Source: Devosia sp. A8/3-2 (GTDB lineage: Bacteria; Pseudomonadota; Alphaproteobacteria; Rhizobiales; Devosiaceae). From it: a stretch of DNA of 64,000 bases. Position numbers and translations under genes: made by a program. The stretch covers positions 1,799,001 through 1,863,000 of the forward strand of contig CP104974.1 of assembly GCA_025452255.1 (NCBI GenBank), read 5' to 3'. Below, piece by piece: positions 1 to 64,000 of the stretch; the first letter of the stretch is position 1; each line of letters starts with the position of its first letter. The notes under the pieces are model-generated. The model was not told the origin of the DNA, did not search any database, and saw nothing but the letters and a program-made list of their open reading frames with translations.

Positions 1-14
1 TATTCCGATGTTTT

Positions 15-365
15 TCATAAGCCGCGGGCGAATGGGCGAATTTCGATCGAGCCCCGGTGGCGGCGGGGCATTGGGCGGCCAGTTCCACGGCGCGGTTTAT
101 GTCAGGCGCCTTGATGATGTAATAGCCGCCGAATTGTTCGCGGGTATCGGCATAAGGGCCGTCATGCACCTTGAGTTCGCCCGTATCGAGCTTGATGGTC
201 TTGGCGTCCGGTGGTGGGGGAGAGACCGGCGGTGGCGACGAAAGCACCGGCCTTTTCCAATGATTCCTGATAGGCCTGCAGCTTGCCCATGAACCCAGCC
301 ATCTGCTCGGGCGGAATGGCGGCGCCGGCTTTCTCGTCGGCATAGAGCATCAGCAAATACTTCAT
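15..365 (-). CDS. YCII-related (DGPF-type) protein
   Basis: Small ferredoxin-like alpha/beta protein of the YCII family, whose members mostly have no assigned reaction. The N-terminus MKYLLMLYADEKAG and the downstream HDGPYADTREQFGGYYIIKAPD block are typical of the family. Two frame breaks, near 210 and near 60 (both beside G runs), split the reading frame. Restoring one base at each gives a normal-length protein of about 117 residues ending IEIRPFARGL. The ATG at 365 fits the family N-terminus better than upstream starts. Confidence 0.75.
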
Positions 366-597
366 CGCGCGTCTCCTTGCTGCGGGCAACATAGCCCGTC
401 ATGGCTATGTCGCGCGAGGGCGGGAGATTTCGACAGGGATGCGGAAAATAGTGGCACGCAGACGTCAAACTCGTGGTGTCATCCCTGCGAAAGCGGAAAC
501 CCCTGTCTCGGCTCAGCAGAAAGCAAACAGAGGTTCCCGCTTTCATGGGAATGACACTGTGAGAGTAGCGGCATTGTGAGACTAAAGAGCTGCGCTG
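366..597. repeat. Intergenic stretch with a GTGTCAT-type inverted repeat
   Basis: No gene is visible here. Positions 475-560 hold an imperfect inverted repeat. The left arm begins GGTGTCATCCCTGCGAAAGC, and the right arm has CCCGCTTTCATGGGAATGACA. The same element recurs near 4707, 29820, 36960, 41456 and 61313, always between genes. Confidence 0.6.
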
Positions 598-1529
598 CTA
601 ATCCAGCAGGCTCGACACCGATTGTTCGCTGGCGGTGCGGGCGATGGCTTCACCGATCAGGGGGCGATGGTGAGGCGGCGGATATTGGCGGCTTTCTTGA
701 TCAGGTCCGTCTCTTCGATCGAGTCGGTGATCACCAATTCCTTGAGCTTGGAGGTGGCGATGCGCTCGGCGGCGCCGTTGGAGAGCACGCCATGGGTGAT
801 ATAGGCCGACACTTCCTTGGCGCCGGCCTTGAGCAGGGCCTCGGCAGCGTTGACCGAGGTGCCGCCGGAGTCGACGATATCGTCGATCAGGATACAGGCT
901 CGGCCGGAGACGTCGCCGATGATGTTCATGACTTCGGACACGCCGGCGCGGGGGCGGCGCTTGTCGACGATGGCCAGATCGGCTCCGATGCGCTGGGCGA
1001 TGGCGCGAGCGCGGGCTACCCTGCCAACGTCGGGCGACACGATCATGACATTGCCCGAGCCATAGTTCTCCTGAATGTCGTGGACCATGACCGGCGCGCC
1101 ATAGAGATTGTCGGTGGGAATATCGAAGAAGCCCTGAATCTGGGCGGCGTGCAGATCGAGCGTGATGACGCGGTTGACGCCGGCCTCGGTGATGAGATTG
1201 GCGACAAGCTTGGCTGAAATCGGGGTACGGGAAGCCGATTTACGATCCTGTCGCGCATAGCCGAAATAGGGTAGCACGGCGGTGATGCGGCGGGCCGAGG
1301 AGCGGCGCAGCGCATCGGTGAGGATCAGCAGCTCCATCAGATTGTCATTGGCCGGAAAGCTGGTCGACTGCAGGATGAACACATCCTCGCCGCGCACATT
1401 CTCATGCACTTCGACATAGATCTCGTTGTCCGCGAAGCGCTTGACCGTGCAATCGGTGAGGGGAAGTTCGAGATAGCTGGCGACGGCTTGAGCGAGGGCG
1501 CGATTGGAGTTGCCGGTCACCAGCTTCAT
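598..1529 (-). CDS. prs: Ribose-phosphate pyrophosphokinase
   Basis: Transfers pyrophosphate from ATP to ribose 5-phosphate to make PRPP, the precursor of nucleotides, histidine and tryptophan; cytosolic. The sequence starts [14 protein letters not shown] and carries the signature [15 protein letters not shown], the flexible-loop RQDRKS motif and the PRPP-binding [14 protein letters not shown] loop, in family order. The frame is lost at a five-G run (660-664). With one more base it continues [20 protein letters not shown] and stops at 598, giving the usual length of about 310 residues. It is a single gene with no close co-directional partner. Confidence 0.95.
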
Positions 1530-1645
1530 AGGTGCGATCCTGTCTCAACAGCGCCCGTAAAGCGGGCGTTTCCAGTTTCGCGGGCAGCTTTAGCGAGTCC
1601 CAACCAGACTCGCAACGCAACAAATGGATGAGAGGTAAATAAGAT

Positions 1646-2413
1646 TCACGTCAGAGCGATGACGGCGATCTGGCGGCCGGTCGTGGTGCCGTGATGGGTG
1701 GCGTAGCGGTGGGAGAAATAGCGCTCGGGATTGCCATAGGTGCAAAGGCCGACGCGATCGATTTTGGTGATGCCGGACGAGGCGATCTGGTCGGCCACGA
1801 AGGCGGGCAGGTTGAAGTGTTCGCGGCCGCCCGGCGGGGTGGTGAAATAGTCCTTGCCGCCGGGGTGGAGGGCGAGGAAATCGGCCATGAATTGGGGGCC
1901 GACTTCGTAATTGGGGGCCGTGACGGTCGGGCCGATGGCGGCGATGATGCGGGCGGGAGTGGCGCCTAGCGCGACCATAGCGGCGATTGTATTGCCGATA
2001 ATGCCGTCGATGGCGCCGCGCCAGCCGGCATGGGCGGCCCTGATAATGCCCGCTTCTGGATCAGCGAAGAGGACCGGAGTGCAATCGGCCGTCATGATGC
2101 CCAAGGCTACGCCGGGGCGGGCGGTGACCATGGCGTCGGCTTCGACACGTGGGCCGGTATGCGGGCCGGTCAGTGTCACGACATCATTGGAATGGACCTG
2201 CTTGAGCAGAGCCAATTGGTGGGGTTCGAGACCGAGCGTTGCCGCCACCATCTTGCGGTTGTCGGCTACGATGGCAGGATCATCGCCGCCGGTGTCAGAG
2301 ACATTGAGACCGGCAAAGATGCCGGTCGAGAGCCCGCCCCGGCGGCCGAAAAAGGCGTGGCGCACGGCCGGGATGGCGATCAGGCCAGCGCTTTGCTCAT
2401 GGGGCACGTTCAT
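1646..2413 (-). CDS. pgeF: Peptidoglycan editing factor / multicopper polyphenol oxidase-fold protein (YfiH family)
   Basis: Family members are laccase-fold enzymes reported to act on purine nucleosides and to remove mis-incorporated amino acids from peptidoglycan precursors. All metal ligands of the fold are visible: the histidine of KQVHSNDV, the cysteine of MTADCTPVLF and the histidine of AHAGWRGA. The reading frame is intact (255 aa). Its ATG overlaps the stop of the upstream methyltransferase (ATGA), so lgt, the methyltransferase and pgeF appear to be translated as a coupled trio. Confidence 0.9.
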   Translation of the reverse strand: MNVPHEQSAGLIAIPAVRHAFFGRRGGLSTGIFAGLNVSDTGGDDPAIVADNRKMVAATLGLEPHQLALLKQVHSNDVVTLTGPHTGPRVEADAMVTARPGVALGIMTADCTPVLFADPEAGIIRAAHAGWRGAIDGIIGNTIAAMVALGATPARIIAAIGPTVTAPNYEVGPQFMADFLALHPGGKDYFTTPPGGREHFNLPAFVADQIASSGITKIDRVGLCTYGNPERYFSHRYATHHGTTTGRQIAVIALT

Positions 2414-3491
2414 TGGGTAAATCCGGGTGGCATGAGGCCGGGGCTGGCGGCGCAGAAGGCCTTGAACAATTCGCCCATCTGGTCGGAGGCGACGAGGCGG
2501 GCCTTGGCACCGGCGATATCGGCGGCCGAGCCGGGATTGGCGGCGCTGAGGGCCTTGGCGCGGTCATTGATGCCCGGGCGGGTGAGGAACTGGCCCCGGC
2601 CCAGCAGCGGGTGGACGGCGAGGCCGGCCTTAGCAGCGACATTGCCGATGGCCTCGAAATCGACATGGGCGGAAAGATCGGTCTCGCCGGGGGATGCGAG
2701 AACATCGTCATAGGCGTGGCGGCGCACGCCCTGCAGGGTTTCCCCGGTCTGGGTCGTGCCATAACCGTAGTCGATCGCCAGCAACACGCCACCCCGGGCC
2801 GAGATGGTGCGGGCGAGCCGGGCGGTGACTTCGCCGGCGGCGAGGCCGACTTCGAAGACGGCGCTTGGCTCGGCATTGGCTGTCGCATCTGGCATGGCCG
2901 ATTGCGGGATGGGCGTGGGCGACAGGCCAAAGGCGCGCTTGCCATCGACCGGGCCCACCATGCGCTCGTGCCAGCCTTCGGCGCCGCGCACGAATTGGCG
3001 GATGGGCAGGGCGTCGAAAAATTCTGTTGGCGACGACGAGCAGGGGGCCGGTGCCGACCTTGTCAGAAGCCATCGATCCATTTGGGATCATAGGGCTCGA
3101 GGCGGGCATGTTGTTCGGCAATGAGGGATGGGTTGGTTTCAAAGAGGCGCAGGTCGAGCGCATCGTGGAAGCCTTCGACGCGGCAGGCGACGCGCAGCAT
3201 ATCGGCCATCAGCGTGCCGCGGCCGGGGCCGAGTTCGAGCAAGGTGAAGGCTTTGGGCGAGCCCATTTGCTGGAAGATATTGGCAAAGAAGAAGCCGACC
3301 AGTTCGCCGAACATCTGGCTGATTTCGGGCGCGGTGACGAAATCGCCCTTGGCCCCGAGCGGATCGGCGCCCTTGTAATAGCCCTGCCGGGGATGAGTGA
3401 GGCAGAGGCCCATATAGGTGGCGACCGACATGGGACCCGTGGAGCGGATCTGCATGTCGATGAGTTCGGGCAGGGTTGGGTTTTCTGTCAT
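2410..3491 (-). CDS. MidA/NDUFAF7-type class I SAM-dependent methyltransferase
   Basis: Member of the DUF185 family, whose mitochondrial homologue NDUFAF7 methylates an arginine of a complex I subunit; the bacterial substrate is not settled. Visible blocks are GDFVTAPEISQMFGELVG, the SAM-binding LLELGPGRGTLMADMLR, NEFFDALPIRQFV, and LLAIDYGYG. The frame breaks near 3065 and 3025, so the protein is read in three frames. The corrected length is about 360 residues. The start ATG overlaps the lgt stop and its stop overlaps the pgeF start. Confidence 0.85.
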
Positions 3492-4311
3492 CACCGCAGG
3501 CCGCTTTGCTTGCGCGTCATGGCGTAGACCACCAGCCCGATCCCGGCGACCAGAATGGGCAAGCTGAGGACTGGCCCATGGTGAGCCAGCCGCCATAAAG
3601 ATAGCCGATCTGAATATCGGGCAGGCGGACGAATTCTACCGCGATGCGGGAGAGAGCGTAGCCGATGCCGAATATGCCGGCGACGAGGCCCGGGCGGCGC
3701 AGGGCGTAGAAGACGTGAGTGGCGACGCGGATGACGAGGAACAGCACGATGCCTTCGAGCGCGCCTTCATAAAGCTGGCTGGGGTGGCGCGGCACGCCGA
3801 GCGGGTCGGTGGGGAAAATCACGCCCTGGGGCAGGGTGGTCGGCGCGCCATAGAGCTCGGAATTGATGAAATTGGCGATGCGGCCGAGCAATAGGCCAAT
3901 GGTGGCGACCGACGCGATCAGATCGAGGGAACTGAGCCAATTGCCATGCTTGGAGCGAGTGAAGACGATAGCGGCCAGCATCAGCCCGAGCATGCCGCCA
4001 TGGAAGGACATGCCGCCATCGAGCGTGTTGAAGATCTGGATCGGGTTGGCCAGATAAAAGGGCAGATTGTAAAACAGCACATAGCCAATGCGGCCGCCCA
4101 GCACGATGGCTAGCATGGTCCAGAAGGCGAAATCCCAGATATCCCGGGCTTTGAAGGGCGGCTCGCCCTTGTGCCAGAGCCCGGTATTGGCCGAGAGCCG
4201 ATAGCCATAGGCCGCGCCCAGCAGGGTTCCGAACAGATAGGCCAGCGCATACCAGCGCACTGCGAGCGGGCCGACGGCGAAAGCGATGGGATCGATGTTT
4301 GGGAAGGGCAA
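3490..4311 (-). CDS. lgt: Prolipoprotein diacylglyceryl transferase
   Basis: Inner-membrane enzyme that attaches diacylglycerol from phosphatidylglycerol to the lipobox cysteine of prelipoproteins. Multiple hydrophobic segments, the HGGMLG block and the family signature GRIANFINSELYG are present. I chose a TTG start at 4311 because the family N-terminus is MPFPNIDP and a GCAGGAG ribosome site lies six bases upstream. The frame breaks near 3567; with one base restored the C-terminus is a last membrane segment ending MTRKQSGLR. The stop overlaps the next gene's ATG. Confidence 0.93.
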
Positions 4312-4433
4312 GCGGGGCTCCTGCGGCAATCGGGCGGACCATTGCCGCTTCGCCCGCTCTGGTCAAGTCGGGATCAAGGGCCTAGATATCAACTAAGAGT
4401 GCCCGCTGTGGCGACCAACAATATAGGTGTGCG

Positions 4434-4689
4434 ATGACCCAGAACAGCAAGCTTTTCGACGGTTTGGGCCGGGTGATGAATGAAGCGGCCGGTGTGGCTG
4501 ACGGCGTGCGGCGGGAAGTGGAGACCGCTGTGAAGTCGCAGGCCCAGCGCTTCGTGGCCGATATGGACTCGGTCAAGCGCGAGGATTTCGATGCAGCTGC
4601 GCGAGCTGGTTCAGGTGCAGGGCGAAGAGATCGATGCGCTGCGCAAGGAACTGGCGACGCTCAAGAGCGGCAAGGCTGCCAAGGCCTGA
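4434..4689 (+). CDS. UbiK/BMFP-type accessory factor
   Basis: Short protein of about 84 residues with the helical BMFP layout: an N-terminal amphipathic stretch (SKLFDGLGRVMNEAAGVADG) followed by a C-terminal coiled coil (LVQVQGEEIDALRKELATL). Gammaproteobacterial homologues (UbiK) assist ubiquinone synthesis, and others fuse membranes in vitro. A frame break near 4590 separates the two halves. It is divergent from lgt. Confidence 0.8.
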
Positions 4690-4706
4690 TTTTCTCGCCA
4701 ACCACG

Positions 4707-4790
4707 GTGTCATTCCCGCGAAAGCGGGAATCTCTGTTTATTGGGCTCTCCAAGCAAACGGAGGTTCCGCTTTCGTGGAATGACATTGTG
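4707..4790. repeat. Dispersed inverted repeat, GTGTCATTCC family
   Basis: The left arm GGTGTCATTCCCGCGAAAGC pairs with the right arm GCTTTCGTGGAATGACATTG around a loop of about 40 bases. It lies directly downstream of the UbiK-like gene and could also serve as its transcription stop. The rest of 4793-5124 shows no gene, only the CtrA-like box at 4906. Confidence 0.7.
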
Positions 4791-4905
4791 GGGTGGGGCC
4801 ATGGTGGCTGTCTGCTGGTGCGCCAACGAGCATTTTTCTGCGCTCTGTCCCTGAACAAAACTGCCCTGTTTTGAGCCGCTTTTCCCGCGCAAAAGCGGGA
4901 TTTTG

Positions 4906-4920
4906 TTAACGGACTGTTAA
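4906..4920 (+). promoter_or_regulatory. Candidate CtrA box, TTAA-N7-TTAA
   Basis: TTAACGGACTGTTAAC matches exactly the full consensus TTAA-N7-TTAAC of the alphaproteobacterial cell-cycle regulator CtrA. It lies about 200 bases before the ybjN-like gene, in an intergenic region with no other recognisable signal. Functional use is inferred only. Confidence 0.5.
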
Positions 4921-5124
4921 CGTTGACGGGCCGATCATCCACAAGAGATTGCCGTCCTCCTTCTGCCGCGTCCCCTGAATCAGTGGGGCGGTGTAGGGTC
5001 AAATCATCAGGACGATTCTGTAAGCCTAGTGCGTGCGGCCAGTTCCTTGACTACCCCCGAAATTGTGCCGGTTCCGCAGTGGACCGCATGACGAAACACA
5101 CGCGCTGCCGGACGAGAATCGTCA

Positions 5125-5625
5125 ATGTCACTCCTTCAAGTCGAGCCGGATCGCGTCGTCCACCCGGTGGACATTATCGAGCATATCGCTTCGATCAACG
5201 ATTGGAGCTTCGAACGCCGGGACGCGGACGAGATTTCGATCTCGGTGCGCGGTGGTTGGAGCGACTACCATGTCTCGTTCAACTGGATGGAAGACCCGGA
5301 ATCGCTGCACATCGCTTGTGCGTTCGATCTGAAGGTGCCCGAGGGGCGGCGCAACGAAATCAAGCAGCTCATTTCGCTGATCAATGAGCAGCTGTGGATC
5401 GGCCATTTCGATATCTGGAACAAGGAAGGCGTGGTGCTGTTCCGCAATTCGCACCTGCTGACCGGGGGCGCTGAAGTGTCGCCCCAGCAATGCGAGGCGC
5501 TGCTGCGCTCGGCCACCGATAGCTGTGATCTCTATTATCAGGCGTTCCAGTTCGTGGTGTGGGCCGGCAAGACGGCCGCCGACGCGCTGACCCATGTGAT
5601 GTTTGAAACGGTTGGCGAGGCATGA
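5125..5625 (+). CDS. YbjN domain-containing protein
   Basis: Intact 166-aa protein with the YbjN fold, a tetratricopeptide-chaperone-like alpha/beta domain of unclear function. Visible features are the beta-rich DEISISVRGGWSDYHVSFNW block, the central helix GRRNEIKQLISLINEQLW, and the C-terminal helices ending in a cysteine-containing DSCDLYYQAFQFVVW stretch. Its stop overlaps the proC start (ATGA), which indicates translational coupling. This gene order is common in alphaproteobacteria. Confidence 0.85.
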   Translation: MSLLQVEPDRVVHPVDIIEHIASINDWSFERRDADEISISVRGGWSDYHVSFNWMEDPESLHIACAFDLKVPEGRRNEIKQLISLINEQLWIGHFDIWNKEGVVLFRNSHLLTGGAEVSPQQCEALLRSATDSCDLYYQAFQFVVWAGKTAADALTHVMFETVGEA

Positions 5626-6447
5626 GCGTATCGCTGCGCGATATCGGCCCGGTCATGCTGGTTGGCGCCGGCAAGATGGGCTTGGCTATGGCCAAGAGCT
5701 GGCTCGATGCTGGCCTGCCCGAGAGCAATCTTATCCTGATTGCTCCCGTGCCAAGCGAGCAGGCCAAGGCGTTTGCCCGGGATTATGATCTGCAGATTTA
5801 CCCCGAGGCCAGTGGGCTGCTGCCCAATGTGCTGGTGCTGGCGGTCAAGCCGCAGGTCATCGATGGGGTGATGGAGCAGGTGCAGCCGGTGGTTGGGCCG
5901 CAGACGCTGGTCGTATCGGTTGCCGCTGGCATCGATATTGCCCGGCTGGTGCGCGGGACCGGGACAGGCCGGGTGGTGCGCACCATGCCCAACACGCCCG
6001 CGCAGGTCGGCAAGGGGATTACCGGGGCCGTGGCGGCACCGGATGTTTCTGGCTGCCGAAAAGGCGAGCGTGGATGCGCTGTTGGGCGCCTCCGGGCAGG
6101 TGGTGTGGCTGGCCGATGAAGGCGATATCGATGCGCTGACGGCGGTCTCCGGGTCGGGACCGGCCTATGTGTTCAACATGGTCGAGGCGCTGGCGGCGGC
6201 TGGGGAGCAGCAGGGGCTGGCGCCGGCTCTGGCCATGCAATTGGCGCGGCAGACGGTGATTGGCGCGGCGGCACTGATGGAGGCCGATCCAGCGCCGGCG
6301 GCGGTCTTGCGGCAGAATGTGACCTCGCCCAAGGGCGTGACGGCTGAGGCTTTGGCGGTGTTGATGGCTGATGATGGCTCGGCGCCGTTGATGGCGCGGG
6401 CTGTTGCGGCGGCGCGGAAGCGGAGCGAGGAATTGGGGCGGGGATAA
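5622..6447 (+). CDS. proC: Pyrroline-5-carboxylate reductase
   Basis: Catalyses the last step of proline synthesis, NAD(P)H-dependent reduction of pyrroline-5-carboxylate. The N-terminal Rossmann motif VGAGKMGLAMAKSWL, the middle VVRTMPNTPAQVGKG block and the C-terminal signature SGSGPAYVFNMVEAL with TSPKGVTAEAL are all present. The frame breaks once, near 6043, between the nucleotide-binding and helical C-terminal halves. The corrected length of about 275 residues is normal. Confidence 0.94.
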
Positions 6448-6479
6448 TTCTTTCTAACCCGGCTGCCTAGTGAGTGCCT

Positions 6480-6989
6480 TCAGGTCAGGTGGGTAAGGAT
6501 ATGGTCGACGACGCTCGGCACCGCGTCCGTTGTGTCAATCGCTATCCCGGCGGGAAAATGCTCGCTGCTTCTATGGTACCGAAGAACGACCGCACGCTCA
6601 TCGGGTGCGTGGCCGGGCTCATTTGGTCGCCCATCCAATCTTCTGTTCAACGTCTCGACATCAATGTCGAGAACAAAAACTTTGTTGAACACGTCCAGGA
6701 ACTTGTGAAAATTGCGGGAGCCGCCACAGAAGAAGGTGGCCGGGTGGGTGGTGTCAGCTGCAATGGCCCTTACCTCTTCGACAGGCCAAATCCAGTGCGC
6801 GTAACCCCACGCGGCTCGGTCCACACCATGCGGCGGTCCTGCCAGCGCCTGTCCCGATTCTGGGTCCCCAACATAGGCTAAGACCCGATCACCATGAACG
6901 ACATGATAGCCGCGCTGCTCCAGCTCAGTGGCGATGGACGTTTTTCCAGTGCCCGAGCTGCCTTCTATCAAATAGTTCTTGATGCCCAT
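6480..6989 (-). CDS. P-loop NTPase (small AAA/kinase-like protein)
   Basis: Intact 169-aa protein. It opens MGIKNYLIEGSSGTGKTS, a Walker A loop within the first 20 residues as in nucleotide and shikimate kinase-like folds. Other elements are a GDRVLAYV block, FFCGGSRNFHKFLDVFNKVFVLDID (Walker B-like) and a C-terminal arginine-rich segment. The phosphoryl acceptor cannot be told from sequence. It faces proC tail to tail. Confidence 0.7.
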   Translation of the reverse strand: MGIKNYLIEGSSGTGKTSIATELEQRGYHVVHGDRVLAYVGDPESGQALAGPPHGVDRAAWGYAHWIWPVEEVRAIAADTTHPATFFCGGSRNFHKFLDVFNKVFVLDIDVETLNRRLDGRPNEPGHAPDERAVVLRYHRSSEHFPAGIAIDTTDAVPSVVDHILTHLT

Positions 6990-7088
6990 AAGCGCCGTCT
7001 ACCATGGCGTTCAATTCGCTGAAAAGAGCCTCTGAGGTGTTTGCTTCGCCCGGAAGGGTTTCGGGTGGGAGCTGCCATTGTCTATGGC

Positions 7089-7606
7089 CTAAAGCCCGCC
7101 CGTCAAATTCAGCCTATCCAGCACAGTCCGATCACCCGGCTCGACCATGCCGACCAGAAACCGGCGAACGATGCGGGCGGCTTCGGGGGAGGGCGGCGAT
7201 GGCGGCGTCGATGCGGCTGGCTTGGGAGGCGGAGAGGGTGGAAAAGAGTTGGCGGCCTTTGCCGGTGGCGAAGAGCAGGCGCTGGCGGCGGTCGGAATGG
7301 CCGGTTTTTTGTTCTGATATAGCCGTTATCGATCAATTGGCGGAGCACGCGAGCCAGACTCTGCTTGGTGATTTTGAGGATATCGAGCAAATCAGCCACC
7401 GGCATGCCGGGGCGCAGATTGACGAAATACAGCACCCGGTGATGGGCGCGGCCAAAGCCCCGGCGTTCGAGCAGGGCATCGGCATCGCCGGTAAAATCCC
7501 GGTAGGCAAAGAAAAACAGCCCCATAATATCGAGCGGGAGCGCGTCGCGATCGATCTCAGCGAAATTTATGTCAGCTATGTTGACATTTTTTTGGTCTGC
7601 TGCCAT
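7089..7606 (-). CDS. MarR family transcriptional regulator
   Basis: Winged-helix regulator. The recognisable part is DIMGLFFFAYRDFT, GRAHHRVLYFVNLRPGMPVADLLDILKITKQSLARVLRQLIDNGYI, which covers the dimer helices and the helix-turn-helix. The frame breaks near 7318, where the wing begins; another frame gives FATGKGRQLF and a C-terminal helix ending at 7089. The ATG at 7606 is inferred. It is divergent from ilvE, with 139 bases between the two starts, so control of ilvE is conceivable but not shown. Confidence 0.8.
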
Positions 7607-7745
7607 TGTGTTTCCATCAGGACGCCAATCAGTCTTATCCCAAAGCCTTTGTGGTTTGCCAAGGGCTTGGGCCCGGGGCATGATCGACGCCAAAAGCGCC
7701 AGACCGTTGTGGCTGGCGCACAATCAAAGGATGCGGGAGAGGATC

Positions 7746-8636
7746 ATGGCAGGCGTGCCAATGGACCAGCGCGAAGGCTGGATCTGGTTTGATGGCGAGT
7801 TCAAACCCCGGAAGGACGCAAAGATTCACGTGCTGACGCACGGGCTGCATTATGCCAGCTCGGTGTTTGAGGGTGAGCGCGCCTATGGCGGCGAAATCTT
7901 CAAGTCGCGTGAGCATACCGAGCGGCTGATCCGTTCGGGCAAGACGCTGGATTTCACCATTCCCCGGTCGGTCGAGCAGATCGAGGAAGCCAAGCGGCAG
8001 GTTCTGGAAAAGAACGGCTCGGTTGATGCCTATATTCGCCCGGTTGCCCGGCGCGGTTCGGAAGAGCTGAGCGTTCCGGCGCGCAATAATACAGTGCATC
8101 TGGCGATCGCCGCTCGGGTGTGGCTGAGCTATTTCTCGGTCGAGGAAAAGCTCAAGGGCATTCGCCTCGAGTGGAGCAAGTGGAAGCGCCCGTCGCCGGA
8201 GACTATTCCGTCTTCGGCCAAGGCTGCCGGTCTTTACATGATCTGCACGCTCTCCAAGGACGCAGCCATGGCTAATGGCTATGCCGATGCGCTGATGCTG
8301 GATTATCGCGGCTATGTGGCTGAGGCCACGGGCGCCAATGTGTTCTTCATCAAGGGCAAAGAGATCACCACGCCGACGCCCGATTGCTTCCTCAACGGCA
8401 TTACGCGGCAGACGCTGATCGATCTGGCCAAGCGCAATGGCTTTACCGTGACCGAGCGGCATATCATGCCGGAAGAGCTGAGCCAGTTTGACGAATGCTT
8501 CCTCACCGGCACGGCCGCGGAAGTGACGCCGGTCAGCGAGATCGGCGAATTCAAGTTCACGCCGGGCGAAGCTTGCCGGACGCTGATTGATGCTTATTCG
8601 GCTGAGGTCCAGCCTAAGCGGGCGGCGGCGGAGTAA
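7746..8636 (+). CDS. ilvE: Branched-chain amino acid aminotransferase
   Basis: Fold-type IV PLP enzyme that interconverts leucine, isoleucine and valine with their 2-oxo acids. The frame is intact (about 296 aa from ATG 7746, preceded by GGGAGAGG). Visible features include THGLHYASSVFEGERAY near the N-terminus, the PLP lysine in ETIPSSAKAAGLYM, GYVAEATGANVFF and the phosphate-contact block CFLTGTAAEVTPV. A strong hairpin terminator follows, so it is probably a single-gene unit. Confidence 0.93.
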   Translation: MAGVPMDQREGWIWFDGEFKPRKDAKIHVLTHGLHYASSVFEGERAYGGEIFKSREHTERLIRSGKTLDFTIPRSVEQIEEAKRQVLEKNGSVDAYIRPVARRGSEELSVPARNNTVHLAIAARVWLSYFSVEEKLKGIRLEWSKWKRPSPETIPSSAKAAGLYMICTLSKDAAMANGYADALMLDYRGYVAEATGANVFFIKGKEITTPTPDCFLNGITRQTLIDLAKRNGFTVTERHIMPEELSQFDECFLTGTAAEVTPVSEIGEFKFTPGEACRTLIDAYSAEVQPKRAAAE

Positions 8637-8660
8637 TTTCTTCGCATTGAGATTTGGAGA

Positions 8661-8690
8661 GGCCGGGTGGAAGCCCGGCCTTTTTGTTTT
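8661..8690 (+). terminator. Rho-independent terminator of ilvE
   Basis: GGCCGGG and CCCGGCC arms around TGGAAG, followed directly by a T-rich run. It starts 24 bases after the ilvE stop. Confidence 0.85.
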
Positions 8691-8716
8691 TGTGGGTGGG
8701 CCTTGGAGATCAAAAC

Positions 8717-8817
8717 CACCACGGTTCTCCCTCGGGCTTGACCCGAGGGCCGCTCTGCCGCTTGTGCCGGGTTGAGGGAGGCCCTCGGGTCGGAGCCCGA
8801 GGGAGAACGGTGGGTGG
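8717..8817. repeat. Dispersed inverted repeat, TTCTCCCTCGGGCTTGACC family
   Basis: The left arm runs CACGGTTCTCCCTCGGGCTT, then GACCCGAGGGC. The right arm runs GCCCTCGGGTCGGAGCCCGA, then GGGAGAACGGTGGG. A second copy of the same family lies at 16301-16409. Confidence 0.75.
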
Positions 8818-8876
8818 GGAGGGATTGGGGCAGGCGGTGGGCGTGGGGCTTTGCAGTTATGGCACGACTTTGGGGG

Positions 8877-9322
8877 CTACTCCCACCGGCCTTGGCTTTG
8901 TCGTCGGCGGGTTTGGCTTCTACCCAGTGCTCGCCTTGGGCGGTTTGTTCCTTCTTCCAGAAGGGGGCGTCGGTTTTGAGGTGGTCCATGATCAGCTGGG
9001 CGGCGTCGAAGGCGGGTTGGCGGTGGGCTGAGAGGGTCATGACCTGCACGATCGCTTCACCGGGCTGCATGGGGCCGTAGCGGTGGATGATGGTGACATC
9101 GGCCGGGTTGAAGCGCTCGGCGGCCGTGGTTGCTAGGGCGGTCAGCTGGTTGATGGCGAGCTCGGGATAGCAATCGAGCGTCAGTGTCAGGATCGGATCG
9201 TCGGACAGGGAGCGGACGAGGCCGGTGAAGGTCACGGCGGCGCCGGCAGCGGCACCGCGGGCGATGAAGGCGTTGGATTCGGCGCCGGGATCGAACGGGG
9301 ATTGGGTGACGCGGATATCCAT
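8877..9322 (-). CDS. moaE: Molybdopterin synthase catalytic subunit
   Basis: Large subunit of molybdopterin synthase, which transfers sulfur from MoaD thiocarboxylate to precursor Z. Family blocks are FTGLVRSLSDDP, TLDCYPELAINQL, IIHRYGPMQPGEAIVQVMTLSAHRQPAFDAAQLIMDHLK and PFWKKEQTAQGEHWVEAKPADD. The frame slips near 8890 (GCC run). With one base added the protein ends KARWE at 8877, about 149 residues. The moaE start lies two bases after the moaD stop. Confidence 0.92.
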
Positions 9323-9323
9323 G

Positions 9324-9574
9324 TCAGCCGCCGGTCATGGGGGAAACAAGGCCACGGTGTGGGCGCCGGCGAGGGAGGCGTCGTGTTGCACCAGTTTGGC
9401 GTTGATGGCGGCTTTGATCAGGCTGCGTTTTTCGAGCGCCGTGGCGGCGGCTTCGTCGTGGTCGGCCAGCCAATCGAGCAGGTTGGCGATGGTGGTGACC
9501 TCGGGGGCAGGATGACGTCTTCCTCGCCCTTGTTGAGGCGTTCGCGCAACCAGAGCGAAATAGAGGATTTTCAT
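9324..9574 (-). CDS. moaD: Molybdopterin synthase sulfur carrier subunit
   Basis: Ubiquitin-like carrier with C-terminal Gly-Gly that accepts sulfur. The N-terminus MKILYFALV and the C-terminal KLVQHDASLAGAHTVALFPP are visible. One extra base near 9548 and one missing C near 9510 garble a dozen residues in between. A further missing C in the CCCCC run near 9340 hides the natural end PPMTGG. Corrected length is about 83 residues. The start overlaps the pgsA stop. Confidence 0.88.
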
Positions 9575-10136
9575 TTGGTGTCGCCGCTCAGATGGGGCCA
9601 ACTGGCGGCCAGATATTGCCAGCCGGTCCACAGCGTCAGGATGCCGGCGGCCCAGAGCGCGATGTCACTGACGAGGCCCGTGCCCGGCACGATGGGTTCT
9701 ACCAGCACGATGGCCAGCGCTACCAATTGCACGGTGGTTTTCCATTTGGCGAGCTTGCTGACCGGTAGGACGACTGCGGCATTGCCGAGGAATTCGCGCA
9801 GGCCGGGAATGAAGAATTCGCGGAACAGGATGGCGACAGCGGGGATCATGTCGAGCGCGGACAGGCTGCCGTCCCGGGCGAGGGCGGCAATGAGGATGCC
9901 GACGAGGAGCTTGTCGGCAATGGGGTCGAGCATGCGGCCGAGGGGGAATATTGATTCCGGGCGCGGGCCAGATAGCCATCGAGCCAGTCGCTGGCAGCGG
10001 CGAGGATATAGAGGATCAGCGCGACGATGCGCAGCGCGGTGCTGCCTTCCATCACCGGGGCGACAATGGGGATGATCGCGAGGATGCGCGCGATGGTGAT
10101 GAGATTGGGGACGAGCAGGAGCGGGTTTCTGGCCAT
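9571..10136 (-). CDS. pgsA: CDP-diacylglycerol-glycerol-3-phosphate 3-phosphatidyltransferase
   Basis: Inner-membrane enzyme for the committed step of phosphatidylglycerol synthesis. The CDP-alcohol phosphotransferase motif D-G-x2-A-R-x8-G-x3-D-x3-D is complete across a frame break near 9955: DGYLARARNQYSP continues as LGRMLDPIADK. Several membrane segments follow. It is the first gene of an overlapping pgsA-moaD-moaE unit, with stop and moaD start sharing ATGA. Confidence 0.93.
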
Positions 10137-10198
10137 GGGGGGACAGAACAGGATGGGGGCGAGGGGGTCAAGATGGTTTGACCGGGCATCGGAGTACC

Positions 10199-10247
10199 CC
10201 CTCCTAGCCCTCCCCCTGATAGGGGAGGGACTGTGCGGTGGGTTTGA
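10199..10247. repeat. Short dispersed inverted repeat, CCTCCCC/GGGGAGG family
   Basis: CCCTCCCCCTGATAGGGGAGGG forms a compact hairpin between the DAHP synthase stop and pgsA. Related hairpins with the same CTCCCC core lie at 34360, 37070, 46303 and 52773. Confidence 0.55.
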
Positions 10248-10259
10248 CTGGATAGTGCC

Positions 10260-11334
<1,075 letters not shown>

Positions 11335-11375
11335 TTTGTCGGTTCCTGAGGGTGTCTTGCTCGATGGCGGCCAAC

Positions 11376-11404
11376 AAAAAAGCCGCCTCGTGGATCGGGC
11401 GGCT
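11376..11404 (-). terminator. Attenuator terminator before the DAHP synthase
   Basis: On the minus strand AGCCGCC and GGCGGCT arms enclose a ten-base loop and are followed by TTTTTTG. It lies 42 bases before the DAHP synthase ATG and just after the leader peptide gene, so it would stop transcription ahead of the enzyme. The 5' arm can alternatively pair with GGCGG inside the leader reading frame, giving a possible antiterminator. Confidence 0.8.
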
Positions 11405-11434
11405 GGCTTCGGGTTTGGTCGTCTCTTAGTGAGA

Positions 11435-11512
11435 TCAGATCAAGCGCACAATAGCCTCCGCCGGGAGCGGATAGCTAAAATACCAAAACGAGATGGTTGC
11501 GACGGAGATCAT
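11435..11512 (-). CDS. Aromatic-rich leader peptide of the DAHP synthase attenuator
   Basis: A 25-codon reading frame starts ATG at 11512 and ends TGA at 11435. Its codons 9-14 read Phe-Trp-Tyr-Phe-Ser-Tyr, five aromatic codons among six. All three aromatic end products of the pathway are therefore sensed within 18 bases. A Rho-independent terminator follows within 35 bases. No strong ribosome site is visible before the ATG. This is the standard layout of ribosome-mediated transcription attenuation. Confidence 0.78.
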   Translation of the reverse strand: MISVATISFWYFSYPLPAEAIVRLI

Positions 11513-11586
11513 GGGGAAGATGTAGCGCGGGTTTGGGAAAGAGTCGAGGGGGAGATATTGGACGTTTGGAGGGGGAGGCCGATCCC

Positions 11587-13473
11587 TCACTCCACCCGGT
11601 TGAAATGGTCGTAGATCAGTTGCGCCATGGCGCTGGAAATGCCGGGGACGGCTTCGAGGTCGAGCAGGCTGGCGCGGCCGACGGCTTTGGCGGAGCCGAA
11701 ATGGTTGAGGAGGGCGCGTTTGCGGGTGGGGCCGATGCCTTCGATTTCGTCGAGCGGATTCTTGATCTGGGCCTTGCTGCGCTTGGCGCGGTGGGTGCCG
11801 ATGGCGAAGCGGTGGGCTTCGTCGCGCAGGCGCTGGACGTAATAGAGGACCGGGTCGCGGTGGGGGAGCATGAACGCCTCGCGGCCTTCCATGAAGAATT
11901 TTTCGCGGCCGGCATCGCGTTCCTCGCCCTTGGCAATGCCGATAAAGGTCACCTCCTTGGGCAGGTTGAGGGTGGCGATGACCTCGCGCACGGCGTTGAG
12001 CTGGCCGGCGCCGCCATCGATGAAGACGACGTCGGGCCAGTCGGGCATGCCGGCGTCTTCAACCTCGTCGGCTTCAGCATCGCTTTCATTGGCGAGGCGG
12101 GCGAAGCGGCGGGTCAGCACTTCGCGCATCATGCCGAAATCGTCGCCGGCGGCGATGTCGGATTTGATGTTGAAGGTACGGTAGTGCTTTTGGAGAAGCC
12201 TTCCTCGCCGGCAACGACCATGGCGCCGATCGCATTGGTGCCCGAGATATGGGAATTGTCGTAGATTTCGATGCGGCGCGGTGGCTCGTCGAGGCCGAAG
12301 CAATTGGCGACGCCTTCGAGCAGGGTGCGGTTGGTGGCGCCTTCGGCGAGCTGGCGGCCGAGGGCTTCGCGGGCATTGTTGAGGGCGTGGTTGACCGTGT
12401 CGCGCTTTTCGCCGCGCTTGGGCTGTTCGATATAGACGCGGCGGCCGGCGCGGGTGGAGAGCGCTTCTTCCATCACGTCGGGTTCTGCTCAGCTCGTGGC
12501 TGATCAGCACGAGGCGGGCCGGGGTGCGGTTTTCGTAGAACTGGCCGATAAAGGCTTCGAGCACTTCGGCGTCGCTGAGGCTGGCATCGGCGCGGGGGCG
12601 ATAGGGGTAATTGCCCCAGTTCTGGAAGGCGCGGAAGAAGAAGACCTGCACGCAGAACTGGCCGCCTTCGTGGTGGATGGCGAAGACGTCGGCCTCTTCT
12701 ACGGTCTTGGCGGTGCCGTCACCCCGGCTCTGGATCAAAGCGAGGGCGGAGAGGCGGTCGCGGATCAGGGCGGCGCGTTCGAAATCGAGTTGTTCGGCGG
12801 CCCGGTTCATATCGGCCTGCAGATGGTTGCAGCACGGCGCTGGACTTGCCGGAGAGGAATTGGCGAGCGTCTTCGACCAGTTCGCCATAGCCTTCAAGGC
12901 TGATTTCGCGGGTGCAGGGGGCGGCGCAGCGCTTGATCTGGAATTGCAGGCAGGGGCGGGTGCGGGCGGCGTAGAAGCTGTCCGAGCAATTGCGCAGCAG
13001 GAAGGCTTTTGCAGGCTCGCTATGGTGCGGCCGACGGCGGTGGCCGAGGCGAAGGGACCGAAATAGTGCCCTTTGCGGCGTCGTGTGCCGCGATGCTTGG
13101 TCAGCTCGGGCGCCTCATGATCGGTGGCGATCAGGATATAGGGGAAGCTCTTGTCGTCGCGCAGCAGCACGTTGAAGCGGGGCTTGAGCCGCTTGATCAT
13201 ATTGGCTTCGAGCAGCAGCGCTTCGGACTCGGTCTCGGTGCGCACGAATTCCATGGTCACGGTGGCCGCGATCATGCGTTGCAGGCGCACTTCGAGGCCA
13301 TCGGGGCGGGTGTAATTGGTGACGCGCGCCTTCAGGTTCCGCGCTTTGCCCACATACATGACCTCGCCTTCCGCATCGAGCATGCGGTAGACGCCGGGCG
13401 CGGCGGGCAGGGTGCGCACGAAAGCGCGGATGACTTCGTGGCCGCTGGGCGGGGGCGTGGTGTCGTCGGTCAT
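11587..13473 (-). CDS. uvrC: Excinuclease ABC subunit C
   Basis: Nuclease of nucleotide excision repair that makes both incisions around a lesion bound by UvrB. In order: the GIY-YIG nuclease domain ([23 protein letters not shown]), the UVR motif [20 protein letters not shown], the RNase H-like half with [19 protein letters not shown], and the helix-hairpin-helix C-terminus [20 protein letters not shown]. Frame slips near 12990, 12835, 12485 and 12190 corrupt stretches between these. Corrected length is about 629 residues. Its start overlaps the stop of the upstream reductase gene. Confidence 0.94.
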
Positions 13474-14250
13474 GATCGTGGGGTCGGTCCGCGGCGGGCC
13501 GGAAATTCGAGATGTTCGCCGCCATCGAGGGCAATCATCTGCCCGGTCATGCTGGGCAGGCCCAGAATGGCAATGACGCCCCGGGCGATGCCTGCTGCGT
13601 CGGCGGCATGTTGCAGGGGCAGTTCGGCGCGTCGCTGGTCGAACTTGGCCTGCGGGATGGCGGGCGGCGCGACGGCGGGGCCGGGGGCAATGGCATTGAC
13701 GCGAATGGCGGGGGCCAGCGACTGGGCCAGAGTGCGCGTCATGGTCCAGAGCACGGATTTGCTGAGGGTATAGCTGAAATAGGCGGGGGAGAGATCGAGC
13801 ACGCGTTCATCGATGATGTTGACGATATTGCCATCCTGCCCCTCGGGCAGTTGCGCGGCGAAGTCGCGCGACAGGAAGGCGGGGGCCTCGGCATGAATGG
13901 CGAAATGGGCGTCCCACAGGGTTTCGTCAAGGTCGTGGGCGCTGTCGCGTTGGTAGAGCGAGGCATTGTTGATGAGTGTGGTCAGCGGGCCGAAGAATTT
14001 GCTGGCTTCGGCAATCAGATCAGCGCGCTGGCTGCGATCAGCGAGGTCGGCTCGGATGGCCGCGGCTTGCCTGCCAGCGGCTTGAATTTCCGCAATGATC
14101 TGCTGTGCGCCATCCGCGTTGGCGCGATAGTGGGCGATGACCGAATGGCCGGCCTGCGCCGTGGCCAGCGATGGCAGCGCCAATGCGGTCGCCCGCGCCG
14201 GTGACGAGGGCAACGGGAGGATGCGACGATGGGGGCGTTAAATTGCTCAT
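13470..14250 (-). CDS. Short-chain dehydrogenase/reductase (pteridine reductase-like)
   Basis: NAD(P)-dependent Rossmann-fold oxidoreductase. The cofactor motif VTGAGDRIGAAIA is read from ATG 14250 and the frame then slips near 14175. The rest shows TLINNASLYQRD, the catalytic YFSYTLSKSVLW (Tyr-x3-Lys) and VNAIAPGP. The T-G-x3-R-I-G variant and NNAS block resemble pteridine reductase-like members, but the substrate is not certain. It overlaps uvrC by ATGA. Confidence 0.85.
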
Positions 14251-14473
14251 TGGGGCCGGATTCGGTGCGTTTGCGGGACCATAGGCCGCTTTGGGCGGCC
14301 ACATCAATCTCTGCGTACAGATGGGGAACAAGCTAGTAATGGCCAATTCTATCGCGCAGTCATACTGACAGGATTAGACAGTAGTCTTGTCCTTTTGTTG
14401 CACAACGAACAGCAGTAGATTGTTTACTGTCCGTGGGGCGAGGGCTCTGCACGGCGTATAGGAGAGGGACACT

Positions 14474-14790
14474 ATGGAAGTCATCGTACCTATTCTCGTG
14501 CAGCTGATCGCCGGTGGGGCCGGCGGCAATGTGATCGGCCAGCTTATCAAGAGCCTCAATCTCGGACCGACCGGCAATACGATTGCCGGCGCCGTCGGCG
14601 GCGTGGCCGGGACTCGGCTGGCAAGCCTCATCCTGTGGCTGAGCGGGCTGGTTGGCGGTGCGACTGCTGCGGCGGCGACCGGGGCCGCGACGGGCGGGCT
14701 CTGATATCGGCGCACTGGTTGGCCGTGGCGCAACGGGCCCGGTCGGCGGCGGCATCCTGACCGCCATTGCCGGCATGGTCAAATCGGCTA
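14474..14790 (+). CDS. Small glycine/alanine-rich membrane protein, 3' end lost
   Basis: Begins MEVIVPILVQLIAGGAGGNVIG after a GGAGAGGG ribosome site, with two hydrophobic Gly/Ala-rich helices. A frame slip near 14700 leads into DIGALVGRG and VGGGILTAIAGMVKSA. No stop follows in that frame before the sequence turns into the body of a transporter, so the end of this gene and the start of the next seem to be missing. Function unknown. Confidence 0.6.
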
Positions 14791-14796
14791 CTGCCA

Positions 14797-15642
14797 TTCG
14801 GCGCGCAGGATGCGATCTCCAAAATCCCGGTGCAGAATTATTCGACCTTTCAGGTCACGATGATGCGCTATTGGGGCTTTGCCGCCTTCTCCCTGTGGCT
14901 GGTGATGCGGCAAGCCCCGCTGCGGCAGGCGCTGAGCTCGAAAGTGCCGGCATTGCAGGTGCTGCGTGGCGCCTTGCTGATCATTGAAATCTGGTGTTTT
15001 GCGCGGGCGCTGCAAAGCGTGCCGCTGGGCGAATTGCAGGCCATTTCGCTGGTCTATCCGCTGCTGGTGACGCTGTTTGCCATTCCGCTCCCGGGCGAGA
15101 AGGTCGGCGTGTTCCGCTTCGTCGCGGTGCTGGTAGGGTTTGCCGGCGCCATGGTGATCGTGCGGCCGGGCGGATTGCCGCTCGATTGGGGCGTGGCTTT
15201 TGCCGTTTTGTCCTCCGTGCTGTACGCGCTTTATCTGGTGATCACGCGCAAGGTCAGCCGCTATGATAGCGCGGCCACCAGCATGGCCTATACGGGCGTG
15301 GTTGGGCTGGTGTTGTCGAGCGCGGTGGGCGTGTTCTTCTGGCAGAATATGGGCTGGGTGGATGTGCTGCTGGTCTGCATCATCATGGTGACCACCTGTG
15401 TGGGTCACGGGCTGATGGTGTTTGCGCTGTCCATGGCGCCGGCCAGCGTGATCCAGCCGTTCAATTATTTCTCGCTGCCCCGGGCCATTTTGCTCAGCGC
15501 CGTGGTGTTCGGGCACTGGATCGATGGCATCTCGCTGATCGGGGCGGGCATCATCGTGGTGGCGGGGCTGGTGGTGATGGCGCGGGAGCGGATGCGCAAG
15601 GTGGCCGTGACGCCCGATGCGAGCCTGCCGGGTCATGAATGA
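14797..15642 (+). CDS. EamA/DMT family transporter, 5' truncated
   Basis: Inner-membrane drug/metabolite transporter with about nine recognisable membrane segments and two EamA repeats (FRFVAVLVGFAGAMVIVRPG ends the first). It enters at FGAQDAISKIPVQNYSTFQ, which in family members lies inside the first helix, so roughly 20-30 N-terminal residues and the start codon are absent. The fusion point with the small glycine-rich protein lies near 14790. Substrate unknown. Confidence 0.8.
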   Translation, partial: FGAQDAISKIPVQNYSTFQVTMMRYWGFAAFSLWLVMRQAPLRQALSSKVPALQVLRGALLIIEIWCFARALQSVPLGELQAISLVYPLLVTLFAIPLPGEKVGVFRFVAVLVGFAGAMVIVRPGGLPLDWGVAFAVLSSVLYALYLVITRKVSRYDSAATSMAYTGVVGLVLSSAVGVFFWQNMGWVDVLLVCIIMVTTCVGHGLMVFALSMAPASVIQPFNYFSLPRAILLSAVVFGHWIDGISLIGAGIIVVAGLVVMARERMRKVAVTPDASLPGHE

Positions 15643-15644
15643 GA

Positions 15645-15669
15645 AACGCCGCCCCCGAGGGGCGGCGTT
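15645..15669. terminator. Bidirectional hairpin terminator
   Basis: AACGCCGCCCC and GGGGCGGCGTT arms with a short loop lie between two convergent genes. A T-rich stretch (TATTGTTT) follows on the plus strand. Confidence 0.7.
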
Positions 15670-15693
15670 ATTGTTTGGGCTTAGGACGAAATC

Positions 15694-16182
15694 CTAATTG
15701 CCCATGCAGACATAACCCTGCGGACCATTGAAGCAGACGCTGCCGTTACCGCCACCGGGATAGCCGGGCTGCGGACGCGGCGGGCGTGGGCGGTCCCAGC
15801 CACCACCCCAATGGGGTGGGCGCGGACGGTCCCAACCACCACCCCAGTGGGGCGGACGTGGCGGGCGCGGGTTCCGTGTCGGCGGGGGCGGAGGCGGACG
15901 ATTCCAGCCATTGTCCCAGCCGCCGCCGGCGCTCAGGTAATTGGCGGAAACCCAGCCATCGGGGCCGCGTTTTTCGATATAGCACCAGCTGCCGCGGCAC
16001 TGCTGAACGTCAACCTGTTCGCCACGGCGCAGTGTATCAACCACGCCATAGCCGGTGCCGGGGCCGGACCGCACATTGACATTGCTGGTAACATAGGCCG
16101 GGGCAGCCATGGCGGCCGTAGCGGTTGCAAGCACTGCAAAAACCGCCAGTCCGCCTGCGATGAGTTTGTTTTTCAGAGCCAT
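15694..16182 (-). CDS. Secreted SH3 domain protein with W-G-G-G-W-D repeats
   Basis: A signal peptide (KNKLIAGGLAVFAVLATATA, cleaved near AMA-AP) is followed by a bacterial SH3 domain: NVNVRSGPGTGYGVVDTLRRG, QCRGSWCYIEK, GWVSANYL. The C-terminal half is a proline-rich tail with tandem WGGGWDRPRPP units and a final cysteine pair. The ATG at 16182 has an AAAGGAG site seven bases upstream. It is probably periplasmic and envelope-associated. Four related SH3 proteins occur elsewhere in the window (21518, 29072, 30011, 30782). Confidence 0.85.
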   Translation of the reverse strand: MALKNKLIAGGLAVFAVLATATAAMAAPAYVTSNVNVRSGPGTGYGVVDTLRRGEQVDVQQCRGSWCYIEKRGPDGWVSANYLSAGGGWDNGWNRPPPPPPTRNPRPPRPPHWGGGWDRPRPPHWGGGWDRPRPPRPQPGYPGGGNGSVCFNGPQGYVCMGN

Positions 16183-16300
16183 TGTTGAACTCCTTTCCCT
16201 GTTAAGCACCTCTGTGCCTGTGAGTACAGAAAACACCATTGTCGATGAACCGGAGCTGAATGGGTTGGTCATGTAGGAGTGGGGTTTTGGGGGGCCTAAC

Positions 16301-16409
16301 CACCGCGTTTCCCTCGGGCTCGACCTGAGGGGCTGCCGGGGTCGGCACTATGTTCAGTGCGGGAGCTGAGTGGCCCTCGGGTCAAGCCCGAGGGAGATGC
16401 GGTGGGTGG
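16301..16409. repeat. Dispersed inverted repeat, second copy of the CCCTCGGG family
   Basis: CCACCGCGTTTCCCTCGGGC starts the left arm, and TGGCCCTCGGGTCAAGCCCG continuing AGGGAGATGCGGTGGG forms the right arm. Same family as 8717-8817. Between this repeat and the SH3 gene start there is only that gene's leader. Confidence 0.7.
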
Positions 16410-16434
16410 GGGAGATGGGCGCTGAACAAGGGCC

Positions 16435-16857
16435 TCAGAGCTTGAGCAAATCCACGAAACGCTTGAGCGTGGCTGCCAGTTTTTTGCTGTGCTTGGGTTT
16501 CAACTCGCCCAGTAACGCCTCTTCGAGCTGGGTCCAGTGATCGGCCGAGCCATTGCGGATGCGCACGCCGCGGTCGGTGAGGGCGATGCCGGGAGCCAGT
16601 TCTGGGCCGACGGCCCGGCGGGTGACCAATCTGCGCTCGATGAGGCGGAGGAGGCGGGTCTGCAGGTTCTCGACCGGCAGGCCCAGTTGGTGGGCGAGGT
16701 CAGCCTCGGTGGCGCCGGAGCGGCCGAGTTCGAACAGGACCGCATCGTCGCCGGGCTCGAGCCCGCGTTCGAGCAGCGGCAGCAGCAGGGCCTTGTGGGC
16801 GAGCTGGCCGGCTTCGATCAGCCGGTAGAGCGTGGAGCGGGACGAGGGTTTGGACAT
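16435..16857 (-). CDS. MarR-like winged-helix regulator
   Basis: About 140 residues. It has an N-terminal helix (RSTLYRLIEAGQLAHKALLLPLLE), then a winged helix (GLEPGDDAVLFELGRSGATEADLAHQLGLPVENLQTRLLRLIERRLVTRR) and a C-terminal helix rich in lysine. The architecture matches MarR proteins. The ligand and targets are unknown. It is divergent from the creatininase-family gene, 150 bases away. Confidence 0.7.
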   Translation of the reverse strand: MSKPSSRSTLYRLIEAGQLAHKALLLPLLERGLEPGDDAVLFELGRSGATEADLAHQLGLPVENLQTRLLRLIERRLVTRRAVGPELAPGIALTDRGVRIRNGSADHWTQLEEALLGELKPKHSKKLAATLKRFVDLLKL

Positions 16858-17006
16858 GAGTGGGAAAATAGTCCGAACTCCTTGGGCACGTCGATCAGCC
16901 ATTCCATCCTATCGTTAATCGGGTAACGACCAAGGCCCGTTATTGTTCACTGGGCGCAGATGCGTTATGCGTTCAATTGCCCCCATAAAATTGAACGGAG
17001 CGCAGC

Positions 17007-17794
17007 TTGGCCACCCATTTTGCCGAACAGCTGACCGCACCGGAATTTGCCCGCTTTGCCGGTCCGCAGACCATTGCCGTGCTGCCCGTGGCCGCGATCG
17101 AGCCGCATGGGCCGCACCTGCCGCTCTCGACCGATTGCGATATTGCAAAGGGGCATCTGGGCCGGCTGGGAGATTATCTGAGCCCGGAGCGGGACCTGTT
17201 GGTGCTGCCGTTGCAGGCCATCGGGCATAGTCTTGAGCATTCGGGCTTTGCCGGGGTGTTCACCCATGGCGCGGAAACCCTGCTGACAGCGTGGAGCGAT
17301 GTGGTTGGCGCGGCGGTCGAGGCCGGCGTGCGCAAGCTGATCGTGGTGTCCAGCCATGGCGGCAATTCCGAAGTGGTGGCGCTGCTGGCGACGCGGTTGC
17401 GGGCGCAGCGGGATATGCTGGCGGTGAGCGCGGCTCGGCTGCGATTTGGCCAGCCCGAGGGGCTGTTTGCCGACAATGAGCTGGCCTATGGCATTCATGG
17501 CGGCGATATCGAGACATCCTTGATGCTGCATTATTGGCCCGACGCGGTGCGGCAGCAGCATCTGGCGGATTTCGATTCGGCGGCCTCGCGCTGGGATGCG
17601 GAGACGCGTTGGCTCAAGATGCATGGGCGGACGCGGCCGGGCTGGCTGAGCCGCGATCTCAACCCGCAGGGGGCGGCGGGCAATGCCTTGCTGGCGAGTG
17701 CGGAAAGGGCGCGGCGAGCGCCGAGCATGCGCTGCGGGGCTTTGCCCAATTGGTGGATGAAGTTGGCGCCTTTGATCTGGGCAGGTTGGAGTAG
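17007..17794 (+). CDS. Creatininase family protein
   Basis: Metal-dependent amidohydrolase of the creatininase family, members of which open creatinine or lactam-type rings. Metal ligands are visible: Glu and His in AIEPHGPHLPLSTDCDIA, the SSHGGNSEVVALL block, and the HGGDIETSLML glutamate. I chose the TTG start at 17007 because GGAG lies six bases before it and no ATG fits. The frame slips near 17705; the natural end is GAFDLGRLE at 17794. A LysR regulator follows after three bases. Confidence 0.85.
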
Positions 17795-17797
17795 GAT

Positions 17798-18698
17798 ATG
17801 ACGCAGGATCTGGCCCGTATTCGTGCCTTCGTGCAGGTGTTCGATTCCGGCGGCTTTTCGTCGGCGGCGCCAGCATGGGCGCTCCAAGGCGCTGCTCAGC
17901 AAATATGTGACCGATCTTGAGGACTATCTGGGCGTGCGGTTGATGAACCGCACCACGCGCAAACTGAGCCTGACCGAGGCGGGGGAAGCTTATTACCGGG
18001 AGGCCAGCGCGCTGTTGCAGCAGTTGGATGATCTGGACGCGACGATCACCGACCAGACGGCCGAGCCGCGCGGGCTGTTGCGGGTATCGGCGCCGCGCAA
18101 TTTTGGCGAGGACACACTGGCGCCGGCGATTTTCGCTTATCTGGCCAAATATCCCAAGGTGACGCTCGATCTGCGGCTGGAGGATCGCTATGTCGACTCG
18201 GTCGATGAGGGGATCGACGTGGCGCTGCGGATTTCGACGCTGCAGGATTCCTCGCTGATCGCCCGCAAGATTGCCGATATGCATATCGTGATCGGCGGGG
18301 CGCCCTCGCTGCTCAAGACGCTGGGGACGCCCGATCACCCCGATGCGCTGCGGACCATGCCCTGCATTGTCGACACCAATCTGCAGGGGCAATCGAACTG
18401 GCGTTTCATCGATGAGGAGGGCAAAACCATCTCCATTCCGGTGAGTGGGCCGGTGCGGGTCAATTCTCCGTTAGCGGCGCGGCAGGCGGCCATTGTCGGT
18501 CTCGGCTTTGCCGCATTGCCATCCTACCTCGCTGATCCGGCAGTGGCCAAAGGTGAGCTTGTTCCGGTGCTGACCCGCTATCTGCAAACCGGCCAGACGC
18601 TGCAGGCGGTGTATCCGCACCGGCGGCATCTGGCGGGCAAAGTGCGGGCGCTGATCGACCATCTGGTCGAGTGGTTCCAGAAGCATCCGATCAGTTAG
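17798..18698 (+). CDS. LysR family transcriptional regulator
   Basis: N-terminal winged helix-turn-helix (ARIRAFVQVFDSGGFSSAA, then SKALLSKYVTDLEDYLGVRLMNRTTRKLSLTEAG) plus the substrate-binding domain. The frame slips near 17868 inside the helix-turn-helix. It is co-directional with the creatininase-family gene, an unusual arrangement for LysR, which more often lies divergent from its target. Confidence 0.9.
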
Positions 18699-18707
18699 GG
18701 GCATTGC

Positions 18708-20394
18708 GTGACGGTTTCGAATTTGGCCCGCCTGTTGGCGGTGGTTTTGGCCGGTCTGCTCGCCCTGATGACGCCGGCCCGGGCACATCCGCATATTTTC
18801 ATCGATGCCAAGGTGAGCGTTCAGTTCGACGACAGTGGCGCTGTCGTGGGGCTCAAGCATAATTGGACGTTTGACGAGGCGTTTTCGTCCCGGGTGATCC
18901 AGGGCTCGATACCAATGGCGACTGGATCACCAGCCCCGAAGAATTGCAGGGGCTGGCGGATGAAAATGTCGCCGGGCTGGGCGAATTCGAATTCTACACC
19001 TTTGCCGGCTCGCAGGATCTCGTTGCTGAAATTCCAGGCGTTGGGCGACCAACACATGGTCTATGAGAATGGGCGGGTGACGCTGAGCTATTCGCTAAAA
19101 ACCGAGCGGCCGCATCCGGTTGGGCAGCGGTTCGAGCTGGGTGTTTATGACCCCGACTATTATGTGGCGATTACCTTTGCCGACAAAAGCGATGTGACGC
19201 TAGAAAATGCGCCGGGCAGTTGCGCGGTGACGCTCGATCCGCCCAAGGACATGGACCCGGACGTGCAGAGCCGGCTCTATGCGCTGGGACCCGATGTGAC
19301 GGAACTGCCGCCCGATCTGGCCGCCGCGATGCGGGGCACGCAGGGGATGATCGTGATCACCTGTGGCGATGCGCCGGCTGCAGCGCCCTCGACGGCGCTG
19401 GATGCTATCAATGACTCGGCGGTGGCAAAACCCTCCATCCCCTTTGGCGGGCCGCCGCCGGAGCCGGGGCTGAACCTGCCGCGCACCGGATTTTTCGGTT
19501 GGCTGCAGGAGCAGCAGCGTAATTTCTATGGCGCGATGAATGCCGCGCTGGGCGCTGCGCACCGATTGGACGGCGTTCTGGCTGCTGGGCGGGCTGAGCT
19601 TTCTTTATGGCGTGTTCCACGCGGCCGGGCCGGGGCATGGCAAGGTGGTCATCTCCTCCTATGTGCTGGCCAATGAAACGCAGGTGCGGCGCGGGGTGAT
19701 CCTCAGCGTGATCTCGGCGATGATCCAGTCGACGGTCGCAGTGCTGTTTGTGCTGGTTGCCGCCGGGATTTTGGGCATGACCAGCATTGCGATGGGCGAC
19801 GCGGCGAACTGGATCGGCATTGTCTCCTACGGAATGGTGGCGCTGCTGGGTCTGTGGCTGATCGCGCGCAAGCTGTTTGGCTGGGGGCATTCGCACCATC
19901 ACCACCATGCCGATGACATGGCGCAGAAGGCGCATGCGCATTTGCACGATGATGAGCATGACCATCACGGACACGATCACCATGGGCATAATCATCATGA
20001 CCACGATCACGGCCACCATGAGCACCACGACCATGATCACCACGGCCACCAGCATATCGTGACGCCGGAGGCGGCGAGCGGGACTCGGCGGGAGCAATTG
20101 GGCGTGGTGCTGGCGGTTAGCCTGCGGCCCTGTTCGGGGGCGTTGGTGGTGCTGGTCTTTGCGCTGTCGCAGGGGCTGCTGGCGGCGGGGATTGTGGCCG
20201 TGTTCCTGATGGGGGCGGGGACGGCGATCACTGTGGCGGCTTTGGCAACCCCGGCGGTGACAGCCAAGGGATTGGCGCGGCGGATCGGCGGTGTCGACAA
20301 TCCGGTGACCACGGCTGTGCTGTGGTGGGCGGAACTGGCGGGGGCCGTGCTGGTGCTGGTGTTTGGGGTGTTGCTATTGATTGCGAGTTTGTAG
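18708..20394 (+). CDS. DUF1007 domain fused to NicO-type nickel/cobalt transporter
   Basis: One long frame of about 560 residues joins two families. Residues 1-220 are a DUF1007 periplasmic domain with a signal peptide ending TPARA and HPHIFIDAKVSV. A proline-rich linker leads at about residue 265 into a NicO membrane domain (LLGGLSFLYGVFHAAGPGHGKVVISSYVLANE, SLRPCSGALVVLVFALSQG). A cytoplasmic loop at 19889-20057 has about 35 histidines. Frame slips near 18905, 19030 and 19556 were bridged. There is no stop between the domains. Probably a nickel or cobalt carrier; direction is uncertain. Confidence 0.82.
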
Positions 20395-20496
20395 GAGGGT
20401 TCCCCGCCAAAAGCGCGACCCATCGCCGCCTTGCGGTTATGGTGCGAGCCGCTATGGTGCGCCCAACGTTAGAATTCTTCCAAACAGCTCCATTTC

Positions 20497-21521
20497 ATGT
20501 CCCAAATTCTTCCTGCCGATCATCCGCCAGTGCAGACGCCGAAAATCGGCGTGGTGCTGCTCAATCTGGGTACGCCCGACGCGACGGATTATTGGAGCGT
20601 GCGCCGCTATCTCAAGGAATTCCTCAGCGATCCGCGCGTCATTGAGACGCCGAAATGGCTGTGGTGGCCGATTCTCAATCTGGTGATCCTGAGCGTCCGG
20701 CCGCAGAAAAGCGGGCATGCCTATGCCCAGATCTGGGACAAGGACAAGAACGAAAGCCCGCTGCGGGTGATTACCTGCAACCAGACCGAGGCGCTGGCGC
20801 AACGGTTGGCGGAGGAGAGCAATGTGATGGTGGAATTTGCCATGCGCTATGGCAATCCATCGACCAGAGCGTGCTGGACAAGCTGCAGCAGGCGGGGTGC
20901 CAGAAGATTTTGCTGGTGCCGCTTTATCCGCAATATTCGGCGACGACGACCGCGACGGCCAATGACAAGGCATTCGAGGCGCTGGGCGCGATGCGCTGGC
21001 AGCCGGCGGTGCGGACGGCGCCGGCCTATTTCGATGACCCCAAATATGTCGAGGTGCTGGCCAAATCGATCAGCGATGGCGTGGCGGCGCTGGATTTTGT
21101 GCCCGATCTGGTGATCACCAGCTATCACGGCATGCCGGTGGAATATCTGGAGCGGGGCGACCCCTACCATTGCCAATGCCACAAGACGACGCGGCTGGTG
21201 CGTGAGCATCTGGGCTGGGACGAGAGCCGGATCATGGTCACGTTCCAATCCCGGTTCGGGCCGACCAAGTGGCTGGAGCCCTATACGGATGTGACGCTGG
21301 CGGCGCTGCCGGGCCGGGGCATCAAGAAGGTGGCGATCCCGGCGCCGGCTTTTTCGGCGGACTGTATCGAGACGCTGGAAGAAATCGCCATGCAGGGCAA
21401 GGAGACGTTCATGCAGGCCGGGGGCGAGCAATTCGCCTATATTCCGTGCCTCAATGACAGCCCGGACGGCATGGACATGATCGAAGCCATGGTGCGCCGC
21501 GAGCTGGCCGGCTGGCTTTAG
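20497..21521 (+). CDS. hemH: Ferrochelatase
   Basis: Inserts Fe2+ into protoporphyrin IX, the last step of haem synthesis. Family blocks are GVVLLNLGTPDATDYWSVRRYLKEFLSD, LLVPLYPQYSATTTATAND, the catalytic histidine in VITSYHGMPVEY, FQSRFGPTKWLEPYTD and PAFSADCIETLEEI. The frame slips once near 20865. Corrected length is about 341 residues. It overlaps the converging SH3 gene by four bases at its 3' end. Confidence 0.94.
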
Positions 21522-21859
21522 TCGAGAATACCGCGGTCTTCGTCGTCGCTGTCATTGAAGGTGAACCGAGGGCCGCCGCCGATGAAATCGGGCTGGGTGA
21601 CGCGCATCTTGGCGGACCAACCGACGAGATAGCTCGCCCGCACCCAGCCGGAACCGCTGACTCGGCACCAGCGGCCGTCGCGGGTGCATTGATCGAGCGG
21701 CACTCGGGCGCCGTCGGCCAGCTTGCCGATAATGTCGTAGCGGGTGCCGGGGCCGGTGCGCACATCGATATTGCCGCCCTTGACGCGGGCCGGGGGCTCG
21801 GCGATGGCCGGGGCGGCGAGCAGCAGGGCGGCGAGGGCCGCAAGGGGCAAAGCGCGCAT
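21518..21859 (-). CDS. Secreted SH3 domain protein
   Basis: Intact 113-aa protein: signal peptide LPLAALAALLLAAPAIA, then an SH3 domain (GNIDVRTGPGTRYDIIGKLADGARV, QCTRDGRWCRVSGSGWVRASYLVG) and an acidic tail (NDSDDEDRG). Probably periplasmic, with a cell-wall-related role unproven. It converges on hemH. Confidence 0.85.
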   Translation of the reverse strand: MRALPLAALAALLLAAPAIAEPPARVKGGNIDVRTGPGTRYDIIGKLADGARVPLDQCTRDGRWCRVSGSGWVRASYLVGWSAKMRVTQPDFIGGGPRFTFNDSDDEDRGILD

Positions 21860-21975
21860 GATCGGGTCTCCCGGTTTTTAGTCACTAAGTGAAATGCGCC
21901 AGACTGCGCCGGGTTTCAAGGGCTTGCTGCGGACATGATGAAGGGCCGCACGGCGCGGACGCCTGCGGAGACACG

Positions 21976-22035
21976 GTAACGGGCGGCCTTTGACTCAGCC
22001 AGTTTAGTCTAGGGGAGCCAAAGGCCGCCCGTCAC
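21976..22035. repeat. Long intergenic inverted repeat
   Basis: Arms GTAACGGGCGGCCTTTG and CAAAGGCCGCCCGTCAC match at 16 of 17 positions around a 26-base loop. It stands alone in the 363-base gap 21860-22222, with no gene nearby in that gap. It might end transcription of the small gene at 22223, though no T run follows. Confidence 0.6.
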
Positions 22036-22222
22036 GATCCGCTTTTGCGCAAGGTCCGGTTCAGGCGGTACCATTATTGCAGGCCCGGCTGCCGAGTTTC
22101 CAACCCCACTGGACAGGCGCCCCTCTCCCACGGTCACCCCGCCCGGCCCTGCGTAGAGGCCGGTGACTGGCGGGATGGGGCCATAGTTGCATGCGCCAAA
22201 TGGGGCGGGGATAAGTTTTTGC

Positions 22223-22594
22223 TCAGGCGTGGGGCGATGGCAGGCCATCGGCCGCGAGGCGGGCCGTGTGGGCGGACTGGCCGGCCGCGGTGAGATGCGC
22301 ATAGCGTTCCTCAAAGGCAATGCCGGCGGCGCTCAGGCGGGCAACCATCAGGGCCAGATCGGCCGCGGTCAGCGGTTCGCGGGTGTCGATCCGCCCAAAG
22401 GATGGCAGGCCGGGCTCGCGGCGATAGAGCCGATTGGCGATGCGCAAAGCGCGGTCGAGGCAGGTTCGCCCGGTTTCCCCCAGCGTACCGGATGGCTTGG
22501 CGATTCTGACGAGATAATTGAGCGCCGCGACTTCGCGGCTGAGCCGATTATAGGCGACGATGGCGCGTGGGCTGAGACGCGGCTTGCTGGACAT
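22223..22594 (-). CDS. Hypothetical protein, 123 aa
   Basis: Intact frame, mostly helical: RLSPRAIVAYNRLSREVAAL, LGETGRTCLDRALRIANRLY, REPLTAADLALMVARLSAAG. It has no recognised domain, signal peptide or membrane segment. The AYNRL segment recurs in the damaged frame at 23300-23489, so the two are probably related. Function unknown. Confidence 0.55.
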   Translation of the reverse strand: MSSKPRLSPRAIVAYNRLSREVAALNYLVRIAKPSGTLGETGRTCLDRALRIANRLYRREPGLPSFGRIDTREPLTAADLALMVARLSAAGIAFEERYAHLTAAGQSAHTARLAADGLPSPHA

Positions 22595-22735
22595 GCGGTT
22601 TCCTCCGAGGTGAAACCGGTGAGGGTAGCAGCGGGGCCCGGGCGGGGATTAGTTTGGCGGGCGGGAAAAGCAGAGCCGCGATGCGGTTCCCGCCCCCTTG
22701 TGGGGAGGGGGCAGGGAGCTGTGCTCACCCCAAAC

Positions 22736-22888
22736 TCGGTGTCACCCCGGCGCAGGCCGGGGCCCATCCTGGGGTCGTGCCGCAGCCGCCGTGTAGCGGT
22801 CATGACAGCACATCATCCACACACCTTGCGGCGGCGGGGATATCTCGAGATGGGCCCCGGCCTGCGCCGGGGTGACATCGAGAATGGG
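22736..22888. repeat. Long dispersed inverted repeat, copy 1
   Basis: The left arm GGTGTCACCCCGGCGCAGGC pairs with the right arm GCCTGCGCCGGGGTGACATC. The interior includes CACACCTTGCGGCGGCGGGG. A near-copy lies at 23572-23718, and the arms are a G/C-substituted form of the GTGTCATTCC family seen elsewhere. Confidence 0.75.
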
Positions 22889-22894
22889 ACGGGC

Positions 22895-23181
22895 TCAGAG
22901 CGGGCGGCGGCGCTTGATGGCGGCGATGCGCTCGGCGTCTTCGACATTGAGATAGCGGCCGCGCTCGAGGATTTCGAGCGTGTATTCGTCATAGGTCAGG
23001 CCCAGCTTCTCGGCCCGCCGGGCGCATAAGAGCAATGTCATAGGGCACCTCGAACGCCTTTTTCCGCGACGCCTCCCATTCGAAATAGGTGCCAATGCCA
23101 TTGGCGCCCTGTGGGCGCGGGTCATCCTCCAGCGGCGGGCCGTTATTGGAGAGGCGGGGCGGAGGGGGACGTCTCGGTCAT
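22895..23181 (-). CDS. Hypothetical small protein with YFEWEASRKKAF segment
   Basis: Assembled across two frame slips, near 23160 (CCCCC run) and 23030. It starts MTETSP at 23181, continues GANGIGTYFEWEASRKKAFE and ends KLGLTYDEYTLEILERGRYL followed by a basic tail, about 96 residues. Helical and charged, it has no known function. The matching 3' and 5' parts in adjacent frames make a real gene likely. Confidence 0.55.
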
Positions 23182-23299
23182 GCCGGAATGATCGACCGGC
23201 TGGACCGGAGCGTCCAATGAATGTTTTCGATGGCGGGATTGGACGGGTTTATGGGAGCGCAGGGCGAGGCACGTTGGTGTGCAATTAGGACCTATTTGC

Positions 23300-23489
23300 A
23301 ACAAATGAGGCAAGGTCGTGGAGGGGGCTAGGCCGAAGAGGAGGCAAAGGGGAGGGCGATAGGCGGAAGCCGAGCGCGGCCCAGCGGGCCGAATTCCTGC
23401 GTCCGCCAGATGCACCAGCATCATGACCTGCTCCTGTAGCCGGTTATAGGCCCGTAGCTGGCGTTGGTTGAGGGGGCGTGGGTCATCAT
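23300..23489 (-). pseudogene. Possible damaged paralogue of the 22223 gene
   Basis: From ATG 23489, with one base restored in a CCCCC run near 23475, the frame reads NQRQLRAYNRLQEQVMML and VHLADAGIRPAG, resembling the AYNRL region of the 22223-22594 protein. Coding character fades after about 50 residues. It may be a gene with further indels or a remnant. Confidence 0.35.
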
Positions 23490-23571
23490 GGCTCCCACGT
23501 GGCGGTGGGAGTCTAGGGCGAGCGTGGCGGGCGGGGATAAGTTTTGGGGTATGAAAGTGCCACATCCACGG

Positions 23572-23718
23572 TGTACCCCGGCGCAGGCCGGGGCCCGTCC
23601 TGAGATCGTGCCACGGCCGCTAGATGGCCGTTATTGGGGGAGAGATCGCCCACATACCTTGCGGCGGCGGGAATATATCGAGATGGGCCCCGGCCCGGGC
23701 CGGGGTGACATCGTGGGT
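23572..23718. repeat. Long dispersed inverted repeat, copy 2
   Basis: The left arm GTACCCCGGCGCAGGCCGGG and the right arm CCCGGCCCGGGCCGGGGTGA enclose an interior with ACATACCTTGCGGCGGCGGG, nearly the same as copy 1 at 22736-22888. The two copies bracket the small genes in between. Confidence 0.75.
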
Positions 23719-24134
23719 GGGACGGATTTAGGGGGCGCTTCGCCGAAATTGTCGCGCGAGGCGGTGCGCGTCGTGTCTCTCGGGCCAACTCGGCTGCCAG
23801 AGCAAGCTCGACCGGCGCTCTCTTCTGATCAGGTGCACACAAACCCGCTAGCGGACGAGTGGGGGCGTTTGGTGTCGGTCGTGATTTCTGCCTCCGAAGG
23901 TGGAGGTGGGATTATGCGGGGAGGGCGGGAGTGTTGAGATGGATGGCGACCGTGTCGTTCCCCGGAGGCACAAGCCGAGTCGGTAAGTCTAGTTCGCTAT
24001 TGAGCAACACGTAAGATGATCGTCGTCGCCCTCGGATACCCCGGGCCGGTTTCCGAATTTGTGGGCAAATCTTGTCGGGTTCTGATTGCTCTAGATCGTA
24101 CAAGAAGTAGTCTGAGTAAAATTTGGGGGAGCAG
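23719..24134. other. Gene-poor transition to the AT-rich island
   Basis: No convincing gene or tRNA was seen. Base composition shifts from GC-rich on the left to visibly AT-richer by about 24000, where the island gene's upstream region starts. Confidence 0.4.
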
Positions 24135-26199
24135 ATGTCAGCGAACGGCAGCGAAATAGGTGTTGAGGATCTTTTTGATCTTAGCGGTGCGAACAGAGAG
24201 GCTAAAGCTTATGCGTTCCTATACGCCGCGTTCAAAAGAACAGAGGTAAGTTCTAATCCAGTTAGAGATGCTCTGGACTGCTTGGTCCCTTTTATCGCCC
24301 CATTCCTGAATGATCAGGCCGGAAATCAGGTAACTGCTGATGGTGTGAAGCAATATCTTCATGAGAAATTTGGATTTGATCTTCCGCTTTACGCGGTCGA
24401 GCAGATATTTTCATCGCTCCAGAATCACGGATTTGTCGAGTACAGGAAGACCGCAAAAATATATGTGGCCAAGCCTCATGTGTCTAATTTTCATGTCGCC
24501 AAAAGAGACATCGAAAGCGATTACGATGCGATAGTTCTAGATTTAGAAAGCTATGCAAACCGGTGGGCTTTAATCTTAAGCCGCCAGCGGGAGGTTGGGG
24601 AGAGGCCCTGATCTCGTTCCTACGCCAAACGACCGAGAAGAAGGCTACCAAGCTGGTTTCGGTAAAAAACGTCCTCCTTGATCCATCAAAGGTTGAGGAG
24701 GCAGTCGTTGCCGCGTATGTGCGCCGCCTAAGTAAAGAAGATAGTAGTAAATTTAGTAGCCTCATAAATATATTTATGGGCGCATTGATTGAGGATTTTA
24801 TCTCTTCGGTTTCAGAGGTCGGGGCGCTTAAGGAGGGGCAGTCCATAAGTATATTTTACGACACGGCTGTCATCCTTAGATTGCTAGGATGCTCTGGTTC
24901 CATTCTGAAGCTCGCGACCGAGGAGCTTACTCAGTACCTTCAGGACATAGGTTGTAGAATATATTACTTCTCTGGCAATGAGTCGGAGGTTTCAAATATT
25001 CTTGATACTATCGTTTATGTAAAAGATTCTGGAAAGGAGGTTGAGGGTGAAACCGCTGAGGCTTTGTCTTTAGGCGAAGTGACGATTACAGACCTTCGAA
25101 TGCTTCAGAATACATTTCCCGAGAAATTGGCGCGATACAATGTGTTTCCTGCCGGTGATCTTGAGCGCGTTTCCAAAGAAAATCAGCGCTTTGAGATCGA
25201 TGAGCGTGGCTTCGCGGACTATCTCTTTAGGCAGGCCTCCGCAAATGGGAGGGCATATGGTATTCAGAATCGTCAAAACGACGCAGGCTATTTGGCAGCC
25301 GTAATGCGCCTAAGACGTGGTTCTAGGGCGCGAGATTTTGCGGATAGCGGGAATATATTCGTAACCTCAAACCGTATGCTGGCGTCGTCATCAAGGAAGT
25401 ACCTGATTGAACAAAAATCTCTGTACGGAAAAGATTGCCCCCTGTTTTGAATGTCGGCCAAATTGCTACGATTGCTTGGCTGATGAAAGATCAGGCAATC
25501 ACGCCGGAGAAAGCAGGAAGGGAACTGCTTCTGAATTGTTATGCGGCAGTTCACCCGGACGCGGAATGGTTTGGCTACTTTCATGAGGGGATGGAGCAAG
25601 TTGTGGGCTCAATGGAGGAGTTTGCCAAGGACGGCTCAAATGCTCTGGCGCTCCAAGCGGCAAGAAGAATCGCAGGCGAGGAGAGCTTTGGTCATTCCGT
25701 AATCGTTCGTGAGTTGAACATGGCTGAAATTCTTGCGAGGGCGCAAGAGGAAGAGAATAGTATTCACGAGGAATGGGCGCGGCTTAGAACGGAAGACAAG
25801 GCCGCCGCTGCCGCAGAGTTGGAAGCTGCAAATACAGAATCCGACCGGATCAGGGCTCAATTGATCGAGGAATCTCGAATTCTAAGAACGGCAGCCATTG
25901 AACAGGCAAGGAAAGAGGCCGAAGACATCGTCAATGCGCGTCACGAGAATGATCGTCTAGCCAAAGCTCACAAACGGGCTGGAATTATAACGGCCATATT
26001 CAAGGGTGTATTGCTTGGAATTGTGGTCTTTGCGATTGCTGTGAATGGTGTGTTTGGAGGCAATTCCGGCTGGATTATTGTATCAATACTCGCTGTTGTT
26101 TCTGTATTGAGTTTTGCAGATTTTCTAAGAATTCCATATCTCTCCAGATTTCCGGATACGGCGAAAGGGAAGGTCGTTGAGCTTCTCCTGCGGCTCTAA
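24135..26199 (+). CDS. Island protein: helical N-terminus, PIN-like domain, coiled coil and C-terminal membrane anchor
   Basis: Read across two frame slips, near 24570 and 25440, as one protein of about 690 residues. N-terminus (1-150): helical, winged-helix-like ([40 protein letters not shown]). Middle: a PIN-like core with [47 protein letters not shown] and [12 protein letters not shown], whose acidic residues fall where PIN nucleases bind metal. Then a Glu/Ala coiled coil (about 550-620) and two hydrophobic segments. Codon use is AT-rich, unlike the neighbours, which suggests transfer. A single-gene defence role is possible but unproven. Confidence 0.65.
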
Positions 26200-26229
26200 A
26201 TTGGGTGTGTGGAGAGCGGCTTAGATGCC

Positions 26230-28880
<2,651 letters not shown>

Positions 28881-29013
28881 GAAAACACCGTTGCTCGGGG
28901 GAGCGTTCAAGATGGGGAACGGCACAGCATAATGCAATGTTCCAGCGACATTAGCACCGCATGAACGGAGACGGAACAGGGCTGCTGACAGGTGGTGTCA
29001 GCATGCTGGAAAT

Positions 29014-29037
29014 GCAAAGGCCCGCATGAAGCGGGCC
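29014..29037 (-). terminator. Terminator after the SH3/crystallin-like gene
   Basis: On the minus strand GGCCCGC and GCGGGCC arms enclose TTCAT, followed by TTTGC. It lies 35 bases after the stop of the gene at 29072. Confidence 0.65.
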
Positions 29038-29071
29038 CCGGTTTGGTCGTGTGCCTTGCGCCAGTTCGGCG

Positions 29072-29629
29072 TTAGTAGACTTTGATCGAGGAGACGGTGC
29101 CGCGCAGATAGGTGGGGAGTGCGGGCTTGGACTGCACGATGCGTTCGCAATAGGACTGGAAGTAACGGTCGCGGCAGGTGGCGACCGAGACGGCGCCGGT
29201 CAACTGCACCGAAGCGAAGCGGTTGTCGAGATTTTGCAGGGCCAGATCGTCGATGGTGGTGCCGCTGTTGAAGCAGGCGGAGGCGCCGGTGAAATTGGTG
29301 CCTTCGAAGAAGCAGACATTGCCCCGGCCATGGACGATGACGGGCTCGGGATGGCGGCCAAAATCGACATAGAGGCTGGAAGCCCAGCCGCGCTGGTTGT
29401 CGGCCGAGACCGGGCACCAGTCGCGCTGGCAGCGCAGCACCTTGATCGCGGTTTCGGCGGGAATCTGGCCGGTTACGGGAAAGGAGCGGTCGGGGCCGGA
29501 GGCCGGGATCAGGGGCTTGACGCTCCGGGCGTGAGTGCCGGCCTCGCCAGCGGCAAGGCTGGCCGTGGCGGCGCCAAGCAGCATGACAATGGCCGTGCAG
29601 GCCGAAATGAGAGTGGTGACAAGACGCAT
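29072..29629 (-). CDS. Secreted protein with SH3-like and crystallin-like domains, paralogue 1
   Basis: Intact frame of about 185 residues. The signal peptide LVTTLISACTAIVMLLGAAT ends near ASLAAG. An SH3-like part (IKVLRCQRDWCPVSADNQRGWASSLYV) is followed by a beta/gamma-crystallin-like or I36-inhibitor-like module (NVCFFEGTNFTGASACFNSG) and a cysteine-containing C-terminus ending SSIKVY. It is the first of three tandem relatives, each with its own hairpin. Extracellular or periplasmic; function unknown. Confidence 0.75.
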   Translation of the reverse strand: MRLVTTLISACTAIVMLLGAATASLAAGEAGTHARSVKPLIPASGPDRSFPVTGQIPAETAIKVLRCQRDWCPVSADNQRGWASSLYVDFGRHPEPVIVHGRGNVCFFEGTNFTGASACFNSGTTIDDLALQNLDNRFASVQLTGAVSVATCRDRYFQSYCERIVQSKPALPTYLRGTVSSIKVY

Positions 29630-29819
29630 GATGGAACCCTCGCGAACAAAGCGCGGGCAACCTACCGCGCCGCCGCCCGATCTCCAAGCCCGGATGCATA
29701 AAGAAAAGGTGGGTTTGACCCCTGAAGGGAGGGGGATGAGGGGCAGGGCTGGTTGTGGTTGAGGTGTTTGCCTGCCTCCCGCTTGAGGGGCAGTGTTCAC
29801 TCCGGAGGATTCAAGAATG

Positions 29820-29930
29820 CGGTGTCATTCCGCGAAGGTCGGAATCCATGTCCGCATCTTCCCACAAACACTGGTGTTCCATGATGTTTAACAGCATGGA
29901 TTCCGGCCTTCGCCGGAATGACACCGTGGG
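29820..29930. repeat. Dispersed inverted repeat, GTGTCATTCC family
   Basis: GGTGTCATTCCGCGAAGGTC and GGCCTTCGCCGGAATGACAC form the arms, with an inner pair GAATCCATG/CATGGATTC. Between the first and second SH3/crystallin genes. The stretch 29630-29819 holds only that gene's leader and a CCCTGAAGGGAGGGGGATG repeat fragment. Confidence 0.75.
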
Positions 29931-29971
29931 TGGTTTGAGCCCCGGGTAAACACTCCCCATCACGGGAGACA

Positions 29972-30001
29972 GGCGATCGCACTTGTCTCGGTGCGATCGC
30001 C
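29972..30001. terminator. Hairpin after the second SH3/crystallin-like gene
   Basis: Perfect 11-bp arms GGCGATCGCAC and GTGCGATCGCC around an eight-base loop lie ten bases after the stop at 30011. The following minus-strand sequence is only weakly T-rich, so termination is probable but not certain. Confidence 0.55.
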
Positions 30002-30010
30002 TTCGCTTAC

Positions 30011-30668
30011 CTAGCGGACGCGGATGGAGGCGATGTAGTTGTCGAAATCGCCCAGCGTGCTGGCGCTGGTGCTGTAGACGCGGCAATTGCGGAAATTGGG
30101 TTCCGAGCAGACCTGCACCTGCAGCCCTTCGGGATTGTCGATGGAGGAAATGCGATCGACCCAGTTGCGCAGATCGCGATTGGCATCGCCCGCCTGCAGG
30201 CAGAAGCTGTCGCCGCGCATGCGGGTGCGGTCGAAGAAGCAGACTTCGGGGTAGAAGGCGGGCGGCTGGATGATGGGCGGGCGCGGGGGACGCGGCGGAT
30301 TGGGCTGGCCGATGCCGATGCTGATCGAGCCATCGGGGCCGCCAATGGTGAAGCCGAAGGAGAGGCCGAGCTGGTTCGGATTAACCGGGCGGCCACCGGC
30401 GGTGAGATAGCGGGCGGAAATCCAGCCATCGGGACCGGCCTTGGCGATGTAGCACCGAGAGCCCCGGCATTGCTGGACATCGACCCGTGTGCCGGCGCGC
30501 ACCACATCGACCACGGCATAATTGGTGCCGGGGCCCCGGCGCACATTGACATTGGTGGTGACGGTGCCGGCGCGCCCGGGCGGCGGGCAGGAATACCACG
30601 ACGGCCGCCGCCGCAAGGGCGAAGGCAGCAAGCACGCGCAGCAGCACTTTGCGACTATGGGATTTCAT
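30011..30668 (-). CDS. Secreted protein with SH3 and crystallin-like domains, paralogue 2
   Basis: Signal peptide from ATG 30668 (VLLRVLAAFALAAAAVVVFL), then, after a frame slip near 30572, an SH3 domain (VNVRRGPGTNYAVVDVV, QCRGSRCYIAKAGPDGWISA), a proline-rich linker and the crystallin-like module EVCFFDRTRMRGDSFCLQAG. It ends DNYIASIRVR. Same architecture as the genes on both sides. About 219 residues. Confidence 0.78.
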
Positions 30669-30720
30669 GGATGACGCTCCTCACTCAACGCCAGACAATT
30701 TTTCGCCACAATAGAATAGA

Positions 30721-30756
30721 AACGGGGCCGGGCGAACAAAAGTTCCCGGCCCCGTT
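30721..30756. terminator. Strong hairpin between paralogues 2 and 3
   Basis: Twelve-base arms AACGGGGCCGGG and CCCGGCCCCGTT around a loop lie 26 bases after the stop of the gene at 30782 on the minus strand. TCTATT follows the hairpin. Confidence 0.65.
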
Positions 30757-30781
30757 CCAATATGGTTGCTAGTTCAATACT

Positions 30782-31538
30782 TTAATAGACGTCGACGGAC
30801 GAGGCCCGGCTGTCGATCTGGCCGCGCAGGCGCGGGGTATCGGAGCGCAGCGTGACGCAGGCGCCGTATTGGAACTGATCGGAGCACAGATCGACACGGG
30901 CGCCGCCGAAGACCCGGACCGAGCGGATGGCGTCGTTCCAGCCGCGAGGCAGGCTGTCCATGGTTTCTCCCTGATCGAGGCAGAAGCTGCGGCCGCGCAG
31001 ATTGCGTTCGCTAAAGAAGCAGGCGCCGGCATCCTCATAGACCGGAGGCTGAGGACGCGGCGGCTGGGGTTGCAGGCGCGGCGGCTGCGGCCAGCCGGGA
31101 TTCCAGCCGCCATTGCCATTGCCGGATTCCAGCCGCCGCCATTGCCGGGGTTCCAGCCACCACCATTGCCGGGGCCCGGGCCGGGATTGCCGGGAACCAG
31201 CCGCCACCGGGATTGCCGGGGACGGGTTGAGGCAGAGGCACAGGCTGGGGCTGTGGCTGTGGCTGTGGCTTGGGATTCATCGACACGCCGCCAAGCGAAA
31301 CATAGGCGGCCGAGACCCAGCCGGAGGTGCGGCCGTAATTCACCCGGCACCAGCCGTTGCTGTTGCATTGAGCATCGACCCGTGTGCCGGCCTGCAGCAC
31401 ATCGAGCACGGCGGTCTGCTGGCTGGGGCCGGAGCGCACATTGACATTGGTGGTGACGGTCGCCGGCGCGGCAAAGGCGATGCTGGCCGATGCCGTGGCG
31501 GCCATGGCGGTGAAAATGGCGAGGCGGAAGGATTTCAT
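30782..31538 (-). CDS. Secreted protein with SH3 and crystallin-like domains, paralogue 3
   Basis: Signal peptide FRLAIFTAMAATASASIAFA, SH3 domain (VNVRSGPSQQTAVLDVLQAG, CNSNGWCRVNYGRTSGWVSA), then a low-complexity linker of PQ and NGGGWNPG repeats, and a crystallin-like module (DAGACFFSERNLRGRSFCLD) ending SSVDVY. The frame slips inside the repeats near 31190. GGGGAG lies seven bases before ATG 31538. The repeat linker sets it apart from its two relatives. About 250 residues. Confidence 0.78.
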
Positions 31539-31620
31539 GTGTGCTCCCCGTGGGCCGCCAATCGGCGGTTGATAGCGCTTAATAAACACCAGTCAGGTGA
31601 ATGTGGGCTGAACGAAGGCG

Positions 31621-32007
31621 TCAGGGTTGGATGCGGCGCTTTTGGCCGTCTTCGCCCAGCGAGACATAGACAAAGCGGCCTTCGGTGACCTTGACGCGAT
31701 CATCGAGCCGGTTGCGGCGCGCCCGAGCTTCCAGCCCCACGGTGATGGAGGTATTCCCGACGCGCTCGATGGACGTATAGACGCACAGGATATCGCCCAC
31801 CTTGACCGGGGCGATGAAGGTCATGGCCTCGACGGCGACGGTGACGACGCGGCCTTGCGCGCGCTCGACGGCGGCAATGGCACCGGCAATATCCATCTGG
31901 CTCATCACCCAGCCGCCGAAGATATCGCCGGCGGGATTGGTATCGGCGGGCATGGCCGGGGTGCGGATGGTCAGTGCGCCCTTGGGCTCGGTGGTGTCAA
32001 CGATCAT
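31621..32007 (-). CDS. Acyl-CoA thioesterase, hotdog fold (YciA-like)
   Basis: Intact 128-aa protein hydrolysing acyl-CoA thioesters, with hotdog-fold blocks RTPAMPADTNPAGDIFGGWVMSQMD and VEAMTFIAPVKVGDILCVY. The asparagine and aspartate of the NPAGDIFGG segment match the active-site helix. Its start lies inside the last codons of tdk, so the two are probably co-transcribed. Confidence 0.85.
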   Translation of the reverse strand: MIVDTTEPKGALTIRTPAMPADTNPAGDIFGGWVMSQMDIAGAIAAVERAQGRVVTVAVEAMTFIAPVKVGDILCVYTSIERVGNTSITVGLEARARRNRLDDRVKVTEGRFVYVSLGEDGQKRRIQP

Positions 32008-32602
32008 GTTCAGGTCCTTTCACGGGCCAGCGGCCCACGGCTTCTTCCCAATGTTTGCGGCAGAGGGAAATATAGACCGATTTCTCGATCGAAACCTGTT
32101 CGCCATCGGTGAGCACGCGGCCCGATGTGTCCCGGCGGACGACCATGGTGGCCTTGGCGCCGCATTCGCAGATGGTGCGGATTTCACGCAGCACATCGGC
32201 AATGGCCAGCAATTGGCTGGAGCCGGGAAACAGCTTGCCGCGGAAATCGGTGCGCAGGCCAAAGCACATGACCGGGATTTTGAGGCGATCCGATACGCGG
32301 GCGAGCTGCCAGACTCGGTCGGGAGTGAGGAATTGCGCCTCGTCGACAAAGACGCAATCGACCTTGGCTTCATCCATATGGTCGCGCACGGCCCGGTAGA
32401 GATCGTCTTCGGAGGAATAGAGTTCGGCCGGCTCGGCAATGCCAATGCGCGAACTGATCAGGCCCACGCCATCCTCGGCATAGAGCGCGGAGGTATAGAG
32501 CAGCGGGCGCATGCCGCGCTCGCGATAGTTATAGGCGGCCTGCAGCAGCAGCGTCGACTTGCCCGCATTCATTGCCGCGTAGGAGAAGTAAAGCTTGGCC
32601 AT
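31997..32602 (-). CDS. tdk: Thymidine kinase
   Basis: Type II thymidine kinase that phosphorylates thymidine with ATP for salvage. The Walker A-type loop SYAAMNAGKSTLLLQAAYNY, the magnesium-site FVDEAQFLTPDRVWQLARV and the lasso region CECGAKATMVVR with the zinc-binding cysteines are present, plus YISLCRKHW. Intact, about 201 residues from ATG 32602. It overlaps the thioesterase gene by 11 bases. Confidence 0.92.
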   Translation of the reverse strand: MAKLYFSYAAMNAGKSTLLLQAAYNYRERGMRPLLYTSALYAEDGVGLISSRIGIAEPAELYSSEDDLYRAVRDHMDEAKVDCVFVDEAQFLTPDRVWQLARVSDRLKIPVMCFGLRTDFRGKLFPGSSQLLAIADVLREIRTICECGAKATMVVRRDTSGRVLTDGEQVSIEKSVYISLCRKHWEEAVGRWPVKGPEHDR

Positions 32603-32712
32603 GCGGATTGCGGGACTCGGGTTTTGCGCAGGGGTATTTACCAGCCAATAGACCGGAATGGGCAAGGCTAGAAGCCTCGCCAGCGGCGTTCAACAGTTCA
32701 TTGCTATCTACC

Positions 32713-32739
32713 AAAAAGAGGCCGCCACGAGGGGCGGCC
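32713..32739 (-). terminator. Orphan minus-strand terminator
   Basis: GGCCGCC and GGCGGCC arms followed on the minus strand by CTCTTTTTGG. It lies upstream of tdk, and no minus-strand gene is visible from here to 33024. It could end a small RNA or lie in the tdk leader. The whole gap 32603-33024 has no convincing coding frame. Confidence 0.6.
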
Positions 32740-33024
32740 GAAATGCCGATCTGATCGGCGGAGCCGGGGTTGGCGGCCGGGCTCCAAAAGGCCGGGCGCG
32801 ACGTTGGGGACGTGGGGCGCGGCAGTCCGGGCTGCATGGGGATCGCCGGGACACGGGGACGCTAGCGGCATTCCATGACGGGGACGTGACATGGCTGTTC
32901 AGCCCGAGTTCAGTTTGCGCCGGATAATGTGAAGTCCTATCTATCGTGCTGAATGTGTTTGCGATTCAGTGATGGCGGCCTGCAAATGGCTGTTTAATAT
33001 CCTCGTCAGTATTGGAGACTGGTT

Positions 33025-33415
33025 ATGAAGGCAGTGGTTCGCGCAATAGCCGCATTTGGATTGACCGTGGCGGCGACTTTGCCGGCGCTGGCTTCACCCG
33101 AGGGCCTGTGGGAAATCGAGAGCAAGGATTCGCGCTACAAAGTGACCCTGTGCGGGGATGGCACCCAGCTGTGTGCCGAACTGATCTGGCTGGGTAATGG
33201 TGCCGATAGCCCGGAGAACCTGCCCTATCTCAATACACTGCTGATCGACCATGCGCCCCAGACCCAACCCAATGAGTGGAAGGGCGAGCTGCACCTTTAT
33301 GGACAGACCGCCGGCGGCACTGATCACCCGAGAAAGCGAGAATTCAATCTCGCTGCAGGGGTGCTTCATGTTCGTCATCTGCCGGACCTATCACATGTAT
33401 CGCTATAGCGATTAG
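33025..33415 (+). CDS. DUF2147-like secreted protein
   Basis: Signal peptide VVRAIAAFGLTVAATLPALA, then EGLWEIESKDSRYKVTLCGDGTQLCAELIWL, the opening typical of DUF2147 proteins (W at start, C-G-x-x-L-C pattern). The frame slips near 33322; the other frame ends GCFMFVICRTYHMYRYSD at 33415. About 129 residues, shorter than canonical members. Probably periplasmic; function unknown. Confidence 0.7.
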
Positions 33416-33441
33416 GGGCGGGTGAGCCCGATCTGACGCGC

Positions 33442-34325
33442 CTAGACCCGCCGCCGCGCCCAGAGCGGGGGCACGGTTTCGACCGAGACGATGGCGAGGA
33501 AAATCAGCGCGGCGCCGAGATAGCCGATGAGCGGCAGGCGTTCGCCCGAGATCAGTGCGCCACCCGGGGCGGCAAACAGGCTTTCAGCGGAGAGGATGAT
33601 CGCGGCATTGGCGGCGGGCAGATATTGCTGGGCGATGGCTCGGCCGGTGAAGGCCACTGCGGTGGAGAAGCAGGCGGAATAGGCGATCTGCATCCAGCCA
33701 TTGCCGATGCTGGCCGAGTCCGGCGCTTCGATCGGCACGGCCAGGATGGCTGAGACGATGCCGACGCTGAGGAAGGTGATCACCGAGAGCAGAATGGGCA
33801 GGCCGGTGGCTGTGGCCAGTGCCCGAGCAGCAGCACATGCAAGGCCCAGAACACGGCGCAGGCGATGATGAGGGCGTCGCCAAGATTGAAGCTATCGAAA
33901 TTGCCGCCATTGAGCAGGTAGATGCCGAGCAGCGCTATGGGCGCGCAGAACCAGATGATGGGGTGGGGCACGATGCGCGCGGCGAGAAGGCCGATGACCG
34001 GGACGAAGAAAACGTAGAGGCCAGTGAGGAAGCCCGAATTGGTCACCGTGGTCAGCATCAGCCCATATTGCTGCAGGATGGAGCCGGCGAAGAAGACCGC
34101 GCACATGAGGGCGACAAGTTGCCATTGGCGCGTGGTCGGGCGAGTGGCAGTGCGGCGGAGTTCGCGCAAGGCGAGCGGGACGATGAGCAGGCCGCCGATG
34201 ATGAAGCGGGTGCCGGAGAAGGTCAGTGGCCCCATGGAATCCATGGCCGATTTCTGCGCCACGAAGGCGAAGCCCCACAGCATGGTGCAGAACAGGAGCG
34301 TCAGGGCGGCTATGGGGCGGGACAT
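33442..34325 (-). CDS. EamA/DMT family transporter
   Basis: Ten-helix drug/metabolite transporter with two EamA repeats: the first has LWGFAFVAQKSAMDSMGPLTFSGTR, and the second has FTGRAIAQQYLPAANAAIILSAESLFAAPGG. The frame slips near 33815 between helices. Corrected length is about 294 residues. Inner membrane; substrate unknown. Confidence 0.88.
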
Positions 34326-34359
34326 GGGTTATGTTTTCGGGTTCGTGGTCTGGAGCCAT

Positions 34360-34405
34360 CCTTCTCCCCTCGTGGGAGAAGGTGCCCGAAGGGCGGATGA
34401 GGGGC
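34360..34405. repeat. Dispersed CTCCCC-type repeat
   Basis: CCTTCTCCCCTCGTGGGAGA and the following AGGTGCCCGAAGGGCGGATG form paired short hairpins between two minus-strand genes. The CCGAAGGGCGGATGAGGGG tail is common in this class of intergenic repeat. Confidence 0.5.
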
Positions 34406-35632
34406 CTAAACTGGCAGCTCCGCATCCAAAGCCGCAATCAGCTGGGCGACTTCCTCGGGCGTGGTGTAGTGGACGAAGGAGAGGCGGAGGACGCCATGGT
34501 TGGGGTCAACGCCGAGGGCCTCGAGCAGGCGCACGGCGTAGAAATTGCCGCCGCTGGCCATGACGCCATGTTTGGCGAGGCGCGCCACGACGGTAGCGCC
34601 GGGTTCGGACAGGATCAGCGAGATGGTGGGGGCGCGGCTTGCGGCGTCGTCGGGGCCGACGAGGCGGACATTGTTTTTGCCGCGGAGGTAATCGAGTAGC
34701 GGCCGGACCAGGGCGATTTCCTGATCGCGCATGGCCTTGCGGGCGCGGGCGAAGGGATTGCCACTGCCGCCGGCGATGTCAGCCACGGTTTCAGAAATAG
34801 TCGGCAATGGCGCCGACGGCGGCGATCTGGGCGTGGTCGGGGCCGGCCGGGGTCAGGCGATAGCGCAGCTTGGCGTCGTTGAAGTAGTGGCCCTGATTGG
34901 GCAGCTCCAGCGCCGGGGAGGGGCGGATGGCCATGACGCCGAGATGGGGGCCATAAACCTTGTAGGCGGAGAACATGTAGATATCGGCGCCCAGCTCGGT
35001 GAGGTCGGGCAGGCCATGGGGGGCATAGCTGACGCCATCAATGGCGGTGACGGCGCCGACGGCATGGGCGCGGGCGCCGATTTCGGCGATGGGGTTGATC
35101 TCGCCGACAATGTTGGAGCAATGCGGGGCGGTGACGAGCCGGACCTTGGCGTCCAGAATGGCGTCGAGCCCGGCGATGGCGAGGCGGCCGGTTTGCGGAT
35201 CGACCTGCCATTCGCGGACTTCAATGCCGCGCGGCGAGGCGACGCCAATTGCCGGTGTTGGCTTCGTGATCCTGATTGGTGACGATAATGGCGTCGCCGG
35301 GCTTGAGCCAGGCGCCGAAGGCATTGGCCAGCACATAGGTATTGGCGGAGGTGGAGGGGCCGAAATGGATCCAGTCGGGATCGACATTGAAGGCTCGGGC
35401 GATGCGCTCGTAGCTACGGTTCATCGCCTCGCCCGCCGCGATGGAGGCGGGGTAGACGCCATAGGGCTGCACTTTGGTGGCGCGGTAGAAATGCTCGGAG
35501 CGTGTCGAGCACGGCGCGGGTGGTATAGGAGCCGCCCGCATTTTCGAAGAAGGCCTGTCCGGCAAGCGAGGGTTCGGCAAAGGCGGGGAAATGCGCGCGA
35601 ATGCGAGAGGGATCGAGAGGCAGGGCGGTCAT
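34406..35632 (-). CDS. PLP-dependent class V aminotransferase (cysteine desulfurase-like)
   Basis: Fold-type I PLP enzyme. The N-terminus has RAHFPAFAEPSLAGQAFFENAGGS, then FGPSTSANTYVLANAFGAWL, the histidine-aspartate NQDHEANTG, APHCSNIVGEINPIAEI, and the PLP lysine in FSAYKVYGPHLG. The C-terminal part has RLSFVHYTTPEEVAQLI. Frame slips near 35500, 35245 and 34800. Corrected length is about 408 residues. The SufS/NifS-type cysteine loop is not evident, so desulfurase activity is doubtful. Confidence 0.82.
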
Positions 35633-35683
35633 CTAATCATCCAATGAGTGCCCGAGATTGGTAGTGGATGATTGGATAAAAGC

Positions 35684-35711
35684 AAACCCCGGCCGTTGCG
35701 GACCGGGGTTT
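35684..35711. terminator. Hairpin terminator
   Basis: AAACCCCGG and CCGGGGTTT arms around a ten-base loop. It ends the minus-strand Spy/CpxP-like gene, and TTT closes the stem on either strand. Confidence 0.65.
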
Positions 35712-35795
35712 GTGCGGCTATTGGTGAGGGTAGCCAAAGCCACGCATGGGACGGCGCCACCACAGGAGGTAGAGGCGGCGCCGAAGGGGGTCTTG

Positions 35796-36425
35796 TTAGC
35801 CGTTGGTGGGTGCGGGCAGGCCCGGCTGGGCGGAGCCGGGGCCGGAATGGCGCGGGCCGTCCTGGCCGGGGCGGCCCCAATTAGGGTGTTCGCCGCGCTC
35901 GGGGTCAGGGCCGCCTGCTGCTCGGGGGTGAGGCTGGCGAAGAAGGCGGTGACCGAGGGCTTGATTGCTTCAAGGGCTGCCAGATTGGCCGAGGTGATGG
36001 CGATGCGGGCGTCGAGCCGGGCCGCGATATCGGGCCTTGCGGCATCGGCTGTGGGGCGGGCAGCCCGGGTGGCGGTGGCGAAATCATCAGCGGCGGCGAG
36101 CACGGCGGTTTTCATGGCATCGAACAAAGGTTGCTGCTCGGCGGTGAGTTCGACCCGGTGGCTGAGCCGGACCAGACCAATCTCGGCAGCTTCGGCGCCA
36201 CGCTCGAAATTGAGGAAGCCCCCGCCATGGCGGACTTCCATATGGCGCTGGAAGCCGGGAAGCTGGCCGGGGCGCTGGAAGCGATTATGGTCGTGGCCGG
36301 GCTTTTGCACATCGGCGGCAGGAGCGGCGGGGGCGGCTTCCCCGGGCGAAGCTGGGGGCAAGGGAGGTGAAGCCAAGGGCGGCGGTCAGCAGCGCCACGA
36401 TGGCGGGCTTGGAGATCGTCTTCAT
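35796..36425 (-). CDS. Spy/CpxP-like periplasmic protein with LTPEQQ motif
   Basis: Signal peptide from ATG 36425 (ISKPAIVALLTAALGFTSLA), then, after a slip near 36370, an alanine/proline segment and a helical domain with VELTAEQQPLFDAMKTAVL and AFFASLTPEQQAALTP, the LTxxQ repeats of Spy/CpxP chaperones. A slip near 35897 hides the natural end QPGLPAPTNG. A G-P-rich tail follows the second motif. Envelope-stress chaperone function is inferred from family. Confidence 0.75.
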
Positions 36426-36549
36426 GGGAGCAAGTCCTTTTGCATGGGACCGGTTCGTCCGGTATCGAAAAGACCATAGGGGAGGCGAACTCTTCGCGAC
36501 CTTGCGGGAGGATGAAGACTTGGTCAGGTTGGTAAGGAAGGGCGGCGAC

Positions 36550-36946
36550 ATGATTGAATTGGTGAATGATCCGTTTCCCGATCTGGCGGCGCTGGATCGG
36601 CTATGGCGCAGCGCTTGGGGCGGGTCCGTAGCGCCCAATTATCGTCGCGTGCTGGAGCGGAGCACTGGCGCATGTCGGGGCCTATGAGGCCGGCGTGCTG
36701 GTGGGGTTTGTCAATGTCGCTCGGGACGGGGGCGTGCATGCCTTTGTGCTCGATACCTGTGTGCACGCGGAGCATCAGCGCAAGGGGATTGCGACGGCGC
36801 TGGTCGGGCGGGCGGCGGAGCTGGCGCGGGCGCGGGGTGCGGAATGGCTGCATGTGGATTTTGAACCGCAGCTGGAGGGGTTTTATCGCGGGTGCGGGTT
36901 CCGGGAGAGTGCGGCGGGGGTGATGCGGTTTGGGGGTGAGGCTTAA
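36550..36946 (+). CDS. GNAT family N-acetyltransferase
   Basis: About 131 residues: an N-terminal MIELVNDPFPDLAALDRLWRS, then, after a slip near 36660, the acetyl-CoA-binding FVLDTCVHAEHQRKGIATALVGRAAELA (Q/R-x-x-G-x-G/A) and FEPQLEGFYRGCGFR. Acceptor substrate unknown. It is divergent from the Spy/CpxP-like gene, 125 bases away. Confidence 0.82.
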
Positions 36947-36957
36947 AGTCCTCGCCA

Positions 36958-37108
36958 TCCACAATGTCATTCCGCTTTCGCGGGAATGACATTGTGGGGG
37001 AAATGGGCTTCTGGCAGGGGCGGGCGCAGAACCCCTCACCCTCGAAAATCCGCTGGACACGGATTTTCTATCCCTCTCCCTCAAGGGGCGAGGGGAAGAG
37101 GGGGCTCG
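36958..37108. repeat. Composite intergenic repeats
   Basis: ATGTCATTCCGCTTTCGCGG with GGAATGACATTG is a short GTGTCATTCC-family hairpin at 36961-36995. A second unit at 37030-37100 contains AACCCCTCACCCTCGAAAAT, an inner GAAAATCCGCTGGACACGGA hairpin and CCCTCTCCCTCAAGGGGCGA. Confidence 0.6.
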
Positions 37109-37109
37109 C

Positions 37110-38530
37110 CTACGATGCGGCAAACTCCTCGTGCCCTAGATAAATCGGATTGCTCAGCGCCCGCCGTATCGGCTGGTGGGTCAGGTCGCTTTCCTTGAGA
37201 CCCCGGGGAGGTCGGGGCCATCGAGGGCGCTGGTAAAGTCGGCAACCAACCGGGCGCGGCTGGCGTCGGCGATGATTTCGGCGCGGATGAAGGTTTTGGC
37301 GCCGGACAAAGCCAGCTCGGTCTGCCAGTCATCGTCGGGGATGACGGTTTCGGCCGAGAGGCCGGCGGCGTCGATCCGAGGCCAGGCGGTCGCCGGCGGC
37401 GCCGCTTATGGTCGCGGTGGCTTTGGCTGCCCCATTGACCGTCGAGCCCATAGGCTGTCCATCGACGGTGATGGAGAGATGCGGGCCCTTGGGGCTTTCG
37501 GTGATGTAGCCGTGGCCGGCTTTTATGGCGGCGAGGACGGCATCTTCGGAAAGTTCGTCGAGCCAGAGGACTGTGGTGGGGCGGGCGAGAACGAGCGGGC
37601 CTTCGGGCAGGAGGCGGTCGGGCTGGTGATAGTCGGAGCCGCCGATGGCTGAAATGCGAAGCCCGGCGGCGAGGCGGCGCTGGTAGCGCTCGAGGGAAAT
37701 CCAGTTCCGGGCCATCCGGTGGATTGCCAGACTTCCATGCAGTCGATTTCGGGCAGCTCATAATCCCGGGGGATGGTCGGCTTGTCATGATTGATCGAGA
37801 GCAGGCCGCCCTTGTCGTGCACCGACTGGGCCAAAGTATGGGCGTCGGAGGGCTGGGTCATGCGGAAATCGATCCAGTCATCAACGCCATAGACATTGGC
37901 ATGGCCGACAGCGGTGGTGATTTCCATGGCCCGCACAAAGATCAGGTCGGGCGAAGAATGCGGGTGGAAATAGCGGCGCTGGGTAATGGTGTTGTGGTCG
38001 GCAATGGCGAGGAAATCGAGGCCCGCCTGCTGGGCGGCGGCGTGGAGGAGTTCGGGGGCGCCTTTGGCGTCGGAATGGAAGGTGTGGCAGTGCAGATCGC
38101 CCTTGTACCAACCCGGTTCGCGGCGGATGGGGAAGGTGCGGGCGGGCTGCGGCGCCAGAGGCCGGGCAGCACTGTCGAGGGTGATGGTGACGGAGGCTTC
38201 GGTGCCCGTTTCGGGGATTTTGTAGAGGCCCAGAATGACGTTCCAGCGGCCGGGCGGGATATCGCCATGGATATAGCCGGGGGTGGCGTCGTCTGTGGCG
38301 ATGAAGAAACTATCGTGGGCGCCGCCGCTCCAGCCGCGGAAACCTTCCTCGGTAGGGTAGCCTTTGTCGCGCGGATCGAAAGCGCCGAGGTCGATGACGC
38401 AGTCTTCGGCCTTGGGATAGGCGAGGGTCACGTCAATGCGCGTGGTGCCGGTGGGGATCTCGAAGGGGATGTAGAAATAGGGATTTTTTGCCCGGTCGGC
38501 GCGGGTGATGGGGGTGGTGATCGTGGTCAT
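37110..38530 (-). CDS. CehA/McbA family PHP-type metallohydrolase
   Basis: Polymerase-and-histidinol-phosphatase-fold hydrolase. After an N-terminal beta domain (ARTFPIRREPGWYKGD), the metal motifs DLHCHTFHSD, FLAIADHNTI, VRAMEITTAVGHANVYG, SINHDKP and GGSDYHQPDRLL appear in order. Frame slips lie near 37700, 37385 and 37190; the corrected end is LGHEEFAAS at 37110, about 473 residues. It lies three bases from the ATPase gene of a sugar ABC transporter, so it probably acts on the transported compound. The substrate cannot be assigned. Confidence 0.82.
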
Positions 38531-38533
38531 GGC

Positions 38534-39647
38534 CTAGAGCTTTTGTTCCCCATCGGCCGGAATGCGGGCGCCGGCGGCATCGAAGAGGTGGACGTGCTCG
38601 GCGGAGAAGCCCAGCGTCACCGCTTCAGCTAGCGCGATGTGGTCGTCGGTGAAGATGCGGGCGGTGAGGCGGGAGCTGTCGGGACGCTCGATGGTGACGA
38701 GGCTTTCGGGGCCCATGTTTTCGTTGGCGAACAGGGTGCCAGAAATGGTGTTGGCGAGGCCCGGTTCTGCGATGGCGAGGTGTTCGGGGCGGATGCCCAG
38801 AGTGAGGGTTTTGCTATTGGCGAGGGCGGCGGCAATGCCTGATGACATGGGGAGGGGTGACAGGGTCAGGCCATCGGCCTTGAGCTGCAATTGACCGTCG
38901 CCTTGGGTTGCTTCCACGGGCACCGGGTTCATGGGGGGATTGCCGACGAAATTGGCGACGAAGGTGGTGGCGGGGCGGCGGTAGATTTCGATGGGCGGGG
39001 CATATTGCACGATGCGGCCCTGATCCATCACGGCGATGCGGGTGGCGAGCGCCATGGCTTCGGCTCTGGTCGTGGGTAACATAGACGGCGGTCATGCCCA
39101 TGTCGCGCTGCAGGTGGTTGAGGAAGCCGCGGGCTTCCGGGCGAAGCTTGGCGTCGAGATTGGAAAGCGGTTCATCGAAAAGATAGACGCGGGATGGATA
39201 GACCAGCGCGCGGGCCAGCGAAGTGCGCTGCTGCTGGCCGCCGGAAATCTGGCTCGGGAGGCGATCCATGAGATGGCCGATCTTGAGCACATCGGCCACT
39301 TCCACGGCGCGGCCATGGCGCTTCTGGATGGGCTCGCCGCGCACCTTGAGCGGGTAGGCGATATTATCGGCCGAGTTCATATGCGGATAGAGCGCATAAT
39401 CCTGAAACACCATGGAAATCTGGCGGTCCTTGGGGTGCAGATTGGTGACGTCGTCGCCCCTGATCAGCACCCGACCGCTGCTGGGCGTTTCAAGGCCCGC
39501 AATCATGCGCAGGCTCGTGGTCTTGCCGCAGCCGGAGGGGCCGAGCAGGCAGACGAATTCGCCATCGCCAATGGCAAAGCTGACATCGGAAACGGCGTTG
39601 AAGCTGCCAAAGGTCTTGGTGACATTCTTGAATTCGACTGAAGCCAT
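38534..39647 (-). CDS. ABC transporter ATPase, UgpC/MalK type
   Basis: Nucleotide-binding subunit of a carbohydrate importer. Walker [20 protein letters not shown]-loop [12 protein letters not shown], signature [16 protein letters not shown] and Walker [17 protein letters not shown]. The frame slips near 39075, and the C-terminal regulatory TOBE region ([29 protein letters not shown]) follows. About 371 residues. Part of the minus-strand operon with the binding protein, the two permeases and the hydrolase. Confidence 0.92.
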
Positions 39648-39659
39648 GAAATGGGGGCC

Positions 39660-40489
39660 CTAGGCTTTGATGCCGCCAAAGAACCGGAAGCCGAACTTCC
39701 AGCTGACGAACAGGTAGAGAATGATGACGGGGAGCGAATAGATCAGCGAATAGGCGGCCAGCAGGGTGACGGTGGGCGTGCCGGCTTCCGAATAGAAGGA
39801 ATAGATGGCGACCGAAGCCGGCATCAGCTTGTCGCTGCGCAGCAGGATGAAGGGGATGAGGAAGCTGCCCCAGATGTTCACGAACGCCCAGACCACGACA
39901 ACCACAATGCCCGGGCGGATCACCGGCAAAGCGACATCGAAAAGGCCTGGACCGGCGAGGCGCCGGCGACCATGGCGCTTTCCTCGTAGGATTTGGGGAT
40001 GGAATCGATGAAGTCGCGCAGGATGAACATGGCGGTGGGGAGCAGGCCCCCGGCAAAGGTGAGGATGACGGCCAGATGGCTATCGATCAGCCCCATAGCG
40101 GAGACGATGAGGAAGATCGGCACCATGGCGGCCGAGCCCGATACGACCGAGGAAAACAGCAGCAGGATATAGGTGACGGCGCCCTTGCCGGGGATGGAGG
40201 AGCGGCTGAGGGCATAGGCGGCCGGGGTCGCTGCGGCGCCCACGAGAATGACGCCGCCAATGGACTGGATCAGGCTGTTCCACAGCGCCTGCATGGCGAA
40301 ATTGTTCTGGAACACGGTCATGAAATTGGACAGCGTCCAGGGATCGGGGATGGCGACGCCCAGCTCGGCTCGCGCATTGAAGGGGGCAAAGATGAACCAG
40401 ATCAGCGGCAGCGCGAAAATGGCGCCGATCAGTGCGGCGAGGGCGGAAAAGGCGATGCGGCCGGCAAAGGCGGGGAAGGTGAGTTTCAT
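39660..40489 (-). CDS. ABC sugar permease, MalG/UgpE type
   Basis: Inner-membrane subunit with about six helices. The EAA loop is visible as SIPKSYEESAMVAGASPVQAF; the frame slips near 39930 within it and continues VIRPGIVVVVVWAFVNIWGSF. The C-terminus ends FRFFGGIKA. It lies between the ATPase and the second permease with tight spacing. Confidence 0.9.
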
Positions 40490-40492
40490 GGC

Positions 40493-41428
40493 TTACACCC
40501 GCTTCTTGCGGCCGATGGTGAGATAGATCAGCGCAAAGGCCGAGTTGATCAGCATGATGATGACGCCGACGGCCGCGCCCTTGCCGAATTCGAAGTCAGT
40601 GGAAGGCCACCCGGTAATTGTAAATCGAGAGCAATTCCGTGCGGTAGGAGGGGCCGCCATTGGTGAGCAGGAATGGGGTGAAGGTGTTGAAGGTCCACAT
40701 GGTGATCAGGATCAGATCAGTCACCACATGGCCCCTGATGAGGGGTAGCGCGATATCCTTGAATTTCTGCCAGGAGGAGGCGCCGGCGACGTCCGCTGCC
40801 TGGAAATAGCTGGGCGGGATCGAGGCAAAGGCCGAGTTGAACAGCATCATGGAGAAGGCGGCGCCGCGCCAGTGTTGAACACCACGATGACCCAGAAGGG
40901 CTGTTGCAGTAGGAAATCGCCCTTGGGCAGGCCGACACTGCCCAGAATGGCATTGAGCGTGCCCTGATCGCGATCGAGGAAAGCAAACCGGGCAAAGCCG
41001 ATCACCACTTCGGGCAGAATCCGGGCGGCAATGACGAAGGTTTCGGTGAGGCGCTTGATCCGGGGCGGCACGGTCTGGATCAGCCGAGCGAGCAGCAGGC
41101 CAAGCAGGGCACGGCCGATCAGCGCCGAGGCCAGCACGAATTGGGTGGTGAGGATGAGTGAGAAACCGAACTGGCCGCGCTGGAAGAAATTGGAAGGGTC
41201 GAACAGCGCGAAGTAATTGGCCGAGCCCACAAATTCGGGATTGAGCGCAGTGCGGCCGAGCAGGGTGCGGTTGGTGAAGGATACGAAGATCACCCAGAAA
41301 AAGGGGATGATCACGAAGAGGGCAACCAGCAGGCCAGCGGGGGTGAGGAAGACGGCGCCGGCACGGTTAGACAACAGGGCGAAGCGGCGGGCGGGTTTGG
41401 GTTCCGATGGTGCTGGTTCAGCTGTCAT
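40493..41428 (-). CDS. ABC sugar permease, MalF/UgpA type
   Basis: Begins MTAEPAPSEPKPARRFALLS, then a first helix LLVALFVIIPFFWVIFVSFT. The EAA loop reads PPSYFQAADVAGASSWQKFKDIALPLI. Frame slips near 40875 and 40605 separate three readable parts; the corrected end is ALIYLTIGRKKRV at 40493. About 312 residues. Partner of the MalG-type permease. Confidence 0.88.
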
Positions 41429-41455
41429 GCCGTTTCCTGATCTCGTCCAGTATGC

Positions 41456-41553
41456 GGTGTCATTCCGGCGAAGGCCGGAACCCATCCTGAGATGATGCCA
41501 AGCCCACGATCTCAGGATGGGCCCCGGCCTTCGTTGGGGTGACACCGTGGGGA
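41456..41553. repeat. Dispersed inverted repeat, GTGTCATTCC family
   Basis: GGTGTCATTCCGGCGAAGGC with GGCCTTCGTTGGGGTGACAC, and an inner pair CCCATCCTGAGAT/ATCTCAGGATGGG. It separates the binding-protein gene from the two permease genes and may tune expression within the operon. Confidence 0.75.
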
Positions 41554-41640
41554 GGGGAGTTCGGTGCGACCGGCGGGCCGGACCCCCAACACCCGATGTC
41601 CCGTGGGACACCGGGCGGTCTCGGGAGGAACCTCGTGCCG

Positions 41641-42989
41641 TCAGAGCAGGCTGACGGTGTTTTCTTCGCCCACGATGCGGATGACCGCGTCGCGATATTG
41701 GGCCATGGCGTCTTCTGGCGAGAGTTCGCCCGAGACGACGCTTTCGGTCATGCGCTGAATTTCGGCGGAGACCGCGTTGTAGTCGGGATCATTCGGCCGG
41801 GCGGTGGTGATCGGCAGCAATTCTCGGCTGGTCTGGGTCAGGAAGGGGCTGTTGGGGATCGCCACATCGGTGCGGGCGGTGATGCGCGGCTGGATCGCTC
41901 GGAAGGCTTCGAGCTGGGCCGGCTCGTTCATGAAGGAGAGCAGCGCCCGGGCTTCCTTGGGCGTATCGGTGGCCGGATTGAGCACAAAGCCGGTGCCGCC
42001 CGAAATGGTGACGAAATCCCGGCCGCGAATGCCCTTACCGGGCTCCTCGGCGGGGATTTTGACCCAGCCCATGACCTTGTCGCGGTCGGCCACGGCAAAT
42101 TCGGAGCCTTCGGGGGTGACCGAGCGGTAGAAATAGTCGCCTTCGAACAGCAGGGCGGTTACGCCATCGTGAAATTGGCGAAGGAGCGATTGCGGCCATC
42201 GGCCAGCAATTGCGCGCGGGCATCGCCGAGCTGCTCATCGACATAGATGGTCTTGTAGAGATTGAGCGTGTCCAGAATGCCCCGGCTGCCCACGATCCAC
42301 TTGCCGTTCTCGTCGAGCACGGTTTCGCCGGTGCCCAGCAGCGCCAGCCAATAGCCCTGCATTGTCGTGGCCTCACCCATGGCGACGCCGGCATTGAGCT
42401 GGATGGGGAAGCTGTCGGGCTTGACCTTCTTGATGGCGCGGGCGGCATCGAGAATGTCGGCCCGGGATGTGGGCTGCCGGGTCTCGGCATCGATGCCGGC
42501 TTCGGTTAGCATGTCCTTGCGGGTATAGAGCATGCGCACATCGGTGCCGAGCGGAATGCCGTAATATTGCTCTTCGTAGATCATCAGGGCGCGCGAGCCT
42601 TCCGACAAGGCGGCCCAGCCGGACCAGTCATCGACTTCGGGGCCGGCCACTTCATTGAGGGGCTTGAGCAGGCCGCCTTCGACGAAGCTGGGGATGAGGA
42701 AGCCGTCGAACGCGGTGACGTCGGGGCCGGCGCCGGTCGAGAAATCGAGCGCCAATTGCTGGGTGAGCTGGGCGTCTTCGCCGCCGAACTGGTTGAGCGT
42801 CACCTTGATATCCGCATTGGCGGCCTCGAAGGCAGGGATGACGCTGTTCTGGATCCACTCGGCGGTGCCGCTGTTGACGCCGCCAATGACGCAGCGGCAG
42901 GTGATTTCGAGGTCGACGGCGAAAGCCGGACCGGCCATTGCAGTAGCGCCGACAAGGCCAAAAGCCGGGGCGCGCAGACGATTGCTCAT
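41641..42989 (-). CDS. Extracellular solute-binding protein (family 1)
   Basis: Periplasmic binding protein of the sugar ABC transporter. A short signal peptide (LVGATAMAGPAFA) precedes LEITCRCVIGGVNSGTAEWI. Type 1 family features include FEAANADIKVTLNQFGGEDAQL, DVTAFDGFLIPSFVEGGLL, EEQYYGIPLGTDVRMLYTRK and, after a slip near 42160, FVLNPATDTPKEARALLSF. About 450 residues. First gene of the minus-strand operon, behind a LacI-type operator candidate at 43087. Confidence 0.9.
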
Positions 42990-43086
42990 CGCAAAAACCT
43001 CCCATGTATTGGCTCCGGATTGGTCCGGTAGCCGGTGTTGGTTCGTGCTTCCGGCGCTGGCCGGAAGGGCATGAACCTCGCAACAA

Positions 43087-43100
43087 TGAACACGTTTTCA
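43087..43100. promoter_or_regulatory. LacI-type operator candidate O1
   Basis: TGAACACGTTTTCA, an imperfect inverted repeat, 98 bases before the binding-protein start. It matches the site at 43251 at 13 of 14 positions. Both lie between the divergent operon and the LacI gene. Confidence 0.55.
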
Positions 43101-43219
43101 CGACTCGTCAATGCGCGGCGCAGCGAAGGCCGAAACGTGCCGGGGCATGGTGGCCATGTTTTGCAAAGGTTGCGTGACAGATCATGCGGATTTCGATTGC
43201 GCGGTGAAAATGGCCGTGC

Positions 43220-43264
43220 TTGACAGTGCGGCAGGCGAAAGCCAGTGTTTTGAACACGATTTCA
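43220..43264 (+). promoter_or_regulatory. LacI-gene promoter region with operator candidate O2
   Basis: TTGACA at 43220-43225 is a perfect -35 element; the -10 is weak (AGTGTT region). The operator candidate TGAACACGATTTCA at 43251-43264 would cover the transcription start, which fits autorepression. A GGGGAGG ribosome site follows at about 43270. Confidence 0.5.
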
Positions 43265-43282
43265 TATCGTGGGGAGGACTAT

Positions 43283-44331
43283 TTGATTGAGAGCGGAGCG
43301 CCTGCGCGGGAGCGCTGACGGCACAGATGGTGGCGGAGCGGGCCAAGGTGTCGCGCGTGGCCGTATCGCGGGCGTTCAATCCGCATACCTCGCTCAAGCC
43401 AGAGAAGCGGGCGCTGATCCTGCGCATTGCGCAGGAGCTGAATTATACGCCGGACCGGGCGGCGCGGGCGCTGGTCAGCGGGCGCTCGCACTCGGTGGGC
43501 GTGATCGTGCCCGATGTGTGCAGCCCCCGGGAAAGCCAGGAAATCGATGCGCTGACCACGGCCCTGCAGAATGAGGGTTTTGCCACGCTGCTGTTCAAGA
43601 CGCAGACCGATATGAGCATGGACGAGACGCTGCTGACCTATATGAAGGGCTTCAATCCCGACGCTGTCATTGCGTTTGTCGAAAATATCCCGCCGGCGAC
43701 ATTGGCGCGGGTGCTCGACCAGGCGGTGCCGATCTATGTGCATTATCCGCTGGAGGGGCAGCCGGAAACGGGCGTGCTGGCGGCGGACAAGACGCTGCAT
43801 GATCAGCTCAATGTGATGCAGCGCAATGGCATCGAACAGGCGGTGGCACTGCTGCAGGGCTATGGCGCGCGGCGGATTGCCTATCTGTCGGGCCTGCCGA
43901 GATCGCTGGCCAGCGTGGCCCGGGAGCAGACCTTGCGCGCAGTGATGGCCGATCGCGGGCTGGACGAGCCGATCGTCTTTTCCGGCGATTTTACCTATGA
44001 CACGGCTTATGCGGCGACCGTTGACCTGTTCCGGGTGGGGCAGGGGGCGGATGCGGTATTTGCCGCCAATGACGTAGGCGCCTTCGGGGTGATCGATGCG
44101 CTGCGCCATGAATTCGGGCTGCGCGTGCCGCAGGACGTCAAGGTGGTCGGGTTCGACGATATCGAGCAATCACACTGGAAAAGCTACAGCCTCACCACGG
44201 TCAAGATCGATCTGGCTGAGCGGGTGCGGGCGCTGGTGCGGCTGATTTTGCGACGGCTCAATGATCCCGGCGCGCCGGCCTTTGTCGAAACTTTGCAAAC
44301 CCGGCTGGTTGTGCGCGGCACGGTCGGCTGA
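43283..44331 (+). CDS. LacI family transcriptional regulator of the sugar cluster
   Basis: Repressor with an N-terminal helix-turn-helix (TAQMVAERAKVSRVAVSRAFNP), the hinge helix and the periplasmic-binding-like ligand domain (SVGVIVPDVCSPRESQEIDALT, DAVFAANDVGAFGVIDAL, KVVGFDDIEQSHWKSYSLTT). The TTG start at 43283 follows GGGGAGGA by five bases; one C is missing near 43312. The glycosidase gene starts 12 bases after its stop, so both are probably one transcript. Confidence 0.9.
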
Positions 44332-44342
44332 TCGGAATTTTC

Positions 44343-46258
44343 ATGACCACCAAGCGCATCCATCTGGTCTTCAAGACCCATCTCGATATCGGCTTTACCG
44401 ACCATGCGGCCAAGGTGCGGCGGCAATATCATGAGCAGTTCATTCCGCAGGCCATCGCCACGGGCGAGCATCTTTATGCGGAAAATCCTGAGCAGCCCGC
44501 CTTCATCTGGACGACCGGGGCCCGGTTGATCTGGGACCATCTGAACAGCCGGGGCCCCGAGCGGGTCAAACGGCTGGAGCGGGCGATCGAACGGGGGCTG
44601 ATTGCCCGGCATGCGCTGCCCTTCACGACGCATACCGAGCTGATGTTGCCAGCTGTGTTTCGCGCCGGGCTGAGCTATGCGCAGGAGCTGGACAAACGGT
44701 TTGGCAAGGCCACGATTGCGGCCAAGATGACGGATGTGCCGGGCCATACGCTGGGCATGGTGCCGCTGCTGGCCGAGGCGGGCGTCAAATTCCTGCATCT
44801 GGGGGTGAATACGGCCAGCCCGGTGCCCGATGTGCCGCCCATCTTCCGCTGGCAGGCGCCGGATGAGGCTGAAATCGTGGTCATGTATCAGGCCTCATAC
44901 GGGGAGACGGATTTCCCGGCGGGCGCCGATATCGGGCTGAGTTTTGCCCATACCAGCGACAATATCGGGCCGCAAAGCGTGGGGCAGACGGTCGAGGCGG
45001 TGCGGGCGCTGGGGCATGCCCATCCCGATGCGGAAATCGTGGCCTCGACGTTGGATCATTTCGCGGCGGCGATGTGGGCGCAGCGCGACAGCTTTCCCGT
45101 AGTGAGGGAGGAAATTGGCGATAGCTGGATCCATGGGGCGGGGAGCGATCCCGGCAAAGTGGCACGGTTCCGGGCGTTGCAGCGGCTTTATGATGGGTTT
45201 GAAGCGGAACTGACGCCGGAACGGCTGGCCTTCGGGCGGGGGCTGGCCATGGTGGCCGAACATACCCAGGGCGTCGATATCAAGACCTATCTGCGGGACG
45301 AGAAGGCGTGGGACCGGCCGGCATTCGAGGCGGCGCGCGAGCGCGATTATCGCTTTGCCTATGCCGAGCAATCCCGGGCCGAGCAGCGCGGCTATCTCGA
45401 TGCGGCGGTGGCGCTTTTGGCGCCGGAGGATCGGGCATTGGCTGAGGCCGCGGTGCGGACACCGGACTTGCACGGCGCGCTCACGGCGGGAGATACGCTG
45501 AGCGATGGCGGTTGGGTCGTAACGCTTGATCCGCAGACGGGTGATATTGCGCGGATTGTCTCGCCGGCGGGTGTGCTTATCGAGGGCGCTGGCGGTTCGC
45601 TGCTGGGCTATCGCTATGAAAGCTATGACTGGGCCGAGTTGCAGCGGCATTTGGATAGCTATCTGCAGCATCGGCTGGAATGGGCCATTCTCGATCATGA
45701 CAAGCCGGGATTGGCGCAGGCCAGGACGGCGGTGACACAGAGCTTCGCGCCGGTCCTCAAAGGCATTGCGGGCCGGAGTGCGGTAAGCGAGATGCCGGCG
45801 CTGGCGCATGAGACGCTGGGGGCGCCGCCTCAGGTTGAGGTGACGATCAGGGCGCTGGATGCGCGGCAGCTGGAGATCGGCGTGGTGCTGCGTGACAAAC
45901 CGGCCAATCGCATGCCGGAGGCCAGTTTTGTGTCGTTCACGCCGACTGGGGCCAGCGGCTGGGCTTTGCGCAAGCTGGGGCTGTGGCAGGCGGGCGAGGC
46001 CATTGTCGAGCGCGGCGGCGGGCAATTGCAGGCCGTCGAGGCGATGCGGGCCAGGATTGGCGATGTGCCGGTGAGTGTGAGCCTGCTGGACAGTGCGCTG
46101 GTGGCGCCGGCCGGGGCGGAATTCATGCCGTTTCAGCCGGAGCGGCCGGATTTTTCCGGGGCTTTCGCGTGAATGTTCACAACAATAAGTGGGGGACCAA
46201 TTTCCCCATGTGGTGTGAGGGGACGATTGTGAGCCGGCTGGTGCTGGCGCTGGGGTAG
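44343..46258 (+). CDS. DUF5054 / GH38-like glycoside hydrolase
   Basis: About 638 residues. The N-terminus HLVFKTHLDIGFTDHAAKV has the His-x-Asp metal pair of alpha-mannosidase-type (GH38) domains. Further on come ALPFTTHTELM, AAKMTDVPGHTLG and AEIVASTLDHFAAAMW. The C-terminal half is beta-rich. The frame slips near 46160 (CCGGGG run); the corrected end NVHNNKWGTNFPMWCEG matches how DUF5054 proteins finish. There is no signal peptide, so it acts in the cytoplasm, presumably on the imported glycoside. Sugar specificity unknown. Confidence 0.85.
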
Positions 46259-46302
46259 GGCCAGCCCCAACCAATCGACATTCAGGTTTGGGTGGGCCGC
46301 GA

Positions 46303-46346
46303 TCCGCCTCCCTCCCCTCAAGGGGGAGGGGATCGGATCGGGGTTC
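46303..46346. repeat. Dispersed CTCCCC/GGGGAG hairpin
   Basis: CGCCTCCCTCCCCTCAAGGG followed by GGAGGGGATCGGATCGGGGT. It sits between the convergent glycosidase and dppF-like genes and may act as a transcription stop for both. Confidence 0.55.
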
Positions 46347-46351
46347 GCTAC

Positions 46352-47089
46352 CTACAGGAAACTCGCCTCGAACAGGGTCTTGGAATAGGCCTGCGTAATC
46401 TCCCCGCCCCGGAAAGCCTCGGGGGTCAGTTCATCCACGAACACACCCTCCTTCATCACCAGCACCCGGTCGCACATATGGGCGATGACCGACAGATCGT
46501 GGCTGACCAGCACATAGGTCAGTTGCTGCTCTTCTCGCAGATCGCTGAGCAGATTGAGCACTTCGGCCTGCACCGAAACGTCGAGTGCCGAGGTCGGCTC
46601 GTCCAGCAGCAGGATTTGCGGCGCCAGCATCAGTGCCCGCGCAATGGCAACACGCTGCCGCTGCCCGCCGGACAGTTCATGCGGAAACCGTTCGGCAAAA
46701 GCGGCGGGCAGCCCCACCCGCTCCAGCGCCGGCACGACACGATCCCAGCCCTCGCCGCGCTGCATGGCGCGCAACAGTTCGGCCAGCACCCGCTCGATGC
46801 GGTGGCGCGGATGGATCGAGCCATAGGGGTCCTGAAACACCATCTGGGCCAGCTCGAACTGTTGCTTGGTGCGCTCCTTGGCAACATCCTGCCCGGCGAG
46901 CGCGATGCGGCCGGTCCAATGCCGGTCGAGCCCCGCCAGCGAGCGCAGCACGGTGGATTTACCGCACCCGGATTCGCCGACAATGCCCAGCGTCTCGCCC
47001 TTGGCAACCTTGAACGACACCGATTTGACGACCTGCTTGCGATCGTCACCCTTGCCGAAAGCGACTTCCAGATTTTCGACTTCGATCAT
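46352..47089 (-). CDS. ABC transporter ATPase, DppF/OppF type
   Basis: Intact 245-aa ATPase: Walker A GIVGESGCGKSTVLRSLAG, Q-loop MVFQDPYGSIHPRHR, signature HELSGGQRQRVAIARALM, Walker [17 protein letters not shown], switch VSHDLSVI. Belongs to the dipeptide/oligopeptide importer class, which also takes up oligosaccharides and opines. Last gene of the minus-strand operon, overlapping the partner ATPase by ATGA. Confidence 0.93.
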   Translation of the reverse strand: MIEVENLEVAFGKGDDRKQVVKSVSFKVAKGETLGIVGESGCGKSTVLRSLAGLDRHWTGRIALAGQDVAKERTKQQFELAQMVFQDPYGSIHPRHRIERVLAELLRAMQRGEGWDRVVPALERVGLPAAFAERFPHELSGGQRQRVAIARALMLAPQILLLDEPTSALDVSVQAEVLNLLSDLREEQQLTYVLVSHDLSVIAHMCDRVLVMKEGVFVDELTPEAFRGGEITQAYSKTLFEASFL

Positions 47090-47931
47090 GGCCGCGCCTC
47101 CGCTGCGTCGATTGCCTTGCGGTCGAGCACCTGCAGGCGCTTCGCCGGATGGCGGGGATCGGGCATGGCCGCGATCAGGCCCTTGGTATAGGGATGGCTG
47201 GCGTCTTCCAGCCGGGTCAGGCTTTCCACCACATGGCCTTTATACATGACCGGGATGCGCTGGCAGAACGCGGCCACCATGCGGATATCATGGCTGATCA
47301 GCACCGGGCCCGAATTGTTCTCGGTGACCAATTCGTCGAGCAGCTTGAGCACATCGCCGCGCACGCTCACATCGAGCGCCGAAGTCGGTTCATCCGCAAT
47401 CACCACAGCCGGCTTGGCCAGCAGCATCATGGCGATCATCACGCGCTGCCCCATGCCGCCCGAAATCTGGTGCGGATAAAGCCGCATCGTGCGTTCGACA
47501 TCGGCAATGCGCACGCGCTCCAGCATGGCAGCAGCCGCTGCATAAGCCTCGCGCTTGCCCGAGCCCAGATGCAGCTTGGCGGCCTCGGCCACCTGCTTGC
47601 CCACCGACAGCACCGGGTTCAGCGAATAGCGCGGATCTTGCATGATCAGCGCCATTTTGTGGCCGCGCAGCTTGCGCATGCGGCCTTCGTTGAGATCCAG
47701 CAGCGGCGCGCCTTCAAAGTCGAGCCGCTCGGCTTCGACGCGGGCCGAATTGGGCAGCAGCCGCATGATGGCGCGGCCAACGGTGGATTTGCCCGAGCCC
47801 GATTCCCCCACAATGCCCAGCCGCTCGGCGCCCAGCTCGAAACTTACATCGCGCACTGCCAGCACTGGCTTTGCGCAAACCGCACTCGAGAGCTTGCTGA
47901 CGCTGAGAATAGTCTGATCAGGAGCGGACAT
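47086..47931 (-). CDS. ABC transporter ATPase, DppD/OppD type
   Basis: Intact 281-aa ATPase with Walker [20 protein letters not shown], signature [18 protein letters not shown], Walker [18 protein letters not shown] and switch [13 protein letters not shown], and the C-terminal [14 protein letters not shown] typical of this class. The ATG at 47931 overlaps the end of the upstream permease gene by 14 bases. Confidence 0.93.
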
Positions 47932-48820
47932 GGCGCGGATCCAACAGGTCACGGAGGGCATCGCCCACCAGATTGAAGGCAAGGCTGGTGATGAGAATGG
48001 CCGGGCCCGGCATCACTGCGACCCACCAATAATCCAGCATGAATTTGCGGCCGTTCGAAATCATCGCGCCCCATTCCGGCGCCGGCGGCTGTGCCCCAAG
48101 GCCCAGAAAGCCCAAAGCCGCAGCGGTCAGGATAATGCCGGCCATATTGAGCGTCAGCCGCACCACCACCGAGGGGATGCACATCGGCGCGATATAGAGG
48201 AACAGGATGCGCAGGGGCGAAGCGCCATAGAGCCGGGCCGCCGCCACATAATCGGTATTGCGCACGACCAAAGCTTCAGCGCGCGCCAGCCGCGCGATCG
48301 GTGGCCAGCCCGTCAGCGAAATGGCGATGATCGCCGTCTGCAGCCCCGCGCCCATAGCGGCAGCAAAAGCCAGTGCCGGGATCAGCGAGGGGAATGACAG
48401 CACGATATCGGTGGCGCGCATCAGGATCGCGTCGGTACGGCCGCCGACAAAGCCGGCCACCACGCCCACGATCAGCCCGACCGGCCCAACGATCAGCGTC
48501 ACCGCCAGCACGGTCTGGATGGTGATGCGCGTGCCATGGATCAGGCGCGACAGGATATCGCGGCCGAATTCATCGGTGCCCGCCCAATGGGCCCAGCTCG
48601 GCGCCTGCAAGGCCTGCGGCAGGTTTTGCGCAGTGGGACTATAGGGGGCAATCCAGGGCGCAAAGATCGCGACAATGACCAGCACGGCCAGCACGATAAA
48701 GCCCACCATGCCCAAAGGCTCACGCGACAGCTTGCTCAGGCTGAGCCGCACGGTGGTCGCCATGCGGCCAAACAGGCGGCCAAAGCCACCACGCCCGGGA
48801 AGGGTCTCGACATTACTCAT
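47918..48820 (-). CDS. ABC transporter permease, DppC type
   Basis: Intact 300-aa inner-membrane protein. The first helix is GMVGFIVLAVLVIVAIFAPW, followed by the HWAGTDEFGRDILSRLIHGTR block characteristic of DppC/OppC and the EAA loop VAAARLYGASPLRILFLYIAP. Overlaps the DppB-type gene by four bases. Confidence 0.92.
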   Translation of the reverse strand: MSNVETLPGRGGFGRLFGRMATTVRLSLSKLSREPLGMVGFIVLAVLVIVAIFAPWIAPYSPTAQNLPQALQAPSWAHWAGTDEFGRDILSRLIHGTRITIQTVLAVTLIVGPVGLIVGVVAGFVGGRTDAILMRATDIVLSFPSLIPALAFAAAMGAGLQTAIIAISLTGWPPIARLARAEALVVRNTDYVAAARLYGASPLRILFLYIAPMCIPSVVVRLTLNMAGIILTAAALGFLGLGAQPPAPEWGAMISNGRKFMLDYWWVAVMPGPAILITSLAFNLVGDALRDLLDPRHVRS

Positions 48821-49843
48821 GAGGTCGCCTCGCGGGTACGGGGATCAAGGAAGACATAGGCGAGGTCCGCCACGAAATTGAGCAGCATGAAGATCAGGCC
48901 AATGATCAGCGTCGAGGCGAGCACGGCATTCATGTCGCCAATCATCAGCGCATTGGTCATGTATTGGCCGATACCGGGCCGAGAGAACACGATCTCGGTG
49001 ACCACCGCGCCTTCCAGCAGGCTGCCATAGGAAATGGCGAGAATGGTCACCAGCTGCACCGAAATATTGGGCAGGATATGCCCGATGACAATGCCCGCCG
49101 AGGACACGCCCTTGGCGCGCGGCGGTCACATAGTCCTGGTTGAGTTGCTCCAGCGTGAAGCTGCGCGTCATGCGGGTGATATAGGCCATGGCCGAATAGG
49201 CCGGGATACAGGCCGGCAGAATGATGTGGCTAACCGCATTCCAGAACACCTCCATGTCCCCGGCGAGCAGACTATCGACCAGCAACAGCCCCGTGCGCGG
49301 CTCGACCAAGCCTTCGAGATAAATATCGACACGCCCCGGCCCGCCGACCCGGGACAGGCCCGCATAGAAGATGACGAGCCCGACAATGCCGAACCAGAAC
49401 ACCGGAATGGAATGGCCCACCAGCGAGATGACGCGGGCGATCTGGTCGATCAGCGTATCGCGATACAGTGCCGCCGCCATGCCCAGCGGCACGCCGACAA
49501 CAGTGGAGATAATCACTGCCAGCGTCGCCAGTTCCAGCGTTGCCGGGAAGGCCGAGGCCAGATCCTGCGTCACCGGATTGCCGGTGAGGATGGCGGTGCC
49601 CATATCGCCATGCAGCAGCGAGGTCACATAGATCCAGAATTGCTGATAGAGCGGCAAATCCAGGCCCAGCCGCTGCCGCATCGCCTCGAACGCCGCCGGA
49701 TCGGCCAATTCGCCGACAATGGCACCAACCGGATCGGTGGGCAGCACGCGGCCGATCACGAAGGTGACCAGCAGCAGGATGAACAGGCTGACCAGCAATT
49801 GCACGAAGCGCTGGCCCAGTTCCTTGAAGTTGAATTCTTTCAT
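48817..49843 (-). CDS. ABC transporter permease, DppB type
   Basis: Starts MKEFNFKELGQRFVQLLVSL with FVIGRVLPTDPVGAIVG, and LGLDLPLYQQFWIYVTSLLHGDMGTA is the usual DppB periplasmic segment. The EAA region TLEQLNQDYVTAARQ runs into a frame slip near 49110, after which IGHILPNISVQLVTILAISYG continues to the end. About 342 residues. First gene of this operon; no substrate-binding protein gene is seen next to it. Confidence 0.9.
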
Positions 49844-50009
49844 GTCGGCCGCTCTGTTTCAGATGGCATGCGGCTTGGCGAATGTGCCAAGCGCGACCGT
49901 CGGATGTGGAAATCTCGATTGGGCAGCGTCCATGGCCAATCGAATCGAAAATAGTTCCATTTTTCCTCCGGCATTGCTACCTTTGGCGCTAAGACGTCAT
50001 TGGTATCTC

Positions 50010-50019
50010 GTCATATGAC
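50010..50019. promoter_or_regulatory. GntR operator candidate
   Basis: GTCATATGAC is a perfect 10-bp palindrome midway between the divergent DppB-type and GntR starts. GTCATA recurs twice upstream of the mannonate dehydratase gene. Confidence 0.45.
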
Positions 50020-50085
50020 TTACTTTATGTGATGATGGCTGGCAAGCCGGTAGGAATCACGGCCCAATGATGCCGAGGGGACCCA

Positions 50086-50804
50086 ATGAGTAGTGACAGC
50101 AAGAGCCCGATCCGCCGCCGCCAGCGACTGGCCCGAGCTGTCATCGATGCGCTACGCGACCGCATCGTCACCGGCGATCTGGTCATCGGGGATCAGCTTC
50201 CCACCGAAATCCAGCTCGAACTCGAATTCGGCGTCAGCCTGCACCGTGGTGCGCGAAGCCATTGCCGAATGCGCGCCGCGGGCTCGTTACCCCCGTGCAG
50301 GGCAAGGGCATATTCGTCGCCGAACCACAGGCTGATCGCAACCGAGTTCACCTGACGCCCGGCGAGATCAAGAGCATTCCCGAAACCCCGGAATTGCTGG
50401 AATTCCGCCTTGCCATCGAAGTCGAGTCCGCTGCCATCTCCGCCTATCGCCGCTCGCCGCAGCAGGAAGAGGCGATTCGCGACGCCAACCAGATCATGAT
50501 TGCCAATATCGAGGCCGGCGCCCCGACGGTGGAGGCCGATTTCGCCTTCCACTCGGCCATCGCTCGCGCCACCAATAATCACTATTACAGCGAATCGCTG
50601 GCCCGGTTTGGTCCCCGCTCGATCCCGCGCAGCCAGTTCCCCACGCTGCCCGACGCCAAGGATGTCGATTACCTGACCGGCGTCATTGCCGAACATGCCC
50701 GGATCATCGACGCCATTGCCGACCAGGACCCCGATGGCGCACGCGCCGCCATGCGTGAGCATTTGCTCAACAGCCAGAAAAGATATCGCTGGCTGGCGCG
50801 CTAA
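50086..50804 (+). CDS. GntR family regulator, FadR subfamily
   Basis: N-terminal winged helix (RRRQRLARAVIDALRDRIVTGDLVIGDQLPTEIQLELEFGVS), a frame slip near 50245, then the FCD ligand domain with LLEFRLAIEVESAAISAYR, DFAFHSAIARATNNHYYSE and the metal-type histidine EHARIIDAIADQDPDGA. About 239 residues. Its place between an importer and uronate enzymes suggests it responds to an uronate intermediate, as UxuR/ExuR-type FadR proteins do. Confidence 0.87.
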
Positions 50805-50829
50805 TCGCTCGACAGAATCCAAAATTCAT

Positions 50830-50867
50830 ATTATGTCATACCTCGTTGATTGAATGAGGGGTATGTC
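50830..50867 (+). promoter_or_regulatory. Second GntR operator candidate before mannonate dehydratase
   Basis: TTATGTCATACC and GGGGTATGTCAT form an imperfect inverted pair ending at the gene's ATG. It shares the GTCATA core with the palindrome at 50010. Confidence 0.4.
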
Positions 50868-51839
50868 ATGTATGTAGGAACTCAGCTCGCCGCCCGCGAT
50901 GACGACGATTATCGCGTCTGGGCCCAGCTCGGCATCAAGCACATCTGCGCCGATCCCGACACCAAGCTCGGCACTGGACGCTGGACGATCTCAAGCGCCT
51001 GCGCGACAAGGTCGAGAGCTTCGATCTGATCTCGGACATGATCCAGCTGCCGCTGCCCTCGAGCCCGATCGAGACCGCGACCTATCCTGATATCCTGCTG
51101 GCCGGCCCCGAGCGCGATCGCCAGCTCGACGCCATCTGCCAGCTGATCGAAAATCTGGCGATCGCCGGCATTCCTGCCGCCAAATATAATCTCAATCTCA
51201 TTGGCATTCCGCGCACCCCCGACGAGCTGGGCCGCGGCGGCTCGCTCAATGCTTCCTTCCGCTGGGACAAGACCGACCAGAATGCGGCGCCTGGCCCGGC
51301 TGGCGTGCTCTCGGAAGAAGAAAACTGGGAGCGGATCGACTATTTCCTCTCCCGCGTGGTGCCCGTCGCTGAATCCAACAAGGTGCGCCTCGCCTGCCAC
51401 CCGCACGATCCCTATACCCCGCCCGGCTACAAGGGCGTCACGCGCGTTCTGGGCACGGTCGAAGGGCTCAAGAAGTTCGTCACCATGCATGAGAGCCCCT
51501 ATCACGGCCTCAATTTCTGCCGGGGCACGGTCGGGGAAATGCTCGACAATCCGCGCGGAAATCGACGACGTGATCCGCTGGTTCGGCAGCCGGAACAAGA
51601 TTTTCAACCTGCACTACCGCAATATCCGCGGCCGCAAGCTCTCGTTCATGGAAACCTTCCCCGATGAAGGCGACATGGACATGGCAGCCTCGCTCAAGGT
51701 CTACAAGGAAGTGGGCTACCAATACATGGTCATGCCCGACCACGTTCCCACCATTTCCGGCCACGATCCGCAGGGCGTCGCCTTTGCCTATTGCTATGGC
51801 TACACCGCCGCGCTGCTGCAGGCGCTCGATACTTATTAA
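50868..51839 (+). CDS. uxuA: Mannonate dehydratase
   Basis: Dehydrates D-mannonate to 2-dehydro-3-deoxygluconate in glucuronate breakdown. Start [20 protein letters not shown], then [59 protein letters not shown] and [20 protein letters not shown], with metal-binding His/Cys residues in family positions. Frame slips near 50975 and 51557. Corrected length is about 324 residues, slightly shorter than E. coli UxuA, as in the alternative bacterial subgroup. Confidence 0.88.
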
Positions 51840-51861
51840 TCCCTATAAGAGGACCCATTTC

Positions 51862-52763
51862 ATGACCCCCAGCGAACTCAAAGTGGCGCTCGGCAGCGGC
51901 CTGCTCTCCTTCCCCGTCACCACGTTCAATGCCGACCTGTCCATCGATGAGGACGCCTATCGCGCCCATATCGATTGGCTCGACGGGTTCGGTGCCGCTG
52001 TCTTGTTCGCCCCGGGGGCACGGGTGAACTCTTCTCGCTGACGCCGGCCGAAGTCGCCCACGTTACCAAGATCGCCAAGACCACGGCCGGCAAGACCCCC
52101 ATCCTGGGCGGGGCGGCCTACGGCACCGCCATGGCCGTGGAAATGGCCAAGGCCGCTGAAGCCGCCGGCGCAGATGGCGTGCTGCTGCTGCCGCCCTATC
52201 TGATGTTCTCCGAGCAGGAGGGCCCGGTCGCCCACGTCAAGGCGGTCTGCGACGCCGTCGGCATTGGCGTCGTGGTCTATAACCGCGACAATATCGTGCT
52301 CACCGCCGATAGCCTGCAAAAGCTGTGCGATCTTTGCCCCAATCTGATCGGCTTCAAGGACGGCTATGGCGAAGTCGACCGGGTGATCGAAATCACCACC
52401 AAGCTGGGTGATCGCCTGACCTATATCGGCGGCATGCCGACGCACGAACTCTACGCCACGGCCTATTTCGCCGCCGGCGTCACCACCTATTCCTCGGCCG
52501 TGTTCAACTTCGTGCCCGAACTGGCGCAACGCTTCTATAAGGGATTGCGCGCCGGCGACACCAAGACCACCGACGCCATCCTCAAGGATTTCTTCTTCCC
52601 CCTGACCGTGCTGCGCAACCGCCGCAAGGGCTATGCCGTCTCCATCATCAAGGCGGGGCTGGAAGTGCGCGGCCGCAAAGCTGGCCTGGTCCGCCCGCCC
52701 TTGGTCGATCTGACGGGCGATGAAATGGCCCAGCTCAAGGCGCTGGTCGACGCGAATATCTAA
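51862..52763 (+). CDS. kdgD: 5-dehydro-4-deoxyglucarate dehydratase
   Basis: DapA-superfamily lyase that dehydrates and decarboxylates 5-dehydro-4-deoxy-D-glucarate to 2-oxoglutarate semialdehyde, in oxidative uronate breakdown. [20 protein letters not shown] opens the protein. A slip near 52012 sits in the [10 protein letters not shown] motif. The tyrosine in VVVYNRDN and the Schiff-base lysine in [13 protein letters not shown] are visible. About 300 residues, 22 bases after the mannonate dehydratase stop. Confidence 0.9.
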
Positions 52764-52772
52764 GTAGGCCCC

Positions 52773-52799
52773 GATCTCCCTCCCCCTTGAGGGAGGGAA
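52773..52799. repeat. Dispersed CTCCCTCCC/GGGAGGGA hairpin
   Basis: CTCCCTCCCCCTTGAGGGAG is a compact hairpin just after kdgD. It may also stop that transcript. Confidence 0.5.
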
Positions 52800-52967
52800 C
52801 TGGATCGTGACTCTCGGCCGGTTGCTGCAAATTTCTTTCATCCGCGCTGCCCGAACCGGGTGGCGCGGATTGTTTTTTGCGCCCATCAAGCCGCGATTGC
52901 AGTGCATGGAAGCGATGAGACAATTGCGATTGAATTGGCCTATGTGCTTATTATATACCCGCTGACA

Positions 52968-52981
52968 ATAAGTACACTTAT
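52968..52981. promoter_or_regulatory. MarR operator candidate of the efflux operon
   Basis: ATAAGTACACTTAT, perfect six-base arms around AC, ends ten bases before the MarR start. An AT-rich -10-like TATTATATAC lies just upstream. Autorepression is inferred from position. Confidence 0.5.
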
Positions 52982-52990
52982 GAGGCACAG

Positions 52991-53461
52991 ATGCATCCCG
53001 ATGTCCAGAAAGAGCGGCCGATCGGCTATCTCATCCACGACGTCGCGCGGCTCTATCGCCGGCGCTTCGAGGAAGAGGCGCGGGCGCATGGCCTGACGCT
53101 GGCGCAATGGAAGGCGCTGGGTACGATCCATTGGAAAGAGGCCGTCACGCAGGTGGCGCTCGCCAGCGCTATCGATGCCGATCCGATGACGGTGAGCGGG
53201 ATTCTGGACCGGTTGGAAAAGCGCGGCCTGATCGAGCGCTATGCCCATCCCAGCGATAGCCGCGCCAAGCTTTCCCGGCTGACCGAGGCCGGCATGGAAC
53301 TGGTGGGCGAGGCCCGCCATGTCGGCCTTGAACTCTACCGGAATTCGCTGGTTGGCCTGTCCGAGGCCGAACGCGAGGCTGTCATATCGGGGCTGACCCG
53401 CATTCGGGAAAATCTCATCAATCTGGGCCCTGAGGCCGATCAAGAAAAGGAAGCCGTCTAA
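52991..53461 (+). CDS. MarR family regulator of the efflux operon
   Basis: Intact 156-aa winged-helix protein: IGYLIHDVARLYRRRFEEEA, TLAQWKALGTIHWKEAVTQVALASAIDADPMTVSGILDRLEKRGLI, then the wing DSRAKLSRLTEAG and a C-terminal dimer helix. The EmrA-type gene starts at the next base after its stop, so regulator and pump form one operon, as in emrRAB. Confidence 0.92.
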   Translation: MHPDVQKERPIGYLIHDVARLYRRRFEEEARAHGLTLAQWKALGTIHWKEAVTQVALASAIDADPMTVSGILDRLEKRGLIERYAHPSDSRAKLSRLTEAGMELVGEARHVGLELYRNSLVGLSEAEREAVISGLTRIRENLINLGPEADQEKEAV

Positions 53462-54631
53462 ATGAACGCCCGCGTTACTGATCCGAAAGCCGGTGAAGCT
53501 AGCGTCGTCACCCTGCCGCGCGCCGAGAAATCGTCACCGGCCGCTGAGGCGCCTCAAACCCAATCGCCCTCTGCCGAGGCTGCCCAGCCCGCCGCCGCGC
53601 CCGGGAAGAAAAATGGCCGCCGCTTCGTGCTGATGGCCGGCGTTCCGTTGCTGCTGGTTGCCGCCGGCGGCTGGTTCTGGCTGACCGGCGGTCGCTATGA
53701 AGACACCGACAATGCCTATGTGCAGCAGGCCAAGGTCTCGCTGAGCGCCGATGTGGCCGGCCGGGTTTCCGACGTGAAAGTGGTCGAGAACCAGACCGTG
53801 AGGGCAGGCGAGGTGCTGTTCACCATCGATCCGCAGCCCTACCAGATCGCCCTGAGCCGAGCCAATGCGGCGCTGGCAACGGCGCGCGTCAATGTCGAGC
53901 AGCTCAAGGTGAGCTATGGCACCGCGCAGGCGCAGCTCAAATCCGCCGGGGACACGCTGGCCATTCGCAAGGCGGCCTTTGATCGCCAGAGCACGCTGGT
54001 GACCCGGGGCATCAATGCCAATGCGACGCTGGATGATACCAAGCTCGCCTATCAACAGGCCCAGAGCGCGGTGGATATGGCCAACCAGCAAGTGGCGGCA
54101 GCAACAGCGGCGCTGGCGGGCGATCCCAATATCGCCACCGACACGCATCCCGCCGTGCTCGCGGCGCTGGCCGCCGTCGAGCAGGCCCAGCGCAACCTGA
54201 CCAAGACCACGGTGGCGGCGCCCGCCGACGGCATTGTCTCCAATGTTTCGAGCCTCAATGTCGGCCAGTTCATTGCCGCGGGCACCACGATCGCGTCGCT
54301 GGTCGAGACCGAGGCGACCCGGATCCGAGCCAATTTCAAGGAAACCCAGCTGGCCGAGCTCAAGGTCGGGCAGCCGGTGGATGTGCATGTCGATGCCTAT
54401 CTCGGCGTGCTGCATGGCAGCATCGATAGCCTTGGCGCCGCGACCGGTTCGGAATTTTCTCTGATCCCGGCGCAGAACGCCACGGGCAATTGGGTCAAGG
54501 TGGTGCAGCGCCTGCCGGTCCGGGTTGCACTGCCGAGCGATCCTGAAATCGCCATGCTCAAGACCGGCATGAGCGCGACCGTATCGGTGGATACCGGCCG
54601 TTCGACCCTCGACAAGATGATGGGCAAATAA
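53462..54631 (+). CDS. emrA: HlyD/EmrA family membrane fusion protein
   Basis: Intact 389-aa periplasmic adaptor. After an alanine/proline-rich cytoplasmic N-terminus, one membrane anchor (FVLMAGVPLLLVAAGGWFWL), the barrel-sandwich strands (YEDTDNAYVQQAKVSLSADV and APADGIVSNVSSLNVGQFIA) and a long alpha-hairpin with coiled-coil heptads. It links the EmrB pump to an outer-membrane channel. Confidence 0.92.
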   Translation: MNARVTDPKAGEASVVTLPRAEKSSPAAEAPQTQSPSAEAAQPAAAPGKKNGRRFVLMAGVPLLLVAAGGWFWLTGGRYEDTDNAYVQQAKVSLSADVAGRVSDVKVVENQTVRAGEVLFTIDPQPYQIALSRANAALATARVNVEQLKVSYGTAQAQLKSAGDTLAIRKAAFDRQSTLVTRGINANATLDDTKLAYQQAQSAVDMANQQVAAATAALAGDPNIATDTHPAVLAALAAVEQAQRNLTKTTVAAPADGIVSNVSSLNVGQFIAAGTTIASLVETEATRIRANFKETQLAELKVGQPVDVHVDAYLGVLHGSIDSLGAATGSEFSLIPAQNATGNWVKVVQRLPVRVALPSDPEIAMLKTGMSATVSVDTGRSTLDKMMGK

Positions 54632-54692
54632 AGCCCTCGGCGCGGGTTGCACCGCGCCGAAAGCCCGCGCCGTTAGACGTTTGGAGGCCGCT

Positions 54693-56268
54693 ATGGCCAA
54701 AGCTCCGGTTCAAGCCGTTTCCGCACCCGCATTGATCGTCAAGCACAAAGGGCTCCTCACCGGAGCCCTGATGCTGGCGACCATCATGCAGGTGCTCGAC
54801 ACCACGATCGCCAATGTGGCGCTGCCGCATATGGCGGCGTCGCTGGGCGCGGCGCAGAACGAAATCACACTGGGTGCTGACCTCCTATATCGTGGCCGCT
54901 GCCATTGCGACGCCGCTGACCGGCTGGGTGAGCGATCGCGTTGGGCAGAAGCGGCTGTTTCTGATCGCGGTGATCGGCTTTACCGTGGCTTCGGCGCTGT
55001 GCGGCATTGCCGGCAGCCTGCCCGAAATGGTGATTTTCCGGGTGATGCAGGGCATTTTCGGCGCAGTGATCGCGCCTTTGGCGCAGACCGTGTTGCTCAA
55101 TATCAATCCCAAGGAACGCATTGGCCGGGCTATGGCCGTCTACGGCATGGGCATCATGGTCGCCCCGATCATCGGGCCGACGCTGGGCGGCTGGCTGACC
55201 GAGAGTTTTGACTGGCGCTGGGTGTTCCTGATCAACCTGCCGGTGGGCGTCATGGCGGTGGCTATGCTGCTGGCCTTCATGCCGGAAACCGAGATCAGGC
55301 AGCGGCGCTTTGATTTCTTTGGCTTTGGCATGCTGGCGCTGGGCGTCGGCGCGCTGCAGCTCATGCTCGACCGGGGCGCCGACAATGGCTGGTTTACCGC
55401 GACCGAGACTCGGATCGAACTGGGTCTGGTGATCACCGGTCTGTGGGTCTTCGTCGTGCATTGCCTGACGGCAGAAAATCCGTTCATCGATCTGCGCTTG
55501 TTCAAGGACCTCAATTTCTCGCTGGCCTCGGTGCTGATGTTCATCGTGGGCATCACGCTGTTCTCCGGCCCGGCGCTGCTGCCGCCGCTGTTGCAAAACC
55601 TGATGGGCTATCCGGTGGTGTTGACCGGCATCATCATGGCGCCGCGCGGGGTGGCGACGCTGCTCTCGATGGTTGTGGTGGGGCGGCTGACCGGCAAGGT
55701 GGATGCGCGCCTGCTGATGCTGTTCGGCATCGCCTGCATGGCCTATTCGCTCTATGGCATGACCAGCTTCGACCTGCAGATGGACTATTGGCCCGTGATC
55801 ATCACCGGCTGTATCCGGGGCTTTGGCATGGGCTTTCTGTTCGTGCCGCTGCAGACGCTGGCCTTTGCCACCATCGCCCCCAAATTCCGGGCCGATGCGA
55901 CCTCGATGTTCGCACTGGTGCGCAATATGGGGCAGGGCGTGGGCATTTCGCTGGTGACGGCGGTCTTGGCCAATATGATGCAGGTCAACCATGCCGAACT
56001 GGCCGAGCGGATCACGGCCACCTCGCAAAACGTGATGAACCAGATGCCGGCGCTGCTGACCGGCAATCCGGTGACGGTGTCGATCGTCAATAGCCCGGTC
56101 ACCCAGCAATCGGCCATGCTGGCCTATCTCGACGACTTCTGGCTGATGCTGCTGCTCAGCCTCGGGCGCCGTGCCGCTCATCCTGCTGCTACGCGGGCCC
56201 AAAAGCCCGACAAGCCGCTGACCGAAGAGCAAAAAGCGCTCGAACGGGCGCATGCCATGGCAGAGTAG
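54693..56268 (+). CDS. emrB: DHA2 family drug efflux MFS transporter, EmrB type
   Basis: Fourteen-helix proton-driven exporter. LATIMQVLDTTIANVALPHM and the motif after a slip near 54880 (GWVSDRVGQKRLFLIAVIGF) are classical DHA2 signatures, with MAVYGMGIMVAPIIGPTLGGWLTE as motif C. Two nearly compensating slips near 56165 and 56205 garble the last helix. About 525 residues. A GGAGG site lies five bases before ATG 54693. Confidence 0.92.
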
Positions 56269-56278
56269 GGGGCTCAGC

Positions 56279-56708
56279 TCACGACGCGATATATTCCCGC
56301 AATTCCTCGGCCTCGCGTTCGATCTGCTCGATCTTGAGCTTGACCACGTCGCCGATCGAGACGATGCCGATCAGCATCTTGCCTTCGGTGACCGGCATGT
56401 GACGGACGCGCGACACGGTCATGCGCTCCATGATGTCGTCGATATGGGCCCGGCGGCTGGTGGTGTGCACCGAGCGCGTCATGCATTCGGCAATGGTCAG
56501 GCTGAGGGCGGAAGCGGTCCCTTCGCCCGAGCGGCGCACCACGTCGCGTTCCGATAGAATACCGGCAATGGTGCCGTCCTTATGCGTGATGACGACCGCG
56601 CCGATATTGTGCGCGTTGAGCATGGCGACCGCGTCGGCGAGCGTGCCCGTTTCTGGGCAGGGTGTAGACCAGCGCACCCTTGTTCTGCAGTATCGTATCA
56701 ACCAGCAT
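56279..56708 (-). CDS. Two-CBS-domain protein
   Basis: About 143 residues with two CBS motifs: DAVAMLNAHNIGAVVITHKDGTIAGILSERDV and ERMTVSRVRHMPVTEGKMLIGIVSIGDVV. Such small proteins bind adenosine nucleotides as energy sensors. The frame slips near 56652, within the first ten or twenty residues; the corrected start is MLVDTILQNKGALVYTL. Converges on emrB. Confidence 0.88.
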
Positions 56709-56788
56709 GGTTCAGTCCTCCTCGAAGAGGAGTGTGATCCCGCTAATCGGCGAGGGCAATAGTCGGTTGGTCGAACATGGCCGCAACG

Positions 56789-56814
56789 AAAAAGGACCGG
56801 CACAAGGCCGGTCC
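56789..56814 (-). terminator. Terminator of the hypothetical gene at 56846
   Basis: On the minus strand GGACCGGC and GCCGGTCC arms around TTGT are followed by TTTTTCG. Confidence 0.8.
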
Positions 56815-56845
56815 AGTATGATTTTGGTCAGGGAGTCTTGGGAGA

Positions 56846-57161
56846 TCAAGAACGCTTGAAGTCAGCCTTCGCCGCGGCACGGGGACCAGTAGCGGCGTGC
56901 CGTGCGATGCGCAGGGGCTTCGACGGGGAGATTGCCGCGCAGGGCAATACGGCCGGCTTCGTAGAGGATCGTGAACAGCAGAATGGTCAACGGCACCATG
57001 AAGGCCGCGATTTGCGGGTCAACCTGGTGGGCCGGGCTCGCCGCGCTTGCCGGTGTGACGCCGGCAACCGGGGCACCAGTTGCGCCGAGAGCCAAAGTGG
57101 CCGACGAAGCAATGGCATAGAGCTTGAAACTTTTCCGCTTGGGGGACGCAGATTTGTGCAT
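56846..57161 (-). CDS. Hypothetical membrane protein
   Basis: About 105 residues. Basic N-terminus HKSASPKRKSFKLYAIASSA, an alanine-rich hydrophobic stretch, then a clear membrane helix AAFMVPLTILLFTILYEAGR. Near 56885 the frame probably slips: one frame stops at 56862, the other gives a lysine-rich end KADFKRS at 56846. No family recognised. Confidence 0.55.
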
Positions 57162-57286
57162 GGGATCGACGTCGTCTTCGTTCGTTGCGACGATTTGATG
57201 AAAACATGCGAATGCGGTTCGAGTTTGTAGCGAATGCGTCGGCTGGCGTACCATTTGGCGGCAGAACTGTGGCGCTCTGCGGGGCG

Positions 57287-57484
57287 TCAGCCGGCGTTGT
57301 GCGCGGAACTTCCATGACTGCGGTGCCGCAGGTTATCGAGGGCACGGGCGGCCGGGGCAATGAGCTGGCGCAGGGGGATTGTCATGCCGCCGCGCGGTTC
57401 GGCAGCGACTGGCGCAACCTCCGGTTCGGCGGTTTCCCACTGCTGGTGATAGGCTTGCTTGAACAGATAGCTGGCGGGGATCAT
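57287..57484 (-). CDS. Small protein, 65 aa, behind three LacI-type boxes
   Basis: Starts MIPASYLFKQAYHQQWETAE. An AGGAGG ribosome site lies five bases before ATG 57484, which strongly supports translation. The C-terminal half is basic (TIPLRQLIAPAARALDNLRH). No domain recognised; it might bind nucleic acid or membrane. It is divergent from the LacI gene at 57650, with the palindromes between them. Confidence 0.7.
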   Translation of the reverse strand: MIPASYLFKQAYHQQWETAEPEVAPVAAEPRGGMTIPLRQLIAPAARALDNLRHRSHGSSAHNAG

Positions 57485-57510
57485 TTGAACCTCCTGATGC
57501 AAATAGTGAA

Positions 57511-57607
57511 TTGAACCGATTCAATCCGTCGGCATGGTAATGCGTTGAACCGGTTCAAATCTAGGTCTTCATGGCAGCTGAGTCAAGCAAAAATTGAACC
57601 GATCCAA
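57511..57607. promoter_or_regulatory. Three LacI-family operator palindromes
   Basis: TTGAACCGATTCAA (57511), TTGAACCGGTTCAA (57545, perfect palindrome) and TTGAACCGATCCAA (57594) lie between the divergent 65-aa gene and the LacI gene. The central CG and A/T arms fit LacI/GalR-type sites. The start spacings are 34 and 49 bases. Confidence 0.75.
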
Positions 57608-57649
57608 AATTGATGCTAATCAATGGGATAACAATGAAAGGCGAGGCTT

Positions 57650-58713
57650 TTGGCTAGGCAGGTACCGGAAAAAGTCAGGTTGAGGGACGTGGCCAAGGCG
57701 GCTGGCGTGTCCCGGGGCACCGCGTCCAATGTGTTCAGCCGGCCCGAAATCGTGCGCGAGGAAGTGCGCGAGCGGGTGCATGCGGTGGCCAAGGAGCTGG
57801 GCTATGGCGGCCCCAGCATTACCGGCCGCCTGCTGCGGGCGGGCAAGGTCAATGCGGTGGGCGTCGCCGCTATCGAGCCGCTCAGCTATTTCTTCGAGGA
57901 TCTGTGGGCTCGCCAGTTGATGGCCGAGATTTCCAATATCTGTGACGACCGCGGCGCCGGAGTAGCGCTGGTTTCGGCGCGCAATGACGAGCGCTCGGCT
58001 CGGAATATCGGCTCGGCGCTGGTCGATGGTTTCATCCTGCTTTGCGTCGAGGGCGGGGAACGGCTGGTCGATATCACAAGGCAGCGCCAATTGCCCTATG
58101 TGGCGCTAGCGATCGGAGCGGATGATCAATCGGTCCCCGCCATTGGCGTCGACAATCTGAGCGGCATGCGTCGTGGCCGAGCATATGCTGGGGCTGGGGC
58201 ATCGCCGCTTTGCGATCCTGTCGACCATGCTGCGCGACGGTCACGCCGGAAGGGCTGATGAAGCGCTGATCCGGCAGGCTCGGTATTCCACCTCGCGCGA
58301 TCGCTTTTGGCTATTGGCAGGCGCTGCAGGCGGCCGGCGTGGATCCGCAATCGGTGCCCATTTTCGGCACGTTGGAGGACGAGGCCAGCACCCATGCGGC
58401 CATGGCGCAGATCTTTGCGGCTGCCGAGCCGCCGACCGCCATCCTCGCCATGTCCGACAAGATCGCCATGTATGCCGTCGATTGGCTATTCCGCTCGGGC
58501 CGAACCGTCCCCGGCGATGTGTCGGTCATCGGCTTCGATGGCGTGCCCGAGGCCGCTGTCGCCACGCCCAAGCTGACCACCATGGCCCAGCCCATGCACG
58601 AGATTGCGCGGCTGGCGGTGGACGCGGCATTGGGCGAAACCCGAGTCGAAGGCCGGCGGGTGCTGTCGACGGAGTTGGTATTGCGGGAGTCCACGGCGCC
58701 GCCGCGCAATTGA
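57650..58713 (+). CDS. LacI family transcriptional regulator
   Basis: Helix-turn-helix VRLRDVAKAAGVSRGTASNVFSRPE, then GRLLRAGKVNAVGVAAIEPL, LVDGFILLCVEGGERLVDI, and, after slips near 58170 and 58300, PPTAILAMSDKIAMYAVDWL and VSVIGFDGVPEAAVATPKLT. TTG start at 57650. About 354 residues. It faces three near-identical palindromes, its likely operators. Ligand unknown. Confidence 0.88.
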
Positions 58714-58781
58714 ATCGATCGGATTGACGCGGTAACGCCGCCGTGATTGCCTGCGTAGATGGGTGTCGGAGGCAATTGCAA

Positions 58782-60796
<2,015 letters not shown>

Positions 60797-60798
60797 GC

Positions 60799-61308
60799 GT
60801 GGCCTATGCAATTTGCCTGCGGCTGGATGCTGATGCGGAAGTCGTGGTTGAGGCCGTTTGGCGGAAATTGGCGGGCGCGGGAATCAGCGATGACATGGTG
60901 CGGCTGGGCTATGCGCCGCATTTGAGTCTGGCTGTGCTCGACGAGGAGCCCCACGAGGCTGTCGTTGCTGGGGCGCTGGAGGATGGCGTAGCCATCGATT
61001 GCCAATTGGGGCCGGTGCGCCAGTTCGACGGCACAGATGTGGTGTGGCTGGCGCTCGCGGGTGGCGAGGTGTTGATGGATCTGCATCGGCGGGTTTTGCA
61101 GCGCCTGCCCACTGAACTGGTTCGTTCCCATTACCGCATTGGCAGTTGGACGCCGCATGTGACTTTGCAGACGAAAGGTGACGCTACGCGTGCAACGGCC
61201 TTAGCGGAAGCCGCGTGGCCGGAACAGCAGTCCGCAAAATTGGTTGGCATGGAACTGGTACGTTTTCCGCCAGTGGTGGTGCTGAAGCACCGCGCGTTCC
61301 GCGTTTAA
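60799..61308 (+). CDS. 2H phosphoesterase (2'-5' RNA ligase-like) protein
   Basis: About 169 residues with the paired motifs of the 2H superfamily: H-L-S-L in YAPHLSLAVLDEE and H-V-T-L in GSWTPHVTLQTKG. Members act on cyclic or 2'-5' phosphodiester bonds. A GTG start at 60799 is a guess, three bases after the aminotransferase stop. Co-transcription is likely. Confidence 0.75.
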   Translation: MAYAICLRLDADAEVVVEAVWRKLAGAGISDDMVRLGYAPHLSLAVLDEEPHEAVVAGALEDGVAIDCQLGPVRQFDGTDVVWLALAGGEVLMDLHRRVLQRLPTELVRSHYRIGSWTPHVTLQTKGDATRATALAEAAWPEQQSAKLVGMELVRFPPVVVLKHRAFRV

Positions 61309-61312
61309 GAAA

Positions 61313-61345
61313 ACGGAGGTTCCGCTTTCGCGGGAATGACACCTT
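61313..61345. repeat. Fragment of the GTGTCATTCC repeat family
   Basis: AACGGAGGTTCCGCTTTCGC followed by GGGAATGACACC: the right arm of the family only. No left arm is visible here. The remaining 61346-61476 has no gene. Confidence 0.55.
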
Positions 61346-61476
61346 GGGTATGGGGAAATGGGGGTGACTGGATTGCCATGGCTCCCTAAGCCACGCCCCT
61401 CAATCTCCGTTGGTGAAGAGAGAAGCATCGTTCCAGTTCTCGTGCCCTTGCACCATCGGCCTTCGCCTCGGCCAAA

Positions 61477-61941
61477 TTAGCTCGGCCAGATCGAGATCTC
61501 GATAATGTCGGGGTCGACCGGAACGCCGTCATCCCGGCTGCCTTGAAATTCCATCCAGCTGATGCGGATCGTCACCACGGCAGCGTCGAGGGAAAATGTT
61601 GGTCCGCCCGGCAGAGGGTAGGGTTTCGACGGGCTTGAGATCGTGAACTTTTGCGAGGGAAAGTTTGCCTTGCTCGTTTCGATCCTGGTCCGGGGCCTGC
61701 CGCTCATCACTTCCGCTGGCGGATGGTTCGGCTCGGAATCGTAAATCTGGATGCGAATATGCTGTTGCAGGCAATCGGCTGTGTAGATCACAAACCCCAT
61801 AGACAGCGCGAACAGGCTGCGTGCCTCCATTTCTGGAGTGATCTCGATTGGCGCCTCGAAAGCGAGGTCTTCCTCATCAATGAGGTAGAACTGACCGTAG
61901 TCAGACTGCCATGCCAGTGTTGCCCAACCGCGCAGCGTCAA
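61477..61941 (-). CDS. Hypothetical protein, 154 aa
   Basis: Intact frame, beta-rich, with several W/Y/F residues (LRGWATLAWQSDYGQFYLID, VTIRISWMEFQGS, IIEISIWPS). No signal peptide or membrane segment. I recognise no family. Base composition is near that of the neighbours. Confidence 0.5.
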   Translation of the reverse strand: MTLRGWATLAWQSDYGQFYLIDEEDLAFEAPIEITPEMEARSLFALSMGFVIYTADCLQQHIRIQIYDSEPNHPPAEVMSGRPRTRIETSKANFPSQKFTISSPSKPYPLPGGPTFSLDAAVVTIRISWMEFQGSRDDGVPVDPDIIEISIWPS

Positions 61942-62042
61942 ATGCGCCTCCCCATGCTGACGGACCGAGAATGCCGTGCGGCACTTATCGTATGCGACAA
62001 GTGATGGAAGGTCATCACCGGCATTCCGTAGGTCGGAATGCC

Positions 62043-63146
62043 CTACTGACCCAACAGGCTCATGAAGCTGGTGCTGGAGCCGCCGGCGTCGGCAAACATT
62101 TTGACCAGCTGGGACGTGGATTGGTAGCTGCCCGGGGCGGCCTTGTAGAAGTCTTCGCTCCAGCCGGCGGCTTGGCGTTCTTCTGGGCTCATCGAAGAAT
62201 AGATCGAGATGATGTTCTGGCTGAAGGCAGTGGGGTCGCTGGATTTGGCGGCGTTCTGGAAGCCGGCGACCAGCGCTGCCCTGCTCTTGGCGCGCAGGGC
62301 CCGGTCGGCGGCGCGGGTTTCCTCAGGCGTGAATTTGCCTGACGTGTCCAGCACGATGGATGACAGCGTGCGGCTGTCGAATTTGGACAGGTCGATATAG
62401 GTGCCCACGCTGGTGTTCTTGTTGAAGGTGGGTGCCTTGCCCGCTTTTGTGGCATCGGCATAGAGCGTGTCGAGCGTGTTGCGGGCGGTACCGGCCACGT
62501 CGGTAATGGGGCGCGGCGTGGCGGTTTCGCCGGCCTTGACCAGCGCCAGATAAATGGCGACGGGGTCGTCCTCGCCGGCATCGGGCAATTTCTTGGGATC
62601 GGCCTGCAGCTGCTTGAGGCCTTCGGTGACGGCGGCGCGGGCGGCGATCCAGTCGGGGGCGGCTTTTTCTTCGGCGCCCGAGCTATCGAGATATTCGGCG
62701 GCGGCCTTGTAGAGCCCCTGATAATTGCCGGTGACCTTGGCGACGGCGGCGGGCCCGGCCAAAGCAGCCTCGAGCCGGCGCTGCATTTCGAGCCCGGCCG
62801 CCTTCTGCTCATCGCTGGTGAAGCTGTCGTCGCTGGCCATGGCGTAGAGTTCGTGGGGGTCCGAGCTCGAAAGATCGAGCGCCAGCTTGTCCTTTTCCAG
62901 CGGATTGGTGCGGCCGGCTTCGGTGAGCAGGGTATTGAGCTTGGCGCGGGCCTCGGCCAGCACGGTGGCGAAGTCCTTGGCGGCCAGCGCGGCCTTGGCG
63001 GCATCGGAAAGGGTGACCGAGGTGGCTGCGGCATCCGTCGTGGTTGCGGTGGCGCTGGCCGTGCTGCCGGTTTTTGCATTGGCCGTCTGGCTTGCCGCGA
63101 CATTGTAATAAGTGTTGGCGCTATAGGCAGTGCTGACGGCAACCAT
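62043..63146 (-). CDS. Hypothetical helical protein with Ala/Thr-rich N-terminus
   Basis: Intact, about 367 residues from ATG 63146. The N-terminus MVAVSTAYSANTYYNVAASQ is followed by an Ala/Thr-rich low-complexity stretch, then repeated amphipathic helices (DFATVLAEARAKLNTLLTEA, IAARAAVTEGLKQLQADPKK). There is no N-terminal signal peptide. The low-complexity start and absent cysteines suggest an exported or surface-layer-type protein, but that is a guess. Confidence 0.6.
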   Translation of the reverse strand: MVAVSTAYSANTYYNVAASQTANAKTGSTASATATTTDAAATSVTLSDAAKAALAAKDFATVLAEARAKLNTLLTEAGRTNPLEKDKLALDLSSSDPHELYAMASDDSFTSDEQKAAGLEMQRRLEAALAGPAAVAKVTGNYQGLYKAAAEYLDSSGAEEKAAPDWIAARAAVTEGLKQLQADPKKLPDAGEDDPVAIYLALVKAGETATPRPITDVAGTARNTLDTLYADATKAGKAPTFNKNTSVGTYIDLSKFDSRTLSSIVLDTSGKFTPEETRAADRALRAKSRAALVAGFQNAAKSSDPTAFSQNIISIYSSMSPEERQAAGWSEDFYKAAPGSYQSTSQLVKMFADAGGSSTSFMSLLGQ

Positions 63147-63291
63147 GGGCGTTCTCCCGGCTTTGCCAGAAGGGCGTTGCAAGCGCTGTGCCGCTTGCCG
63201 GTTCAATCGTTTCAAGGGGTTAGGGAAGCTGGCCCGGTCCGGGGCGGCAGAATTTGCTGCCCGGCGGGCAGAATTGTCCGGCCGGAAAAGC

Positions 63292-63323
63292 AAAAGGCCC
63301 CGCCCGAGGGGATGGGCGAGGCC
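63292..63323 (-). terminator. Minus-strand terminator with no obvious gene
   Basis: On the minus strand GGCCTCGCCC and GGGCGGGGCC arms are followed by TTTTGCTTTT. It lies between the first small RNA gene and the 62043 gene. Upstream, a 14-codon frame starts MADLPIERLF. The gap 63147-63485 holds no other coding signal. Confidence 0.6.
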
Positions 63324-63485
63324 GGGGGCTTTCTGCCGGAGCGGAAAACCTGAAGCCGTTATCGACTATGCGGTGCGGCGGAACAAACGCTCAATGGGAA
63401 GGTCAGCCATGCATGGCGGGCGATTTAGGGGTGATCGGCTCTCTGTCGCCCAGAGAACCTGAATGCCGATTGGCGTACCTCAGAA

Positions 63486-63680
63486 CAAAAAAGGGCCCCA
63501 TCCGAAGATGGGGCCTGATGATAGGGCCGAAGCCAAATCGTAAGTAATGGTCCAGTGCAAGGGAGGAGGATATGCACCAAACCGGGTGGACCCAAGCCGA
63601 GGGAGGAGGATACGGCCTAGATCCGGTGTCGCCTAACGCGGGTCCGAGGGAGGAGGATACGGAGCGGCGTTCCAGCGACG
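63486..63680 (-). ncRNA. Small RNA with three CCUCCUCCC hairpins (cuckoo/CcsR-like), copy 1
   Basis: Three stem-loops in a row on the minus strand, at 63643-63663, 63596-63616 and 63555-63577, each close a loop of UAUCCUCCUCCCU with four- or five-base stems (UCCG/CGGA, GCCG/CGGC, GUGCA/UGCAC). A UUCG-loop terminator (GGCCCCATC/GATGGGGCC, then CTTTTTTG) ends the transcript near 63486. The loops are complementary to Shine-Dalgarno sequences. Two-hairpin RNAs with CCUCCUCCC loops (CcsR, 'cuckoo' RNAs) are known in alphaproteobacteria and are stress-induced in Rhodobacter. This three-hairpin form is related by inference. Confidence 0.8.
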
Positions 63681-63686
63681 AATACA

Positions 63687-63715
63687 CATATAGAATTTGA
63701 CCTTCCGGTCAGCAA
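63687..63715 (-). promoter_or_regulatory. Promoter candidate of small RNA copy 1
   Basis: On the minus strand TTGCTG at 63715-63710 and TATATG at 63692-63687 with 17 bases between. A start near 63680 would place the first hairpin about 17 bases into the RNA. Confidence 0.5.
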
Positions 63716-63809
63716 TGGGCCTCTCAACATGTCAGCCATGCAATAGGCACTGCGACAAGTTGTCCATTCTTTGAGCAGCAGAGCTATGCGCTGCGCCGGC
63801 ATTGGCACG

Positions 63810-64000
63810 AAAAAGGCCCCATCCGAAGATGGGGCCGATGACTGGGCCGAAGCCAAATCTGAAGTGGGGTAGAGAGCAAGGGAGGAGGATATGCGCTCTA
63901 CCGTTGAACCCTTGCCGAGGGAGGAGGATACGGCTCAGGTTCGGTGTCGCGATACGGGGTCCGAGGGAGGAGGATTCGGAGCGCGTCTCAGCGACATGTT
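63810..64000 (-). ncRNA. Small RNA with three CCUCCUCCC hairpins, copy 2 (5' end beyond window)
   Basis: Same plan as copy 1: motifs at 63961-63979, 63915-63933 and 63875-63899, then the identical UUCG terminator stem at 63815-63836 followed by five Ts. The sequence between motifs is partly conserved (TCGGTGTCGC). The third stem differs (AGAG/CUCU with a small bulge), a covarying change that keeps pairing. The promoter lies past the right edge. Confidence 0.75.

Follow-up and report, generated by a model that had tools for sequence, protein, structure and literature searches.

Near its right end, the window analysed here (64,000 nucleotides of the 4.55-Mb genome of Devosia sp. A8/3-2, assembled in two contigs) carries part of what is probably, with a chance of about two in three, a cluster of separately transcribed, LsrB-activated small RNA genes that lies downstream of trxB-lsrB and whose anti-Shine-Dalgarno (aSD) products would block the translation of mRNAs. 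The structure of the RNAs, their conservation, the covariation of their stems, the linkage to lsrB, the position of the boxes and the promoter geometry were computed directly, and we infer transcription, LsrB binding, the silencing mechanism and the class of targets.

The pattern CCTCCTCCC is found at six sites in the window, all of them on the minus strand and within 63561-63973. In 100 shuffles of the window its mean count was 0.96 and its largest 4, with none at six. Over the whole genome there is no enrichment, with 37 sites as compared with 44 of the reversed pattern, and seven of the 37 sites belong to the LsrB-linked cluster. The six sites fall in two units of the same folded anatomy, in which three hairpins with a CCUCCUCCC loop are followed by a small hairpin and then by a terminator. 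Unit 3 is a predicted RNA of 195 nt (63486..63680, minus strand), its start being predicted, not mapped, and set 6 nt past the -10. Its three aSD hairpins, all with covarying stems, lie at 63628..63679, 63588..63624 and 63549..63583, with CCTCCTCCC at 63648-63656, 63601-63609 and 63561-63569, respectively; they are followed by the small conserved hairpin GATTTGGCTTCGGCCCTATC (63520..63539), placed in nearly invariant alignment columns, and by the terminator hairpin (63494..63515) and a T run. Unit 2, a predicted RNA of 188 nt (63808..63995, minus strand), repeats this order: aSD hairpins with covarying stems at 63946..63995, 63906..63942 and 63868..63902 (CCTCCTCCC at 63965-63973, 63919-63927 and 63880-63888), small conserved hairpin at 63840..63859 and terminator hairpin at 63815..63836. 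The small hairpin between aSD hairpin 3 and the terminator (63520-63539, 63840-63859) reads GATTTGGCTTCGGCCC(T/A)(A/G)TC and is nearly invariant.

With fold z-scores of -6.20 for unit 2 and -6.41 for unit 3, and none of 200 shuffles equally stable in either case, the tandem three-hairpin minus-strand RNAs proposed in a preliminary description of this locus are real. The terminator said to be common to both units is indeed a 22-base hairpin of identical sequence, and the 13-base loop thought to be the same in all hairpins is TATCCTCCTCCCT in five of the six, the exception being loop 1 of unit 2 (AATCCTCCTCCCT). However, the two units do not make up a single six-loop sponge, as had been imagined, since each has its own promoter and its own terminator and they are thus separate genes. 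The stretch first described, 63486 to 64000, truncates the locus: to the right of 64000, where more copies had been anticipated, lie another unit and the unit 2 promoter, and to the left of 63486 a fourth promoter.

Selection on RNA structure, suggested at first by stems that differ while pairing is kept, was borne out in an alignment of 56 units from 30 genomes. Over 41 pairs, 96.0% of the cells were paired (shuffled mean 84.1), two-sided changes were seen at 32 pairs (18.7 in the shuffled sets), and the covariation score, for a consensus structure derived from this same alignment, was 0.435 against 0.211 after shuffling and 0.039-0.114 in slid controls. None of 500 shuffles matched the alignment on any of these measures. 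Only the stems count as evidence here, as the loops were chosen by the search pattern. Three of the 59 three-loop units were left out of the alignment, namely both units of locus L026 and unit 1 of locus L038, the latter having no small hairpin. The three-loop pattern was present in 107 of the 136 Devosiaceae genomes (own genome included) and in 98 of the 119 of good quality; the reversed control pattern was met in a single one of the 136, in a low-complexity stretch. In the genus of the window the three-loop units are mostly two adjacent copies.

The units share a promoter arrangement. For the LysR-type regulator LsrB/VtlR the consensus GCAT-N3-TG-N3-T was used (PMC8844928, PMC7486931), and unit 3 has a box matching it, GCATGGCTGACAT, at 63729..63741 (minus strand), 26 nt before the -35 and 49 nt before the -10 of the putative promoter TTGCTG - 17 nt - TATAT (63688..63715, minus strand; hexamers assigned by eye against the consensus of PMC8844928). 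The corresponding promoter and LsrB-type box of unit 2 are located to the right of the window, at 64001-64030 and 64044-64056 on the minus strand. In units 1, 2 and 3 the box GCATGGCTGRCAT stands exactly 26 nt from a TTG -35 and 49 nt from a TATA-type -10, and its 15-base form GCATGGCTGNCATGT is found exactly three times in 4.55 Mb, only upstream of these three units, the reversed control giving none. Assuming a start 6 nt after the -10, the predicted position of the box is -61 to -49, the same as reported for the LsrB box of the AbcR1 promoter (PMC8844928). Throughout the family, 43 of 59 units had the strict consensus at -82 to -85 relative to the first loop, as opposed to 25 of 3661 control windows; at least 12 of the 16 units without it differ from a longer consensus at one or two positions, the 59 units showing no mismatch to it in 38 cases, one in 17 and two in 4. 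A palindrome, TGACC-N4-GGTCA, occupies the spacer between the -35 and -10 of unit 3 and may be a second operator; a match to TGACC-N3-5-RGTCA was seen in 27 of the 59 units.

Two more units flank the pair. Unit 1, to the right of the window (about 64193-64086, minus strand; fold z = -5.96), has an LsrB-type box and one CCUCCUCCC loop, in a 5' hairpin that is followed, according to folds inspected by eye, by an unpaired UUCCC motif, a hairpin and a terminator. On the other side, unit 4 has an LsrB-type box, GCATGGCTGACCT (63400..63412, minus strand), followed at 26 nt by a TTG (TTGTTC) and at 49 nt by GATAAC, and a terminator-like hairpin with loop ATCCCCTC and a T run (63292..63323, minus strand), without CCTCCTCC in the source copy. 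This arrangement of box, promoter and terminator was found in 32 of 40 family loci and in 7 of 560 control windows, CCTCCTCC being present in eight of those 32. As judged from its sequence, unit 4 would be a short transcription unit whose promoter is of the type seen in units 1 to 3.

Upstream of the units, to the right of the window and on the same strand, are genes for a HAD-family hydrolase, a LysR-type regulator and a thioredoxin reductase, and then GreA. The thioredoxin reductase gene, trxB, matches TIGR01292 with 363.6 bits (cut-off 343.45). No NCBIfam model names the LysR-type regulator above its cut-off, and we call it LsrB for its place after trxB, which is that of lsrB in Agrobacterium and Sinorhizobium, and because two ar15 RNAs come immediately downstream of a relative with 56% identity (locus L075). 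In Agrobacterium and Sinorhizobium it is AbcR1 and AbcR2 that are described downstream of trxB-lsrB (PMC8844928, PMC7486931). The array is downstream of lsrB and on the same strand in all 95 genomes that have both on one contig, the source genome included, at distances of 335-4388 bp (median 1562), some of the array coordinates in this count being those of two-loop pairs, and seven genomes that have both (G120, G123-G125, G127-G129) being left out, as their array coordinates are not listed. The same linkage was seen in five further genomes with two-loop arrays, and in three more lsrB and the array are on different contigs. The three-loop pattern is missing in 21 of 126 lsrB-bearing genomes. 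The array is also missing in eight of the ten genomes without lsrB, which carries little weight, given the incompleteness of most of these genomes and the linkage between lsrB and array. The lsrB frame of the source genome (L011:6132-6986, minus strand, right of the window) encodes 284 aa and has an end unlike that of its relatives, many of which have about 302 aa. Several other frames of this genome look broken as well and its completeness is 84.01, suggesting assembly errors.

The known RNAs of this kind had first been taken for two-hairpin forms, of which units 2 and 3 would be an expansion. This idea was rejected, since three- and four-hairpin forms are already in print: ar14/NfeR1 is defined by three hairpins with CCUCCUCCC in each (PMC10746234), and the SmelA075 and SmelA099 families are described with three and four such hairpins, respectively (PMC3927594). 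SmelA075 and SmelA099 resemble units 2 and 3 in these hairpins and in their diverged stems, and the section that describes them makes no mention of an lsrB link (PMC3927594). The Rfam model of ar14 has three CCUCCUCCC-loop hairpins as well. What is described for ar14/NfeR1 (RF02344; Smr14C2, SmelC397) agrees with units 2 and 3 in the three hairpins, in stems that vary and yet remain paired and in the presence of multiple copies per genome; moreover, NfeR1 is described as being under LsrB-type control, and the LsrB-type box found here is predicted to be bound. There are also differences. In the ar14 model a U run comes directly after aSD hairpin 3, so this hairpin doubles as the terminator, whereas units 2 and 3 have a separate small hairpin and terminator. 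They are also longer, 188-195 nt as opposed to about 115-123 nt for ar14/NfeR1, and in Sinorhizobium NfeR1 is described about 31 kb from AbcR1/2 and not beside lsrB.

Units 2 and 3 score 26.8 and 32.7 bits, respectively, below the ar14 cut-off of 58.8. Three of 20 same-family lsrB loci pass it (62.2, 61.0 and 59.0 bits), so at this cut-off the Rfam model misses most members of the Devosiaceae group. In the opposite direction, a Devosiaceae model built from 30 of the 59 units matched all of the 20 ar14 loci taken from other families with E-values of 0.0011 or better, a score to which the shared loop letters contribute in part. A survey of 297 genomes of the order detected ar14 in 103 at E 0.001, and in 54 genomes a match passed the cut-off; the single match in the source genome did not pass it. 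Considering the anatomy, the reciprocal model and the relatives that pass, and given that their own scores fail, units 2 and 3 were filed as a variant near ar14 and not as certified members; they are thus best regarded as putative ar14/NfeR1-like RNAs with a separate terminator, close to ar14.

Unlike units 2 and 3, which are not AbcR-like, unit 1 recalls AbcR in its aSD-loop hairpin, second CU-rich motif, hairpin and terminator. The cluster as a whole resembles the described AbcR1/AbcR2 locus (ar15, RF02345) in being downstream of trxB-lsrB, in its tandem copies, in the LsrB-type box and in the aSD motifs. Rfam ar15 gave no match to unit 1 up to E 10. It also gave none in the 136 family genomes, which is no proof of absence, as 14 control genomes were equally negative, and an AbcR profile from other families, a weak sequence-only model that ignores base pairs, had no match in 50 Devosiaceae loci. 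The AbcR-like character of unit 1 lies only in its position, box and anatomy. Among 40 lsrB loci drawn from other families, two had a match to Rfam ar15. In 19, the 1.5 kb downstream of lsrB contained an AbcR-like signature, namely an aSD hairpin and then UGUUCCC, and in 11 of these 19 the strict box stood 99-124 nt before the signature. Within the order, therefore, it is common for lsrB to be followed by an LsrB-boxed aSD RNA. Of 40 such downstream regions from other families, one matched the Devosiaceae model (E below 0.05), indicating that three-loop RNAs are uncommon in this place elsewhere in the order.

An alternative that we consider improbable is that the units are stress RNAs of the CcsR/cuckoo type, processed out of a DUF1127 mRNA, dependent on a heat-shock sigma factor and acting in general stress defence. 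Cuckoo RNAs reportedly have two to four hairpins with a CCUCCUCCC loop. The relation to this group proposed at the outset holds, as CCUCCUCCC loops are common to both, and tandem copies are likewise described for CcsR1-4/cuckoo and the CIN1 locus. However, the CcsR1 model (RF02791) matched with 25.6 and 21.2 bits, far under its cut-off of 65.3. The DUF1127 neighbour sought beyond the window is absent, too: the source genome has two DUF1127 genes, both at least 18 kb from any CCTCCTCCC site, and a DUF1127-linked cuckoo locus was rejected here. The CcsR and CIN1 loci thus differ from the source cluster, in which each unit is a separate transcription unit with its own terminator and promoter geometry, the hexamers being sigma-70-like by eye. 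Tandem ar14 copies beside DUF1127-like frames do exist in other genomes of the order, where by eye they come directly after such a frame (loci L049, L051, L052 and L054), which suggests that Rfam ar14 mixes DUF1127-linked and LsrB-boxed RNAs.

In the reading that we prefer, LsrB would most likely bind the box of each unit and activate the sigma-70-like promoter that follows, and the exposed CU-rich loops of each RNA would pair with the Shine-Dalgarno regions of mRNAs and block their translation. There are precedents for both steps: LsrB was reported to activate NfeR1 (PMC10746234), and NfeR1 and AbcR to keep ribosomes from binding to the start regions of mRNAs (PMC10746234, PMC8844928). For AbcR1 the reports are opposed, as AbcR1/2 were unchanged in a Sinorhizobium lsrB strain (PMC7486931) and an effect of LsrB on AbcR1 was described elsewhere (PMC8844928). 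NfeR1 was also reported to be Hfq-independent (PMC10746234). By analogy with NfeR1 and AbcR, the targets would be mainly nutrient-uptake mRNAs. The sequence GGGAGGA-N4-9-ATG was found in 93 places, two of which are the loops' own complements, against nine for the reversed pattern. Among the first 30 of these places, 24 had a frame of at least 40 aa, and ABC transporter domains were detected in five of these 24 genes; with AAAGGAA as control (30 places, 21 with a frame, 20 scanned, L207 left out) they were detected in two of 20. Broken frames are common.

The same loops could be imagined as decoys that titrate a G/A-rich RNA or a protein, the reverse of what CrfA and SisA do in Caulobacter. Nine-base CU-rich loops could pair with G/A-rich RNA, and CrfA is described as sequestering RNAs with a UUUCCUCCCU core (PMC12559287). 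Nevertheless, such a role seems unlikely to us, considering that NfeR1, the closest studied relative, silences mRNAs directly (PMC10746234) and that CsrA-like proteins bind GGA and not its complement. The CsrA-like, GGA-binding partner proposed before was thus rejected on sequence, since the loops present the complementary sequence. It is very improbable that the units are conserved DNA or mRNA leader hairpins giving no free small RNA, for despite their placement between genes on the same strand they have covarying stems and a promoter-like sequence and terminator each, and only overlapping ORFs and no long conserved frame could be assigned to them.

The LsrB-linked shared cluster looks like a new arrangement of an RNA type that is itself already known; searches of openly available literature, a scope that excludes most subscription papers, listed no report of it in Devosia or in the family. 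It connects two aSD sRNA families, whose loci have so far been studied apart, with a single regulator and a single gene cluster. One may speculate, although we hold it to be rather doubtful, that the Devosiaceae cluster keeps an old LsrB-controlled tandem array from which both AbcR and NfeR1/ar14 descend, the two having been separated later in Rhizobiaceae. If this is true, an entire set of anti-Shine-Dalgarno RNAs would have the redox-sensing LsrB as its dedicated switch. The cluster also offers a clean test of LsrB control outside symbionts and pathogens, and a means to ask if having the identical loop three times in an RNA, and several RNAs in a cluster, adds to the effect or is redundant. 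In two genomes, G130 (L114) and G122 (L112), four successive CCTCCTCCC sites were seen in one stretch, like the four hairpins of SmelA099, and both loci score over the ar14 cut-off.
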